64,000 nucleotides of DNA from Devosia rhodophyticola (GTDB lineage: Bacteria > Pseudomonadota > Alphaproteobacteria > Rhizobiales > Devosiaceae). A model generated the notes under the pieces. It was given only the letters and a program-made list of their open reading frames with translations. It had not been told where the DNA came from and searched no databases. Shown one piece after another: positions 1-64,000 of this stretch. Location of the stretch: NCBI RefSeq assembly GCF_028816475.1, contig NZ_CP118247.1:682001-746000 (forward strand). Direction: 5' to 3'. The position numbers were made by a program, and so were the translations under genes. How positions within the stretch are numbered: position 1 is the first letter of the stretch; the number at the start of each line of letters is the position of its first letter.

Positions 1-540
1 TGATTCGACCCCCGCCATGCAGGGTCCACCATCAAGCACCGGCACTTTTCCCGCGAATCCCTTACGCACCTGTTCGGCGCTGGTTGGTGACAGTTTGCCC
101 GATGGATTGGCCGAGGGCGCCGCGAGTGGTTGACCCACGCTGGCCAGCAATTCCAGCGCCAGCGGGTGGGATGGAATGCGCAGGGCGACAGTATCCAGCC
201 CCGCCATGGCGATATCGGACAGTCCGGTGTTGTTGCGCCGTGGCAGCACCAGCGATAATGGACCGGGCCAGAACACCTCGGCCAACTGCAACGCCCGTGG
301 CGAGAATTCGGCCAGCGTCTTGGCCATCGCCAGATCGGCGCAGTGGATGATCAACGGATTGAACCGTGGACGGCCCTTTGTGTGGTAGATTGACAGCACC
401 GCATCGGTATTGGTGGCGACGGCGCCCAGCCCATAAACGGTTTCGGTGGGAAAGGCGCAAAGCTTGCCTGCGCGCAGCAATCGGGCAGCGTCGGCAACTG
501 TCATTGGATCATTTGGGGCGGCGGAAGCGTTCATTATCAT
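1..540 (-). CDS. tsaC: L-threonylcarbamoyladenylate synthase (Sua5/YrdC family), 3' end outside window
   Basis: Forms threonylcarbamoyl-AMP from threonine, bicarbonate and ATP, the first step of the t6A modification at position 37 of ANN-decoding tRNAs. The minus strand reads an open frame of 180 codons from ATG at 540 to the window edge. It contains FPTETVYGLG (about residues 30-39), the KGRP segment with FNPLI after it, PSANPSG and LDGGPC..GVES, all typical of the YrdC fold. An in-frame ATG at 534 is an alternative start. The C-terminus, where Sua5-type proteins carry an extra domain, is cut off, so TsaC and Sua5 forms cannot be told apart. It is divergent from the deacetylase gene at 615. 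Confidence 0.9.
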   Translation of the reverse strand, partial: MIMNASAAPNDPMTVADAARLLRAGKLCAFPTETVYGLGAVATNTDAVLSIYHTKGRPRFNPLIIHCADLAMAKTLAEFSPRALQLAEVFWPGPLSLVLPRRNNTGLSDIAMAGLDTVALRIPSHPLALELLASVGQPLAAPSANPSGKLSPTSAEQVRKGFAGKVPVLDGGPCMAGVES

Positions 541-614
541 GGGCGCTGTTTGACAACAGCACGTCGGCGCGTCAAGACGATCCTTCGAGCCCGGGACCAG
601 GGAAAGGTGACAGG

Positions 615-1562
615 GTGACCACGCTACTCGTCAGCCAGCCCAATTTTGAACGACACACCACGCCCGTTGGCCATCCCGAGCGCGCTGATCGCATTCGCGC
701 GGTCGAGGAAACCTTGACCCAACGCCAGTTCGACGGCCTGTTGCGGCGCAATGCGCCGAGCGCCGACCTGGTCCTGGCCGAACTGGTTCATGGCCCGCAA
801 TATCTGCAAAAACTGCGCAGCGCCCGCCCGGCCGAAGGCATCGGTCAGCTGGATGGTGACACTTATATTTCCTCCCGTTCGCTCGATGCCATCGCCACCG
901 GTCTGGGTGGCGCGCTATCGGCCCTTGATGCGGTCATTCTGGGCGAAGTCGACAACGCCTTTTGCGCTATTCGCCCGCCTGGCCATCATGCCGAAATCGA
1001 CACCCCCATGGGCTTTTGCCTGATCAACACCATTGCCATTACGGCGCGCGAAGCGCAGCGCAAATATGGTGCGGACCGGGTGGCGATCATTGATTTTGAT
1101 GTGCACCACGGCAACGGCACCCAGGACATTTTCAAGGCCGACTCCAGCGTTTTTTACGCATCGAGCCATCAGATGCCGCTTTATCCCGGTACCGGCGATC
1201 CCAGCGAGACCGGGGTTGGCAATATTTTGAACGTTGGCCTGCCGCCGCTCAGCGATGGGGTGATCATGCGCGAGGCCTATGACACGCTGATCCTGCCAGC
1301 GCTTGCGGCGTTTGCACCAGATATCATACTGGTTTCGGCCGGGTTTGACGCCCACCAGCGCGACCCGTTGGCGCAGCTGAACTGGACCGGCGGCGATTTT
1401 GCCTGGATTACTGGCCGTTTGATGGAAATTGCCGAGGCCCGGTGCGGCAATCGCATTGTCTCAATGCTCGAAGGTGGGTATGACCTCAAGGGTCTGGCCA
1501 ATGGTGCCGCTGCTCATGTCGGCATGCTGATGGATGGTGCGCTGGGCAATCTGGATGACTGA
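615..1562 (+). CDS. Histone deacetylase family protein (AcuC/HDAH-like)
   Basis: Predicted zinc-dependent deacylase of about 315 residues. GTG at 615 is chosen because GGAAAGG lies 8-14 bases upstream and the encoded [14 protein letters not shown] start fits the family; the open frame continues further upstream without family similarity. Visible motifs are RPPGHHAE (tandem active-site histidines), [11 protein letters not shown] (zinc-ligand Asp and His), SAGFDAH (second zinc Asp) and LEGGYD (catalytic Tyr), so the enzyme looks active. Bacterial relatives act on acetylated polyamines or small molecules, or as lysine deacetylases; the substrate cannot be read from sequence. xseB follows after 13 bases, so the two are probably cotranscribed. 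Confidence 0.9.
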
Positions 1563-1575
1563 CAAGGAGCCGATC

Positions 1576-1824
1576 ATGGCTGAACCCACCAATGACGACG
1601 TCAAGACGCTCAGCTTTGAGGCAGCGCTTGAACAGCTTGAGCAAATCGTTGGCAAGCTGGAGAGCGGCAAGGCTCCGCTGGCCGAATCCATTGCCATTTA
1701 CGAACGCGGCGAAGCGCTCAAATCTCATTGCGAAACCCTGCTCAAGACGGCAGAGGCCCGGATCGAGAAAATCACCCTGTCGCGCGATGGCCAGCCGGTA
1801 GGCAGCGAGCCGCTGGACGCCTGA
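1576..1824 (+). CDS. xseB: Exodeoxyribonuclease VII small subunit
   Basis: Small subunit of the single-strand-specific exonuclease VII, which works with XseA. The 82-residue product is the expected size and holds the family core [18 protein letters not shown] followed by a second helix, [16 protein letters not shown]. The start at 1576 is fixed by AAGGAG at 1564-1569. In many Rhizobiales an HDAC-like gene, xseB, dxs and tlyA lie together; here a Sco gene stands where dxs is often found. Confidence 0.93.
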
Positions 1825-1850
1825 GCCGAGCGCTTACCTCACGAGTTTTC

Positions 1851-2447
1851 ATGTCGCCCCAATCTCTTCGCAATTTCCGCATCGTCTTGTGGACGCTGGT
1901 CGCCATTGTGGCGGTCGGTGCCACGGCAATGTACCTGTTCAAGCCCCCCGCCCGACCCTTGGGTGTTTCAGGCCAAAGTTTTGCCATGGCTGCAACCACG
2001 GGCGGCCAGTTCACCCAAAAGGACTTGCTGGGCGAGCCGAGTCTTGTGTTTTTTGGCTACACGTTCTGCCCGGACGTCTGCCCCACCACGCTGGCCGAAA
2101 CCACAGCCTGGCGTCAGGAGCTTGGCCTGAAACCGGATGATCTGCGCATCATTTTCGCAACGATCGACCCCAGCCGCGACACGCTGCCAATCGTTAAATC
2201 CTATGTCGAAGGCTTTGATCCATCAATCATCGGTCTGGTTGGCGATCAGCAGCAGACCGATGATATCAAGGCGGCGTTCGGAGCCTATTCCGAAATTAAT
2301 GGGGCAACTGATGATCCTTATTACCTGGTTGATCACACGGCGTTGATTTACATGATCGAAGCTGATGGCAGCTTTGCCGGCACCATTGCTTATGATGAGG
2401 CGAGCGATGTGGCGTTGGCCAAGATCAAACGGCTGATCCAGCCGTGA
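1851..2447 (+). CDS. Sco1/SenC/PrrC family copper chaperone
   Basis: Thioredoxin-fold protein that delivers copper to the CuA site of cytochrome c oxidase or acts as a thiol reductase. The 198-residue product has one N-terminal membrane helix (about residues 12-30) and a periplasmic domain. The copper-binding CPDVC motif is at C73/C77 within FFGYTFCPDVCPTT, and the distal histidine ligand is in YLVDHTALIY. ATG at 1851 is preferred over upstream in-frame codons because it gives a clean membrane anchor. Its stop overlaps the tlyA GTG start by four bases, suggesting coupling. The CoxAB oxidase it probably serves is encoded at 59.5-62.1 kb. Confidence 0.92.
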   Translation: MSPQSLRNFRIVLWTLVAIVAVGATAMYLFKPPARPLGVSGQSFAMAATTGGQFTQKDLLGEPSLVFFGYTFCPDVCPTTLAETTAWRQELGLKPDDLRIIFATIDPSRDTLPIVKSYVEGFDPSIIGLVGDQQQTDDIKAAFGAYSEINGATDDPYYLVDHTALIYMIEADGSFAGTIAYDEASDVALAKIKRLIQP

Positions 2448-3181
2448 GCGAGCGCATTCGCCTCGATCTGGCGCTCGAACAACGCGGTCTGCTGCCCAGT
2501 CGCGCCCGCGCCCGCGATGCCATATTGCGCGGCACAGTGACCATTAACGGTGCGGTTGCCGTCAAGCAGAACCAAATGGTTGGTCCGAACGACAAAATCA
2601 TACTCGATGATCCGGCTGCCCGCTATGTGTCGCGCGCTGCGCTCAAGCTCGTTGCGGGACTTGATGCCGGCGACATCGCCGTTAAAGAGCGCTTCTGCCT
2701 TGATGTAGGCTCATCGACGGGCGGTTTTACCCAGGTTCTGATGGAACGCGGCGCCGCCAAAATCTATGCGGTCGATGTCGGCCACGACCAATTGCATCAA
2801 CGGCTCAAGGGCTCCAACAAAGTGGTCAGCCTTGAAGGGGTCAACGCCAGGGATCTGTCGGTCGCAATCGTCCCCGATCCAATTGATATTCTGGTCAGCG
2901 ATGTGAGCTTTGTGTCGGTGGTCAAAATTCTTGTCGCCCCACTGGCGCTATGCAAATCCGGCGCCGACGCAGTAATCCTGTTCAAGCCGCAGTTCGAAGT
3001 GGGTCGGCGCAATATCGGCAAGGGCGGCATCGTCACCGACGATCAGGCAATTGCCAATGCGCTCGATGAAATGATCGCCTTTATGGACGAAAACGATTTT
3101 GCCCACCGCATGTCGATTGCCTCGCCGATCACGGGCGGTGATGGCAACACTGAAACAGTCGCCGTCTTCCGTCGCCGATAG
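2444..3181 (+). CDS. tlyA: TlyA family RNA 2'-O-methyltransferase (hemolysin A family)
   Basis: Ribosomal RNA 2'-O-cytidine methyltransferase family, 245 residues. An S4 RNA-binding domain occupies about residues 4-65 (IRLDLALEQRGLL, SRARARDAI). A FtsJ-like SAM domain follows, with the glycine-rich motif LDVGSSTGGFT and the acidic strand YAVDVG. The GTG start overlaps the end of the Sco gene. The gene is convergent with glyS, with only four bases between the stop codons. Family knowledge comes from mycobacterial TlyA; the exact target nucleotide here is not known. Confidence 0.92.
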   Translation: MSERIRLDLALEQRGLLPSRARARDAILRGTVTINGAVAVKQNQMVGPNDKIILDDPAARYVSRAALKLVAGLDAGDIAVKERFCLDVGSSTGGFTQVLMERGAAKIYAVDVGHDQLHQRLKGSNKVVSLEGVNARDLSVAIVPDPIDILVSDVSFVSVVKILVAPLALCKSGADAVILFKPQFEVGRRNIGKGGIVTDDQAIANALDEMIAFMDENDFAHRMSIASPITGGDGNTETVAVFRRR

Positions 3182-3185
3182 GCCC

Positions 3186-5209
3186 CTACCCGGCAATCTT
3201 TGAGAAATCAGCAACCAGATGCATGGTGTCGCGCAAGCGCGCCAGAAGGTTCAGCCGATTGGCGCGCACGGCTGCGTCTTCGTCATTGACCAGCACCTGA
3301 GTAAAAAACGCATCAACCGGACCGCGCAATGTCGCCAGTTCGGTCATGGCGCCCTTGTAATCATCATGCTTGATTTGCTCGCCGACGGCCGCGTGCACGG
3401 CATCGACCGCAAAGGCCAGCGCCGTTTCCTCTGTCAGTTTCAGAACGCTCTGATCAACGGTTCCGGCAAAGCTGACGCCATCCTTTTTCTCTTCGGCCAC
3501 CAGAATATTGGCGGCGCGTTTGTAGCCTGCCAGCAGATTGACCCCGTCTTCAGAGGATAAGAGCGCCGATAGAGCATCGACCCGTTGGGTAATCTGCAAA
3601 ATGTCGTTGCTGTTCTCAGCAATCACCGCATCGACCAGATCATGGCGCGCGCCCGCGTCGCGCAAGACGCCCTTCAGCCGATCATGGAAAAAGGCCAGAA
3701 GATCGGGTTCAACCTCAAGCGGCAGGCGCAGATTGTTTTCCGAAATAATCCGGATCACACCGAGCGCGGCGCGGCGCAATGCAAACGGATCGCGCGATCC
3801 CGTCGGCTTTTCGTTGATCGCCCAAAAACCGGTCAACAGATCAAGCTTGTCGGCGAGCGCCACGGCAATCGCCACCGGTTCAGTCGGCACCTGATCAGAG
3901 GGGCCGACGGGCTTATAGTGCTGTTCGATCGCATTGGCGATGGCTGAGGGCTCGCCCTGCGCTGTGGCGTAATAGCGCCCCATCAGGCCCTGCAATTCGG
4001 GAAATTCGCCAACCATGCCGGTGACCAGATCGGCCTTGGCCAGCATGGCAGCGCGCTTGGCGGTTTCAACATCGGCGCCGACCTTTGGCGCAATCTCACC
4101 GGCCAGCTTGATCAGCCGATCCACCCGGGCAAACTGGGTACCCAGCTTGGCGTGAAACACCATGTCTTCAAGTTTGGGCAAACCATTTTCGAGCGGCAAC
4201 GCCAGGTCGTTCTTGTAAAAGAATGCTGCATCGCTCAGCCGTGCACGGATAACTCGCTCATTACCCGCCGTAATCAACGCGCCGCCGTCGCTGGCTTCGG
4301 TATTGGCGGTGATGATGAAATTGGGTGCCAGCTTGCCCTCGCCATCACGCAGGCAGAAGCACTTCTGATTGGCGCGGATGGTGGCAATGATCACTTCTTC
4401 AGGCAGGTTGAGGAAAGCGGGATCAAAGCTGCCCATCATCACAACCGGCCATTCGACCAGTCCGGCAACCTCTTCCAAAAGCCCTTCGTCAGCAATGACG
4501 TTGAGTCCTTGAGCGAAAGCCAGATGTTCGGCATCGGTGCGAATGATGTCCTTGCGTCGGTCCAGATCCAGCACAACCTTGGCGCGTTCCAGCGCTGTGA
4601 CATAATCATCAAACCGGCGGACCCTGATGGCGCCGGGGGCGAGAAAACGGTGCCCGTAAGTCGTTTGGCCGGCATTCAATTCGCTGGCCGCAAAAGGGAT
4701 AACCACAGGCTCGTCATTGTCAGTGCCAAAGGTTGCGGTAATGGCGCGCAGCGGGCGCACCCAATTGAAGCCGCCGTTGCCCCAGCGCATGGATTTTGCC
4801 CAGCCAAAGCCAGTCAGGATTTTTGGCAGGACTGTCGCAAGAATATCGACAGCGTCGGCCCCGGCCTTTTCGATGACGGCAACATAAAAATCGCCCTTCT
4901 TCGGATCGCTCTCAATCTTGGCCTGCTCGACATTGTCCAGTCCGGCGGCGCGCAAAAAGCCATCGACAGCCTGTTGCGGCGCTCCAACCTTTGGCCCTTT
5001 TTTTCTTCGCGTGTGTCCGGCGAGCGCGCTGGCAGACCGGTTACTGTCAGCGCCAGACGACGCGGCGTCACAAAGGCGCTGGCGCCCTCATAGATCAGCC
5101 CCGCGTCGACCAGCGCATTGGTCACCGCCTTTTTCAGATCTTCGGCCGCGCGCCGCTGAAAACGGGCGGGAATTTCTTCGGAAAACAGCTCAAGCAGCAA
5201 TTCAGGCAT
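3186..5209 (-). CDS. glyS: Glycine--tRNA ligase beta subunit, frame broken at a T7/A7 run (probable sequencing error)
   Basis: Beta subunit of the tetrameric glycyl-tRNA synthetase, essential for charging tRNA-Gly. Translation from ATG at 5209 gives [18 protein letters not shown], then runs to REEKKG, after which the frame is lost. A second frame resumes immediately and runs 589+ residues to the stop at 3186 with normal GlyS sequence. One extra A in the minus-strand A7 run (plus-strand T run 4998-5004) restores [15 protein letters not shown] and a product of about 674 residues, the usual family length. The run also forms an A-AAA-AAG heptamer, so -1 slippage is formally possible, but relatives carry an unbroken frame. 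The rest of the gene appears intact. Confidence 0.93.
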
Positions 5210-5287
5210 GGGATGACCAGTCAGTTGGAACGCGGCCTGCCTAGCAAGCCCGGTTGGGGTTGTCCACTTGGGATTGGGCGAAAATGG

Positions 5288-7195
5288 CTACCAGCCGCCG
5301 CCCCCGCCGCCGCCGCCGCCGCCACCGGACGAGCCGCCACCGCCGCCGCCAGAGGACGAAGATTGAACCGGTTGGGCCGCAACCATTGCGGCGCTCATCG
5401 ACGTTGCCGCCGTGCTGATATCGGATGCAAAACGGTTGGCGGAGAAATTGCTGCCCGAGTACCACATCGGGTAATAGCCGCCCCCCGATGGCTGATCGGC
5501 CACCGCATTGCGGGCCAGTTCACCTTGAAAATGCTCCGACCATGGTTTTTCGACACCCAACGCAATGGCGAACGGCAAGAGCGCCTCAAACCGTTTGACG
5601 GTCATCGGCGGGGCCTTGTCCATATTGAGCCGGTTCTTTTCAGCGGTTTCGAGATAGAGCTTGAGACCGTCAATCTTGTCCATCGCAGCGCGGCCCACCA
5701 CTGTGGGGGCGCGCATCAGAATGGCAAAAATTATGGTGGCGGCAACGATGGTGATCCCGGCCAGCGTCGCGCTGGAAAAGCGCAAGGTGCTCAAGGCCGT
5801 TAGCGCGCCACCGGCCATATTGATGCCAACGATCGCTATCCAGCCAAATAGCAGGATCTTGCTGAACGCGTTGCCGGCCATAATTTTTTTACTGGTTCCG
5901 CCAAAGCCACCGATGAAAACGCCGGCGACCACTGCAATGATCAGGAATGGCAATTCGATATAACCGAGCCAAACCATAACCCCCAGCATCGCCAGCGCCA
6001 GCACGCCTCCCAACAGCGAATAGCCGACATTGTTGCGGAACCACACACCCCCGTGCTGCCCCACAATGGTGCTGATGAATTCGGAACGTTTGGTGTTGAG
6101 TGTCGGCCCGGTTGCCTTGTTGATGGTAAAGCCGCCACTTGATCGGACGTAATCGAACAGTTTGGTTTCGGCCGGGGTCAAATCAGTGTTGGCGGTGCGC
6201 CCGGTGGGTGTCACTTTCAAATCCCCGGCATTGTCGATCTGCACCAATCCCTTGACGCCAAGGTTGAAAATGGCGGCGGTAAAGGCGGTCCAGCCATTGT
6301 TCTTCCAGCCCCAACTGTCGATATATTGCGCCAGCGCTGGCGACACATCATGTGGCGGATGAAATAGTGGGATGACAATGCCTTTTTTGGGGTCGCGCCC
6401 GACGCGCCACCAGGCCAGACTGAAATAGATCAAGGTCAGGAGCGCGCCCAGGCCGGGTATGATCGACGCCTGCCGGTCGGTGAGCCAATATAAAAACTGT
6501 GTCTCGGATGACGGTGGCACCAAAATGCCTTTTTGAAACGAAACGGCATAGGTCAACCCCTCTCCCGGGGCCAGGGCGATAGTTGAACGGATCGTGGCCC
6601 GGTTCGGAGCAGGTTGGGTCATTTTTACGTTCTGGGCGGTTGACCCCACTTCGCCTGTATAACCCGAAATATCGGAAATTCTGGCGCCATCGGGCAGCGT
6701 TACCGTGGCGATTGATGCCAGAATGGGGAAATTCCAGTAGTTGCCGGTGGCGTTCCAGTAGACCTCGTCATGGTCGGGGAAAAACCGCCCCATGCGGGTC
6801 ATGGTGTAATTGATGCGATAGCGGTGAACGCCCGGCAGCACCAGCACATCGGGGTCACCAATCCAGATGCGGATGAAGTCGCCCATGCGCTCGGTACGGA
6901 ACGGTTCCTGCAGCTTGCCGCGCATGACCGTCAAAACATGCAGAGCGGGCCGCACCCGCACGCCGTCATCGTCCAGCATCACCACGGGAATATCGCGATA
7001 GATGCCGCGCCTTATCTGATTGCCCTCGGCGTTGACGTCGAGAATCTCCGTGACATCAACAGTGCCGTCTGCTGCCAAAACCAGATTTGAGGTAAAGCTG
7101 CGTATTTCTTCGCGCGCCAGCCCCGGCGAAACCGCCAGCAACAGGCAGGCAATGGCCAGCAGCAGTCTTGGTAGCAGCCTTGGCAGCGCGTCCAT
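5288..7195 (-). CDS. DUF2207 membrane protein with glycine-rich tail
   Basis: Predicted membrane protein of about 635 residues. It has an N-terminal signal peptide (LLLAIACLLLAVSPGLA), a large periplasmic beta-rich domain (about residues 25-230), a membrane helix near residue 250, a cytoplasmic region, then further helices (VLALAMLGVMVWLGYI and following). The C-terminus is serine/glycine-rich and ends in a run of glycines and a tryptophan, typical of DUF2207 proteins. ATG at 7195 lies four bases after the lemA stop, so the two form an operon. LemA-DUF2207 pairs are common, but their function is not established. The pair sits between glyQ and glyS. Confidence 0.85.
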   Translation of the reverse strand: MDALPRLLPRLLLAIACLLLAVSPGLAREEIRSFTSNLVLAADGTVDVTEILDVNAEGNQIRRGIYRDIPVVMLDDDGVRVRPALHVLTVMRGKLQEPFRTERMGDFIRIWIGDPDVLVLPGVHRYRINYTMTRMGRFFPDHDEVYWNATGNYWNFPILASIATVTLPDGARISDISGYTGEVGSTAQNVKMTQPAPNRATIRSTIALAPGEGLTYAVSFQKGILVPPSSETQFLYWLTDRQASIIPGLGALLTLIYFSLAWWRVGRDPKKGIVIPLFHPPHDVSPALAQYIDSWGWKNNGWTAFTAAIFNLGVKGLVQIDNAGDLKVTPTGRTANTDLTPAETKLFDYVRSSGGFTINKATGPTLNTKRSEFISTIVGQHGGVWFRNNVGYSLLGGVLALAMLGVMVWLGYIELPFLIIAVVAGVFIGGFGGTSKKIMAGNAFSKILLFGWIAIVGINMAGGALTALSTLRFSSATLAGITIVAATIIFAILMRAPTVVGRAAMDKIDGLKLYLETAEKNRLNMDKAPPMTVKRFEALLPFAIALGVEKPWSEHFQGELARNAVADQPSGGGYYPMWYSGSNFSANRFASDISTAATSMSAAMVAAQPVQSSSSGGGGGGSSGGGGGGGGGGGW

Positions 7196-7199
7196 CTTT

Positions 7200-7760
7200 C
7201 TAGTTGAACTTGACGTTGGGAACGGCACGATCCTCAACGTTCTCCAGCTCAAAATATTCAGCCTTCGTAAAACCAAAGGCGTTGGCGACAAAATTGGATG
7301 GCACCGATTCAACTGCAACATTGAGATTGCGCACCGCGCCGTTGTAATAACGGCGCGCCATCTGGATTTCATCCTCAACCGTTTGTAGCGCTCCCTGAAA
7401 CTCAAGAAACGTCGTGTTGGCCTTGAGGTCGGGATAGGCTTCAGCCACCGCCAGCAAGCGCCCCAACGCGCCCGACAGCAGCCCTTCGACCTTGGAGCGT
7501 TCGCCCGGCGTGCCATTGCTGGCATTTTGCGCTGCGGCCCGCGCATTGGTGACTGCTTCAAGCGTTTCGCGCTCGTGGCCCATATAGCCTTTGACGGTTT
7601 CCATCAGATTGGGGATCAGATCGGTGCGACGCTTGAGCTGCACGTCGATCCCCGACCACCCCTCTTCAGCCATCTGCCGCTTGCTCACCAGCCCGTTGTA
7701 AAGACTGATGGCATAGCCGATTGCCACGACAATAATGCCAAGAATAATCCAGGTCGTCAT
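7200..7760 (-). CDS. lemA: LemA family protein
   Basis: 186-residue protein with one N-terminal membrane helix (WIILGIIVVAIGYAISLY) and a long helical domain carrying the family signature: YNGLVSKRQMAEEGWSGIDVQLKRR, DLIPNLMETVKGY, the NARAAAQNA segment and the FQGALQTVEDEIQMARRYYN segment. LemA proteins adopt a four-helix bundle facing the periplasm or cell exterior; their biochemical role is unknown. It is directly upstream of the DUF2207 gene on the same strand. Confidence 0.92.
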   Translation of the reverse strand: MTTWIILGIIVVAIGYAISLYNGLVSKRQMAEEGWSGIDVQLKRRTDLIPNLMETVKGYMGHERETLEAVTNARAAAQNASNGTPGERSKVEGLLSGALGRLLAVAEAYPDLKANTTFLEFQGALQTVEDEIQMARRYYNGAVRNLNVAVESVPSNFVANAFGFTKAEYFELENVEDRAVPNVKFN

Positions 7761-7863
7761 AAGTCACCGCTCCCAAGCCCAACAGGAATCAACAATGGCA
7801 TCGCGATCATTGTGGCGCAATGGCTGGTGTTGGGGCGGTTCTCGGCTAATGCGGTAGGCTACG

Positions 7864-8787
7864 TCAGGCGCCGCCACCCTCGGTCTGCAGCCAGGCAGCA
7901 CCGCAGGCCTTGGCCATTTCGCGAATGCGCAGGATATAGCTTTGCCGCTCGGTCACCGAAATGACGCCGCGCGCATCGAGCATGTTGAAGCTGTGGCTGG
8001 CCTTGATCACCTGCTCATAGGCGGGCACGGCCATGGTCTGCCGGTTGGCACCGTCGGCACCCTGCTTCAGAATCGACTGGCATTCGTCCTCGGCATCCTT
8101 GAAGTGGCGGAATAGCATGTCGGTGTCGGCGGCTTCAAAATTATACTTTGAAAATTCCCGCTCATTTTGCAGGAACACATCGCCATAGGTAACCCTGTCG
8201 GCACCTTCGCGGCCGTTGAAGTTCAGATCGTAAACATTTTCAACGCCCTGCACATACATGGCCAGCCGTTCCAGCCCATAGGTGATTTCGCCCGGCACCG
8301 GCGAGCACTCAAACCCGGCCACCTGCTGGAAATAGGTGAATTGGGAAACTTCCATGCCGTCGCACCAGCACTCCCAGCCCAACCCCCACGCCCCCAGCGT
8401 CGGGCTTTCCCAATCGTCCTCGACAAAGCGAATGTCGTGCAGCTTGGCGTCCAGCCCGATTTCGGCCAGCGACTGCAAATAGAGTTCCTGGATATTGTCC
8501 GGGGATGGCTTGAGGATCACCTGAAACTGATAATAGTGCTGCAAGCGGTTGGGGTTTTCCCCATATCGCCCGTCGGTGGGGCGGCGCGACGGCTGCACAT
8601 AGGCGGCCTTCCAGGGCTTGGGGCCGAGCGAGCGCAGCGTGGTTGCGGCATGAAAAGTGCCGGCACCCATTTGCATGTCATAGGGTTGCAGAATGACGCA
8701 ACCCTGCTCGGCCCAGAAGTGTTGCAGGGTCAGCAACAATCCCTGAAACGAATTGCGGGGGTCCATGTGCGCGGGGCGGTCGGTCAT
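7864..8787 (-). CDS. glyQ: Glycine--tRNA ligase alpha subunit
   Basis: Alpha subunit of the alpha2beta2 glycyl-tRNA synthetase, carrying the class II aminoacylation core. The 307 residues include [19 protein letters not shown], the [22 protein letters not shown] segment characteristic of the family, and [19 protein letters not shown]. Length is normal. The start is taken as ATG at 8787; an internal ATG at residue 8 is possible. Its partner glyS lies about 2.7 kb downstream on the same strand, separated by lemA and the DUF2207 gene. Confidence 0.95.
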
Positions 8788-8839
8788 CAGCTCGGTCCTG
8801 TCTTGTCGGCCAATTGTCTAGTTTGGCCGCTTCGCAGGG

Positions 8840-9079
8840 TCAACGCCGTTTGTTCTTCTCATCATCCCCGGGACGAAAAATTCCGTCGCCATCGCGCTTG
8901 AGATCAATGACATCATTGCGCTTGCGATCATTGAGGTCGCGTTCGCGCCGACGCGTGCGTTCCTCGATTTCCTCAGATCTGAACTGTTTGGTCCAATCGC
9001 GCCAGATCTTGGCAATACCGAGGTAGATGGCAAGCCCGATCAGGCCGAATATCAGGATGCGCAGCACGATTGCAGACAT
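8840..9079 (-). CDS. Small membrane-anchored protein of unknown function
   Basis: A 79-residue product with one N-terminal membrane helix (IVLRILIFGLIGLAIYLGIA) and a highly charged cytoplasmic tail rich in Arg, Glu, Asp and Lys (EEIEERTRRRERDLNDRKR). It lies 52 bases upstream of glyQ on the same strand. No function can be assigned. The match of the hydrophobic helix and charged tail to the reading frame supports it as a real gene over the overlapping alternative frames. Confidence 0.65.
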   Translation of the reverse strand: MSAIVLRILIFGLIGLAIYLGIAKIWRDWTKQFRSEEIEERTRRRERDLNDRKRNDVIDLKRDGDGIFRPGDDEKNKRR

Positions 9080-9167
9080 GGATTAGCGTTTCCTGTCGAA
9101 TATTGAAAAGGGTTGAACCCTGACTACGTCTCCGGCGTCGCCCAGATTTAAGGTGTGTCGCGCCCAA

Positions 9168-9953
9168 TTACCAGACAAGCCGCGCCCGTCCCCGGAATAT
9201 GGCGTCAAATTCGGCTGCAAAGCCGCGCCCGGTTGGCCCATGAAGCGCTCGGCCCGCCAACATGTTGGTTGGTGCGCGCGACCCCTTGATCCCCTTGATC
9301 ATGACGCGCGTCACCGGCTCGCCCGGACGCGGACTCATTGGCAGGATTATGACGCCACCAAAGCGTTGTTCGAACGCCGCCAACAGGGCACCAAGCGAAT
9401 CGAGGGGATAGATAAATATGATTTCCCCACCCGGCGCCGCGCTTGCCGCAGCGGTCTTGACCCAGAGGTCGAGCAAATCCGCGCGCATATGCCGCGATCC
9501 CGCCCGACCTGGGTCAAGTGCAAGGGTGCCCTCGGTTTCCACAAAAAAAGGTGGATTGGCGATGACGCTGGCATAATAGTCGGTTTTAAGGCCCGCCGCC
9601 GCACGGACCGCGCCCTTTGCCGCAACATCGAGAACCATGGTTATCGCACGGTTGGCAAAATCATTGACGGCGATATTGTCCTTTGCCAACAACATCATAT
9701 CCTGATTGTGATCAACCAGGGTGGCGTTTAGCGCCGCATTGTGGGCTAAACTGACAAGGCTTGCCGTGCCAACGCCAGCGCCCAGATCGAGCAGTGTTGT
9801 GCAGGCGCGATTGGTGGCGGCACCCAGCAAAACGCTGTCCAAACCGGCCCGAAAGCCGTTGCGCGGCTGCGACACTGTGAGGCGGCCATCGAGAAAGGCA
9901 TCGCGCGTCAGCGTTTGGTGTTTTACAAATTCGCTTGGCTGGTCTAGGGACAT
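9168..9953 (-). CDS. tRNA1(Val) A37 N6-methyltransferase family (TrmN6/YfiC-like)
   Basis: SAM-dependent N6-adenine methyltransferase family, about 261 residues. SAM motif I is LLDLGAGVGTASL, and the catalytic NPPF motif (amino-methyltransferase type NPPY/F) is in VIANPPFFVE. The N-terminal QPRNGFRAGLDSVLL segment is typical of COG4123. ATG at 9953 (MSLDQPSEF) is preferred over the TTG three codons earlier. It is divergent from the polyprenyl synthase gene. The tRNA target is inferred from the family. Confidence 0.85.
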   Translation of the reverse strand: MSLDQPSEFVKHQTLTRDAFLDGRLTVSQPRNGFRAGLDSVLLGAATNRACTTLLDLGAGVGTASLVSLAHNAALNATLVDHNQDMMLLAKDNIAVNDFANRAITMVLDVAAKGAVRAAAGLKTDYYASVIANPPFFVETEGTLALDPGRAGSRHMRADLLDLWVKTAAASAAPGGEIIFIYPLDSLGALLAAFEQRFGGVIILPMSPRPGEPVTRVMIKGIKGSRAPTNMLAGRALHGPTGRGFAAEFDAIFRGRARLVW

Positions 9954-10045
9954 CGCACCCAATTGGCCGGTTTTCAGGGCAACCTTATAGGCGCTCTGGC
10001 GGGTGTCTCAACCAGTTTTGCTGTCCCAGGGCAAACTTGAATGGT

Positions 10046-11065
10046 GTGGTAGTGTCGGTTCTGACGCAAAAAAAGCTAGAAATTGAGCCCAGCGCCATAG
10101 ATCGGCTGCTGGAGAGTACGGCGTTGGACATGGCAAAGGTCAATGATCTGATCCTGACCCGAGCCGATTCTCATGTCGAAATGGTACCCGAATTGGCCCG
10201 CTATCTGATCGATAGCGGCGGCAAGCGCCTGCGTCCGATGCTGACCGTCGCGTCTGCGGCCCTGTTTGGTGGCGGCCACGGCAGTGCCATCAATTTCGCA
10301 GCGGCAGTTGAATTCATGCACAATGCCACCCTGCTGCACGATGATGTGGTGGATGATAGCGACATGCGGCGCGGTCGACCCGCCGCCCGGATGATCTGGG
10401 GTAATCAGGCCAGCGTTCTGGTTGGCGATTTTCTTTTGGGCCAGGCTTTCATGATGATGGTTGAAACCCGCGATGTCGACGCGCTGGGCGTTCTGGCCGC
10501 TGCCGCTGCTGCCATGGCGGAAGGCGAGGTGCTTCAATTGTCCAAGACGGGTGATCTGAGCACTACGGCGCAGGATTATGCCGCCGTCATCCGCGCCAAG
10601 ACTGCGACCTTGTTTGAATCAGCGTGCGAAGTGGGTGCCATGGCCGGCGGGGCCGGCAAAATTGGCCGCCATGCCCTCAAGACCTTCGGTCTGGAATTGG
10701 GCAATGCCTTCCAACTGGTCGACGACGTGCTCGATTATCGCGGTGCGGCGGATACAATTGGCAAAAATCGCGGCGATGATCTGCGCGAGGGCAAGATGAC
10801 GTTGCCGGTTATCCTGGCGCTAGCCGATGGCAGCAAGGCCGAACAGGATCTCATTACCGCAGCGCTTGGCGATGCCGAGGCCAGCGATGCAACGGTTGTG
10901 CAAATCGTGGAAATTCTTGAGCGTCACGAAACGCTCACCCAAACGCTGGATCAGGCGCGAGATCATGCCGATGCCGCTGTTGCAGCGCTCGAAGTGTTAC
11001 CAACTTCAGAATTGCGGGACCTGCTGGCTGATGTCGTCCGGTTCAGCGTTTCACGCGCCTACTGA
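10046..11065 (+). CDS. ispB: Polyprenyl (octa/decaprenyl) diphosphate synthase
   Basis: Trans-prenyltransferase that builds the long isoprenoid side chain of ubiquinone from farnesyl or geranylgeranyl diphosphate and IPP. Of about 339 residues, the first aspartate-rich motif is LLHDDVVDDSDMRRGRP and the second is LVDDVLDYRGAADTIGKNRGDDLREGK. GTG at 10046 is the likely start (GTG at 10052 is possible); no ATG is available in frame. Chain length cannot be read directly; C50 is usual in this group of bacteria. It overlaps the convergent ispE by seven bases. Confidence 0.9.
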   Translation: MVVSVLTQKKLEIEPSAIDRLLESTALDMAKVNDLILTRADSHVEMVPELARYLIDSGGKRLRPMLTVASAALFGGGHGSAINFAAAVEFMHNATLLHDDVVDDSDMRRGRPAARMIWGNQASVLVGDFLLGQAFMMMVETRDVDALGVLAAAAAAMAEGEVLQLSKTGDLSTTAQDYAAVIRAKTATLFESACEVGAMAGGAGKIGRHALKTFGLELGNAFQLVDDVLDYRGAADTIGKNRGDDLREGKMTLPVILALADGSKAEQDLITAALGDAEASDATVVQIVEILERHETLTQTLDQARDHADAAVAALEVLPTSELRDLLADVVRFSVSRAY

Positions 11066-11946
11066 TCAGGCACGATTAACGGCGCCGCCGTCACCCAATA
11101 ATTGGCCGGGCTGGCGCGCAATTCGTGGGCTGCCTGATGGGCCTGACCATTCGAGCCGAAGAGGCCGAACACCGTTGCGCCCGACCCCGACATGCGCGCC
11201 AGAATACACCCCGGCGCCATCGCCAGCCGATCAATCAGCGTGCCGATTTCGGGTACAATCTTGACCGCAGGCGGTTGCAGATCATTGCGCGTTTCAGCCA
11301 GCCATATCCCCAGTTGCGCCGGCCGCGTCAGCGGGGAAGGCAATGCGGGCAGCGGATAATTGTCGTACCCGTTCATCCGCTTGAACACATCGGCGGTCGA
11401 TACCTGGATCATTGGATTGACCAGAACAATATGGCAGGCGGGAAACTGGGCGAGCGGGGTGATCACTTCACCCACGCCCCGCGCCAATAATGGTTGAGAA
11501 ATCAGGCAGGCTGGCACATCGGCACCCAGTTCGGCGGCCAGCGCGAACAGCTGTGGGTTATCGATTGTGCCCTGGCCCAACCGCGCCATGAGGCGCAACG
11601 CCGCTGCCGCATCGGCCGACCCCCCACCAAGCCCCGCGGCAATTGGAATGTTCTTGCGCAGTTCCAGCGCCAGTCCATGGGGCACGTTATCAGGCCATCT
11701 GGCCCTGAAGCCTGCGATGGCGCGAGCGACCAGATTGGTTTCGCCGTTGCTCAACCCTTCGCCAAACGGCCCGGTGATGACCAATGAATCCACTTCGGCT
11801 GCGCTGGCGTGCAGTTCGTCCGCCACCTCGGCAAAGACAAACAGGCTTTCAATGTCATGATAGCCGTTGTCGCGCCGCCCGATGACGTGCAGCGCGAGAT
11901 TGATCTTGGCGGGTGCTGTCTCGACTGCCAGTTGTTCCGCCGTCAC
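11059..11946 (-). CDS. ispE: 4-diphosphocytidyl-2-C-methyl-D-erythritol kinase
   Basis: GHMP kinase of the MEP isoprenoid pathway, phosphorylating CDP-methylerythritol. The 295-residue product has the N-terminal APAKINLALHVIGRRDNGYH signature, the ATP-binding PIAAGLGGGSADAAA loop and the C-terminal MSGSGATVFGLF motif. The GTG start at 11946 follows the TGA stop of the upstream TPR gene directly, so it is translated as part of the same message. Its product feeds the polyprenyl synthase encoded convergently next to it. Confidence 0.94.
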   Translation of the reverse strand: MTAEQLAVETAPAKINLALHVIGRRDNGYHDIESLFVFAEVADELHASAAEVDSLVITGPFGEGLSNGETNLVARAIAGFRARWPDNVPHGLALELRKNIPIAAGLGGGSADAAAALRLMARLGQGTIDNPQLFALAAELGADVPACLISQPLLARGVGEVITPLAQFPACHIVLVNPMIQVSTADVFKRMNGYDNYPLPALPSPLTRPAQLGIWLAETRNDLQPPAVKIVPEIGTLIDRLAMAPGCILARMSGSGATVFGLFGSNGQAHQAAHELRASPANYWVTAAPLIVPDQ

Positions 11947-13803
11947 TCAGTTTGCCGCAGGCTTATCGCTGCTGGGCGAACCCATAGCTGGCTGCTTTTC
12001 GGTTAGAGGCGTTTTCTTTTTCTTGGTCGAGATCGCCGGAGCCGCCTCGGCAGCCTTGGCGGGTACGCCGGTGGCTGCCTCTGGCGCCATGGTCTCGGGA
12101 GTGAGGGCATGTTCGGCAAGTTTGGGCGCCACCCGCTCCGTCACTGTGCCAACTGTATCGACGGCCACGGCAATGGTCCATTGAAAGCGCGCCTCGAGCG
12201 AACGCCCGACCTTGAGATAGGCGTCGCCCAAATGGTCATTTATTTCGGGGTCATTGGGCAAGAGTTGCACGGCCTTTTCAAGCGTTGCCACTGCTTCCTG
12301 ATCACGACCAAGCTTATAATAGGCCCATCCCAGACTATCGACGATATAGCCATCCTGTGGCGAAGCTTCGACAGCCTTCTTGATCATGTCCAGAGCGCGC
12401 AACAAATGCATGTTCTGGTCGATCCAGCTATAGCCGAGATAGTTGAGGACGGCGGGCTGTCCGGGCACCAGTTCGAGCGATTTGAGAAAATCGGCTTCGG
12501 CTTCAGGCCAGCGCTTGCCCCGTTCATAAGCGATGCCGCGCACATAATAAAAGCGCCAGTCGGTGGGGTGTTCACCGCCGGTCAGCGCCAATGCCTTGGT
12601 ATAGGCAGCGGCCGCCTCATCGTATTTTTCGTCGTAACGCAACAGATCACCGAGCACGGAAACCGCGTCGAGATTATCGGGTTGAACCGCTACAATATTG
12701 CGCAATTTCTGCTCAGCGGCTGGCCGATCCCCCAACGCATCAAGATTTTGGGCAATCCGAACCGCAGCGGTAGAACGCATTATCGACTGGGGCGGGATGG
12801 TTTCATAAAGCTCGTTGGCCATCGCCTGTTGGCTGTTCTGGTCAAACAATTGGCCGACTGCCAGTTTGATCACGTCCGACTGCGGATCGAGATAAAGCGC
12901 CAGTCGTAAAAAGACCAGCGCCAGTTCGGTGCTATTGTCGCGCTGTAGAGCAACGCCGATGCCATGGTACATTTCAGCGGCCCCAATCAGGGCGCTGGTG
13001 GTGAATTTTCCCGGATGCTTACGCTCGGCAATCTCCTGCTTGACCCGGGTCACGACCGGGTGGGACAGGCCTCTGGCCTCGAAATTGTCGATGGCCGCCA
13101 TGGCCTCGTCCCACTTGTCATTATCGGCAAAGACCCGGGCGTAGACTTCAACGATCCGGGCTACATAGGGTTCAGCCTCGAGTGCCTTGGCCACCAGATC
13201 CATGGCCTTGGCGTTGTCGCCTTCGGCTTCAGCCATCAGGGCACGGTGAAAGGCCAGAAAATCCTCCAATCCGTTCAACGACAATTCCTGCAGCAGCGCT
13301 TCGGCTTTGTCGACCTGCCTGTCCCCAATGAAGGCCCAGGCTCGCAGGACCGTGCCGGTAATGGCGGTAAAGCTGTCCTGGCTGACGGTGGACAGCATTG
13401 ATTCGGTTTGAGCGTAATTACCGTTCTTGAGGGCCTGAGTACCGACCAGCACCTTGGCCAATTCGTTGCTTCCGTCTAATTCGAGCAGGCGCTTGGCCAT
13501 GTCGGCGGCTTGGTCAACCTGCCCGTCGCTTGCCAGCGAAACGACGGCCCGCTCGACAATGATGCGGCTATCCCAATTGTCGCGGGCCGCTACGCCAAAA
13601 TAGTCCGCCGCCTCATGGGTTCGCAGGTCATGCAATGCCTGTTGGCCTGCCACAAAGCTGCCGCTGGGGCTGACCCCGGGGGTCAGAAAATTCTTGATGA
13701 TCGAGGCAGTCTTGGATTCGGCATGGGCGGCAGGAGCAATGGCTGCGCCAAGGACGACGGCCAGAAGCAGCGCACGCGCCAGACGGTTCAGAAGCTTTGT
13801 CAC
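11947..13803 (-). CDS. Secreted/periplasmic TPR-repeat protein
   Basis: About 618 residues, with a signal peptide (LLLAVVLGAAIAPAAHA, likely cleaved after AHA) and tetratricopeptide repeats over most of its length; clear examples include the RPAAEQKLRNIVAVQPDNLDAV region and WAYYKLGRDQEAVATLEKAV. The C-terminus is Ala/Lys/Pro-rich. GTG at 13803 is chosen because AAGGGAG lies about 10 bases upstream; an earlier in-frame ATG lacks this spacing. A TPR protein upstream of ispE is a recurrent arrangement in Rhizobiales. The partner is unknown; a scaffold or envelope role is inference. Confidence 0.88.
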   Translation of the reverse strand: MTKLLNRLARALLLAVVLGAAIAPAAHAESKTASIIKNFLTPGVSPSGSFVAGQQALHDLRTHEAADYFGVAARDNWDSRIIVERAVVSLASDGQVDQAADMAKRLLELDGSNELAKVLVGTQALKNGNYAQTESMLSTVSQDSFTAITGTVLRAWAFIGDRQVDKAEALLQELSLNGLEDFLAFHRALMAEAEGDNAKAMDLVAKALEAEPYVARIVEVYARVFADNDKWDEAMAAIDNFEARGLSHPVVTRVKQEIAERKHPGKFTTSALIGAAEMYHGIGVALQRDNSTELALVFLRLALYLDPQSDVIKLAVGQLFDQNSQQAMANELYETIPPQSIMRSTAAVRIAQNLDALGDRPAAEQKLRNIVAVQPDNLDAVSVLGDLLRYDEKYDEAAAAYTKALALTGGEHPTDWRFYYVRGIAYERGKRWPEAEADFLKSLELVPGQPAVLNYLGYSWIDQNMHLLRALDMIKKAVEASPQDGYIVDSLGWAYYKLGRDQEAVATLEKAVQLLPNDPEINDHLGDAYLKVGRSLEARFQWTIAVAVDTVGTVTERVAPKLAEHALTPETMAPEAATGVPAKAAEAAPAISTKKKKTPLTEKQPAMGSPSSDKPAAN

Positions 13804-13930
13804 GAGGCGATATTCTCCCTTGGCCACCAGAGCCACAGTTTGGCGTAAAGATTGTCCAATTTAGGACTGCGCCGCAAGGCCACACGCGATTGTGTGAACG
13901 CAATAGATGCAAATCCCCAGACGTGGGGCG

Positions 13931-15576
13931 CTACATGCCGACATAATTGGGTCCACTGCCCCCTCAGGCGGCACCCAGGTAATGTTCTGGGCCGGGTCTT
14001 TGATATCGCAGGTCTTGCAGTGCACGCAGTTGGCCGCGTGGATGCGAAAAACCGGCTTGCCGTCCTGTTCACCGATCTCATAGACCCCAGCCGGACAATA
14101 GAGAGGGGCGGGTTCGCCATAACGCGGCAAATTCAGCGATATCGGCACGCCGGGATCCGCAAGTTGCAGATGCACCGGCTGGTCTTCATCATGGGCGATA
14201 TTGGCCAGATAGACCGAGGAAGCGCGGTCAAACCGGGTCTTGCCGTCGGCGCGTTGATAGGCGCGGCCCGTTACGGCACTCCTGGGTTTGAGCGCCGCAA
14301 AATCGCGCTTCTTGTGATTGAGCCCGCCCAAAAACGACCGGCCAAGCAGGGCGCTACTCCAAAGTTCCACTCCTGCAGCGGCCACCCCGGCAACCGTGCC
14401 CAGGCGCGACCACAATGGCTTGACGTTCTGGACGGCGCGCAGTTCATCCTCGATGCCGGTGGTAAAGATCGTCTGTGCAAAATCCTCGATCACATCGTGC
14501 TGACGCCCCGCCGACACTGCACGAACCACCGCGTCGGCGGCACCGATGCCGGAGAAAATGGCATTGTGAATGGCCTTGAGGCGTGGCGCGTTCATGAAGC
14601 CCGCGGCGCACCCGATCAGCCCACCACCGGCGAACGCCAGGTGCGGTACCGATTGCCATCCGCCCGACGTCAGGGCGCGCGCGCCATAACTCAACCGCGT
14701 CGCCCCTTCGAGCAGTCTGGCAATGGATGGGTGGGTCTTGAAGCGTTGGAATTCATCAAACGGGGACAGGGTGGGATCGGCATAATCGAGATGCACCACC
14801 AGCCCCAGATAAAGTTTTCGATCCTGGGCATGATAGGCAAAGCCGCCACCAGAGGTGGCGTTGTCCAGCGGGAAACCCAGAAAATGATCGGCTTTGCCCG
14901 GCTGATGATTTTCCGCCGGTATTTCCCAGACTTCCTTGATGCCCAGCCCGTATTTTTGAGGCTGGCGCTCCAGATCGTGCGTGCCAATGATCTTTTTGGC
15001 CAGCGAGCCGCGTGCGCCTTCGGCCACCAGCGTATATTTGGCTTCAAGCGCGATACCGCTGGCAAAACCGGGCTTTTCATTGCCTTTTCGATTGCGTCCC
15101 AAATCGCCGGTAATGATGCCGCGCACCGGCCCGTCCTCATCGCCCAGCACATCAACCGCCGCCGTCATCGGAAAAATATCAACGCCCAGATCGGTGGCCT
15201 GTTCGCCTAGCCAGCGCACCAGATCGCCAAGGCTGACAATCACCCCATTTGGTGTTTTCATCTGCGGGGGCAGGGCAAAATGGGGAATGGTGAAATCGCT
15301 CCTGGCGGTCAGGAAATGATAATCGTCGCGGCTGACATGGGGGCCGACCGGTGCACCCATTTTGCGCCAATCGGGCAATAGTGCATCCAGCCCCGCCGGA
15401 TCCATGACCGCGCCCGAAAGAATATGCCCGCCAACTTCGGCGGCCTTTTCCACGACGGTCACGGCGATTTCGGGATTTTTCTGCTTGATGCGGATGGCGG
15501 CGGCGAGCCCCGCAGGTCCCGCGCCCACGATCAACACATCGGTGGGCAGGGTTTCGCGGTCGCCAGCTTGGGCCAT
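13931..15576 (-). CDS. Electron transfer flavoprotein-ubiquinone oxidoreductase, frame broken near the 3' end (probable sequencing error)
   Basis: Membrane-associated FAD/4Fe-4S enzyme passing electrons from ETF (fatty acid and amino acid oxidation) to ubiquinone. The FAD dinucleotide motif VGAGPAGLAAA is near residue 17. The cluster cysteines lie in LYCPAGVYE and NCVHCKTCDIKDP near the C-terminus. The uncorrected frame leaves the family sequence after WVPPEG and would run on to 13861. Adding one C to the C5 run at 13959-13963 gives the normal ending PEGGSGPNYVGM with a stop at 13931-13933, about 548 residues. The deletion probably reflects a homopolymer error; catalytic parts are unaffected either way. 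Confidence 0.93.
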
Positions 15577-15691
15577 GGATTTGCCTCGGTATTGGTCTTA
15601 ATCGGCCACGCCGGAAAATTCTGAGCAAATTTCGGGATCGGACCGGCAAATTCCGGTGACCCCATTCGCGGATCATGCTCTAACAGAAATC

Positions 15692-16507
15692 ATGGTAAAA
15701 GATCGACCCCTCAATCACGCCGAAATGGTTTCGGTGCTCGAATGGTATCGCGACGCCGGGGTTGACCTGGCCGTGCTTGACGAGCCGGTGGATCGTTTTG
15801 CCCAGGCGACCGCCGCGTCCAGCCGCCGCCCTGCCCTGCCCCCAACCGAGGCCAGCGCGCCGGCCCCTGCCCCGATTGTCACCTCGATGGCTGCTGACCC
15901 GGCAGAGGCGCGGACGCTTGCCGCCAGTGCCCAAACACTTGAGCAGCTTGCCGAACTTTTGGGTGCGTACGAAGGGTGTGGCCTCAAGCAACGCGCGACC
16001 CAGCTGGTGTTTGCCGATGGCAATCCTGAAGCCGAAATCATGCTGATCGGGGAAGCCCCGGGTGCCGAAGAGGACCGGCAGGGCAAACCGTTCGTCGGCA
16101 AATCCGGGCAATTGCTCGATCTGATGCTGGCCGCCATCGGTCTGGATCGCACCAGGGTCTATATCGCCAATACGGTTCCCTGGCGTCCGCCGGGCAATCG
16201 CGCCCCAACGCCCGAAGAGCTGACCCTGTGCCTGCCCTTTCTTGTGCGCCAGGTCGAACTAGTCGCGCCAAAGGTCATTGTGACGCTCGGTGGCCCGGCC
16301 ATGCAGTCGGTTTTCGGCGTTACGACCGGCATTCTCAAGATGCGGGGCAAATGGGATACGATCAGCCTGGGCGCCCATAGTGCCGAGGCCATGCCAACGC
16401 TGCATCCCGCCTATCTGCTGCGCTCTCCCGCGGCCAAGCATCAGGCCTGGCGCGACATGCTGGCGTTGCGTCTAAAACTGAATTCGCTCGAAATCACCCA
16501 AAGATAG
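15692..16507 (+). CDS. Uracil-DNA glycosylase family protein (family 4/5-like)
   Basis: Base-excision repair glycosylase superfamily, about 271 residues from ATG at 15692 (a GTG at 15656 is an alternative). Motif 1 is GEAPGAEEDRQGKPFVGKSGQ and motif 2 is HPAYLLRSP; NTVPWRPPGNR lies between them. The N-terminus LEWYRDAGVD is typical of alphaproteobacterial members, followed by a Pro/Ala-rich linker. I count only two cysteines (EGCGLK and LTLCLPF), so the four-cysteine iron-sulfur site of classical family 4 enzymes is incomplete. It is divergent from ETF-QO. Confidence 0.82.
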   Translation: MVKDRPLNHAEMVSVLEWYRDAGVDLAVLDEPVDRFAQATAASSRRPALPPTEASAPAPAPIVTSMAADPAEARTLAASAQTLEQLAELLGAYEGCGLKQRATQLVFADGNPEAEIMLIGEAPGAEEDRQGKPFVGKSGQLLDLMLAAIGLDRTRVYIANTVPWRPPGNRAPTPEELTLCLPFLVRQVELVAPKVIVTLGGPAMQSVFGVTTGILKMRGKWDTISLGAHSAEAMPTLHPAYLLRSPAAKHQAWRDMLALRLKLNSLEITQR

Positions 16508-16508
16508 G

Positions 16509-16538
16509 CTGACAAATCAATCCGGCTCGCCTTATGGT
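16509..16538 (+). promoter_or_regulatory. Candidate sigma70-type promoter for the MFS-moaB pair
   Basis: CTGACA at 16509-16514 is followed after 18 bases by TATGGT at 16533-16538, about 45 bases before the MFS start. The -10 element is identical to that of the ATP synthase promoter at 38484. Assignment rests on motif and spacing only. Confidence 0.4.
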
Positions 16539-16584
16539 CGGTATAGTTGAGTTGCCCTACCATACCAGCCGCCGGAAACGCACC

Positions 16585-17877
16585 ATGGCCTCGGTTATCA
16601 AGATTTACGCTCTGTTCCTGGGCTCGGCGCTGCTGATGTTCGGGGGCGGTCTGCAGGGGCTGCTGCTGTCGGTGCGCGGTGCCGAGGAAAATTTCTCCTT
16701 ATTGGCACTCGGCCTTATCGGCACCGGCTGGTCGGTCGGTTTTGTCGCCGGATCAATCACCGTGCCGCTGGTGGTGCGCAAGGTCGGCCATATCCGCGCC
16801 TTTTCGGTCATGGCTGCCATTGGCACCATCACCATCCTGCTCAATCTGCTGTTGATCAACGACATTAGCTGGATCCTGTTGCGGGCGCTTTCGGGCTTCT
16901 GCTTTGCCGGCGCGGCCATGATTGTTGAAAGCTGGCTCAACGAAGTGGTCGACAATCGAAATCGCGGCACGATCTTTTCGGTCTACGTCACCATCAATAT
17001 GGCTGCTTCGACACTGGGCCAGGTCGCCATGTCGATTACGGGGGTCACGGGTTTTCTGCCCTTTGTCATCGGCGCCATCAGCTTTATCTGCGCGGTCCTG
17101 CCGACCGCTATGACCTCGAGCCCGCAGCCGCGCCCGCTGGCTTCGGCCAAGCTCGATATCAGGCTCTTGTACAAGACCTCGCCAGTCGCCGCGATCGCCG
17201 CGTTTTCGGTGGGCATGGCAAATGGCTCGTTCGGCACGCTCGCCCCAGTCTATGGCTATCGGCAGGGGCTGGACGCCAGCGGCATCGCACTTCTGTTTGC
17301 CCTGACCGCGCTTTTGGGAGCAACGGCACAAATCCCCTTTGGGCGACTTTCGGACAAGATCGACCGGCGACTGGTGCTGATTGGTCTGTCGAGCGCTGCC
17401 GCCGTCATTGGGGCCCTGACGGTCCTGATCAATCCCGGCGATGGCTGGATCATGTATGTGCTGTTTGCCGCCTATGGCTTTTGTGCCAACCCGATTTATG
17501 CGGTGGCGGTGGCCCACGCCAATGACTTTGCCAGGGATGGCGACTTTGCCAAGATAGCGGGCGGCATGTTGCTGATTTTGGGCATCGGGCTGGCGCTGGG
17601 CCCAGTCGTTTCCTCGATGATCATGAACGCCTATCATCCGGTGGGCCTGTTCATCGTCACGGCTGCTTTCCATGGTGCGCTGGCGGTAGCAGCATTTTTG
17701 CGCATGCGGGTGCGGGCCAGCGTTGATGCGGCAGATCGTGCGCCGTTCCAACCGATGGGCAACGACAAGCAGAACACGCCTGAGTCCCTGGCCCTGGACC
17801 CGCGTGGCGAAACCGACGACATTGCCGACGTTGACGATATTGATCTGGATGCAGCGATAAAGGATGGCGATGTTTAA
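16585..17877 (+). CDS. MFS transporter (YcaD-like)
   Basis: Major facilitator superfamily protein of about 430 residues with roughly 12 hydrophobic segments. It has the loop 2-3 region LVVRKVGHIRAF and the central GRLSDKIDRR motif typical of MFS loop 8-9. The C-terminus is an acidic cytoplasmic tail ([19 protein letters not shown]). The start is taken at ATG 16585; upstream in-frame codons are less hydrophobic. Substrate unknown. The stop overlaps the moaB start by a few bases, but a functional link is not evident. Confidence 0.85.
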   Translation: MASVIKIYALFLGSALLMFGGGLQGLLLSVRGAEENFSLLALGLIGTGWSVGFVAGSITVPLVVRKVGHIRAFSVMAAIGTITILLNLLLINDISWILLRALSGFCFAGAAMIVESWLNEVVDNRNRGTIFSVYVTINMAASTLGQVAMSITGVTGFLPFVIGAISFICAVLPTAMTSSPQPRPLASAKLDIRLLYKTSPVAAIAAFSVGMANGSFGTLAPVYGYRQGLDASGIALLFALTALLGATAQIPFGRLSDKIDRRLVLIGLSSAAAVIGALTVLINPGDGWIMYVLFAAYGFCANPIYAVAVAHANDFARDGDFAKIAGGMLLILGIGLALGPVVSSMIMNAYHPVGLFIVTAAFHGALAVAAFLRMRVRASVDAADRAPFQPMGNDKQNTPESLALDPRGETDDIADVDDIDLDAAIKDGDV

Positions 17878-18406
17878 GTCCGCCCTCGATACCACCCGCA
17901 GTTTCAGGCCGCTCAATATCGGCGTCATCGCGGTTTCCGATAGTCGCACGCTTGAAACCGATACGGCTGGCGCACTGTTGATATCGCTTCTGGAAGCCGA
18001 TGGGCACAGGAGCGCTGGCCGACAGGTGGTGCGCGACGATATCCAGCTCATTCGGCAGGCGGTTCAAAATCTGGTCGCCGACCCAAAGGTCGATGTCGTG
18101 TTGACTACCGGCGGTACCGGTTTTTCGGGGCGCGACGTCACCCCCGAAGCCATCGAGCCACTGTTTGATAAGCGCATGGATGGATTTTCGGTGCTGTTTC
18201 ACCAATATTCGGCAACCACGGTAGGCACCAGTTCGATCCAGTCGCGCGCCACGGCGGGGCTTATCGGCACCACATTCGTTTTTGCTCTACCCGGCTCGCG
18301 CGGTGCCTGCCGTGATGCCTGGGAGGGGATTTTGAGCCACCAGCTCGATTATCGCCATAGCCCCTGCAATTTTGTCGAACTAATGCCTCGGCTGGACGAA
18401 CGCTAA
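17870..18406 (+). CDS. moaB: Molybdenum cofactor biosynthesis protein B
   Basis: MoaB/MogA-fold protein of molybdopterin synthesis, which adenylylates or binds molybdopterin. About 178 residues with [16 protein letters not shown] at the N-terminus and the molybdopterin-binding [16 protein letters not shown] loop; [13 protein letters not shown] is the usual C-terminal motif. ATG at 17870 is preferred over ATG 17864 because AAAGG lies at a workable distance only from the former. It overlaps the preceding MFS gene and is convergent with the APH-family gene, with the stop codons overlapping. Confidence 0.93.
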
Positions 18407-19302
18407 CGCGCAATTGCCTCAAAATGGTCGGCAAAAACCGCGTTCAAGACGTGGCGCGCCGCGTCGGCCTTTTCGGGCGCATTGGTGTCCGCCAGCGTTA
18501 TCAGTGCTTTCCATAGCGCCCAGCCGCGCGCCCGGGCCCAAAAAGCGAAGTCGGCGTTGATGGCCTGTTTGAAAATTGTTCGAGCGCTGGCATCGAGCAA
18601 TGTCCAGGCAATGGTGAGATCGCAGGCATAATCGCCGACCCCGGCGCTGCCGAAATCAATGACCGCGCACAGGCAGCCGTCGGCGACCAGCAAATTGGGC
18701 GCGCTGACATCGCCGTGCACCCATACCGGGGGCCCGTGCCATTCTGCGCTCAGCGCCGCCTCCCAAATGGTCGTTGCCAGCCTCGCATCGAGGCTATCGG
18801 CCAACATTGCAATCGCATCGCGCGTTTCGCGATCATAAATGCCAAGCGATCCACCGCGGTAAAAATTGTGCGCACCGGCTGGCGGCCCTCCCTTCGCATC
18901 GGCGCGATAGAGAGCCTTGAGGAACCCGGCAAGATCGCGGGCCAACGTGTCCAGATCGGCGATCCGTTCGGGCAAGGCCGTTTCACCCGCAATCCAGCCA
19001 TAGATCGACCACGGCGCAGGAAATTCGGGGTCCGGCTTTCCCAAACCAATCGGGGTTGGAATGGGCAGCGGCAATTGCTGAGCAAGACGCGGTAACCACT
19101 CATGCTCCTTTTCGACTTGCGCCACATAGTGTTCGGCGCTCGGCAGCCGAACGCTCATGGTGTCGCCAAGATGAAATGTGCGGTTGTCCCAGCCACCAGC
19201 CGCTACCGGACGCACCGGCAAATCCGCCCATTGCGGAAATTGGGCACCCACCAACCGGCGCACCAACGCCACATCGATCCTGTCGCCGTCCACCTTTTTC
19301 AT
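18403..19302 (-). CDS. Aminoglycoside phosphotransferase (APH) family protein
   Basis: Protein-kinase-like fold phosphotransferase of about 299 residues. The catalytic loop is VWVHGDVSAPNLLV (HGD..N, Brenner-type motif) and the metal-binding motif is VIDFGSAGVGD. The N-terminal nucleotide-binding part has AAGGWDNRTFHLG. ATG at 19302 is preferred over an upstream TTG. Members act on aminoglycosides, choline, homoserine or other small alcohols; the similarity does not imply antibiotic resistance. It borders the repeat region downstream. Confidence 0.82.
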   Translation of the reverse strand: MKKVDGDRIDVALVRRLVGAQFPQWADLPVRPVAAGGWDNRTFHLGDTMSVRLPSAEHYVAQVEKEHEWLPRLAQQLPLPIPTPIGLGKPDPEFPAPWSIYGWIAGETALPERIADLDTLARDLAGFLKALYRADAKGGPPAGAHNFYRGGSLGIYDRETRDAIAMLADSLDARLATTIWEAALSAEWHGPPVWVHGDVSAPNLLVADGCLCAVIDFGSAGVGDYACDLTIAWTLLDASARTIFKQAINADFAFWARARGWALWKALITLADTNAPEKADAARHVLNAVFADHFEAIAR

Positions 19303-19365
19303 CGCCCGATGCAATCACGCGCCACCGATTCTGTCACCACCAGCGCCTCCCCCTCACCTGATGTC

Positions 19366-19850
19366 CCCCGGGCTCGACCCGGGGTCCATCGTGACGTTTT
19401 TCCGCTCGCCAGATCGCCTGTCGACCCGCGATTGCGTCTTCTCACAATAGCTCCCCGCTTTCGCGGGGATGACACGCAGTGGTGGATGGCGCTTGGGAAG
19501 AAGCCTGTGTCGCGACACTCCCCGCCATCCCCCTCACCAGTTGTCACCCCGGGCCTGACCCGGGGTCCATCGTGACATTTGCCCACTCGACCAGATCGCC
19601 TGTCGACCCGCGATCGCGTCTTCTCACAATAGCTCCCCGCTTTCGCGGGGATGACACGCAGTGGTGGATGGCGCTTGGGAAGAAGCCTGTGTCGCGACAC
19701 TCCCCGCCATCTCCCCTCACCGGCTGTCACCCCGGGCCTGACCCGGGGCCCATCGTGACATTTGCCCACTCGACCAGATCGCCTGTCGACCCGCGATCGC
19801 GTGTTCTCACAATGGATCCCCACTTTCGCGGGGATGACACTCTGGGTTTG
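19366..19850. repeat. Tandem REP-like palindromic units, period about 181-183 bp, 2.6 copies
   Basis: Three units start at 19366, 19547 and 19730. Each begins with a G/C palindrome (CCCCGGG-5 nt-CCCGGGG at 19366-19384, 19547-19565 and 19730-19748). About 70 bases later comes a second palindrome, CCCCGC-TTTC-GCGGGG, at 19453-19468 and 19635-19650; in the third copy (about 19818-19833) one arm base is changed. The third unit ends soon after. Spacer text between the palindromes is nearly identical between units. Such palindromes resemble dispersed REP-type elements found in many alphaproteobacterial genomes. Open frames crossing the repeats look fortuitous. Confidence 0.85.
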
Positions 19851-20316
19851 GAGGACTCTCGGGGAACAGTCACCAACTCCAAAAACCAAAAAACAAAAAA
19901 CAAAAGATATCCCCGCCCCCTCACCACTCCCGCATAATCCATCCCAGCCCTGCGCCAGAGCGCGATCATGACGAGTGATGAGTGCGGGGTGGTCGGGGGT
20001 CCGAAGTCGTTTGGGCCCAGGTTCTATTTTGGTGCCCCGTTATCTTCCCTCGCCGGGATAACGTTGAGCGCTGCAGCGCCAAGACAGGTGCAGCGACAAC
20101 GCGGGATCATGGCCGTTACCCGCCAAGCGCCTCTATGGAATAAAAAATCCGGTCGCTGGGGCGAGACCTGGTCTCACTCAAAACTGCGGAAGACCCGCGA
20201 CGAGACAAGGTCTCGCCCTGGCCGCTCAACGCGGCAAAATTTTGGGGATCAACCGGCGGCCCGCTTGTGGCCAACCGGGGCTTTGGCGCGACCAATTGAG
20301 CCGCGCCAATATATTT
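19851..20316. other. Gene-free stretch between the repeats and the SulP gene
   Basis: No convincing gene or RNA is visible. Around 19880-19910 there is an A-rich, low-complexity tract. A 10-base inverted repeat, GGCGAGACCT (20160-20169) and AGGTCTCGCC (20208-20217), brackets 38 bases; it lies 100-160 bases past the SulP stop and could form a stem in the SulP transcript 3' region, but no T run accompanies it. Confidence 0.5.
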
Positions 20317-21801
20317 TCAGTGCTGGAACATGCGTTCGAGCGCACCGGGTTCATTATGGGTGGCCAATTCATCCATGATGGTGGTGCTGGCCTCGTTCAT
20401 GCCAATGATCTGAGCCTCAACCCCTTCGCGGCGGAATTTGAGCACCGCCATATCGATGGCGCCGACCCCCGTCAGGTCCCAGATATGAGCATTGGACACG
20501 TCGATCTTGGCGCGTTCAATGGGTTCCTTGAAATTGAAGGCCTTGAGAAAATCTTCGGCCGAGGCGAAAAACACCTGGCCTTCGATCACATAGGTCCGCT
20601 CGCGGCCATCTTCCGAAAGGAGGGATTTGACACGGAAAATCTGTGCCACTTTCCAGGCAAAGAACAGGGCTGACAGCAACACGCCGACGCCGACGCCCAG
20701 CGCCAGATTATGCGTGCCGACGACGGTGGCAACCGTTGCCAGCATGACGAGGCTGGACCGACGCGGATGCTTGCGCAGATCGGTGAATGATTTCCAGTTG
20801 AAGGTGCCAATCGAAACCATGATCATGATGGCCACGAGAGCGGGCATCGGGATGATGGCCACCCAATCACCAAGAACCAGCAGCAGAAACAGCAGGAATG
20901 CACCAGCAACAAAGGTCGACAACCGATTGCGCCCGCCCGATTTGATGTTGATCACCGACTGCCCGATCATGGCGCAACCGGCCATGCCACCGAGGAACCC
21001 GGTGAAGAAATTGGCAACACCCTGCCCCATACACTCGCGGTTCTTGTCGCTGTCGGTATCGGTCATCTGATCAACAATCGAAGCAGTCAGCAGGCTCTCG
21101 AGCAATCCGACCGCCGCCACCCCAATCGAATAGGGCAAAATGATCCAGAGCGTTTCAAGCGTGAATGGCACATTGGGGATCAGAAAAGTCGGCAGCGCCG
21201 ATGGCAGTTCGCCCAGGTCCCCGACCATGCGGATATCGGGCTGCAAAATCACAGTCAGGATGGTCAGAACGATGATGCTGACCAACGGCGAGGGCACAAG
21301 CTTTGTCAGGCGTGGAAACAGGTAAATGATCGCCAGACCGCCACCAACCATGGCATAGGTCTGCCACGACTGGCCGATCAATTCGGGCAACTGCGCCATG
21401 AAGATGAGAATAGCCAGCGCGTTGACAAAGCCGGTCATGACCGAGCGCGACACGAACCGCATGACGTTGCCGAGTTTCATATATCCGGCCAGCACCTGGA
21501 TCATGCCGGCCAGAATCGTGGCTGCCAGGAGATACTCAAGCCCGTGGTCGCGTACCAGCGATCCCATCAGCACGGCGGTTGCCGCCGTTGCCGCCGAAAT
21601 CATCCCGGGACGGCCACCGGTAAATGAAATGATGATGGCAATGGTAAAGGAAGCATAGAGCCCGACCTTTGGATCCACCCCGGCAATAAGGGAGAAGCCG
21701 ATAGCTTCCGGGATTAGCGCCATGGCCACCACCATGCCCGCAAGCACGTCGCCGCGGATGTTGGAAAGCCAGTTGAGGCGGAAGGATTCGATATAATTCA
21801 T
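20317..21801 (-). CDS. SulP family anion transporter with STAS domain
   Basis: Sulfate permease/SLC26-type transporter of about 494 residues with some 10-12 membrane helices. Conserved stretches include [26 protein letters not shown] near the N-terminus, split here only by reading position, and [22 protein letters not shown] cytoplasmic STAS domain occupies the last 110 or so residues ([20 protein letters not shown]). ATG at 21801 ([12 protein letters not shown]) gives the normal N-terminus; the frame is open upstream without similarity. The ion carried (sulfate, bicarbonate or other) is unknown. Confidence 0.9.
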
Positions 21802-22260
21802 AAGCGAGGTCCAGACAGCATGATTGGACTGGTTGCGCCACTTATTGGCGAAGCCGGCCCGACAAGGCGGTATACTTGCTGATTTATCCGGCGGATTGGC
21901 GGCCGGAAGAGCCACCCGGGGTTGCACCGGGTCCGATGAGTTGCGCCCTTTTGCCCTGTTAACTCAAAAAAGGCAAGTCCGGCTGGGACAGTTCAAGTCC
22001 AAACCGCGCCAAAAGGCACTGCACTATTGTATTTTTTGACAGATTGCCCATATCAACGTCGAAGACGTGAGGCTGGTGCGTTGGATGAATTGTTCCAGTT
22101 CACAAAGCAGCCGAGATGCTATAAGAAGCGCTTACCTCGAATTTTTGCGTGAGGGTGGTCTCTGGGGGAACCCGGTTGCCACATCAGCAATTACCTCAAT
22201 ATGCCCCTGCGAGCCCGGCCGAACAATTCGGCCTCTCAAGGCGGCTGCTCAGGAGCCCGT
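21802..22260. other. Intergenic region between the SulP gene and infA
   Basis: 459 bases without a supported gene. It should hold divergent promoters for SulP and infA. A weak infA candidate is TTCACA (22099-22104) with TATAAG (22120-22125), but the 15-base spacing is short. AGGAGC at about 22250-22255 is the infA ribosome binding site. Nothing else stands out. Confidence 0.4.
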
Positions 22261-22479
22261 ATGGCCAAAGAAGACGTACTCGAATTTCCGGGCGTTGTGA
22301 CCGAATTGCTTCCCAATGCGACTTTCCGGGTCAAGTTGGAAAACGATCACGAGATCATCGCCCACACCGCTGGCAAACTGCGCAAGAACCGCATTCGCGT
22401 TCTGGCAGGCGACAAGGTATTGTGCGAGATGACTCCGTACGATCTGACCAAGGGTCGCCTTACCTACCGCTTCCGCTAA
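22261..22479 (+). CDS. infA: Translation initiation factor IF-1
   Basis: 72-residue OB-fold protein, the standard length, binding the ribosomal A site during initiation. [30 protein letters not shown] and the ending [11 protein letters not shown] are near-canonical for alphaproteobacteria. AGGAGC sits directly upstream of ATG 22261. In many Rhizobiales maf follows infA; here a DHA2 transporter lies convergent instead. Confidence 0.98.
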
Positions 22480-22516
22480 ACCGGTCGGTGACGGGCGCCA
22501 GATGCGCCCCGCCGCA

Positions 22517-24004
22517 TTAATGGCCTGGGCCTGGGCCATGGGCAGGATCGCCTTCGGGCTTTCTGACAAAGCAGGCACCCACTACTGCAAACAGGGAAAT
22601 GATCGCGCCGCATAAGAAGGCGGCGCGAATGCCACCCGCGGCCGCCGCAATTGGCTCGGCCCCACCATTGGACAGATTGATTGTTTGCGCTGTCATCAGC
22701 GCCACAAACAAGGCCGTCCCGGCAGCCCCAGCGACCTGCTGGGTGGTGCCGATCATGGCGCTGCCGTGAGAATAAAGGTGCGGCGGCAGCGATCCAAGGC
22801 TGGCGCTGAACAGCGGGGTAAACATCAGCCCCAGACCAAGGCTAAGCACCAGATGCGCACCCAGCAACACAACAATGCTGGTATCCTGACTGACGGTCGT
22901 GAACACCCACATCACCGCGCTTACCAGAATCGCGCCCGGGACAACGAGAACGGTTGGGCCATGACGATCATAAAGCCTGCCAACATAGGGCGCGCATAAC
23001 CCCATGGCCAAACCGCCCGGCAACAGCATAAGGCCGGTTTGCAGGGTGGTCAGACCGACGACATTCTGCAGATAGATCGGCAACAGGATCATCACGCCAA
23101 ACAGGGCCAGCATCAGCACCGCCATCATGGCGACCGAAACCGAAAAGTTGGTGATGTTGAGTGTGCGCAGATCCAGCAGGGCCGCTTCGCGCTTTTGCAA
23201 CGATATCTGCCGCAGAACGAAAATTACGACCACCGAGGCTCCAACGACAATCGGTATCCAGGCAGAGAGCGCTCCCCCCTCGCCCGCCCCGGCCTCGCCA
23301 ACGCCGCTCAACCCATAGACCAATCCGCCAAAACCGATGGCGGCCAGAATGACCGAGAGTACATCGATCGGGGCGGCGCGAGGCGTCGACACATTGCGAA
23401 TTTTAGAAGCACCCAGCGCCAACGCACCCAAGGCAATGGGCAGAACAAGAATGAACATCCAGCGCCAATCGAGAACGCTCAGGATCAGGCCGGAAATCGT
23501 TGGCCCGATGGCAGGCGCTACCGAGATGACAATCGAGATATTGCCCATCGTCTTGCCCCGCGATTCGGACGGCACAAGATGCATGACCGTTGTCATCAGC
23601 AACGGCATCATGATTGCCGTGCCGCTGGCCTGAACAACCCGCCCGACCAGGAGTGAAGCAAAGCCGGGCGATGCGGCGCAGATCAGCGTGCCTGCACTAA
23701 ACAGGGACATGGCCAAAATGAAGACGGGGCGCGTATTAAACCGTTGCAGCAAATAGCCGGTAACCGGAATCACAACGGCCATAGTCAGCATGAAGGCCGC
23801 TGTCAGCCATTGGGCCGAACTTGCTGGAATATCCAACGCGACCATCAGACGTGGCAGGGCGACGCTCATGATGGTTTCATTGAGAATGACCACGAACGCC
23901 GACACCAGCAGCAACGAAATTACCAGTCTATTGCGCGCACCGATTTCCTGCTGGTTCAGTTCGGGCATCACCGTTTCGGGGTTCATAGCGGATTCGATGC
24001 TCAT
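22517..24004 (-). CDS. DHA2 family multidrug efflux MFS transporter
   Basis: Drug:H+ antiporter-2 type MFS protein (EmrB/QacA-like) of 495 residues, about 14 membrane helices. Visible motifs are LNETIMSVALPRLM in helix 1, VTGYLLQRFNTRPVF after helix 2 (motif A region), and SGTAIMMPLLMTTV with GNISIVISVAPAIGPTISG (antiporter motif C) further on. No TetR or MarR regulator gene is adjacent, and no EmrA-like partner is seen. Substrate not determinable. Confidence 0.88.
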   Translation of the reverse strand: MSIESAMNPETVMPELNQQEIGARNRLVISLLLVSAFVVILNETIMSVALPRLMVALDIPASSAQWLTAAFMLTMAVVIPVTGYLLQRFNTRPVFILAMSLFSAGTLICAASPGFASLLVGRVVQASGTAIMMPLLMTTVMHLVPSESRGKTMGNISIVISVAPAIGPTISGLILSVLDWRWMFILVLPIALGALALGASKIRNVSTPRAAPIDVLSVILAAIGFGGLVYGLSGVGEAGAGEGGALSAWIPIVVGASVVVIFVLRQISLQKREAALLDLRTLNITNFSVSVAMMAVLMLALFGVMILLPIYLQNVVGLTTLQTGLMLLPGGLAMGLCAPYVGRLYDRHGPTVLVVPGAILVSAVMWVFTTVSQDTSIVVLLGAHLVLSLGLGLMFTPLFSASLGSLPPHLYSHGSAMIGTTQQVAGAAGTALFVALMTAQTINLSNGGAEPIAAAAGGIRAAFLCGAIISLFAVVGACFVRKPEGDPAHGPGPGH

Positions 24005-24224
24005 GGGATCCTATCGAGAGTTCGTTGCCAATTCTTGCGCTGAGTGCGCACAAGGGGCGATCACATCTGCTTTCTTGCAGACTTTGTCAATCAGGGTCTC
24101 CCCGCTCAGCGTCGCGCTCCACTGAGAGCTATAGTTCTTGTTTTGTTCTCGTGCAACTGTTAAAAGTTGATGGACGTTAACCGTGAAACGATTCGAAATT
24201 GTGTCACGCCGCAGGAGAGCAGAC

Positions 24225-25373
24225 ATGGCCCTCTATCAGGCCCCATCCTTTGAAGCATTGGAACGTTTGAGTTTGAGCCGGGACGCGGATCTGGCGCGGC
24301 GGGAGCTTGTTGATCCGACGCGCAATCGCGGCCGTGGGGCGCAATCCAACCGTACAGGGCGATTCGAAAAGGTCAGCCGGGAAGGTTTTGACGATGGCTG
24401 GAGCAGTGTCGAGCCCCTGCCCCTTTTTGAAACTGTTGAACATCTGGAACGCGCCAAATCGATCATCACGGCCAACGACAGTCCTGATATCAATTTTGAA
24501 CGCTCGATCAATGCCTACCGGGGTTGCGAGCATGGCTGCTCCTATTGTTTCGCGCGTCCCTCTCATGCCTATCTCGGCCATTCCGCCGGCATTGAGTTCG
24601 AGCGCGACATTTACGTCAAGACAAACGCTGTAGAAGCATTGCGTGCCGAATTGGGGGCGAAGAACTACAAGGTCAAGCCGATTGCCATGGGAACCAACAC
24701 GGATCCTTACCAACTGGCTGAACGCACGCACAAACTGACCCGTGGGATTTTGGAAGTTTTTCTGGAAACCAGGCATCCGACCATGATCACTACCAAGTCT
24801 GCTCTGATTGTGCGCGATCTGGATCTATTGAGTGAACTGGCCAAACACGGACTGGTCAAGGTTGGCATTTCAATGACCTCGATGGATCACAAGCTCAGCC
24901 GGAAAATGGAGCCGCGGGCCTCAAGCCCGGCACGACGGCTAGAGGCTATCAGACTGTTGAGCGAGGCGGGCATTCCCGTTGCCGTTTTGGCTTCACCGAT
25001 GATTCCGGCAATCAACGATATGGAGCTTGAGCGGATATTGGACGCTACGGCGGCGCAGGGCGCCCGAGGTGCGGCAATGATTCTGCTGCGTTTGCCGGGT
25101 GAAGTGCGCGATGTATTCCGTGAATGGCTGTTGCGCCATTTTCCGGATCGGGTACGCCACGTACTATCGCTGGTCCGAGATACGCGCGGAGGACAAGACA
25201 ATGATTCCCGTTTCGGCAGTCGGATGCGCGGAGAAGGCGCCTACGCCACCTTGTTGCGCCAGCGGTTTGAAAAGGCGCGCGCCCGCTATGGGTTGGACCA
25301 GAAGTTGCCAGCCCTGCGTTCAGATCTGTTCGAGCCCCCGCGTCTGGAGGACCGACAGATGAGCTTATTTTAG
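24225..25373 (+). CDS. PA0069 family radical SAM protein
   Basis: Radical SAM protein of about 382 residues related to spore photoproduct lyase-like enzymes. The cluster motif is CEHGCSYC (Cx3Cx2C) in NAYRGCEHGCSYCFARPSHAYLG, split across the active-site loop. ATG at 24225 is chosen because of CAGGAGAGC just upstream; an in-frame GTG at 24183 lacks this. The gene-order radical SAM, rnhB, ccrM is recurrent in Rhizobiales. The reaction of this subfamily is not established. Confidence 0.88.
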   Translation: MALYQAPSFEALERLSLSRDADLARRELVDPTRNRGRGAQSNRTGRFEKVSREGFDDGWSSVEPLPLFETVEHLERAKSIITANDSPDINFERSINAYRGCEHGCSYCFARPSHAYLGHSAGIEFERDIYVKTNAVEALRAELGAKNYKVKPIAMGTNTDPYQLAERTHKLTRGILEVFLETRHPTMITTKSALIVRDLDLLSELAKHGLVKVGISMTSMDHKLSRKMEPRASSPARRLEAIRLLSEAGIPVAVLASPMIPAINDMELERILDATAAQGARGAAMILLRLPGEVRDVFREWLLRHFPDRVRHVLSLVRDTRGGQDNDSRFGSRMRGEGAYATLLRQRFEKARARYGLDQKLPALRSDLFEPPRLEDRQMSLF

Positions 25374-25380
25374 GTTGCGG

Positions 25381-25953
25381 TTAGTATTGGGCAAGCTTAC
25401 GGGCATAGCTGGCCATAAAATCAAGTGAGGCTGTGACGCCGCGCAGTGAGAAATGAATGTCGCGGTCATCACTTTTCTCGCCGGTTATCGGCAGCGAGAC
25501 TGTTAGAGTATTGCGCGCCTTCATGGCCGCGAGCAGGACATCGCGTTGTAAGCGATTGGCGACATAATATTGGTTGGCAGTATTGTAGCGAATTTCCAGG
25601 TCCAGCGTGAAGTCGAGGCTGATTGACGTCTCACCACCAATTTTGATCTGCATGGGCCGGGTGGGATCGACATCTGTGTCGTCTGTGGCGGCTGCGGTAA
25701 AGGCGATATCCAGCGCCCCGGTCAATCGGTTCAGCAGCAAGGTCAGTTTGTAAGCGGGTAAATTGGCTGCATTGAGTACCGTAGAACCGGTACTGGCAAA
25801 GCAGGAAAAGCCGTAGAAAGTGTCGGCATTCTCATCGATTGTATCGGGACATGCCGCCAGCCAGTCCTGATTATATTCTCGCCATTCTCCGTAAGGGTGG
25901 TGGAATGGCTGGGCAACGGACGACTGGCTGAACGTCATCAGAAGCCCTATCAT
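25381..25953 (-). CDS. Putative secreted protein of unknown function
   Basis: 190-residue product with a short hydrophobic N-terminus ending near SSVAQP, consistent with export. Two cysteines are in ACPDT and GFSCFAST. The rest is mixed with no motif I recognise. The signal region looks clipped, so the true start may be upstream or affected by a base error; another frame offers an ATG about 25 bases upstream. Convergent with the radical SAM gene and divergent from rnhB. Confidence 0.6.
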   Translation of the reverse strand: MIGLLMTFSQSSVAQPFHHPYGEWREYNQDWLAACPDTIDENADTFYGFSCFASTGSTVLNAANLPAYKLTLLLNRLTGALDIAFTAAATDDTDVDPTRPMQIKIGGETSISLDFTLDLEIRYNTANQYYVANRLQRDVLLAAMKARNTLTVSLPITGEKSDDRDIHFSLRGVTASLDFMASYARKLAQY

Positions 25954-26066
25954 CCATCCGATTCTGAATTGTTGACATTCACCTATCCCGCATCGGCTAT
26001 TGCTCTGCCTTGGTTTACATCAACGATAACCCAGTGCCTGACAATTCCCAAACGGACGCGTTCGTT

Positions 26067-26738
26067 ATGAAAACGAAACTTCAACGAACAACCAAGCAGT
26101 CGACGCCTGTTGCCCTTCCCGATTATTCCAATGAGGCCAGCGCTATAGGGTTGGGCGCCCGGGTAGTTGCGGGGGTTGATGAAGCGGGACGCGGGCCGTT
26201 GGCGGGACCCGTCGTGGTTTCGGCAGTCGTGCTCGACGCAGCCAATATTCCGGTTGGCCTCAATGATTCAAAAAAACTTACGGCCCAACGCCGCGAAGAG
26301 CTGTTTACCCAAATCGTTGAGACGGCAATGGTCAGCATCATCGTCGCGCCCCCCGAGTTGATTGCGCGCCGAAATATCCGGGGCGCGACCTTGTGGGCTA
26401 TGCGGCAGGCCGCACTGGGACTGTGCCGAAGCCCTGATCTGGTGCTCGTCGACGGTCGCGATATTCCGCCTGGCCTGCCGTGTCGGGGGGCAGCACTGAT
26501 CGGTGGCGATGGGCGCAGTGTGTCTATCGCGGCGGCGTCAATCGTGGCCAAGGTTACCCGAGACCGCATGTGCCGGATCATGGATTGCGATGCGCCGCAG
26601 TTCGGCTTTTCCGGGCACAAGGGCTATGGCACGCCCCAGCATATGGCGGCGCTCGGCGCCCATGGTCCATGCCGCCATCATCGGGCCGATTTCGCCCCTG
26701 TTGCCCAAGCCCGTTTTGATTTCATCGAAGCGGATTGA
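26067..26738 (+). CDS. rnhB: Ribonuclease HII
   Basis: Removes RNA from RNA-DNA hybrids and incises at single ribonucleotides. About 223 residues from ATG 26067 (earlier in-frame codons exist but add no family sequence). Motifs GVDEAGRGPLAGPVV (catalytic Asp-Glu), NDSKKLTAQRRE, VDGR, SIAAASIVAKVTRDR and HKGYGTPQH are all present. ccrM follows 92 bases later. Confidence 0.95.
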   Translation: MKTKLQRTTKQSTPVALPDYSNEASAIGLGARVVAGVDEAGRGPLAGPVVVSAVVLDAANIPVGLNDSKKLTAQRREELFTQIVETAMVSIIVAPPELIARRNIRGATLWAMRQAALGLCRSPDLVLVDGRDIPPGLPCRGAALIGGDGRSVSIAAASIVAKVTRDRMCRIMDCDAPQFGFSGHKGYGTPQHMAALGAHGPCRHHRADFAPVAQARFDFIEAD

Positions 26739-26826
26739 GTCTTTAACCTATCGCTAACCAATTGGATTAGTTCATCTTTAACCCTAACCCCGTACAACGG
26801 AATTGTTAGTACTGCGTTAGGGTTAA
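26737..26826 (+). promoter_or_regulatory. ccrM upstream region with CtrA-like half-boxes and a GANTC site
   Basis: A GAGTC methylation site lies at 26737-26741. TTAA-N7-CTAAC spans 26743-26758, and TTAG-N7-TTAG (reverse complement CTAA-N7-CTAA) spans 26806-26820. These resemble the CtrA consensus TTAA-N7-TTAA with one or two mismatches. In Caulobacter ccrM is activated by CtrA and its leader carries GANTC sites; a similar circuit here is inference from motifs. Confidence 0.4.
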
Positions 26827-26830
26827 GTAG

Positions 26831-27964
<1,134 letters not shown>

Positions 27965-27997
27965 TTTTGATCTCCAGTCAGTCAAGGCTCAAACTAA

Positions 27998-28023
27998 CCG
28001 CCGGTTTGCCCCGGCGGTTTTTT
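27998..28023 (+). terminator. Rho-independent terminator after ccrM
   Basis: Stem CCGCCGG (27998-28004) pairs with CCGGCGG (28011-28017) and is followed by six T residues. It lies 34 bases past the ccrM stop. A nearly identical hairpin with the same flank occurs at 28600-28626. Confidence 0.88.
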
Positions 28024-28038
28024 GCGTCTGAGGCAGGC

Positions 28039-28079
28039 TTGACGAAACCCCTCCAAATCTACTAGAACATATCAGGAAC
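28039..28079 (+). promoter_or_regulatory. Candidate SOS promoter with LexA-type box
   Basis: TTGACG (28039-28044) and TAGAAC (28063-28068) form a -35/-10 pair with 18-base spacing. GAAC-N7-GAAC at 28065-28079 overlaps the -10. Direct GAAC-N7-GAAC (GTTC-N7-GTTC on the other strand) is the established alphaproteobacterial LexA operator. The downstream gene begins at 28140. Binding is predicted from sequence only. Confidence 0.6.
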
Positions 28080-28086
28080 ACATCAA

Positions 28087-28101
28087 GGTTAAGTCTTAAC
28101 C
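28087..28101. promoter_or_regulatory. 15-bp perfect palindrome, possible operator
   Basis: GGTTAAG-T-CTTAACC lies just downstream of the predicted transcription start of the GFA-family gene and 38 bases before its start codon. Symmetry and position suggest a regulator site. Its TTAA cores also resemble CtrA half-sites but at the wrong spacing. Confidence 0.4.
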
Positions 28102-28139
28102 GAACTGATCTTAGTTGTGCGCTCGACAAGGGGAAATGA

Positions 28140-28502
28140 GTGGTGTCGGAAGAAAAATTCCATGGAAGTTGTCAATGTGGTGCGGTTGAGTATGAGGTCA
28201 TTGGGCTCAATTTGACGCAGACCGTCACCTGCAATTGTTCGCGATGCCAGCGGTTGGGATCAGTTTTGGCATTTGCGCCCCGGTCGAATTTTTCGTTGCT
28301 AAAGGGTCAGGAAGCCCTCAGCGAATATTTGTTCAACAAGAAGGCGATCAGGCATCAGTTCTGCAAGGTTTGTGGCATCCAAAGTTTCAGTTTCGGCGCA
28401 ACCCCCGATGGCGGCGAGATGGTGGCCGTCAATGTGAATACGCTTGACGACGTCGATCCACGCAAACTGTCGTCCACCCACGCGGATGGGCGGTCTTATT
28501 AG
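28140..28502 (+). CDS. GFA/CENP-V domain protein (glutathione-dependent formaldehyde-activating enzyme-like)
   Basis: 120-residue zinc-binding protein with the family cysteines in GSCQCGAVEYEV, CNCSRCQRLG and QFCKVCGIQSF. Starts with GTG at 28140 or 28143, after AAGGGGA at 28128-28134. Members bind two zinc ions; some act on S-hydroxymethylglutathione, most are uncharacterised. The LexA-like promoter upstream would put it in the damage response, which is unusual for the family. Flanked on both sides by near-identical terminators. Confidence 0.88.
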   Translation: MVSEEKFHGSCQCGAVEYEVIGLNLTQTVTCNCSRCQRLGSVLAFAPRSNFSLLKGQEALSEYLFNKKAIRHQFCKVCGIQSFSFGATPDGGEMVAVNVNTLDDVDPRKLSSTHADGRSY

Positions 28503-28806
28503 GGTATCGCAGGAAAGCCCGGGCAGGCCAATGATCCGCAGACCGCGGCAAGGTAATGCCGCCTGACTTCGACCTCCAATGTGTTCAGGCTCGAACTAGC
28601 CGCCGGTTTGCCCCGGCGGCGTTTTTGTTGGTCGGGACCCTGAGGCTGTCTGCGGCAACGTTGGTTGCGGTTACCTACTTGTGGAGCCTTTAACCTTAAT
28701 GATTTCCAGTGTGATCACTTTTTCGTCGCGGATAAAATTCCTGTTCCGCAATTAACGACATCTGAAGTTTTGAAGAGCAAGTTGGGATTCAATTAGGAGT
28801 ATTATC
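28503..28806. other. Intergenic region between the GFA-family gene and the molybdopterin-fold gene
   Basis: 304 bases without a gene. It contains the terminator at 28600-28626 and an AT-richer stretch from 28680 that should hold the promoter of the gene at 28807. TTTAACCTTAAT at about 28690 is noted but does not fit a known operator spacing. Confidence 0.5.
28600..28626 (+). terminator. Terminator after the GFA-family gene, duplicate of the ccrM terminator
   Basis: Stem CCGCCGG (28600-28606) pairs with CCGGCGG (28613-28619), followed by CG and five T residues. About 40 bases upstream of the stem also match the region upstream of the hairpin at 27998 (shared GGCTC-AACTA), so the whole module is repeated. 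Confidence 0.8.
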
Positions 28807-29307
28807 ATGGACGTTTCACGCCGAGTTGCCAGTCTGTTTGTTGCGGCATGCTGCACGCTAGCACCCGTGGTTGTGGCTCAGGCCGCCGAAGCAGAATTGC
28901 CCACGCTCAAGGTTGAAGGTCCATCTGCCGGGTCGGCGGTTTCCATCACATTTGACCGCGATGAGCTTGAGGCGATCGGAATGGTATCGGTCAAAACATC
29001 GACGCCATGGAACGAAGGTGTGGTCGATTTTGAAGGTGTGCCGATGGTGAGTCTGCTTGAGAAGGCGGGTGTCAGCGGCACTACGGCGACAATTATCGCC
29101 TTGAACGACTATAGCGTCGACATCCCTATGGAAGATTTTTCGCAATTCAACGTTATTTTGGCCGTCAAGCGCAATGGCGATTATATGCCGGTGAACGATC
29201 AGGGGCCGTTTTTTGTCATCTATCCATTTGACAGCGATCCAGCCCTGCAGGGTCAACCCTACCATGGCCGCGCTGTCTGGCAGGTAAAACAGATCTCGGT
29301 CGAGTAG
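28807..29307 (+). CDS. Small periplasmic molybdopterin-oxidoreductase-fold protein
   Basis: 166 residues with a signal peptide (SLFVAACCTLAPVVVAQAAEA). The mature part resembles the small Oxidored_molyb-fold proteins (TFDRDELEAIGMVSVKT, FEGVPMVSLLEKAGV, DYSVDIPMEDF, PYHGRAVWQVKQI). The mature chain contains no cysteine, so it lacks the ligand that sulfite-oxidase-type enzymes use for molybdenum; a sensory or binding role is more plausible. Four bases separate its stop from the corrected start of the GGDEF-EAL gene, so the two are probably one operon. Start ATG 28807 follows TAGGAG. Confidence 0.78.
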   Translation: MDVSRRVASLFVAACCTLAPVVVAQAAEAELPTLKVEGPSAGSAVSITFDRDELEAIGMVSVKTSTPWNEGVVDFEGVPMVSLLEKAGVSGTTATIIALNDYSVDIPMEDFSQFNVILAVKRNGDYMPVNDQGPFFVIYPFDSDPALQGQPYHGRAVWQVKQISVE

Positions 29308-29310
29308 TCA

Positions 29311-31685
29311 GTGCCCCGGATCTCGATTACGGGCTGGGCCAACACATCTGGATCCACTGCGCATCGCACTAACGATCGGCGTCGTGGCCTTTGTTGTTGC
29401 CGCTGTCTACATTGGTAGTTTGTTGTTGCAGCGGCAATCGGCGCTTGAGCCGATGGGCCGCGGCAATGTTACCTGGTTGATTGCGCAGAGCCCGTCAGAA
29501 TATGCACGGCTCGAGCAAAGGATCGGCGCCTATGGGCTGGGCGACGCGGGCATCGACGTCAACGAGGTTACGCTGCGCTTTGATATTGTCAGCAATCGCA
29601 TGCAGACCTTGCACAGCAACTCGTTGGCCCCGTTCATCGCCTCCGATCCTCGGCATGCCAGAACCCTGAAGCAATTGGACGGGGCCGTCGACTCTGCCCG
29701 ACTGCTGTTGAGCGAAATCCATGTCAAAGGCACACCTGCCCGCATGCTGGCGTTGCTTGACCCTGTCTATCCCAAATTGGTCCGCCTGTCGGTGGACGCG
29801 AATTCCTGGAATGCGGAACGGTTAAACCGTGAGCGCGAGGAACTGTTTGGCCTGCAAAAAGTGTTTGCCTGGGTGGCCACGGGGTTGATTATTTGCGGCT
29901 TTGTGTTTGTCGTTTTGCTCCTGCTCAACAACCGCCTGCTCAAGCGCACGCATGAACAATTGCGCCGCAAGGATCGCGCCCTGCAAATCCAGTACAACTG
30001 GTTTGAGGCGGCGGTCAATAACATGTCCCAAGGGCTTTGCCTGACCGACTCCAATCAACGGCTGCTGGTTTCCAACCGGCAGTTTCTCAATCAGTTCGCG
30101 CTGCAATCGGGAGCAAACTGGCAGGGTGAACCCCTGGCAAAACTGTTGCCGTCCCGTATGTTGCCGACCCTTCAATCTGATGACCCTGGCGAGGCAAACC
30201 CGGATCAGCTTATCGAACCATTTCAGCGCCAAACTCATCGACTGGATGATGGAACGGTGCTTTTTGTCACCCACGAACCCATGGTTAACGGTGGTTGGGT
30301 TTCAACTTTTGAAGATATTACAGATCGTCAGCGAGCGCAGGACCGTATCGCCCACATGGCGCATCATGATGGGTTGACGGGACTGCCGAACAGGTTGCTT
30401 TTCTGGCAGCATACCGAGCAGGCAATTGTCGATCTCACGGACGATGGCGAACCATTTGCGATCCTTTATCTCGACATCGACAGGTTCAAGGAAGTCAACG
30501 ACACGCTGGGTCATCCTACGGGCGATGCGTTATTGCGGGCCATTGCTGATCGGTTGGGAACTGCTGCGGCGGCGCCAGACATAATTGCTCGATTGAGCGG
30601 GGACGAATTTGCGGTGCTTCACCGACCGACCTCCCAGCTGTCTTCGAGCACGCAGGCGCTGGCCGAGTGGGTCTTGGAGGCAATTAGCCAGCCTTATCTG
30701 ATCGACCACAAGGAACTTCAGATTACCACCAGCATCGGCATAGCCTTTGCCCCGCAGGATGGTGCGGACAGCGACGAACTGATCAAGAAGGCCGATCTGG
30801 CGCTTTATCGGGCCAAAGAGCTCGGCGCCAACAATTTCCGCTGTTTTGCCCCCGAGATGGAAGAAAAAATCCAGCGGCGGCGCAGTCTGGAAGTGGACTT
30901 GAAACGGGGCATCGCTGCGGGTCAATTCCAGTTGTACTACCAGCCGCTGATTTCGCTGCAGACGATGAAGATCGTATCGGGCGAGGCTCTCCTGCGCTGG
31001 AACCACCCCGTCCATGGATCTCGTTTCGCCGGCTGAATTCATACCGCTGGCCGAGGAAACCGGCTTCATCGACGAGTTGGGAGAATGGGTTCTGCAGCGT
31101 GCCCTGCGCGACGCCGGCCAGTGGCCGGAAAATGTTCGCGTTTCGGTCAATCTTTCGCCGGTGCAGTTCCGCAATGCTTCTTTGTCACACCGCGTCCAAG
31201 AGGCCTTGAACAAATCTGGCACGGCCGCTGAACGTGTGGAACTCGAGATTACCGAATCGGTTCTGCTGCATGACAGCAGCACGAACATGGAGACTTTGCG
31301 CCAAATGAGGGAACTGGGCTGCAAAATCGCACTGGACGATTTTGGAACCGGTTTTTCGTCGTTGAGCTATCTAATGCGGTTTCCCTTTGACAAGATCAAG
31401 ATCGATCAGTCATTCGTGCGCGGCCTAGAGGATCGCGGCGACAGGTTTGCCATCGTTCAATCGGTGGCCCGCCTTGCCAAGCGCCTCAATATGACAACCA
31501 CCGCAGAAGGGGTGGAAACACTGGCTCAACTCAACGTGGTCCTCGAGGCAGATTGCACCGAGGCGCAGGGCTTTTATTTCAACCGGCCCTTGCCCGAAAA
31601 AGAATTTCGATCACTGGTGCAGGGCGAGGCAAGCGCATCAGACGTCGGTCACACCACCCTGGCCAAACGTCGCGCGGCCTCCTGA
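29311..31685 (+). CDS. Membrane GGDEF-EAL cyclic-di-GMP enzyme, frame broken twice at GATCTCG (probable sequencing errors)
   Basis: As sequenced the gene is two frames: 29384-31036 (sensor, GGDEF, start of EAL) and 31014-31685 (rest of EAL). Reading GACTCG for GATCTCG at 31017-31023 joins them as NHPVHGLVSPAEF. The same change at 29319-29325 opens a GTG start at 29311 and completes the first membrane helix (IALTIGVVAFVVAAVYIG). The repaired protein has about 790 residues: helix near 20-40, periplasmic domain, second helix near 181-207, a PAS-like region, GGDEF with SGDEF near 429, and EAL near 557. The EAL set (EALLRW, NLSP, E of ITES, DDFGTG, KID, EGVET) looks complete. No RxxD I-site precedes SGDEF. 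Confidence 0.85.
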
Positions 31686-31715
31686 GGTCATTGTTGCCAA
31701 ATCTGAAAGCAGGCC

Positions 31716-32261
31716 ATGAGCCGATCACTGTATATCGATATCGGCGCCAATGCGGGCGATACCATCGCTGAACAGATGGCTTCATCCACCACAGATTTTT
31801 GCTGGGGCATTGAGCCCAACCCGAGGCTTTGCGCAGTACTGCGGCAGCGTTTTGCAGGGCAACCCGTTGAAATTCTTGAGTATGCGGCGTGGATCAGCGC
31901 CGGTACGATGCCGCTTTATCTTGGCGATCCCGTGTCCTCGACACTGCTCGAAGGCAAGGTAACGCTTGAGAACTACCCCCAGTTTGCCATCACCTATGAT
32001 GAATCAGTTGCCGTCCAAACTCTTGATACGGCGCAATGGCTCAACGACCACGTTACTAATGATGACGCTGTCATCGTCAAGATGGACATTGAGGGCGCTG
32101 AGTACCAGGTGTTGCGACACCTTTTGGACAGCGGAGCCATCGAGCTGATCAATGAACTGCGGTGCGAATTTCATGCCGAACGGTTTCCTGCCTCTGCGGG
32201 CGATCATGACCGGATCGTTGCTGAAGTTGGCGCGCGAACAAAACTGGTGATCTGGCGATAG
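31716..32261 (+). CDS. FkbM family methyltransferase
   Basis: SAM-dependent methyltransferase of about 181 residues. DIGANAGDTIAEQM is the SAM motif; VIVKMDIEGAEYQVLRHLL is the characteristic FkbM signature. Substrates in the family range from polyketides to sugars, so the target is unknown. It starts 30 bases after the GGDEF-EAL gene and ends 13 bases before the corrected mutY stop, convergent. Confidence 0.87.
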   Translation: MSRSLYIDIGANAGDTIAEQMASSTTDFCWGIEPNPRLCAVLRQRFAGQPVEILEYAAWISAGTMPLYLGDPVSSTLLEGKVTLENYPQFAITYDESVAVQTLDTAQWLNDHVTNDDAVIVKMDIEGAEYQVLRHLLDSGAIELINELRCEFHAERFPASAGDHDRIVAEVGARTKLVIWR

Positions 32262-32274
32262 CACTGCCATCCGC

Positions 32275-33329
32275 CTATTCGACCCCGGCTTCAGCCAAAA
32301 CCTTGCGAAAAAGGGTTGGGAGCGCCTCGCGCCCCAGTGCGCGGGGGCCGCCCACCAGCCATGGTCCAGCGTCATTGCGTCCGCAATCTGAACTGACCAA
32401 ACGTCGAGTTCGAGCCGGAAATGGGTAAAGACGTGCACTACCAAGCCATGGTGGTGCCAGTCGCCGGGCTGCGGAAATGTGGGGTCAGTCGCGGTTGCGG
32501 TCCAGTCGGAAGTTGGGGTCTGGGTCATTTTGGCCAACAAGCCCTTGTCGGGCCGTGTCTCCAGGAAAACATCGCCAACGCCATCCCTTAGCACAAAGGC
32601 ATGGCCGTGCCGCGTCGGGCGGTTGGCCTTTTGCGGCTTGATCGGAAATATCGTTGGGTCCGGCGTGTGGCGTGCCAGACAACCGTCCTGCAGCGGACAC
32701 AGCATGCATAAAGCATTGCGCGGCGTACAAATGGTCGCGCCGATATCCATCATCGCCTGGGCAAAATCACCGGCTCGCACCGGAACGGCGGTCTGCAATG
32801 CTGCGCGCAACGTCTCCTTGGCGTCTCGTACCGGAACGTTTAACGCATGATAGCGGGCCAACACGCGATCAAGGTTGCCATCAAGCACGGCAATCGGTTC
32901 ATCGTAGCAAATGGCGGCGATGGCCGCACTGGTGTAAGCGCCGATCCCTGGCAGGGTTTGCAGCGCTAGCGTGGTTTTGGGAAATATCCCGCCATGCTGG
33001 TCAACCACGGCGACGGCACAGGCATGTAGATTGCGGGCGCGGGCGTAATAGCCAAGCCCTGCCCACTCCACCAGTACAGCAGCAAGCGGGGCAGCGGCTA
33101 GATCTAATACCGTTGGCCAGAGTTGGATGAACCGCGCAAAATACTTACCAACCGTGGCAACCGTTGTTTGCTGCAACATGACTTCGGAAAGCCAGACGCG
33201 ATATGGATCCGGCTCCGTGCCGCGGGCGCGATCAAGCGGTCCAATGCGCCAAAGAAGATCGCGGGCATGGCGATCATACCAGGCCAATACGGCAGGGCTA
33301 TTGATGGGTAATGTAGGCGTCAACTGCAT
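32275..33329 (-). CDS. mutY: A/G-specific adenine glycosylase MutY, frame broken near the 3' end (probable sequencing error)
   Basis: Removes adenine mispaired with 8-oxoguanine. From ATG 33329 the helix-hairpin-helix region is LQTLPGIGAYTSAAI with the catalytic Asp in IAVLDGNLDRV, followed by cluster cysteines in CTPRNALCMLCPLQDGC and a C-terminal NUDIX-like 8-oxoG recognition domain. After GWWAAP the raw frame diverges and would run antisense through the whole 3' half of the FkbM gene to 32004. One more base in the G5 run at 32343-32347 gives RALGREALPTLFRKVLAEAG with a stop at 32275-32277, removing the overlap. Product about 351 residues. Confidence 0.93.
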
Positions 33330-33466
33330 GGCCGCATGATGTGGACAAGCCTGCCCGGCAAAGCAAGCCCCATTCGTCCAGCAACGCTTGCGCGCGATAG
33401 TCTGGCGCGATAGACCATCGGTGATCAATACGAGGCTTGGACAGCTTGCTGATGGCGGCAAAATCA

Positions 33467-33964
33467 ATGACATTCAGGCGCCGCAACCGGACGGTCGGCA
33501 TTGCCGATGCCTTGACCGGCGCGCTTGACCCGGTGCTCAAGAAGCGCGGTTTTGCCAGCCAGGACATCTTGAGCCACTGGGCGGCGATGGCCCCTGCCCC
33601 CTATGATCAGGTTGCCATGCCCGATAAATTGAGTTGGCCGCGCGGCGAGCGTAGTGCCGAGGGGGCAACACTATATTTACGCTGCGTGGCCGGGCACAGC
33701 CTTGCCATCGCCCACGAAGGAACCCGGATCGCGGCGGCCGTCAATCGCTATTTTGGCTATATTCTGGTGGGCCAGGTCCGACTATCGGCCGAGCCGTTCA
33801 CCCCCGGTTCAGCAGCAACCGATAGACATATTATCGAGCCCAGTCCTGACGTTCGCGCCAGAGTTGGCGCCGATGTTGAAGTTGTGGACGATGACGGCGT
33901 ACGCGAAGCGTTGCGCAATCTGGGCCATGCCCTGGCTCAAAAGAACGGCAAGCGGCGTGGGTAG
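33467..33964 (+). CDS. DUF721 domain protein (DciA-like)
   Basis: About 165 residues. The core VLKKRGFASQDILSHWAAMAP and the segment ATLYLRCVAGHSLAIAHEG match DUF721, the family of the helicase operator DciA, which helps load DnaB in bacteria lacking DnaC. Start uncertain: ATG 33467 gives MTFRRRNRTVGIADAL, ATG 33452 adds five residues. It is divergent from mutY and upstream of the dsbA-like gene, a conserved Rhizobiales order. Confidence 0.82.
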   Translation: MTFRRRNRTVGIADALTGALDPVLKKRGFASQDILSHWAAMAPAPYDQVAMPDKLSWPRGERSAEGATLYLRCVAGHSLAIAHEGTRIAAAVNRYFGYILVGQVRLSAEPFTPGSAATDRHIIEPSPDVRARVGADVEVVDDDGVREALRNLGHALAQKNGKRRG

Positions 33965-34052
33965 GCCGTTCACTGCCTAGTGATAACCATGCCCTCTTGT
34001 GGTCGCGATACTGATGTGTAGTGTCCACAAAGCAATTTATGGAGCGTTCATC

Positions 34053-34862
34053 GTGAAGTTTAACCGTCGTGATACACTTGTTCTGGCCTCTGCGGCCGCT
34101 GCCTTTGGTATGGTCGCACCGGGGGTCATGGCCGCCGAGGGAGACATGATCGATACGGCCAAGCTTATGGCGCCCGCTGGCGGCTGGACCGATTATCCGC
34201 TCGGTTCGGAAGACGCGCCAGTGACAATGATCGAATATGCTTCCCCCACTTGCCCACACTGCGCTTCGTTCTCGAACAATGTATTTCCCGCTTTCAAGGA
34301 AGCCTATATTGATACCGGCAAGGTGCGTTTTCTTCTGCGCCCCTTGATGCGGGGTGGTCAGGCTGGCGCCATTGATGCGGCAATTTTCATGTTGGCGGAA
34401 GCTGCCGGTCCGATGCGCTTCCATCAGGTCATCGAAACCTACTACAAGACACAGGCCGACTGGATCCAGTCGCCAAAACTGAGGGATGCCCTGCAGGAAA
34501 TCGCACGGCAGCTCGGATTTTCCGACGAACAGTTCGAAACTGTCCTTAAAGATGTGGATGGCTTCAACAAACTGGTTGCCGTACGCGATCAGGCCCTCAA
34601 TGATTTCGGTTTGGAAGGCACGCCAACATTCTATATTGATGGCAAGACCATATCCGGGGACAAATCGGTTGAAGAGCTCGCAGCAGAAATTGATCCGCTG
34701 CTACCAGCTGGACAGAGTTTTACGCCACCATCTGATGCCATGGCCCCAGATGGGGGTGGCGCAATGGCGCCTGCCGCAGACGCAATGGCGCCGGCATCCG
34801 ATGCGATGGCACCTGCGGCTGATGCAATGGCTCCCGCCGAAAGCAGCAGTCCGGCCAAATAG
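34053..34862 (+). CDS. DsbA-family thioredoxin-fold protein with Met-Ala-Pro-Ala repeats
   Basis: About 269 residues, exported. The N-terminus VKFNRRDTLVLASAAAAFG holds a twin arginine, suggesting Tat export. The DsbA/DSBA-like active site is CPHC in YASPTCPHCASFS, and the cis-proline is in LEGTPTFYIDG. The C-terminal 45 residues are a low-complexity tail with five MAPA or MAPD units, likely disordered. GTG 34053 is chosen as start because it begins the signal; the frame is open upstream. Members help disulfide formation or isomerisation. It lies 36 bases before smc, as in many Rhizobiales. Confidence 0.87.
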   Translation: MKFNRRDTLVLASAAAAFGMVAPGVMAAEGDMIDTAKLMAPAGGWTDYPLGSEDAPVTMIEYASPTCPHCASFSNNVFPAFKEAYIDTGKVRFLLRPLMRGGQAGAIDAAIFMLAEAAGPMRFHQVIETYYKTQADWIQSPKLRDALQEIARQLGFSDEQFETVLKDVDGFNKLVAVRDQALNDFGLEGTPTFYIDGKTISGDKSVEELAAEIDPLLPAGQSFTPPSDAMAPDGGGAMAPAADAMAPASDAMAPAADAMAPAESSSPAK

Positions 34863-34898
34863 TACGCCCTCACGACTAACCCATCGGCGAGCCGCGCG

Positions 34899-37800
34899 AT
34901 GAAATTTTCGCGACTTCGCCTGCTTGGTTTCAAATCGTTCTGTGACCAGACCGAGCTGGTCATGGAACCGGGCCTTACCGGCATTGTCGGCCCCAATGGG
35001 TGCGGCAAATCCAATCTGGTCGAGGCCATGCGTTGGGCGATGGGGGAAAGCTCCTATAAAGCCATGCGCGCCTCTGGCATGGATGATGTCATTTTTTCGG
35101 GGTCCGGCAATCGTCCGGGCCGCAACAGCGCAGAAGTGACGCTGGTGCTCGACAATTCGGACCGCACCGCGCCGGCAGTTCTCAATAATGCAGACATTTT
35201 GGAAGTGACCCGCCGGATTGAGCGCGAAGCTGGATCGGTTTATCGCGTCAATGGCAAGGAAGTGCGGGCGCGCGACGTGCAACTGCTGTTTGCGGACGCG
35301 TCGACCGGGGCCCATTCCCCCGCCATGGTGCGACAGGGACAAATCGGCGAGTTGATTGCCGCCAAGCCGGTGCAGCGGCGCGCCTTGCTCGAAGAGGCGG
35401 CGGGCATTTCGGGGCTGCATTCGCGGCGGCATGAAGCAGAACTGCGGTTACGCGGTGCCGAACAAAATCTGGAGCGCGTCGACGACATCATCGGCCAGAT
35501 CGAAACTCAGCTTGAATCGCTGAAACGTCAGGCCCGGCTAGCGCTGCGTTATCGCTCGCTTTCCGGCGATATCCGCCGTTCCGAGGCAACATTGTTTCAC
35601 ATTCGCTGGGTGGCAGCGCGATTCGCCGAAAAAGAAACCGAGGCCCAACAGGGCGTCCTGATCCGTGATCTGGCCGATGCCACCCATCTCGAACTACAGG
35701 CGCAGAAAAAACTGGATGCCTCACAGGCCGCGCTGCAGCCCTTGCGCGAACGAGAAGCGGCAACCGGTGCGGCGCTGCAGCGGCTCAAGATATTGTCCGA
35801 ACAATTGGTCGAGGAGGCGCGCCGCGCCAGCCAGCGACAAGCTGAGTTAACGGAACGCCTGCATCAGTTTTCGGCGGACAGTCAGCGTGAGCGGGACCTC
35901 TTGGCCGAAAGCGAGGCCAATCTGACGGGCTATGGTGAGGAATTGGCCACACTCGAAGATGAGGGAGAGGCCGCGCAGGCCGCGTTCGATGCGGCCCGAG
36001 CCGAGGCCGAAACCGCCCGTATTACTGCTCAGGAAATTGAGAGTGCGACCCGGCATGCCGCTGAAGCCGTCGCCCAGATCAAAGCCCGTCGAGCACAGGC
36101 GACCCGAGCCGCCGAGGATGCTCAAGCCCGCGTTGCGCGGGTACGTCAGCAAATTGATGAGGTTGAGCAACAAACCACAGACATCAATCGGCGTCTCAGC
36201 CAGGACGAAACGCTCCTCGACAGGCGGGCGGCGCTTGAGGCAGCCCAGCTAGCCGCCGAGGAGGCGGAAAGCCAGACGCTGGTCGCTGAAGCCACCACGA
36301 CCGAGGCGCAGGCGGCACTCGATACCGCCCGTCCGAAACTGATGCAGATTGAAGCCGGTTTGAATCGGCTCGAAGCAGAGGCGACGACGCTGAATAAGAT
36401 GCTCAATAGCGGAACGCGCCAATGGTCGGCCATTGTCGATGATTTGCAGGTCGAGCCCGGCTATGAAACCGCGCTTGGTGCAGCGCTCGGCGACGATCTC
36501 GAGGCGTCCGCCGACAACGATGCCCCGATCTACTGGGCCGATGGGCTTGATGGATCAGACGACCCCGCCTTGCCTCAGGGCGCCGAGCCATTGGCACGCC
36601 ATGTGTCAGGCAACGGGAAGCTCAATCGTCGACTGGCACAGATCGGGCTTGTTGATCAGGCCGACGGTCCGGGCCTGATGCGAGCGCTGCGCGCCGGACA
36701 ATTGCTGGTGACCATGGATGGCAACATTTGGCGTTGGGATGGCCTTGTGGCTGCCGCCGATGCGCCAAGCGCTGCAACCATGCGTTTGGCCCAGCGAAAC
36801 CGGCTGACAGAACTTGACGAGGAAATCGTGCGGGCACGGGGCGAACAGCAGGCCTGGCAGCGCGATCTTGCCGCCCTCGGCGATGCGGTTGAGGCGGCAC
36901 GGCGCGGCGAAAAAGCATGGCGGGACAGCTGGCGCGGTGCTCAGCATGGCATTGGTGCCGCGCAAACCGAGGTCGACAAGGCACAGCGCGCCGTCAGCGA
37001 ATTAACCACCCAAAAGGGCGCGTTGGAAGATGCGCGCACTCGTCTGGGCGCAACGCTGACAGAAGCCGAGGCCGCACAGGTCACAGTAGAGACAGCCCTT
37101 GCTGACGGTAGCGAAGAGGCCGAGGCTGCCGAGACTTTGGCGGTTCAGGAAACCACCCTGACGCAGGCACGGGAGCGCGCCGAAATGGCGCGTGCCAAGT
37201 TAGCAGGGTTCGAAAGCGCAGCCCAAATGCGCCAAAGTCGGACCATGCAACTGATCCGTGACCAAACAGCCTGGCAGCGGCGATGCGAGGGAGCGCGTGC
37301 CCAATTGAACACGTTGGAGGCGCGCGCGCGGGAGGTTGAGGTCCAACTTGAGGCAGCCACGGCGGCACCGGCCGGCTACGATGACCGCGCCAGTGCGCTG
37401 ACGGCGCAAATTGACGACGCCACTATTGCCCACAAGGCAGCAACCGATTCATTCAGCTATGCCCAATCGGGCCATCATGCCGCCGAAAAGGACTTGCGAC
37501 AGGCCAGCGAAATTCTGATTGCGGCGCGGGTCGAACTGGTACGGATCGAAGAACGCCTCAAGGCAGCCATTGTCCAGCGCCAGCAAATTGAACGGCTAGC
37601 GCTCGAAACACTGGGCATTGAAGCCTCGCGCACCCTGGAGGCCTCAGGCATTCGCCCCGAGGCCCCCCTGCCCGCCGAATCCGCTGTCGAACACAAGCTT
37701 GAACGGCTGAAGGCGGAGCGTGAACGGTTGGGTGGGGTCAATCTGACCGCCGAACGGGAAGCCGAAGAAGTGGGGACAAGGCTCATGACGATGACCAAGG

Positions 37801-38355
37801 ACCGCGACGATCTGATCGAAGCGATTGCCAAACTGCGCCTCGGCATTCAGTCGCTCAACCGCGAAGGACGGGCACGCCTTTCAGAAGCCTTTGATCGGGT
37901 CAACGACTTTTTTCAGGAGCTGTTCACCAATCTGTTTGGCGGCGGCACTGCCGAGTTGAAATTCGTTGAAAGCGAAGATCCGCTCGAAGCGGGACTGGAA
38001 ATCATTGCCTGCCCTCCTGGCAAAAAACCCCAGACTATGACCCTGTTGTCAGGAGGCGAACAGGCACTGACGGCGATGAGCCTGATTTTTGCAGTTTTCC
38101 TGACCAATCCGGCCCCCATCTGCGTTCTCGACGAGGTTGATGCACCGCTTGACGATGCCAATGTGGAGCGGTTCTGCAATCTGCTCGATCTCGATGCGCC
38201 AGCGCACCAACACCCGCTTTATGACCATCACCCACAACCCGATCACCATGGCCCGAATGGATCGCCTGTTCGGCGTCACCATGGCCGAGCGCGGGGTGAG
38301 CCAACTGGTATCGGTCGATCTGGGAACAGCAGAATCTTTTCTTGAGGCCGTGTGA
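34899..38355 (+). CDS. smc: Chromosome segregation protein SMC, frame broken near the 3' end at GATCTCG (probable sequencing error)
   Basis: Condensin ATPase that compacts and segregates the chromosome. Walker A is [15 protein letters not shown] near residue 31, followed by long coiled coil, a hinge (about residues 510-640) and a second coiled coil. The C-terminal head shows the signature [14 protein letters not shown] and Walker [15 protein letters not shown]. The raw frame then fails at GATCTCG (38187-38193) and stops at 38345 with unrelated sequence. Reading GACTCG gives [19 protein letters not shown], restoring the H-loop and the family ending [17 protein letters not shown] to a stop at 38355, about 1151 residues. 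Confidence 0.94.
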
Positions 38356-38460
38356 GCCAGACAGGTGGCGTTGAGGATTCTGTTGATGACACGGTGCCGC
38401 ACCTCTCAACTAGCGTATAATATCATTATATTTCAATGGTTTATATGTTTATTCACGTTC

Positions 38461-38489
38461 TTGACACGTTTGGTGCCTGTCAGTATGGT
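38461..38489 (+). promoter_or_regulatory. Sigma70-type promoter of the F0 ATP synthase operon
   Basis: TTGACA at 38461-38466 and TATGGT at 38484-38489 are separated by exactly 17 bases, 62 bases before the atpI start. An AT-rich stretch at 38412-38452 upstream could act as an UP element. The -35 is a full consensus match. Confidence 0.7.
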
Positions 38490-38550
38490 GCGCACGACTT
38501 AGAGGGGCTCGAGCCAATATTGGTGCGGGTTGGGCAAGGTGGAAAGCGCG

Positions 38551-38940
38551 ATGGCAATTTCGCCTGACCATGAACGCCGCAAAACGGGGAAAAGTGGGGT
38601 CACAAACGACCTTGCTGATCGCATTGCCTCTGCCAAACGGGACCGGAATGTCAAAGCCAGTCAGGCTGCGGCACGGACGTCGGGAAGCTCGACCAATGTA
38701 GGCCGCGCAGTACGGCTTGGTTCAGAGTTTATCGCCGCCATTCTGGTTGGCACAGGAATCGGGTTTGTGCTCGATCAGGTGCTTGGAACCCAACCGTGGA
38801 TCATGCTGGTCATGCTCCTGGTGGGGTTTGCCGCAGGAATACTGAATATCACCCGCGCTGTGGGTGACATGAACAGGGCGGCACCACCGCCGCCGGGTTC
38901 GGATCTCGGTCCGGACGCAGACGAAGACGACGATCAATAG
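38551..38940 (+). CDS. atpI: ATP synthase protein I
   Basis: Assembly factor for the c-ring of the F0 sector, about 129 residues. Two membrane helices (FIAAILVGTGIGFVLDQVL and IMLVMLLVGFAAGILNI) follow a charged N-terminus; the C-terminus is Pro- and Asp-rich. ATG 38551 follows AAGGTGGAAAG; a GTG at 38539 is possible. First gene of the operon. Confidence 0.88.
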   Translation: MAISPDHERRKTGKSGVTNDLADRIASAKRDRNVKASQAAARTSGSSTNVGRAVRLGSEFIAAILVGTGIGFVLDQVLGTQPWIMLVMLLVGFAAGILNITRAVGDMNRAAPPPPGSDLGPDADEDDDQ

Positions 38941-38964
38941 AACGACCAGCGAGGAATATGAGCC

Positions 38965-39717
38965 TTGGCCGATCCGACCAAAGTTGACCCGATTCACCAG
39001 TTTGGCATCACAACGATGGTGCCCCTTGGTGATAGTTTTGCATTCACCAATTCCGCGTTGTTCATGGTTTTGACCGTTGGTCTGATCGTGTCTTACCTGT
39101 TGATCTCGACCGCTGGTCGCAAGCTGGTGCCAACGCGCGCACAACTGGTCTCGGAGATGCTCTACGAGTTCGTGGCCAATATGTTACGGGGCGCGGCGGG
39201 GACTGAAGGCATGAAGTTCTTTCCCTTCGTGTTTTCGATTTTCATGTTCGTGCTTATCGGCAATGTGTTCGGCATGATCCCGTTCTTCTTCACCATTACC
39301 AGCCACATCATTGTTACCTTTGCGCTGGCGATTTTGGTTATCGGCGTCGTGCTGGTTTACGGGTTCATGAAGAACGGTCTAAAGTTTTTCAAGCTTTTCG
39401 TGCCGCAGGGCGTGCCGGGCTATGTGCTGCCTATCGTGGTGCCGATCGAAATTGTTTCGTTCCTGTCGCGCCCGATTTCGCTTTCCGTGCGTTTGTTCGC
39501 CAACGTTCTGGCGGGTCATATCACGCTCAAGGTGTTTGCCGGTTTCGTCTTCACCATGGGTACGCTTGGCTGGCTCGGCTTTCTGGGGGCGGCCCTGCCG
39601 CTGGCCATGACCGTTGCGCTGACGGCACTGGAATTCCTGGTGGCGGTGCTGCAGGCCTATGTGTTTGCCGTGCTGACGTCGATGTATCTCAACGACGCCA
39701 TCCATCCTTCGCACTAA
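38965..39717 (+). CDS. atpB: ATP synthase F0 subunit a
   Basis: Stator subunit forming the proton half-channels. 250 residues, with the essential arginine in helix 4 in [14 protein letters not shown] and the later helix [17 protein letters not shown]. The start must be TTG at 38965: the next codon but one upstream in frame is a stop (38959-38961), and the first downstream ATG is inside conserved sequence. GAGGA at 38951-38955 sits at a good distance from the TTG. Confidence 0.96.
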
Positions 39718-39796
39718 CTACTCGTTTCACCTGGTCGTGGTGACCGGGCGTTAAAGCAAGTCCATCCAGATATCAGATTTCCAAAGGAGCATTAAA

Positions 39797-40024
39797 ATGG
39801 ATCCAATCGCCGCCAAGTACATCGGTGCCGGTATTGCAGCTATCGGCATGGCCGGTGCGGCTATCGGCGTGGGCAACATCTTCGGCAGCTTCCTGTCGGG
39901 CGCCCTGCGCAACCCATCTGCCAGCCAGAGCCAGTTCGGTAACCTGATTTTCGGGTTTGCCGTGACCGAAGCTTTGGGCATTTTCTCCTTCCTGATCGCT
40001 CTGTTGCTGCTGTTCGCAGTCTGA
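39797..40024 (+). CDS. atpE: ATP synthase F0 subunit c
   Basis: 75-residue proteolipid of the rotor ring: two helices joined by the polar loop [12 protein letters not shown]. The proton-carrying glutamate is in [10 protein letters not shown] in helix 2; the surrounding residues lack the Gln/Ser pattern of sodium-binding rings, so proton coupling is likely. AAAGGAGC precedes ATG 39797. Confidence 0.97.
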
Positions 40025-40135
40025 TTGTTTCAGACGTTGGATTTCACGAACGGCGGCCATCAGGCATTTGCTTGAGGCTGCCGTTCGCTTAACCGGCCAT
40101 TCGCGCCGGACGATTTGTCATCAGCGGGTATCGAG

Positions 40136-40738
40136 ATGGAAACCACGACAACGCAAGACGGCGCCACGACTGAAGGCGAACACACAACCGAAAATGCCTC
40201 GGGTACAGTAGGCACGCATTCGAGCACTGGTGTTCCTGAGGAGCATGGCGAGGCGTTTCCGCCGTTTGACCCCTCTACATTCGGCACCCAGCTTGTCTGG
40301 TTGGCGATTACCTTCGCCGCCCTTTATGTGGTGATCAGCCGTATGGCCCTGCCGCGCATTGGGGCCATTCTGGATGATCGCAAGGCACGCATTGATGGCG
40401 ATCTCAATGCCGCCGATGCTTCCCGTCAGAAAACCGATGCCGCTATTGCCGCCTACGAGGCCGAATTGGCCAATGCGCGTGCCAAGAGCCATGCACTTGC
40501 TGAAGAAACCCGTCAGGGTATCAAGGCCGATATCGACACCAAGCGTCAGGCTGTCGAAGCTGACCTTTCCAAAAAAGTTACCGAGGCGGAAACCCGCATT
40601 CAGGCAACCAAGACCGAAGCTCTTGGCCATGTCGGCGAAATTGCCGCTGATACCGTTGAAGCGCTGGTTCAGCAACTGACTGGTGCCGGATCGGCCCAGG
40701 AAGCCCGCGACGCCGTCGCTCAGGTCTCCAAGGAGTAA
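40136..40738 (+). CDS. atpG: ATP synthase F0 subunit b'
   Basis: Peripheral stalk subunit b' found with b in alphaproteobacteria and photosynthetic bacteria. About 200 residues: a long Thr/Glu-rich N-terminus, one membrane helix (LVWLAITFAALYVVISRM) and a charged coiled-coil helix rich in Ala, Lys and Glu. ATG 40136 is the likely start, with earlier in-frame codons adding seven residues. Six bases before atpF. Also called atpF2 or atpX. Confidence 0.9.
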   Translation: METTTTQDGATTEGEHTTENASGTVGTHSSTGVPEEHGEAFPPFDPSTFGTQLVWLAITFAALYVVISRMALPRIGAILDDRKARIDGDLNAADASRQKTDAAIAAYEAELANARAKSHALAEETRQGIKADIDTKRQAVEADLSKKVTEAETRIQATKTEALGHVGEIAADTVEALVQQLTGAGSAQEARDAVAQVSKE

Positions 40739-40744
40739 GCCAGC

Positions 40745-41248
40745 ATGGACTTTTCAAACATCGACGCCACCACGTGGGCCACAATCTGGGCCACCATATC
40801 GCTGGTCATCTTCATTGGCATCACCATCTATTATGGCCTGCCCAAGATCGTTGCAAAGCTGCTTGATGAGCGCATTGCCAAGATTGAGGAAGAAATTGCC
40901 GAAGCCAAGCGTCTGCGCACCGATGCCGAAGCCCTTCTGGCCGAGTATGAAAGCAAGCGGGCGGAAGCCGAGAGCGAAGCCGCTAGTATCGTTACTGCCG
41001 CGCAGGAAGATGCCAAGCGCTTGACTGCTGATGCAAATGTTGCCCTTACCGACATGATTGCTCGCCGCACCAAGGCAGTCGAGGATAAGATTGCCCAAGC
41101 AGAATCGCAGGCAGTTGCCGAAGTTCGGGCCAAGTCAGCCGACGTCGCTATCGAAGCGGCCAAAATCTTGCTGACCAAGCAGATGAGCAACAAGGGCGAC
41201 GCATTGGTGTCCAAGGCGATTGACGAAGTCAGCGCCCGGCTGAACTAG
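40745..41248 (+). CDS. atpF: ATP synthase F0 subunit b
   Basis: Peripheral stalk subunit b, 167 residues: short N-terminus, one membrane helix (WATISLVIFIGITIYYGLP), then a long coiled coil (LLDERIAKIEEEIAEAKRLR and onward). It is the last gene of the F0 operon, followed by a terminator; the F1 genes are elsewhere, as usual in this group. Confidence 0.95.
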   Translation: MDFSNIDATTWATIWATISLVIFIGITIYYGLPKIVAKLLDERIAKIEEEIAEAKRLRTDAEALLAEYESKRAEAESEAASIVTAAQEDAKRLTADANVALTDMIARRTKAVEDKIAQAESQAVAEVRAKSADVAIEAAKILLTKQMSNKGDALVSKAIDEVSARLN

Positions 41249-41270
41249 GCCACACCGCACAATAATAAAA

Positions 41271-41295
41271 GGCGGGCCATGTGCCCGCTTTTTTT
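41271..41295 (+). terminator. Rho-independent terminator of the F0 operon
   Basis: Stem GCGGGC (41272-41277) and GCCCGC (41283-41288) with a five-base loop, followed by seven T residues. It lies 23 bases past the atpF stop and also touches the 3' end of the convergent HD-domain gene, where its upstream AAAA tract could serve the opposite strand weakly. Confidence 0.9.
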
Positions 41296-41950
41296 ATGCG
41301 CCGATTTCGTCGAAAAACTCTTCATAGAAGCGATGAAGGCGCTTTTGCCGCTCCGTTGCCATATGGCGACCGGTGACGGTTTGAAAGCCTTCTGTCAGCT
41401 TGAAAAGCTTGGTTTGGAAGTGATCAATGGCAAAGCGATTGTCGTCCAGATTCCGCGTCGCGGCGCGAGGATCGAGCGGATCATAAAGGCCGCTCCCCAT
41501 GCGCCCGCCGATATAAAAGCAGCGCGCCACACCTACCATGCCAATGGCATCAAGCCGGTCGGCATCCTGCAGCATTTTGGCCAAATGCGATTCCGGCGTG
41601 ATACCGGCCGAATAACTGTGCGCCTCAATGGCATGCGCAACCGCCTTTATCCGATCCGCTGCCCATCCCAGGTCCCGTAATAACTTACTTGCCTTGTTGG
41701 CCGCCAGCCGGGACGCCGACGCGCGATGGGGAGAATTTTTCTCCACCGACACACAGTCGTGCAGCAAGACCGCCACGGCCAGCGCTTCGACGTCCCCGCC
41801 CTCATGCCGATGGATGGCGGACGCATTATTCCACACCCGCAACAGGTGGGACGCATCGTGGGACCCATCGTCGGCAGCGAATGCATGGGGCAAAAGTTCG
41901 GCGGCCAGCACTTGAAACGGCGCAAAGCCTGCGGCCAATCCCAGGGTCAT
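41294..41950 (-). CDS. HD-domain phosphohydrolase (YedJ-like)
   Basis: About 218 residues. The HD metal motif is AVLLHDCVSVEKN, with a first histidine in DASHLLRVWNNA and a later Asp in KMLQDADRLDAIGMVG, as in the YedJ-type HD hydrolases acting on phosphorylated small molecules. ATG 41950 immediately follows the gcvPB stop at 41953, so it is the last gene of the gcv operon. The substrate is unknown. Confidence 0.87.
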   Translation of the reverse strand: MTLGLAAGFAPFQVLAAELLPHAFAADDGSHDASHLLRVWNNASAIHRHEGGDVEALAVAVLLHDCVSVEKNSPHRASASRLAANKASKLLRDLGWAADRIKAVAHAIEAHSYSAGITPESHLAKMLQDADRLDAIGMVGVARCFYIGGRMGSGLYDPLDPRAATRNLDDNRFAIDHFQTKLFKLTEGFQTVTGRHMATERQKRLHRFYEEFFDEIGA

Positions 41951-41952
41951 GG

Positions 41953-43500
41953 CTATTGCGCCGCCTCCGAAACCACCTCCTCGCGTTCCCATTTGAGGAT
42001 CGGTGACCGCGCGGCCCGCGTTTCGTCCATCCGTCGGCGTGGCGCGTTGACCGGCGCAGACAAAAAGTTCTGCATGTTACCGGCAATGGCATCACTGGCC
42101 AATTCCAACATGACGTCACAGAACTGATCCAGCGTCTGCTTGGACTCGCTTTCAGTCGGCTCGACCAGCATGGCCCCATGCACGACCAAGGGGAAATACA
42201 TGGTCATAGGATGGAAACCCTTGTCGATCAGCGCCTTGGCGAAATCGAGGGTCGAGACGCCGGTCTGGTTGAGGAAACTGTCATCGAATAGCGCCTCGTG
42301 CATGCATGGCTGGTCTGGAAACGGCACCGAAAACACCGTTTGTAGCCGTGCCTTGACGTAATTGGCATTGAGGACAGCGTCTTTGGCCGCCTGCGCCAGA
42401 CCGTCACTACCGTGGCTCAGCATATAGGTCAGCGCACGGACATACATGCCCATCTGACCCTGAAACGCCGTTATTCGGCCCAACGCTTCGCCCTCGCTAT
42501 GTTCGACCAGTTCCAGCCCGCTTTCTGTCCGCTGCACGAACGGCACCGGGGCAAAGGGCGCCAGCGCCGCCGAGAGCACGACAGGTCCTGCACCTGGGCC
42601 ACCGCCGCCGTGCGGGGTTGAAAACGTCTTGTGCAAATTGATGTGCATGGCGTCGATCCCGAGATCGCCCGGTCGTACCACGCCCATGATGGCGTTAAAA
42701 TTGGCGCCATCGCAATAAAAGAACGCACCGGCGTCATGTACCGCCTCGGCGATCTCAATGACCTGGGGCTCGAACAGGCCACAGGTATTGGGGTTGGTCA
42801 GCATGATCGCTGCAACGTCAGGAGACAGTGCCTCTCGCACGGCGGTAACATCGACAGTACCGTCCGCCCGCGCGGGAATCGCCTTGACGCTATAGCCGAG
42901 GAAAGCCGCCGTTGCCGGGTTGGTGCCGTGGGCGCTTTCGGGCACCAGAACAACCTTGCGGTGTCCCTCACCCCGCGCCGTCTGCGCCGCCTTGATCGCC
43001 ATCATGCCGAGCAGTTCACCGTGGGCGCCGGCTTTGGGGCTAAGCGCCACCGCAGCTGTATTGGTCAGAGTCATCAGCCAGTGCGCGAGCTGGTCCATCA
43101 GCGCCAGTGCGCCTTGCACGGTCGAAACCGGCTGCAGTGGATGAATGTCGGCAAAACCGGGCAGGCGCGCCATTTTCTCATTAAGCCGCGGATTGTGCTT
43201 CATCGTGCACGAACCCAAAGGGTACATGCCGCTGTCGATGGAATAATTAAGGCGCGACAGCCGCACATAGTGGCGCATGGCTTCGGGCTCGGTCAGCCCC
43301 GCCAGATCCAGCGGCAGCGTGCGCGAAAAGCCGCCCAAACGATCTCTCTTGATGCTCACATCGGGCAGATCGACGCCAGAATGTTCGGTGTCGCCGATCT
43401 CGAACAGCAATGGTTCATTGGGCAGCAAGGCAGCCCCGTTAGCGGGTGAAGAAGTGACATTGCCAGTGCCGGTTGGACGGCCTTGCGTATTCATGCTCAT
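41953..43500 (-). CDS. gcvPB: Glycine dehydrogenase (decarboxylating) subunit 2
   Basis: PLP-carrying half of the split P-protein of the glycine cleavage system, decarboxylating glycine and passing aminomethyl to GcvH. The PLP lysine is in [21 protein letters not shown]-type N-terminal sequence (RPLDLAGL-like, here [17 protein letters not shown]) is present. 515 residues. Its ATG overlaps the gcvPA TGA (ATGA), implying coupling; an ATG two codons later is possible. Confidence 0.96.
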
Positions 43501-44840
43501 GGCAAGACCTCTTCCAATGCAGCAATCAGCGCCGTAATGTCAGCATCGGTTGTCAATTCGGTTGCCGCCAGCACCAATAAATTATCCAACTCGGGGCGCC
43601 CCCGTTCAAGCCGCGAAACGGGCACGCCAGCCAGAATTCCTTTTTTGGCCAATTGCGCTACGACCGGTTCGGCTGCAACCGGCAACCGAATGGTCATTTC
43701 ATTAAAGAATGTGGCATTGAGCAATTCCACGCCTTTGACTGTACCCAGTGCGTCGGCCAAAGCGCAGGCGCGGGCATGGTTGAGCCGCGCCAATTTGACC
43801 AGGCCCGCCTCGCCCAACAGCCCAAGATGGATGGAAAAGGCCAAGGCGCAGAGGCCGGAATTGGTACAGATGTTGGAGGTCGCTTTTTCACGTCGAATGT
43901 GTTGTTCGCGCGTTGAAAGCGTCAGCACGAACCCGCGCTGGCCGTCTGCGTCCACTGTTTCACCACACAGCCGCCCCGGCATCTGGCGCACAAATTGCTG
44001 CCGCGTTGCCATCAACCCCAGATATGGTCCGCCAAAATTAAGCGCATTGCCAATAGATTGGCCTTCGGCAACCACAATATCGGCTCCATAGGCGCCCGGC
44101 GCTTCGAGAAGGCCCAGCGAGACGATTTCGGTAACAACCACGATCAGCAGCGCGCCCTTGGCGTGCGCCGCATCTGCCGCAGTCTGAATATTGCGCAAAT
44201 GACCATAAAAGTCGGGGGTCTGCACCACGATGGCGGCCGTCTGATCGTCGATTCGGTCCAGAATGTCGCCCTGCCCTTCAGGGGAAGCATCAAGGCAGAT
44301 GAGATCGGCATCGTCCTTGAGGTAACCGCAGACAACGTCGCGATAGTGGGGGTGCAAACCACCCGAGAGCAGCACCTTGGTGCGTCGGGTCAGGCGACGC
44401 GCCATCAACACCGCCTCAGCCGTGCCGGTCGAACCGTCATAGAGCGAGGCGTTGGCCACATCCATGCCGGTCAACTTAGCAACCTGGGTCTGGAACTCGA
44501 ACAGCATCTGCAGGGTACCCTGCGATATTTCGGGCTGGTAGGGCGTATAGGCGGTCAACCATTCCGACCGCTGGATCAGATGATCCACCGTCGCTGGCAC
44601 ATGGTGGCGATACGCCCCTGCCCCGACAAAGAACGGCCCGTCCGCGGCGGCATGATTTTGACCGGCCAGTCCGCGCATATGGGCTTCAACCAGAAATTCC
44701 GGGCTGTGATCGGGCAGATCGAGCGATTCAGATTGCAGCGCCTTGGCGGGTACAGCGCCGAACAGTGCTTCGATCGACGGCGCGCCGATGGCGGCCAGCA
44801 TATCGGCACGTTCAGCATCGGAATGGGGTAGATAGCGCAT
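43497..44840 (-). CDS. gcvPA: Glycine dehydrogenase (decarboxylating) subunit 1
   Basis: N-terminal half of the two-subunit P-protein, 447 residues. [19 protein letters not shown] at the start, [14 protein letters not shown] and [23 protein letters not shown] are family hallmarks. Split P-proteins of this kind are standard in Rhizobiales relatives, while others use a single GcvP. Lies 32 bases after gcvH. Confidence 0.96.
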
Positions 44841-44872
44841 CGGTTGGCCTTATTTGGAAACGTGGTCGGCGG

Positions 44873-45238
44873 CTATTTGGTCAGTTCGGCATAGTCGGCT
44901 TCACCGAGCAGGCCATCGAGTTCGGTTGGTGTGCTCAGCTGGATCTTGAAAATCCAGCCGCCGTCGTGGGGGTCCTGATTGACCAGTCCCGGTTCGCCGT
45001 TCAAGGCGGTATTGATTTCAGTCACGGTGCCCGAGACAGGGGAATAGATTTCAGAGGCGGCCTTGACGCTTTCCACAACAGCGGCCTCATCGCCCTTTTT
45101 CATCACCTTGCCGACGCTGGGCAGTTCGACAAAAACGATATCGCCCAACTGTTCCTGGGCATAAAGCGTAATGCCGACGGTGCCAGTGGCGCCTTCAACG
45201 CGGATATATTCGTGGTCGGTGGTGTATTTGGTGGTCAT
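44873..45238 (-). CDS. gcvH: Glycine cleavage system H protein
   Basis: Lipoyl carrier protein of the glycine cleavage complex, 121 residues. The lipoylated lysine is in AAVVESVKAASEIYSPVSG, and TTKYTTDHEYIRVEG is the canonical N-terminus. 27 bases after gcvT. Confidence 0.97.
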   Translation of the reverse strand: MTTKYTTDHEYIRVEGATGTVGITLYAQEQLGDIVFVELPSVGKVMKKGDEAAVVESVKAASEIYSPVSGTVTEINTALNGEPGLVNQDPHDGGWIFKIQLSTPTELDGLLGEADYAELTK

Positions 45239-45265
45239 GGCGTCCTCAGTGAGCGCGAATAGCGG

Positions 45266-46435
45266 CTACGGCTTGGGTTTGCGGTAATAGCGGTGGGGAA
45301 CGAAAGGGGTATCTGTGACCTCGGCGGATTGGGTGCGGTTGCGCACGGCAACGCCCAGCGTCGTGCCGGCAGCAGAATACGACGGGGGCACGAAGCCCAA
45401 CGCGATGGCGCGGCCAAGGGTTGGCGAAAAGCCGCCGCTCGTGACCGTACCGACTTTATTGCCATGGCTATCGAGAATGTCAGCGCCTTCGCGCGCTGGT
45501 GCGCCATCAACCAGAAGACCAACGCGGATACGCTCCAGGTCGCCGCCATGTTCCTTGAGGATCCGCGCCGCGCCGGGAAAGTCGGCGGCCTCGCGGCGGC
45601 GTTTGGAAACAGCGAACCCCATCCCGGCCTCAACCGGGGAAACCGTTTCATCCAGATCGTGCCCGTAAAGCGGCAGCCCAGCTTCAAGTCGCAGGCTATC
45701 GCGCGCGCCCAGACCAATCGGTTTGACACGATCATCGCTGAGCAGTAGATCCCAGAAGGCTTCGGCAAATTCGGGCTCAACCAGGATTTCAAAACCATCT
45801 TCGCCGGTGTAGCCGGACCGCGCGATGATCAATGTGGTGTCGTTCCACGCGAAGGCACCGTAATGCATGAAACCCAGCTCTGTCGCGCCGGGCGCTATGG
45901 AAGCCATAACGTTGACGGCTTCGGGTCCTTGCAGCGCCAGGAGCGCACAACTATCGGCGCGATCCAGTTTGGCTTTGCCTTGGGCCGCTGCGGCGATGCG
46001 GGCAAAGTCGGCTTCCTTGGTGTCGGCATTGACCACGATATATAACGATCCGGCCCATTCGGGCGGCGCTGGCCGGGCAATCATCAAATCATCGAGCACG
46101 CCGCCGTCCCCGTTGAGCAGCAGCGAATAGCGCACCTGTCCCGGTTTGAGATTGGTGATGTCGCCACAAATGAGTGGCTCGACCAATGCAGCAACAGCGG
46201 CGTGGTCGGCTTGGGCATCCCCGCTGGTCTCATTGAACCGCAAAAATGATGGGCCCATGTGGGACACGTCAAAAAGACCGGCATGCTCGCGAGTCCAATT
46301 GTGCTCGGCCATGATGCCGGTTGGATATTGCACCGGCAGCCCATAGCCAGCAAAAGGCACGATGCGACCGCCCAGCGCCTCGTGGCGGGCAGAAAGCGGT
46401 GTGGTCTTGAGGTCGGCGCTTGATGTTTCGGCCAT
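45266..46435 (-). CDS. gcvT: Glycine cleavage system T protein (aminomethyltransferase)
   Basis: Transfers the methylene group to tetrahydrofolate and releases ammonia. About 389 residues from ATG 46435 (MAETSSADLKTTPL). VSHMGPSFLRFNG-type segment, GQVRYSLLLNGDGGVLDDLM and ARSGYTGEDGFEI are typical. The open frame continues upstream into the riboswitch region without meaning. First gene of the riboswitch-controlled operon. Confidence 0.96.
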   Translation of the reverse strand: MAETSSADLKTTPLSARHEALGGRIVPFAGYGLPVQYPTGIMAEHNWTREHAGLFDVSHMGPSFLRFNETSGDAQADHAAVAALVEPLICGDITNLKPGQVRYSLLLNGDGGVLDDLMIARPAPPEWAGSLYIVVNADTKEADFARIAAAAQGKAKLDRADSCALLALQGPEAVNVMASIAPGATELGFMHYGAFAWNDTTLIIARSGYTGEDGFEILVEPEFAEAFWDLLLSDDRVKPIGLGARDSLRLEAGLPLYGHDLDETVSPVEAGMGFAVSKRRREAADFPGAARILKEHGGDLERIRVGLLVDGAPAREGADILDSHGNKVGTVTSGGFSPTLGRAIALGFVPPSYSAAGTTLGVAVRNRTQSAEVTDTPFVPHRYYRKPKP

Positions 46436-46489
46436 GAATGGACGGCTCCGGCTGGTGACACGATCAATCTCGCCCTGCGGCGAATTCCG

Positions 46490-46682
46490 TGCCCCCCTGT
46501 CCTGATCACCTGAGAGATTTCCCGGAAATCGTCCGGTTGCTCCGTCGGTGGGACGCCGCCAGTGGCGCGTCCGCTTTCCAGAGTTCATGCTGGGCCGAGG
46601 CCCGAACTGCGGTCCTTTTGCCTGAGAGTTTCCGGGGCGGTTGCTCCTTCGGCGCTGGAGAAACCAGTCTCTCCCGCAGTCG
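46490..46682 (-). ncRNA. Tandem glycine riboswitch upstream of gcvT
   Basis: On the minus strand two aptamers follow one another. Aptamer 1 (about 46682-46605) has GGGAGAG, the conserved GCCGAAGGAGCAA and ACTCTCAGGCAAAAGGACC. Aptamer 2 (about 46590-46490) has CTCTGGAAAG, CCGACGGAGCAACCGG and ATCTCTCAGGTGATCAGGACA. This is the standard two-aptamer arrangement that turns on glycine cleavage genes when glycine is plentiful. A direct ON mechanism through the gcvT leader is inferred; no clear terminator was found in the 55 bases before the ATG. Confidence 0.93.
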
Positions 46683-46686
46683 AGGC

Positions 46687-46715
46687 AACATGTGTCAGAA
46701 ATGCCAAAAGGTCAA
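46687..46715 (-). promoter_or_regulatory. Sigma70-type promoter of the glycine cleavage operon
   Basis: On the minus strand TTGACC (46715-46710) and CATGTT (46692-46687) are separated by 17 bases. The predicted start, about 46680, coincides with the 5' end of the first glycine aptamer, which supports the call. Confidence 0.65.
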
Positions 46716-46752
46716 TCGGGGTCCGACATTGACCACAGGATTGGCGCCAAAC

Positions 46753-46782
46753 AAAAATGCCGCCCAATGAGCGGCATTTTTT
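46753..46782 (-). terminator. Bidirectional-looking terminator after the lipoprotein gene
   Basis: AAAAATGCCGC (46753-46763) and GCGGCATTTTTT (46771-46782) form a strong stem with a seven-base loop and T runs on both strands. It lies 18 bases past the stop of the lipoprotein gene and upstream of the gcv promoter, insulating the two. Confidence 0.85.
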
Positions 46783-46799
46783 AGATCAGGACGGTAAAC

Positions 46800-47393
46800 C
46801 TAGCGTCGAGTATCGAAACCCACCCAGATGGTGACATCGTCACCGGCCAGATAGGGAATGGCCACGTCATTGACGACCTTGACGAATTGCTGGGTCTCAG
46901 CGCCGGCCAATGCAACATCAAGGTTGAATTTTTCCGAGTAAACGGCCTGCCCATTGCGCTCGACAGCGAAACGCAGTGGCACGGTGACGGATGTCTGCTT
47001 GCCGGATGGTCCCAGCAGCACACGGCCAACCGCACCCATATTGATGTTGATGCGGCCGTTGGAAACAATACAATTGCGCGTCGCTTCATCAATCACGCCC
47101 TGATAGTTGAGCGCATTGGGGTTTCCCACCTTGCCCCCACCATAATAGTACATCGCTTCGCCGCCTGGCCGCACCTTGATGGGCGGACATTGGGTGGCAA
47201 TGGCTGGCAGGGCGGTTGCCTGAGCCTGGGCAATTTGATCCGCCGAAGCCGTCGTGTTGGCCAATTCTGCGTTGGTTCGTGCGGCATCCGAGCCACCGCC
47301 GAACATCGGGCCCATCGAGCAACCAGCCAAAACAGCCGCGATTGTGCCGCCAACGGCCAAACGCGCGGTCAGTTTCAATAAGCTCTTCCGCAT
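46800..47393 (-). CDS. Putative lipoprotein of unknown function
   Basis: About 197 residues from ATG 47393. The signal peptide ends in a lipobox AVLAGCSM, so the mature protein is probably lipidated on Cys and anchored in a membrane. The body has GGEAMYYYGG and TQCPPIKV and no domain I can name; the fold looks beta-rich. Upstream in-frame codons (to 47426) are outside the signal. It follows the peroxiredoxin gene at 25 bases. Confidence 0.75.
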   Translation of the reverse strand: MRKSLLKLTARLAVGGTIAAVLAGCSMGPMFGGGSDAARTNAELANTTASADQIAQAQATALPAIATQCPPIKVRPGGEAMYYYGGGKVGNPNALNYQGVIDEATRNCIVSNGRININMGAVGRVLLGPSGKQTSVTVPLRFAVERNGQAVYSEKFNLDVALAGAETQQFVKVVNDVAIPYLAGDDVTIWVGFDTRR

Positions 47394-47418
47394 CTTTGGC
47401 TCTCCTTGGGTGACCGCC

Positions 47419-47913
47419 TCAAGCATGGGTTTCCTCCAGCGCCATCAGCACCGCAGGCGCACCGCTGGCTGAAATGCCCGGTCCGTCCTCAACAAATACA
47501 GATTGCACCAGTCCATCGCGGATCACCAGAGCGGTGCGCTGAAAACGCTTGCCCATTCCAACGTCAGTCTTGTCCTGTGCCAGACCAAGCGCGGTTGCCA
47601 GATCACCATTGCCATCGGCAACGAAATCTATGATACCGAGCGAGCCGGTGGCCTCTGCCCATGCCTTCATCACATGATGATCATTGACCGAAGCGCAAAC
47701 AATTCGGGTCGCACCGGCGTCAGCCAGTTTTTGCGCGTTGGCCAGAAAACTGGGCAAATGATTGACGTGGCAGGTAGGGGTAAAAGCGCCGGGGACTGAA
47801 AAGAACGCCACTGTTCCCTGGCCCAATATTGCATCGGCTGTGGCATCAGTGATGCCATTGGCATCAACGAGTTTGACCGCTACTGACGGTATGGCGTCGC
47901 CGCGTTCTACCAT
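47419..47913 (-). CDS. Peroxiredoxin (Prx5-type)
   Basis: Thiol peroxidase of about 164 residues from ATG 47913. The peroxidatic cysteine lies in FFSVPGAFTPTCHVNHLPSF, the signature of Prx5/AhpC-TSA type proteins; no second conserved cysteine is evident beyond CASVNDHH, so the resolving thiol may come from a partner. Detoxifies hydrogen peroxide or organic peroxides with thioredoxin or glutaredoxin. Confidence 0.9.
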   Translation of the reverse strand: MVERGDAIPSVAVKLVDANGITDATADAILGQGTVAFFSVPGAFTPTCHVNHLPSFLANAQKLADAGATRIVCASVNDHHVMKAWAEATGSLGIIDFVADGNGDLATALGLAQDKTDVGMGKRFQRTALVIRDGLVQSVFVEDGPGISASGAPAVLMALEETHA

Positions 47914-48051
47914 GAATCCTGTTGCCCCTGTTCCCAGACCGGTCGAGTGCGCCAATGGCGTGGCCGTTCCGCAATAATATGCTCTCTCGGATAAGCGGCT
48001 TTGCCCCCGCTGGCAAGCGATGAGCGACGGTCAGAACAAGACAATGGCTTG

Positions 48052-48861
48052 TCAGCGCGTCGGTTCAATAGCCTGCGTTACTTCGAACGATCCCATATCA
48101 GTCATGAACGTGAGCTGAACAGGTAATGAATTCAAAGCCTTTTCGTCAAATTTTCCCAAGATTGGCAGCAGCACTACGTCCGGTTCCGGGCTTTTTTGCG
48201 GCGCGCCAAACAGTGGATTGCCGCTTTGGGTGGCCGCGATCAGCGAGGCGGGATCAATTCGAGGGCTGCCGAGACGTACCGCAATCACGTGCTCGGCGGG
48301 GCGGTAGCTAACACTGGTTATCGCTTGTGGCTGATCATCAGGCCATGCAATGGGCGAGTCTGCCAGCGCCTGATGAATCCGCATGCTATTGGCGGCGTCG
48401 GGGCGATCAGACTGCAGCGCCAGGGCAAAACTGGCTTGCGCCGGCACGCAGATATCCGAACATATCCCCAGGGTAACCGTCACATCGAGCGTTGGCTGGT
48501 CCCCGGAGGTCGAAAGGGCAATGGGCAGCAGGGTGTCGCCCCAATAGACAAAATCGGTATAGCCGTCGGCAACCTGCACGCTGGGATAGGGCCAGACGAA
48601 TTGTTCTGACTCAACACCCTGCGATCCTGTCACGTCGAGTACGGCCGGAATGCCGCTCTGGCCGGGAATGCGCCAATAGGTGCGGGTATTACCCGGCATG
48701 ATGATTTCAAGTCCGGCCATCGTACGACCATCGCTTTGAATCTCGCCGCTCGACACCAACCTTATCTTGACGCCGGGGGCGACTTCCTGCCAAGCGGTTT
48801 CGGCACCAAGGGCGCTCGTGGCGGGCAGCAGTGCAGCGATCAGCAGAAACTGGAATTTCAT
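48052..48861 (-). CDS. DsbD N-terminal domain-like periplasmic protein
   Basis: 269 residues with a signal peptide (FLLIAALLPATSALGA). The paired cysteines in LGICSDICVPAQ match the alpha domain of DsbD and related proteins, which pass reducing power in the periplasm. No membrane beta domain or C-terminal thioredoxin domain follows, so it acts as a separate domain or is a ScsB-like fragment. It is divergent from yqgE. Confidence 0.78.
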   Translation of the reverse strand: MKFQFLLIAALLPATSALGAETAWQEVAPGVKIRLVSSGEIQSDGRTMAGLEIIMPGNTRTYWRIPGQSGIPAVLDVTGSQGVESEQFVWPYPSVQVADGYTDFVYWGDTLLPIALSTSGDQPTLDVTVTLGICSDICVPAQASFALALQSDRPDAANSMRIHQALADSPIAWPDDQPQAITSVSYRPAEHVIAVRLGSPRIDPASLIAATQSGNPLFGAPQKSPEPDVVLLPILGKFDEKALNSLPVQLTFMTDMGSFEVTQAIEPTR

Positions 48862-48957
48862 AGCAATTGCCCATACTACACCCCGCTCATAACAGCCAGC
48901 ACCTCAATCATCAGGGCTTCGTGAACGGCGCTGTCGGCCCAGCGGACCCCTTGCGGG

Positions 48958-48992
48958 TTGGCATCTTGCCTGCACCGGCCTAGAATAGCGCT
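48958..48992 (+). promoter_or_regulatory. yqgE promoter predicting a leaderless mRNA
   Basis: TTGGCA (48958-48963) and TAGAAT (48981-48986) are spaced 17 bases. The ATG of yqgE begins at 48993, just six bases after the -10, where transcription would normally start. No Shine-Dalgarno sequence fits in between. Confidence 0.6.
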
Positions 48993-49568
48993 ATGAGTAC
49001 GCTCGAAGGCAGCTTTTTGGTAGCGATGCCTGCTATGGTCGACGAACGCTTTAGCGGCAGCGTCATTTATGTGATCAATCATTCCGACGAAGGGGCGATG
49101 GGCATCATCGTCAACCAGCCGTTCGAAGATCTGGCCTTTGCCGATATTCTGGATGAGCTTGAATTGGGCGATCCCGACGCAATTATTCGGTTGCCCGACA
49201 AAATTCGTGACCGAATGGTCATGAGTGGCGGGCCGGTCGAACGCGGTCGCGGCTTTGTGCTGCACACACCCGATTTCAAAAGCGACAACACGTTTCCCGC
49301 GTCCAACGAGGTTTGCCTCACCGCGACGCTTGATGTGTTGCGGGCGATTGCTTTTGGTCCGGCCCCCAAGGCTTCGCTCCTGGCGCTGGGGTGCAGCGGC
49401 TGGGGTCCTGGACAGCTGGAGGCCGAAATTCTCGACAATGGCTGGCTGACCGTGCCGTTTTCGTCGGATATTCTGTTCGAGGTACCAGTCGCCGAGCGCT
49501 ATGACGCAGCGCTTGGCAAGCTACACATTACCCGGGCCAGCCTGTCGCTGGAGTCCGGGCACGCCTAA
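48993..49568 (+). CDS. YqgE/AlgH family protein (DUF179)
   Basis: 191 residues with the family blocks LEGSFLVAMPAMVDERFSGSVIYVINH, GAMGIIVNQPF, and SGGPVERGRGFVLH, and the later LLALGCSGWGPGQLEAEI. Function unresolved; it has been linked to alginate regulation in Pseudomonas only indirectly. Convergent with the 7TM-GGDEF-EAL gene, 12 bases apart. Confidence 0.9.
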   Translation: MSTLEGSFLVAMPAMVDERFSGSVIYVINHSDEGAMGIIVNQPFEDLAFADILDELELGDPDAIIRLPDKIRDRMVMSGGPVERGRGFVLHTPDFKSDNTFPASNEVCLTATLDVLRAIAFGPAPKASLLALGCSGWGPGQLEAEILDNGWLTVPFSSDILFEVPVAERYDAALGKLHITRASLSLESGHA

Positions 49569-49580
49569 TTTGGGCCAATT

Positions 49581-52460
49581 CTAGCGGGCCATCTGGGCGT
49601 TGAGCTGCTTGGAAAACTCCGACGCCGACATGGCCGCGCCAAAGGCAAAACCCTGCGCATAGCGGCAATTAAGTTGGCGCAGCCGCTCGATCTCATCCAG
49701 CGTTTCCACCCCCTCTGCGACCACAAGAAGGTCCAGGTCGTTGGCGAGCGCAACCACGGCACGAATGATCGGCACCTGGGTCGGCGATGCGCCGTCGGCG
49801 TCAATCTGGACGAAATCGGCCGGTATCTTGATGGTATCGAACGGGAAGCGGTGAAGGTAGCTCAATGAGGAATGGCCGGTGCCGAAATCATCAAGCGCCA
49901 ATCCCAGACCCAGATTGCGCAAGGCTTCGAGCATGAAGGCCGAGTGCTCGGGGTTGGTCATGATCTGGGATTCGGTCAGCTCCATTTTCAAATGCCCGGC
50001 GATTCCCGGATTTTGCTGCACAAGGATCCGGATATCATTGAGCAGGGTTTCGGTGGCCAGTTGGGTTGGCGACATATTGACCGAAATGAAAAAGCTTTCG
50101 GGCAGGTTGCGCATCTGATGCAACCAGTCGCGCGTATGATAGGCGGCCTGTTCAAAGGCTATCCGACCCAGCGTTTCAATCTGGCCTGACCGCTCGGCCA
50201 GCGCGATGAATTCTTCGGGTGGCACGATGCCACGGGTGGGATGATTCCAGCGCATCAGCGCTTCGGCACCGGCAATCTGGCCAGTAACGATGTCCATGAT
50301 CGGTTGGAACTGAACCTGCAATTCGCCCTGTTTCATGCCGCGTTCGAGGTCTTCCTCATTGGCGCGGTTATAGGCCGAGATCGAACGGGCCGACGCGCGA
50401 TAGGCTTCGATCCGATCCCCGCCCAAACGCTTGGCGTAATACATCGCCAGTTCCGCATCGCGCAAAACGTCAGCGGCGGTCGCGGGATTGCTGTCGTAAA
50501 TCGTCACACCAATTGACGCGGACAGGGCCAAATCACGGTCGCCGAAATTGAATGGCGCCTTGAGTGCCTTGCGAATTTGTTCGGCAGTATCGGCGATCTT
50601 GGCGGCGGCGTGTTCGGACGACAGGATCACAGCGAACTGATCGCCACCAATGCGCGCTACGGTATCGAGTGGACGCATGATCCGGCTGATCCGGCGCGAA
50701 ACGGCCAGCAGTACGCTGTCAGCGGCAGAGTGGCCGACGCGTTCCTCAAGCTCCATGAAACGGTCGATATCGATCAGGAAAACGGCGGGTTTGACCCCGT
50801 TTGGAGTGCGGGCGCGCACCAGCGCGCGTTCGAGCCTGTCGAGAAACAATTGCTTGTTGGGCAGGCCGGTCAAACTGTCATGGACAGCGTCATGCAACAG
50901 GCGCGCCCGCGAGGCGCGATCCTCGGTAACATCCTGCAGCGTGCCCACGATTCGATTGACCTGGCCGTCGCCACCCAGCACGGGTTTGACCCGCATGCGG
51001 AACGAGCGGTAGTTGCCGTCGTGACCGGCAATGCGCATGTCCGAGGACACCTTGCCGCGCCGCAGCTCCACCAGCGTATCAAACGCTGTGCGAAATCTAT
51101 CCCGATCTTCAGGATGGACACGGTCGAGCCAACGCTTGATGGCACCCCGCAGAGCGCCGCGCTTTTCGCCTAACCGCGTCGCCAGTTCGTCACTGACCGA
51201 TACGCGGTCGCGTTCGATATTCCAGTCAAAGACAAAATCTCCCGAACCGGTCAGCGCCAGCGCCCGTCGTTCCACTTCAGACAGCGTCCCAATGGAGACC
51301 TGTCCCTCGGAAAACGCGTGCTGGACCGCAGTAAACCCCAGCAACATCACAACCAGCACCAGACCGCCTGCCACAGCAGGCTGAGCAATATCGTTGGAGA
51401 CACGCCCGGTAATGACCAGCCAGCTATAAAACAGCCAGGCGATGATAATGATCCAGGTGGGGACCAGCAAGACGGCGCGATCGTACCCGCGCACGGCGAG
51501 CAATATGATCAGGACCAGACCCGATGCCCCCAACAACGCCAGCACCAGCCGGGAGATGGTTGCAGCAATGGCCGGCTGGAAAAACGCAAAGGCAAACAGG
51601 GCCAGAAACAGGGCGGCCAGGCCCAACGCCAAATGGATGAAGCGCAAATGCCATCGGTGCAAATTGAGATAGATGAACAAAAAGCCTGCAAGCGTTGTGG
51701 CAATACCGGCTTCCGAAGCGGCCCGGATCGGCTGCATCGCCCCGCTTGATAGGCCCAGCAATCTTCCCAGCACACTGAAGTCGATCAGCAGGTAGATCAG
51801 TACCGCCCAGGCAAATGCCGCCGTTGCGGGGAAGACGCCACGCCCCTTGACCACAAACATGATGGTCAAAAATACGGCCGCCAGTGAAGCGATCCCCAGC
51901 ACCACACCGCGAAACAGTGTGAATGAATTTACATAGTCGCGATAGGCATTGGGTTGCCAGAGATAGACCTCAGGCAATTGGTCCGAGGCGAGTTCGGCAA
52001 CCAGCGTAACGGTGGCGCCGGGGTCAATGGTTATCTCGAAAACATCAGCTTCGCTGTCAGCGAGCCGCACTGGCCTGATACCGGCACTTGGCGTCAGGGC
52101 CGTTATTCGGTCATTGCCAAGGTCGGGTTGAAATATGCCCGAGCCGGGCAATCTGAAAAAGGGGGCAACGAGCAGGCGCTCAATTTGCTGGTCGCTGTCA
52201 TTGCGTAGCGCCAGCAACGCCCAGCCGGGATCAGTGCCAGGCTGGCTGGCGAGTACTTCAATGCGTCGGATAATGCCGTCTTCGCCGGGGGCTGTAGACA
52301 ATTGCACGCGCCCGCCATCACCCGGACGCAGTTCGACAACGCCGGTCAGATTGACCGCGTTCACATCCTCGGGGACCGAAATAACCTCAAGAGCCGTGGC
52401 CTGTACGATGGTGGCCAACCCAAGCGTTATGAACACCACGAGAGCAATTAAATGACGCAT
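49581..52460 (-). CDS. 7TM sensor PAS-GGDEF-EAL protein
   Basis: About 959 residues from ATG 52460. Signal peptide, then an extracytoplasmic DISM-like domain (about 25-180), seven membrane helices (about 185-395), a PAS-like region (about 400-515), a GGDEF domain with GGDQF near residue 604 and an EAL domain with EALMRW near 733. An RPLD I-site lies five residues before GGDQF. The EAL side keeps EAL, NMSP, E of LTES, DDFGTG and EGVET, but has KIP where KID is usual. It is probably a cyclic-di-GMP phosphodiesterase with a regulatory GGDEF domain. Not interrupted. Confidence 0.85.
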   Translation of the reverse strand: MRHLIALVVFITLGLATIVQATALEVISVPEDVNAVNLTGVVELRPGDGGRVQLSTAPGEDGIIRRIEVLASQPGTDPGWALLALRNDSDQQIERLLVAPFFRLPGSGIFQPDLGNDRITALTPSAGIRPVRLADSEADVFEITIDPGATVTLVAELASDQLPEVYLWQPNAYRDYVNSFTLFRGVVLGIASLAAVFLTIMFVVKGRGVFPATAAFAWAVLIYLLIDFSVLGRLLGLSSGAMQPIRAASEAGIATTLAGFLFIYLNLHRWHLRFIHLALGLAALFLALFAFAFFQPAIAATISRLVLALLGASGLVLIILLAVRGYDRAVLLVPTWIIIIAWLFYSWLVITGRVSNDIAQPAVAGGLVLVVMLLGFTAVQHAFSEGQVSIGTLSEVERRALALTGSGDFVFDWNIERDRVSVSDELATRLGEKRGALRGAIKRWLDRVHPEDRDRFRTAFDTLVELRRGKVSSDMRIAGHDGNYRSFRMRVKPVLGGDGQVNRIVGTLQDVTEDRASRARLLHDAVHDSLTGLPNKQLFLDRLERALVRARTPNGVKPAVFLIDIDRFMELEERVGHSAADSVLLAVSRRISRIMRPLDTVARIGGDQFAVILSSEHAAAKIADTAEQIRKALKAPFNFGDRDLALSASIGVTIYDSNPATAADVLRDAELAMYYAKRLGGDRIEAYRASARSISAYNRANEEDLERGMKQGELQVQFQPIMDIVTGQIAGAEALMRWNHPTRGIVPPEEFIALAERSGQIETLGRIAFEQAAYHTRDWLHQMRNLPESFFISVNMSPTQLATETLLNDIRILVQQNPGIAGHLKMELTESQIMTNPEHSAFMLEALRNLGLGLALDDFGTGHSSLSYLHRFPFDTIKIPADFVQIDADGASPTQVPIIRAVVALANDLDLLVVAEGVETLDEIERLRQLNCRYAQGFAFGAAMSASEFSKQLNAQMAR

Positions 52461-52633
52461 TAGGGGCGAATATATCCTGCGGTGGGCTTCACTGTGACGG
52501 TGCCGCGAACCCATACGCGACCCTGTGCCCCGCTGCCGGAGCCGTCCTTTGGTAACGGGGTTTGCCAGTATCGACAAGCATCAGTTGGTGTGGCCAAAAT
52601 ACAACTCTTAAATATGCAATGGTTCCTTCTGGC

Positions 52634-53236
52634 TCAGCGTCGATAGCGGAATCCCTCATAGCGCTCGCGCGTCAGCCCGAACAGGATGTGGTCGGCCCAG
52701 CGGCCGTCAATCTGAAGGTAATTTTCGGCGTAGCCCTCTTCGGCAAAACCGTTTTTCTCCAGAACCCGGCGCGACGCCATATTGCCCGGCAGAAAAGCGG
52801 CGTGCACGCGATGAAGGTCCAGCGTATTGAAAACATAAGGCAAAGTGGTGGCAACGGCCTCGGTCATTAACCCTTGGCCCGCATAATTCTGGCCCATCCA
52901 ATAGCCGAGATTGCATTGCTGGGCGGCGCGGCGGCGCACATTGGACACGGTTATGCCACCAACCAGTCTTTCGTGCGGTGAGGCGGGTAAGAAAATGAAG
53001 AACGAATAATCGGACCCCTCATCGGCCTCCTGACGAGCGCGCTTTACCCGGGCAGCATAAACGCGCTGTGCCAGATCAGCTTCCGTCCATCGTGGCTCGA
53101 AGGGGCGCAGAAAATCTCGACTTTGTAGTCGCAATTGGTACCAGGCGGCATAATCAGAATATGACGGCGGGCGCAACAATACCTGCTTGCCGCGCAGGAA
53201 CGGCGTCTTGTCCGCTGTGAGCCACGACCAAGCCAT
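52634..53236 (-). CDS. GNAT family N-acetyltransferase (RimJ-like)
   Basis: About 200 residues. The acetyl-CoA-binding region is LGYWMGQNYAGQGLMTEAVATTLPYVFNTLDL; FLPGNMASRRVLEKNGFAEEGYAENYLQIDGRW is typical of RimJ/RimL ribosomal-protein acetyltransferases. ATG 53236 is preferred over the GTG two codons earlier. It lies 48 bases after the M16 gene on the same strand. Confidence 0.88.
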   Translation of the reverse strand: MAWSWLTADKTPFLRGKQVLLRPPSYSDYAAWYQLRLQSRDFLRPFEPRWTEADLAQRVYAARVKRARQEADEGSDYSFFIFLPASPHERLVGGITVSNVRRRAAQQCNLGYWMGQNYAGQGLMTEAVATTLPYVFNTLDLHRVHAAFLPGNMASRRVLEKNGFAEEGYAENYLQIDGRWADHILFGLTRERYEGFRYRR

Positions 53237-53284
53237 CAGCACACCGGCATGCTGCAGATATTTGTCGTCTCGATCATTTGCCGC

Positions 53285-54547
53285 TTACCGCTTGATCTGT
53301 TCGCCAATTGCTTTGACATCGGCCAGGTTATCAATTGGACCGATTCCGGCCAACGAAATATCGCCGGACATGAAAATCTGCTGGGCGACGTCCTTGACCC
53401 GCTGTGCGGTGACGCGATTGATGCGGTCAACGGTTTCAAGCATCGGGATGGGGCGGCCCCATAATATCTGCTGCCGCGCCAACTGCCCGGCACGCGCCGA
53501 GGGGCTTTCAAGCGACATCAAAAGCCCGGCCCGAATCTGGTTGCGAACCCGCACCACTTCCTCGTCGGTGATGGTTTCAGTGGCGCGACGCAACTCGTCA
53601 ACCAACACGGGCATCAGATCACCGACCTCGTCCTCGCCGGTTGCGGCAGCAACGCCAAAAACGCCGCTGTCGGCAAAGGCCCAGTGGAAGGCGTAAACCG
53701 AATAGCATAGCCCGCGCTTTTCGCGCACTTCCTGAAACAGGCGCGAACTCATGCCGCCCCCAAGAATGGAAGCCAGAATTTGCGCGGCATAAAAGCCGTC
53801 CGAATTATAGGCCCGCCCCTCGAACCCGAGAACGATATGGGCCTGCTCATGATCTGAAAACAACCGCTCCTGACCACCTTTATATTCAGCCCCTTGTGGT
53901 GCTGGAGAGCCATTTGGCTTGAGATCGGCAAAGCGATTTTCGGCCACCCGCACCAATTGGTCGTGATCAACATTGCCGGCGGCGGCCATCACCATATGGT
54001 CCCCGACATAGTTGCGGTTCATATATTTGCGGATGGTTTCAGGCTTGAACTCGCGCACCGATTCAACTGTGCCCAAAATGGTGCGCCCGATAGGCTGATC
54101 GGGAAAGGCGGCTTCCTGAAACAGGTCAAACACGTGATCGTCGGGATTATCGCGCGCCGCGCCGATCTCTTGCACGATTACCTGCTGTTCGCGCTCAAGC
54201 TCACGCTCGTCAAACAGCGAATTTTGCAGAATATCGGAAAGGATATCGGCGGCCAGCACCACATCCTCCTTGAGCACGCGGGCAAAATAGCCGGTGTGCT
54301 CGATGGACGTTGCCGCATTCAGGTCGCCACCGACATTTTCAATGGCTTCGGCGATTTCAAGCGCCGTGCGCGACTGCGTGCCCTTGAATGCCATGTGCTC
54401 GAGCAGATGGGAAATTCCGTGCTCGCTCTTCCGTTCCGAGCGGGCCCCGGCCTTGACCCAAACGCCTAAGGAGGCGCTTTCCAGATGCGGCATGTCGTCG
54501 GTGAGGACGACCACGCCATTGGCGAGGGTTGTTGATCTTACGCTCAC
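53285..54547 (-). CDS. M16 family zinc metallopeptidase (processing-protease-like)
   Basis: About 420 residues. The inverted zinc motif HxxEH is HLLEH in GISHLLEHMAFKGT, with the third ligand Glu about 75 residues on (EREQQVIVQEIG). GTG 54547 is the start: GAGGAGGAAAGA precedes it directly, and upstream in-frame residues are unlike the family. Alphaproteobacterial relatives resemble mitochondrial processing peptidase beta subunit. It follows thrC by 62 bases, a conserved pairing. Confidence 0.92.
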   Translation of the reverse strand: MSVRSTTLANGVVVLTDDMPHLESASLGVWVKAGARSERKSEHGISHLLEHMAFKGTQSRTALEIAEAIENVGGDLNAATSIEHTGYFARVLKEDVVLAADILSDILQNSLFDERELEREQQVIVQEIGAARDNPDDHVFDLFQEAAFPDQPIGRTILGTVESVREFKPETIRKYMNRNYVGDHMVMAAAGNVDHDQLVRVAENRFADLKPNGSPAPQGAEYKGGQERLFSDHEQAHIVLGFEGRAYNSDGFYAAQILASILGGGMSSRLFQEVREKRGLCYSVYAFHWAFADSGVFGVAAATGEDEVGDLMPVLVDELRRATETITDEEVVRVRNQIRAGLLMSLESPSARAGQLARQQILWGRPIPMLETVDRINRVTAQRVKDVAQQIFMSGDISLAGIGPIDNLADVKAIGEQIKR

Positions 54548-54609
54548 TCTTTCCTCCTCGCACCTGCCCTTGGATGGGCCTTGGCACAACCTTGTTACAC
54601 ACGCCCGTC

Positions 54610-56001
54610 TCAGACGCGCGTGCGCGCCGTGATAAAATCTTCGACTGCTTTGTGGTCGTTGGCAAGAACGCTAAGACGTTCAGGACGCTCGTGCAAATCA
54701 GCCAACCAGTCGGGCAGTGGCGGTTCGAACCCCATGGCTTGCTTGACGGCATCAGGAAATTTGGCCGGGTGGGCGGTCGCCAAGGTAATCATGGGCACCA
54801 GAGGATCGCGCAATTGCTGAGCAACCTCTACCCCGACCGCCGTATGGGGATCGAGCGTATAGCCATTTTCCCTGGCAATTTTCGCAATCGTTGTCTTGGT
54901 CATGGGTTCGTCGCTGGTGGCGGCGGAAAACTCGCTACGAATGGAGGCGATGGTCTTTTCCGGCAAGGCAAAACCGCCCGACTGCTTAAGGCTATCCATC
55001 ATCGCCAACACGGCTTTGGCATCGTGCCCCGAGGCTTCAAACAGCAACCGCTCGAAGTTGGACGAAATTTCAATATCCATTGATGGACTGATGGTGGGAT
55101 GAACCCCGGCCATTTCGTAGCGTCCCGACGACAGGGTTCGCGCGAGAATATCATTGGCATTGGTGGCAATGATCAGTCGATCAATGGGCAGACCCATGCG
55201 TTTGGCGGCGTAACCGGCAAAGATATCGCCAAAATTGCCGGTAGGCACGGTGAAGGACACCTTGCGCACCGGGCCGCCCAGCGACACGGCCGCAGTGAAA
55301 TAGTAGACGATTTGGGCAACAATCCGCCCCCAATTGATCGAATTGACCCCCGACAACCGCACCTGGTCGCGGAACGGATGATTGTTGAACATCGCCTTGA
55401 CGATGTTCTGGCAGTCATCAAACGTGCCCTGGAGCGCGATGTTATGCACATTGGCGTCGAGCACCGTACTCATTTGCAGCCGCTGGACGGGCGAGGTGCG
55501 TCCCTGTGGGTGCAGGATAAAGATATCGGTGGTGTCGCGCCCTTTGAAGGCCTCAATAGCGGCCGAACCAGTGTCGCCCGAGGTTGCCCCAACGATCGTG
55601 GCGCGTAATCCGCGTTCGGCCAGAATATGATCCATCACCCGGCTGAGGAACTGCATGGCGACGTCCTTGAACGCCAGTGTCGGGCCATGAAAAAGTTCCA
55701 ACAGGAAGTGATTGGGTTCGAGTTCCACCAACGGGGCGACCGATTTATGGCGGAACGAGAAATAGGCCTCGTCAATGATGGTCTTGAGAGCATCCGCACC
55801 AATATCATCACCGACAAACCGCGAGATGACGGCAAAAGCCACGTCGGCGTAAGGTTTGCCGGAAAAATCGGCTATTTCCTCTGTACTGAACTGGGGCCAC
55901 TGGCGCGGCACATAAAGCCCACCGTCGGCCGCCAGCCCTGCCAGAACCGCATCCGAAAAACCGAGCACGGGCGCCTGGCCACGCGTAGATACAAACTGCA
56001 T
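54610..56001 (-). CDS. thrC: Threonine synthase
   Basis: PLP enzyme converting O-phosphohomoserine to threonine, 463 residues. The PLP lysine is in GPTLAFKDVAMQFLSRV. MQFVSTRGQAPVLGFSDAVLAGLA and VPTGNFGDIFAGYAAKRMG are family blocks. It follows surf1 by 68 bases. Confidence 0.96.
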   Translation of the reverse strand: MQFVSTRGQAPVLGFSDAVLAGLAADGGLYVPRQWPQFSTEEIADFSGKPYADVAFAVISRFVGDDIGADALKTIIDEAYFSFRHKSVAPLVELEPNHFLLELFHGPTLAFKDVAMQFLSRVMDHILAERGLRATIVGATSGDTGSAAIEAFKGRDTTDIFILHPQGRTSPVQRLQMSTVLDANVHNIALQGTFDDCQNIVKAMFNNHPFRDQVRLSGVNSINWGRIVAQIVYYFTAAVSLGGPVRKVSFTVPTGNFGDIFAGYAAKRMGLPIDRLIIATNANDILARTLSSGRYEMAGVHPTISPSMDIEISSNFERLLFEASGHDAKAVLAMMDSLKQSGGFALPEKTIASIRSEFSAATSDEPMTKTTIAKIARENGYTLDPHTAVGVEVAQQLRDPLVPMITLATAHPAKFPDAVKQAMGFEPPLPDWLADLHERPERLSVLANDHKAVEDFITARTRV

Positions 56002-56069
56002 TGAGGGAATTTGCCCTTTTGAATTGTGTGCAAACTAGTCAAAGCACGGCCCGACCGCAAGTTCTGCGC

Positions 56070-56837
56070 TCAGATGGCCGCTGTCCCTTTCGGCCGCCGC
56101 TGCCGCCATAGCCAGAATAGCAGCATGACCGGTGCTACAATGGCAAAGCCATACCAGGTCAAAGCGTAACCAAAGTGGTTATTGGGAAATTCAACGACCG
56201 TACGTCCACCCAGCGGCAAAGTACCGTCGGCCCCGACGGGCAGATCGAGATAAAATGGCGCGACAGGGGCCAGCCCCTTATCCACCATGGCGGCCATTCG
56301 GGCGGGATCTCGGACCCAATCGATCCGGTCATCCGCGTTGGCTTGCGGGGTAAACATGCTGACACCGGCGCTGGGTCGGGCAACGCCCTCGATGGTAACC
56401 ATGCCCGCAGGCGTTGCCGGATCATTGGCGTATTGGTCCGCGACCGCCTCGGGGACAAACCCGCGATTGACGAATACCGAACCGCCCCCGGCCAGTTTGA
56501 GCGGTGTCATGATCCAATAGCCGGGGCCAGAAATGTTGCCGCTGCCATTTTCAAGGCTGGTAAAGACCCGCACCGTCTGGTCTGGCCGATAGGTTCCGGT
56601 CGCCTGCAAAGGCACAAAATTGAGCGCGCCGATATCGAGCGCCGCCCATTGCTCTGGCGCGGGAAGCGGTTTGGCGGGTTGATGCAGACGCGCTTCAACC
56701 GCTGCCACCAACGCCTCTTTTTCACCCAATCGATGCATTTGCCAGTTGCCCAGAAACACAAAAACAATTGTCAGGGTCAGCATGAGCGCAACGAACGCCC
56801 ATTGTTTGAAAGTTAGAGCGGACCGGGCTGCGGGCAA
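56070..56837 (-). CDS. SURF1 family cytochrome oxidase assembly protein
   Basis: 255 residues with a helix at each end (AFVALMLTLTIVFVFLGNWQ and WYGFAIVAPVMLLFWLW) and a periplasmic domain between, as in Surf1, which helps insert heme a into subunit I. The start is TTG at 56837: no ATG exists before the first helix, and CAGGA lies upstream. The conserved VNRGFVP and NNHFGYALTWYGFA motifs are present. Confidence 0.92.
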   Translation of the reverse strand: MPAARSALTFKQWAFVALMLTLTIVFVFLGNWQMHRLGEKEALVAAVEARLHQPAKPLPAPEQWAALDIGALNFVPLQATGTYRPDQTVRVFTSLENGSGNISGPGYWIMTPLKLAGGGSVFVNRGFVPEAVADQYANDPATPAGMVTIEGVARPSAGVSMFTPQANADDRIDWVRDPARMAAMVDKGLAPVAPFYLDLPVGADGTLPLGGRTVVEFPNNHFGYALTWYGFAIVAPVMLLFWLWRQRRPKGTAAI

Positions 56838-56851
56838 TTTTGTGTCCTGTC

Positions 56852-56883
56852 AAAAAGTCGGGGCGCGGCTGATGCCGCGCCCC
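56852..56883 (-). terminator. Intrinsic terminator/attenuator between coxC and surf1
   Basis: On the minus strand GGGGCGCGG (56883-56875) pairs with CCGCGCCCC (56868-56860), followed by GAC and five T residues (56856-56852). It lies 20 bases past the coxC stop and 15 before surf1, within what is otherwise a same-strand cluster. Confidence 0.75.
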
Positions 56884-56903
56884 GCAAAACTCATAACCTC
56901 AGA

Positions 56904-57743
56904 TCAGCCGTGGCTAAGCGGAACGCCCCAGCTGCCCCAAACATAGATCGAGGCAAACAGGAACAGCCAGACCACGTCAACAAAGTGCCAGTACCAGGCA
57001 GCAAATTCAAAGCCGAGATGTTTTTCCGGGGTGAACTGGCCCTTGATGGCGCGGATGAGGCACACGGCCAAAAAGATCGTACCGATGATCACATGGGCGC
57101 CATGGAAGCCGGTAGCCATGAAGAAAGTGGCGCCATACATGTCACCCGAGAACGAGAACCCGGCTTCGGAATATTCGGCGAACTGAACAAAGCTGAACAG
57201 CACACCCAGCGCAATAGTTAGCGCCAGACCCCATTTGAGGCCACGGCGATCACCTTCGAGCAACGCATGGTGGGCCCAGGTAACGGTTGTGCCCGAAGTC
57301 AGCAGGATCAGCGTATTGAACAGGGGCAGGTGGAACGGGTCAAACAACTCGACGCCCATTGGCGGCCACGTGCCACCAGTGGCTGCGACGCGAGCATATT
57401 GCTCAACATCATCGAGGCGGAAGAAGCCGTCGAAATAGGCCCAGAACCATGCCAGGAAGAACATGACCTCGGAGGAAATGAACAGGATCATCCCATAACG
57501 GTGGTGCATCTGCACGACCGGGGTGTGATCAAGACCGTTGTTGGATTCTTTGACGACGTCTGACCACCACGCATAAAATGTATAGAGCACGCCGGCCAGG
57601 CCAATGAAGAAAACCCATGGCGTCCAGTGGTGCATCCAGGCAACGCCGCCGATCGCCATGATGAGTACCGAAACGGAACCGACAAATGGCCAGGGGCTGG
57701 GTTGTACTAAATGATAGTCGTGATTCTTGGCTATCGCGGCCAT
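56904..57743 (-). CDS. coxC: Cytochrome c oxidase subunit III
   Basis: Seven-helix subunit of the aa3-type terminal oxidase, 279 residues. Characteristic stretches are HRYGMILFISSEVMFFLAWFWAYF, LNTLILLTSGTTVTWAHHAL-like (here FNTLILLTSGTTVTWAHHAL) and MATGFHGAHVIIGTIFL, ending in FVDVVWLFLFASIYVWG. Follows ctaG by two bases. Confidence 0.96.
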   Translation of the reverse strand: MAAIAKNHDYHLVQPSPWPFVGSVSVLIMAIGGVAWMHHWTPWVFFIGLAGVLYTFYAWWSDVVKESNNGLDHTPVVQMHHRYGMILFISSEVMFFLAWFWAYFDGFFRLDDVEQYARVAATGGTWPPMGVELFDPFHLPLFNTLILLTSGTTVTWAHHALLEGDRRGLKWGLALTIALGVLFSFVQFAEYSEAGFSFSGDMYGATFFMATGFHGAHVIIGTIFLAVCLIRAIKGQFTPEKHLGFEFAAWYWHFVDVVWLFLFASIYVWGSWGVPLSHG

Positions 57744-57745
57744 GG

Positions 57746-58297
57746 TCAGCTTCCCTCGTTATCTGAAGCGTAGAAAGTATAGGACAGGGTAATGTCCTTG
57801 ATCGTGTCCAAATCCTGATTTTTATCAAGATCCGGATCGACAAAGAACACTACCGGCATCTGGACGGTTTCACCCGGCTGCAGGGTCTGCTCGGTAAAGC
57901 AGAAGCACTGGATCTTGTTGAAATAAGATCCGGCGATTTCAGGCGAAACATTATAGATCGCGTGGCCGGTGACCACCTTGTCGCTCAGGTTGGTCGCAAC
58001 AAAATTGATTGTGTCGACGGCCCCCACCTTGTCGGTTATCGGGCGCGCGGGCACAACTTTCCACGGCAAGCCATTATCGACATTAGAGTCGAACCGCACA
58101 GTCATCTCGCGCGCAATTGCGCCCTTGGGATTGTCGGTCGCTTCGCGCGTGGTGCCGCCGTAGCCAGTTGCCGAGCAAAAAATCTGATAAAGCGGCACGG
58201 CTGCATAGGCGACGCCGATCATCCCCAGGACCGTACCGGTCAACGCATATGCGATCCAGCTGTTGCGGTCGCGTGAAATCAGGCCACTCAATGCCAC
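57746..58297 (-). CDS. ctaG: Cytochrome c oxidase assembly protein CtaG (Cox11)
   Basis: Delivers copper to the CuB site of subunit I. 183 residues: one N-terminal membrane helix, then a periplasmic beta domain with the copper motif CFCF in YFNKIQCFCFTEQTL. VPLYQIFCSATGYGGTT and PVVFFVDPDL are typical. Two bases after coxF. Confidence 0.95.
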   Translation of the reverse strand: MALSGLISRDRNSWIAYALTGTVLGMIGVAYAAVPLYQIFCSATGYGGTTREATDNPKGAIAREMTVRFDSNVDNGLPWKVVPARPITDKVGAVDTINFVATNLSDKVVTGHAIYNVSPEIAGSYFNKIQCFCFTEQTLQPGETVQMPVVFFVDPDLDKNQDLDTIKDITLSYTFYASDNEGS

Positions 58298-58299
58298 GG

Positions 58300-58482
58300 C
58301 TATATCGTCCGATCGAAAACGGCTGGCCCCATTTTGACGATGGTCAGCGCATAAAAAATAATTACCAGTGCCGCCAGGACCAACGCCAATGCAATCGAGC
58401 GGCGGCGTCGCGTCCGCGCACGCGCTGCAGCAACCTCAGGACTTTCGGTGGGGACCGAACGCAGTTCGTCAGGTGCACTCAT
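58300..58482 (-). CDS. coxF: Small cytochrome oxidase operon protein CoxF
   Basis: 60-residue product with an Arg-rich N-terminal half and one membrane helix ([24 protein letters not shown]), as in the CoxF proteins between ctaB and ctaG in Rhizobiales. Its ATG overlaps the ctaB stop (ATGA). The role is presumed to be in oxidase assembly from context. Confidence 0.8.
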
Positions 58483-59429
58483 GATACAAAGCCTCCAAAT
58501 CGCATCAACAGATTGTCGGCAAGTAGTCCGAGATATACCACGAACAAATAGCTGAGCGAAAAAGTGAACAGACCACGCGCTGCCTTCCGCATCTCAACGC
58601 TCTCAGTGGTGCGATACAGCTTTACGGCAAAATAGAGGAACAACGCCCCAGTCACGACCGCAATGGCGGTATAAAGCCAGCCTGAAAAACCCAGGATGGA
58701 TGGAACCAGGGCGGCGACGGCCAGAAGCGCCGAGTAGACAAGGATTTGCAGTTTTGTGGACTTTTCGCCTGCAACATTAGGCATCATCGGAATGCCGGCT
58801 GCGCCATAGTCACTTTGCTTATAGAGTGCCAGCGCCCAGAAGTGGGGTGGGGTCCACAAAAAGGTTATCAAAAAAAGCGCCAGACTTTCGGGCGGCACAG
58901 TACCCGTGACGGCTGCCCAGCCCACAATCGGCGGAAAGGCACCCGCAGCACCACCGATGACGATGTTTTGCGCGGTCGAGCGCTTCAACCACATCGTATA
59001 GATAACGGCGTAAAAGAAAATGGTGAAGGCCAGAAGGCCTGCAGCCACCCAATTGGCGGCCAGACCCAGCAAGCCGACCGAAAATGCCGACAGCACGACG
59101 CCAAATACCAGCACTTCACCGCGGCTGATCCTGCCAGCGGGGATGGGGCGGTTTTTTGTTCGGCTCATGATGGCGTCGATATCGCTATCGTACCACATGT
59201 TCAGGGCACCCGATGCCCCTGCCCCGATGGCGATGCACAGGATCGAAATGACCGCTATAACGGGATGAATGACACCCGGCGCGACAACCAGACCGACAAA
59301 GGCCGTGAACACCACCAGCGACATGACGCGCGGCTTGAGCAGAGCGACATAGTCCTCCACGCGAGCCTCGGCGGTCGTGCCGATTGGGTTGTCACTGTTG
59401 TCGATATAGGCCACTCGGGACTCTTTCAT
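58479..59429 (-). CDS. ctaB: Protoheme IX farnesyltransferase
   Basis: Converts heme B to heme O for the oxidase. UbiA prenyltransferase fold, about 316 residues, roughly nine helices. The first Asp-rich motif is [19 protein letters not shown] and the second [18 protein letters not shown] 59429 ([10 protein letters not shown]) is preferred over upstream in-frame codons; the spacing to coxA is 48 bases. Confidence 0.94.
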
Positions 59430-59477
59430 TGTTGCCAGGAGGCCGCGCAAACGCGGCTTCCCTATTTGGTCTTGGCC

Positions 59478-61178
59478 TTAATGGGCCTTGGTATCGTCGA
59501 ATTCAGGCAAGGTCGAGAACTGGTGGAACGGTGGCGGTGAGCTCAGGGTCCATTCCAGTGTCGTTGCCCCTTCGCCCCATGGATTATCACCGGCGCGACG
59601 GTTGCGGATCTTCGCTTCGATCAGGACCGCAAAGAAAACCAGCATCGAAATGAAGGTGATGTAATAGCCGACCGACGACACCCGGTTCCAGAATGCAAAA
59701 GCATCTGGATAGTCGATATAGCGGCGCGGCATACCGGCAAGGCCGAGGAAATGCTGAGGAAAGAACACAAGGTTCACACCCACGAACATGATCCAGAAGT
59801 GCGCGTTTGCCAGTTTTTCGTTGTACATGACGCCGAACATTTTTGGTGACCAGTAGTACCAGCCAGCAAAGATCGAGAACACAGCACCCAGCGACAGAAC
59901 GTAGTGGAAATGAGCTACAACGTAATAGGTGTCATGGAACGAGCGATCAACGCCGGCATTTGCCAACACGACCCCGGTCACACCGCCGATGGTGAACAGG
60001 AAGATGAAACCAATGGCCCAGAGGATCGGTGTGCGGAAGCTGATCGAGCCACCCCACATCGTGGCAATCCACGAGAATATCTTGACCCCGGTCGGCACGG
60101 CAATAACCATCGTCGCGGCAACGAAATAGCGCTGCACGTCAAGGCTGAGGCCGGTTGTGTACATGTGGTGCGCCCACACGACAAACCCCACGACGCCAAT
60201 GGCGACCATGGCATAGGCCATGGCGAGATAGCCAAAGATCGGCTTTTTCGAAAAGGTCGAAATGATATGACTGACCATGCCGAAGCCTGGCAGGATCATA
60301 ATGTACACTTCAGGGTGGCCAAAGAACCAGAACAGATGCTGGAACAGCACCGGATCGCCGCCTTCGGCCGGCTTGAAGAATGAGGTGCCGAAATTACGAT
60401 CGGTCAGCAACATGGTGATGCCACCCGCCAGAACCGGCAATGACAGTAGCAACAGGAATGCTGTGACCAGCACGGACCATGCGAACAGCGGCATTTTGTG
60501 CAACGTCATGCCCGGGGCGCGCATGTTGAAAATGGTGGTGATCAGATTGATCGACCCCATGATCGAACTGACACCGGCCACGTGCAGGGCCAGAATGGCG
60601 AAGTCAACGGCCGGACCAGGCTGGCCAGTAGTTGAATAGGGTGGATACATGGTCCACCCACCGCCCACGCCCATATGACCTGAGGGGCCCTCCACGAACA
60701 TGGAAATGACCAGCAGGATAAAGGCCGGCGGCAACAGCCAGAAGGCGATGTTGTTGATGCGCGGGAATGCTGTATCGGGCGCGCCGATCATCAAGGGCGC
60801 AAAATAATTGGCAAAACCGCCCATGGTGGCGGGCATGACCATAAAGAAAATCATGATCAGCGCGTGAGCGGTGGTGAACACATTGTACATGTGCTTGCCC
60901 GCATCAATTGCTGCATCGCCCTCAACGCCATATGCCATGGCCGCAAGACCGTGGAAAATCTGAATGCCGGGCTCCTGCAACTCCATGCGCATGGCGCCAG
61001 AGAGCAATCCACCAACGACGCCCGCGAAAATCGCGAACACCAGATACATCACGCCGATGTCTTTGTGATTGGTCGAATAGACGTAGCGGCGCCATCCAGT
61101 TGGATGGCCATGATCATGACTGGCACCGTCATGCCCGGTGGCATGAGCTTCCAGATTTGTTGCCTCGGCATTTGCCAT
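59478..61178 (-). CDS. coxA: Cytochrome c oxidase subunit I
   Basis: Catalytic subunit of the aa3-type oxidase, 566 residues and 12 helices. Heme a and CuB ligands are visible: the early His in [15 protein letters not shown], the HPEVY motif (cross-linked His-Tyr and the A1-type K-channel region) in [18 protein letters not shown], the paired His in VWAHHMYT, and [10 protein letters not shown]. The intact GHPEVY with Glu marks an A1-family enzyme. It lies 22 bases after coxB. Confidence 0.97.
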
Positions 61179-61200
61179 TGCTGCTATCCCCTACTCTTTT

Positions 61201-62111
61201 CTACTGAACCGCGGCAAGCGTAGCAGTGGCGCTGTCATAGTCGCCCGCCTTATACGCCGCCATCCAGGTTTTATATTCGTCCTTGGTCACCACCCGCACC
61301 GCTATTGGCATGAAGGCGTGATCCTTGCCGCAGAGTTCGGAGCACTGACCGTAAAATATGCCGGTTTCGCGCGAATTGAACCAGGTTTCATTCAAGCGCC
61401 CCGGAACCGCGTCAATCTTGATGCCGAATGAGGGTACAGCGAAGGCATGAATCACGCCGCTGGGGTCAGACGTGATCTGCATCCGCACGGTTGTATCAAC
61501 TGGCACGACCAACTCATTGTCAACGGCCAGAAGCCGCGGCTGGCCTGGCTTTTTTCCTTACGTTCGGCATCGCCCATGATGTTGCTGTCAAACGAGATAT
61601 CATCATCAACATAGTCATAGTTCCAGTACCACTGCTGGCCGGTTGCCTTGATGGTCAACGCAGCGGCAGGCACTTCAACCTGACCGAATAGAATGTCGCC
61701 GCCCAGATATTTGCGAACGCCGTCTGGAATGGTCAGCTGATCGGTCAGGACGCCAAAGGATGGAACAGCAATTACGAATAGCACCAGCACCGGCAGAACG
61801 GTCCAGGCAATCTCAAGCGCAGTATTGTGGGTGGTCTTGGAGGGTACGGGGTTCGCCTTGGCGTTGAACCGCACCGCAACAGTGATCAGCAGCACCAGCA
61901 CCAACAGAACGATCAGCGAGATTGTCCACATCAGCACGCCGTCGTGGAAGCTGGTAATCGCATCCATGATGGGGGTCACCGAGCGCTGAAAATGCCATTG
62001 GCCGTCGACGGGATGCCCGGCAACCCATTCTTCTGCCTGCGCCATGACCGGCGATAACGCCAGCGCGGCGGCCGTAGCAGCTCCCAAACGCTTCAAAAAC
62101 TGTCCGGTCAC
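61201..62111 (-). CDS. coxB: Cytochrome c oxidase subunit II, frame broken at a T6/A6 run (probable sequencing error)
   Basis: Carries the CuA centre receiving electrons from cytochrome c. From GTG 62111: signal peptide (AATAAALALSPVMAQA), two helices, then the CuA domain. The frame fails after GDAERKEK at the plus-strand T6 run 61550-61555. One more base gives KKPGQPRLLAVDNELVVPVDT and joins the frame that carries GQCSELCGKDHAFMPI (CuA Cys, Cys, His, Met) to the stop at 61201. The repaired product has about 303 residues. Read literally, the enzyme would lack CuA. Confidence 0.94.
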
Positions 62112-62219
62112 CCTATAACCCCCTAGTAAACTGCGATCTGCGAAATGCTGCGCGATAGGTAAAACGGCACGGCGCATCATGCGCCGCCCCGACTCAATCC
62201 CGAAGCACAAAACTCTGGT

Positions 62220-62233
62220 TTGACCTAAATCAC
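62220..62233 (-). promoter_or_regulatory. FNR/FixK-like half-degenerate box upstream of coxB
   Basis: TTGACCTAAATCAC on the plus strand matches the TTGA-N6-TCAA consensus of CRP/FNR-family oxygen regulators except for the last base. Located about 110 bases before the coxB start. Motif match only. Confidence 0.35.
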
Positions 62234-62391
62234 ATCCGGCAAACCAAGTCCATTCCGACAAGCACCTCTCCTCATGCGTCAAATTGCATCGCCATGAACA
62301 TCAAAGCGCCCCACACTGGCCACAGTTGGCAGGGCATAAACGGCCCAATTCCGGGGCAAAAAGTTGACACCGGGCAATAGCTGTCGGAACA

Positions 62392-62406
62392 GTTCGCTTA
62401 GCGAAC
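62392..62406. promoter_or_regulatory. 15-bp perfect palindrome ahead of the ialB-like gene
   Basis: GTTCGCT-T-AGCGAAC is a perfect inverted repeat centred at 62399, near where transcription from TTGACA (62364-62369) would begin. Its arms begin with GTTC/GAAC but not as the direct repeat used by alphaproteobacterial LexA. Likely an operator or a leader hairpin. Confidence 0.4.
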
Positions 62407-62437
62407 GGACAAACGATTCGTCAGGAGTGGTGGGCAA

Positions 62438-62938
62438 GTGAAGCAGTTTTTAGCACGTGCTGGGTTGGTTGTGGGGCTGATGGTCGCCCTTGTGGGAGCA
62501 TCTCAGGGGCAAGGACTGGTCAAGGCCCAGTATGGCGACTGGCAGATGAGTTGCGATACCCCGCCCGGCGCCAGCTTTGAACAATGCGCCATCATCCAGA
62601 ATGTGACCGCCGAAGATCAGCCAAATGTCGGACTTTCGGTCATTGTGCTGAAGACCGCTGACAAAAAAGCCCGGCTCTTGCGGGTGCTGGCGCCGCTTGG
62701 TGTGCTGTTGCCCAATGGATTGGGCCTCAATATTGACGGCAAGGACATGGGCCGCGTCGCCTTTGTGCGCTGCCTGCCCAACGGATGCGTTGCCGAGGTT
62801 TTGCTCGACGACGCCATGATCGACACTTTATCCAAGGGAACGAATGCTATCTTTGTCGTGTTCAAGACCCCGGAGGAAGGCATCGGCATTCCCGTGTCGC
62901 TCAAGGGCTTTAGTGATGGTTTCAAGGAACTTCCATAA
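62438..62938 (+). CDS. Invasion-associated locus B (IalB) family protein
   Basis: 166 residues, GTG start at 62438 with CAGGAG about 9 bases upstream. Signal peptide VVGLMVALVGASQG; mature part with YGDWQMSCDTPPG, EQCAIIQNV and VRCLPNGCVAEVLL, giving four conserved cysteines that probably form two disulfides. IalB was named in Bartonella but the family is widespread in non-pathogenic alphaproteobacteria, so virulence should not be inferred. The PilZ gene follows at 12 bases. Confidence 0.9.
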   Translation: MKQFLARAGLVVGLMVALVGASQGQGLVKAQYGDWQMSCDTPPGASFEQCAIIQNVTAEDQPNVGLSVIVLKTADKKARLLRVLAPLGVLLPNGLGLNIDGKDMGRVAFVRCLPNGCVAEVLLDDAMIDTLSKGTNAIFVVFKTPEEGIGIPVSLKGFSDGFKELP

Positions 62939-62950
62939 AGAGACGATGCG

Positions 62951-63196
62951 ATGACGGAAAACAACCGCAATACCGAGCGCCACCGCACACTTAAGGGCGG
63001 CAAGATCGTTTTCAACGACAACAAGTCGACGCTGGACTGTACCGTGCGCAACCTGTCGCAAACCGGTTGCCTGCTTAAGGTAACCAGCCCTATCGGCATT
63101 CCTGACCGGTTTCGGCTGATCATGAGCGACAGCCAGCGCTTTGACTGCGAAATCGCATGGAAGCGCGGCAATGAAATCGGCGTCGCCTTTTCCTGA
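62951..63196 (+). CDS. PilZ domain protein, predicted cyclic-di-GMP receptor
   Basis: 81-residue stand-alone PilZ domain. The binding signature is present: an RxxxR motif in NRNTERHRTL and an NxSxxG motif in VRNLSQTGCLL. It lies 12 bases after the IalB-like gene on the same strand, so both may be cotranscribed. It is the only obvious c-di-GMP effector in the window beside two GGDEF-EAL proteins. Confidence 0.88.
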   Translation: MTENNRNTERHRTLKGGKIVFNDNKSTLDCTVRNLSQTGCLLKVTSPIGIPDRFRLIMSDSQRFDCEIAWKRGNEIGVAFS

Positions 63197-63201
63197 AAAA
63201 A

Positions 63202-63271
63202 GGACCGGCGCTGGTTCAAATGAACGCGGACCGGTCCAGTCATCAGGAAACTGGTCAGCACGGTGCTGACC
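63202..63271. other. Two strong hairpins after the PilZ gene
   Basis: GGACCGG (63202-63208) with CCGGTCC (63231-63237), and GGTCAGCA-CGG-TGCTGACC (63253-63271, perfect 8-bp stem with a three-base loop). Neither is followed by a T run. They may end transcripts from both sides with Rho, or protect RNA ends. Confidence 0.5.
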
Positions 63272-63359
63272 GGGATGGCACAAGCTCGTTACAGTTCATG
63301 CCAACTGGTAACCCGCGAGGGGCGGGGGCAAACGGGAGTTTTTGAGTCGACCGTCAAGT

Positions 63360-63617
63360 CTAGCGTGCTGCTCGCGCTGAGCGCCTGAAGGCCAGAAACT
63401 GGCCCGCTGGAGCGCGGTGGGCGAGCGCATCAAGAACGTCCTGGCGGCAAATGCCCAGATCGTCGAGCCGGAATTCGTCATATTCAAGCAACGTTTTGAG
63501 CGCTTTCATGCGCGCCTTGTCAGCGCGTATCTGGGCGAAATGGCGGCGAACAGATGCGGCAAAACCGGACGAGTGTGCGACCGCAACGGACCGCTCGCCC
63601 GAAAGCGAGATAGTCAT
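63360..63617 (-). CDS. DUF1127 domain protein
   Basis: 85 residues from ATG 63617, preceded by GGAGATGAA. The C-terminal DUF1127 motif is RMKALKTLLEYDEFRLDDLGICRQDVLDAL. Such small arginine-rich proteins are abundant in alphaproteobacteria, some bind RNA and affect phosphate or oxidative stress, but the specific role here is unknown. Upstream in-frame codons to 63713 lack similarity. Divergent from the LysR gene. Confidence 0.85.
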   Translation of the reverse strand: MTISLSGERSVAVAHSSGFAASVRRHFAQIRADKARMKALKTLLEYDEFRLDDLGICRQDVLDALAHRAPAGQFLAFRRSARAAR

Positions 63618-63771
63618 GATTTCATCTCCAATTTTGTTGGTGCCGGAGGGAGGCCGGCAGGTAGTGGCGCCAGTTGTGGTCGCCGCTGAAATCGAATTTA
63701 CGCCTCTGGACATCCATTAGTCGAACAAATAGATTTTATCTTATGTATCAATTTTTGTGATGGAGGCAGAG

Positions 63772-64000
63772 ATGGCCGCGCCCTTGGATCTTGACCAGTT
63801 GCAAAGCTTTTGCGCCATTGCCGATTGTGGCAGTTTCACCGAGGCGGCCCGTCGGGTGAACAAGACCCAATCGGCTGTGTCGATGCAGATCAAACGACTT
63901 GAAGAGCGTGTCGGCCATCCGCTGTTGTCGCGCGAGGGGCGCAGCGTCAGTCTCACACAGCATGGCGACGTTCTTTACGCCAAGGCGCGCCGTATGCTGC
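63772..64000 (+). CDS. LysR family transcriptional regulator, 5' part only
   Basis: 76 residues are visible before the window edge. LDLDQLQSFCAIADCGSFTEAARRV and TQSAVSMQIKRLEERVG form the LysR winged-helix, with LLSREGRSVSLTQHG behind it. GGAGG at 63762-63766 supports ATG 63772; an in-frame ATG at 63760 is possible. The effector domain is outside. It may control the divergent DUF1127 gene. Confidence 0.93.
   Translation, partial: MAAPLDLDQLQSFCAIADCGSFTEAARRVNKTQSAVSMQIKRLEERVGHPLLSREGRSVSLTQHGDVLYAKARRML

Follow-up and report, generated by a model that had tools for sequence, protein, structure and literature searches.

The Gfa protein of P. denitrificans binds glutathione and did not catalyse the reaction expected of it when this was tested again, according to the parts of PMC4682968 covered here; in the same parts its authors propose a role as a carrier, and CENP-V is named as a homologue. 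On the regulatory side, the LexA regulon of Caulobacter crescentus includes imuA and uvrA and has the box GTTC-N7-GTTC (PMC12700426, as far as covered here), which is the same site as GAAC-N7-GAAC read on the other strand. A link between LexA or the SOS response and a GFA protein was not found in the main texts of 5.39 million open-access papers. In the part of PMC12445080 that was considered a GFA protein occurs in an expression list, and LexA is mentioned separately.

Here we report on a gene of the GFA family in the genus Devosia whose promoter contains such a box (GTTC-N7-GTTC on the other strand). The LexA promoter is ordinary in its form; the surprise is the gene behind it, which is found genus-wide and was apparently rebuilt after a loss.

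Organization of the locus

The window, i.e. the whole stretch of DNA that was analyzed, comprises 64,000 nucleotides (positions 682001-746000 of a contig of 3,474,928 bases). Its features relevant to the GFA gene are collected in Table 1.

Table 1. Features of the GFA locus, with positions counted in the window.
Feature	Position	Strand	Basis or remark
ccrM, neighbor and insertion site, outside the GFA unit	26831-27964	+	CcrM model 627.9 bits, below the cut-off of 830
Direct repeat, copy 1 (ccrM stop and terminator, 65 nt)	27959-28023	+	
Terminator-like stem 3' of ccrM	27996-28019	+	stem search
-35-like element TTGACG	28039-28044	+	sequence; TTGAC(A/T) 5' of the box in 47/47 genus-type genes, TTGACT in D. 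algicola
Likely -10 element TAGAAC, overlapped by the box	28063-28068	+	spacer of 18 from TTGACG
LexA-type box GAACATATCAGGAAC (GAAC-N7-GAAC)	28065-28079	+	pattern search and matrix scans
GFA-family frame, 120 aa, GTG start	28140-28502	+	PF04828 match; predicted fold resembling 3fac and Gfa 1x6m
Second copy of the direct repeat (82% identity), 3' of the GFA gene	28561-28625	+	
Terminator-like stem 3' of the GFA gene	28599-28620	+	stem search

The original prediction of a GAAC-N7-GAAC box which overlaps a -10 element holds for this locus. It had also called the promoter a good one; elements resembling a -35 and a -10 are present, and the adjective is too strong, as a scan of 27900-28800 for the sigma-70 consensus found no promoter. 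In D. algicola the sequence TTGACT-N17-TAGAAC occurs at the matching position ahead of the GFA gene.

As expected from the outset, nothing but the GFA gene lies downstream. It is regarded as the sole gene of its unit because terminator-like stems occur at both ends (two stems in 27900-28800, compared to a mean of 1.6 in shuffled sequences). The possibility that the box serves a different gene was rejected on account of the stems on both sides and the lack of any other gene downstream.

This layout would correspond to a LexA-repressed unit of a single gene within the SOS response. LexA sitting on the box would cover the -10 element and keep the GFA gene off; upon DNA damage RecA would be activated and LexA cleaved, so that the GFA gene could be transcribed and a small protein of the GFA fold with both Gfa zinc sites be produced. 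Judged from the sequence, LexA control of the window's GFA gene is highly probable, and the protein is very probably made upon DNA damage; both the binding of LexA and the induction are what we infer from the position and the conservation of the box. Taken jointly, LexA control and the assignment to the GFA family are put forward with high confidence.

The GFA protein and its potential function

The family assignment, which was also part of the original prediction, is borne out by a match to the Pfam family GFA (PF04828) with 62.1 bits at a cut-off of 24.3. Seven cysteines (C11, C13, C31, C33, C36, C75 and C78) are invariant in 40 sequences, and their arrangement CxC...CxCxxC...CxxC represents both Gfa zinc sites. 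The predicted model (pLDDT 94.0, pTM 0.87) matches 3fac, Gfa 1x6m and PA2722 8ajq. No NCBIfam family was matched by the protein at E 0.001. When the window's genome was searched with the model TIGR02820 (cut-off 234.55 bits) and E values up to 1 were allowed, four matches resulted, all below the cut-off and all to proteins other than the window's GFA protein. By these profiles the protein is classed as a member of the GFA family and not as an equivalog of S-(hydroxymethyl)glutathione synthase (Gfa).

The most likely role of the protein would be to bind glutathione and, upon DNA damage, help to handle aldehydes or other thiol-reactive electrophiles beside class III alcohol dehydrogenase, for which the profile match lies above the cut-off in 30 out of 31 Devosia genomes (606 bits in the window's genome). 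We infer this glutathione-linked role from the Gfa zinc sites and fold, the presence of the dehydrogenase and the glutathione binding of the P. denitrificans protein, and it has the character of a guess; a detoxifying function is suggested tentatively and with considerable doubt. It is quite possible, if short of probable, that LexA control is real and that within the SOS response the protein, instead of detoxifying, carries zinc or glutathione, serves as a regulator or is associated with the nucleoid. The carrier role proposed for the P. denitrificans protein, which bound glutathione without catalysis, and the human relative CENP-V, which acts at centromeres (both from the parts of PMC4682968 covered), would agree with this, as would the fact that the window's protein is not the Gfa equivalog. 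Against it stand the completeness of both zinc sites, the nearest folds, which are GFA proteins, and the presence of the dehydrogenase of the glutathione-formaldehyde route.

Conservation of the box in Devosia

A GFA match at E 1e-10 was obtained in 51 out of 61 Devosia genomes, and all 59 listed places were read. The GFA gene of the window's type occurs in two genomes, namely the window's own and that of D. algicola, and is preceded by the box in both. A second type, here called the genus type, was defined by the protein tail HWDGAN or a close variant; it occurs in 46 of the 61 genomes and, together with one locus from the order search (L127), amounts to 47 copies. Neither type was found in 13 of the 61 genomes at E 1e-10, three of which have matches to paralogues only.

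The original prediction had named conservation of the box upstream of orthologues as a check, and a lack of it in close relatives as a refutation; no such lack was observed. Besides D. algicola, the exact box precedes 46 of the 47 genus-type genes, the remaining one (L023) being a single base off. The distance from TTGAC(A/T) to the box is fixed at 13 nt in 46 of these genes and is 12 nt in one; a -10 element at 17 nt therefore lies within the box. Compared to the window's box, the genus-type box has the opposite orientation and a different distance to the -35 element. None of ten GFA paralogues in Devosia carries a box, and one further GFA locus (L003) is unboxed as well, with the nearest box about 500 nt upstream.

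Potential replacement of the GFA gene in the window clade

The genus-type gene is absent from the window's genome and from D. algicola. At one locus (L176) this gene adjoins a divergent NAD-epimerase gene, which both genomes have kept; in the 1.5 kb ahead of it neither a box nor a GFA frame is visible in either genome. In this clade the GFA gene is located behind ccrM with a box of its own (contig positions 3454359-3454715 in D. algicola G20-9), and the two proteins share 87% identity.

The surroundings of the gene give a hint towards its origin. Two copies of the repeat containing the ccrM stop and terminator are found in D. algicola too, and a single copy in all 15 other Devosia genomes read. 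Because this duplicated repeat flanks the GFA gene, an insertion of the gene at the 3' end of ccrM is most likely. As a separate observation, the region 3' of ccrM (27959-28023 in the window; loci L277-L288 and L290-L292) has a conserved tail and terminator followed by varying content, and may represent an insertion spot.

The GFA proteins of the window clade are 38-50% identical to the genus type (41-46% for seven genes) and 58-65% identical to genes of Martelella, Rhodobacterales and some gammaproteobacteria, with which the window's protein is also grouped in a tree (SH-aLRT 96; a quick tree built on few columns). It is rather unlikely that the window's gene derives from the genus-type gene by a move to the site behind ccrM, divergence and a flip of the box. 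Such a move would be compatible with the AU test, by which a single clade of all boxed Devosia GFA genes is not rejected (p 0.383); the new location, the other orientation of the box, the closer relation to outside genes than to the seven genus-type genes and the position in the quick tree outside the genus type argue against it. A replacement of the lost genus-type gene by the window's GFA gene is the likely course of events. If this is right, LexA control was set up anew, which suggests selection for a GFA gene under SOS control.

The lexA gene and the quality of the assembly

All 61 Devosia genomes contain a match to the lexA model TIGR00498, 58 of them above the cut-off. In the window's genome lexA appears as two pieces in different frames (L125, 11386-12145; near 3458685-3459444 of the contig), and this split could be an assembly indel or a true break; the lexA gene of D. 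algicola is whole. A GGDEF/EAL-like gene of the window (29384-31685) is likewise split into two frames, and so is its copy in D. algicola. The completeness of the assembly is 93.44.

Should lexA really be broken in this strain, as its two differently framed pieces could indicate, the GFA protein would be made constantly. We regard this as improbable in view of the intact lexA of D. algicola, the completeness value and the split GGDEF/EAL gene in both genomes, which points to indel errors.

Pattern statistics and other boxed genes

The bare pattern GAAC-N7-GAAC was seen five times in the window at an expectation of 1.65, and five occurrences were reached in one out of 100 shuffles. The whole genome contains 49+59=108 sites, compared to 51+43=94 sites of the reversed pattern. 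Taken by itself the pattern is therefore weak evidence, being near chance genome-wide, and it is the conservation that decides.

To score the sites, a weight matrix was built from 26 boxes ahead of GFA genes in other Devosia (L004-L030) and applied to each of the 108 sites in the window's genome; as only these boxes entered it, the SOS genes of the window's genome had no influence on the matrix. With a score of 22.7 the window's box ranks sixth out of the 108. Scores of at least 22.6 were found at four sites in 231,679 scanned bases of the genome, namely ahead of the window's GFA gene, ahead of the window's radical-SAM gene and twice between uvrA and ssb; 20 random sets from a first-order Markov model had a mean of 0.0 such sites. 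That the box matches by chance and the GFA gene is no target of LexA, for which the near-chance count of the bare pattern and the empty sigma-70 scan might speak, is very improbable and was rejected in view of the conserved box with its fixed spacing in 46 of 47 genes, the unboxed controls and the rank in the matrix scan without a comparable site in random sequence.

Genes were read around ranks 1-13, 15, 17 and 29 (the last chosen by eye, 14 and 16 left out). The best box belongs to imuA (NCBIfam 46.9 bits, below the cut-off), ranks 3 and 4 to uvrA and ssb, rank 9 to comM/YifB, rank 10 to radA, ranks 12 and 17 to lexA and rank 29 to rmuC; rank 8 is located 214 nt off the start of dnaE. Several profile scores stay under their full-length cut-offs because fragments were scanned. 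The genes comM, radA and rmuC we take to be members of the SOS regulon. No familiar SOS gene was found at ranks 11, 13 and 15, and recA is absent among the genes around the ranks read. The same motif thus precedes recognized SOS genes of this genome (imuA, uvrA/ssb, comM, radA and lexA, within ranks 1-17).

Three further boxes are reported as observations in their own right. At rank 5 a protein of 136 amino acids (L083, 424-834, minus strand, box at 801) has no match in Pfam or NCBIfam and could represent a new SOS gene. Rank 7 (L057, 880-1613, box at 801) comprises an unnamed frame of 111 amino acids and a serine recombinase. Rank 2 (24134-24148 in the window) precedes a radical-SAM gene of the PA0069 family (24183-25373, NCBIfam 511 bits), which has a match in 59 genomes and an upstream box at every one of the 30 Devosia loci read; the upstream stretch is shared with a divergent transporter-like frame. 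This radical-SAM gene is very likely an SOS gene as well. A radical-SAM protein, of the same or another family, is described within SOS regulons of Gram-positive bacteria and Balneolaeota in the part of PMC7739468 covered. A PADLOC scan for defense systems gave no match for either the GFA or the radical-SAM protein.

GFA boxes outside Devosia

A search of the order gave a GFA match in 37 out of 199 genomes, and none of 28 homologues from other genera (28 of the 38 listed matches were read) carries a box. In the class, 13 out of 385 genomes were matched with a Reyranella GFA query and 5 out of 385 with the window's GFA as query, the window's genome being included in both counts. The 12 other loci from the Reyranella query have no box, one of them (L334) beginning inside the gene; three loci from the second query (L355-L357) coincide with L331, L324 and L325. 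A wiring of GFA genes into the SOS response that extends over the order or the class was not found in these searches. By eye, four loci (L128, L130, L135 and L199) have the GFA gene directly 3' of a frame which resembles the end of a urease beta subunit.

Among named homologues, a box lies within 250 nt in nine out of 79 (those of 80 with enough upstream sequence). Two of the nine are from Devosia, four from Paracoccus and two from Reyranella, and the last is a record grouped with Reyranella. About one would be expected in 79 such stretches from the background of 25 boxes in the 487,189 bases of the 80 loci. Within Reyranella three out of 17 loci are boxed, one of which (L336) is 99% identical to L241; this count leaves out L334 and L351, for a match starting inside the gene and a contig edge. 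In Paracoccus four of the six named loci are boxed, at differing distances. The occurrence in both genera is suggestive and patchy, and in part reflects common ancestry.

Comparison with known systems

The recognized SOS genes met in this analysis (imuA, uvrA, ssb, comM, radA) act on DNA. A genus-wide SOS gene from a glutathione-binding family would tie DNA damage to the small-molecule chemistry of thiols, and could provide a handle on the function of the many uncharacterized GFA proteins. A speculative reading, which we consider unlikely on present evidence, goes further: in Devosia the SOS response would have a true arm for handling aldehydes or electrophiles via glutathione, important enough that the clade that lost the ancestral SOS-controlled GFA gene gained a different one elsewhere with a LexA box newly set up, and this wiring would have arisen again in Paracoccus and Reyranella.

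The nearest solved structure is RSP_2168 of Rhodobacter sphaeroides (3fac; phmmer E 3.2e-17, Foldseek E 4.2e-10, 37% identity), a structural-genomics entry with no function assigned in its listing. With Gfa of P. denitrificans (1x6m, as far as its description was covered) the window's protein shares the fold (Foldseek E 1.6e-4, TM 0.62), and all seven zinc cysteines are spaced alike in the two. It differs from Gfa in having 21% identity, a length of 120 amino acids compared to a chain of 196 residues and no match to TIGR02820. To our knowledge no LexA control of the P. denitrificans Gfa gene has been described.

The C. crescentus LexA regulon shares the box with the locus, and imuA and uvrA with the boxed genes of the window's genome; it differs in that the main text of PMC12700426, in the parts covered, is without GFA, formaldehyde or CENP-V. 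The GFA genes of integron cassettes (PMC7370490, as far as covered) resemble the window's gene in being small and in reaching new places in genomes; unlike these, the window's gene has a LexA-type promoter of its own between the terminator repeats of ccrM.
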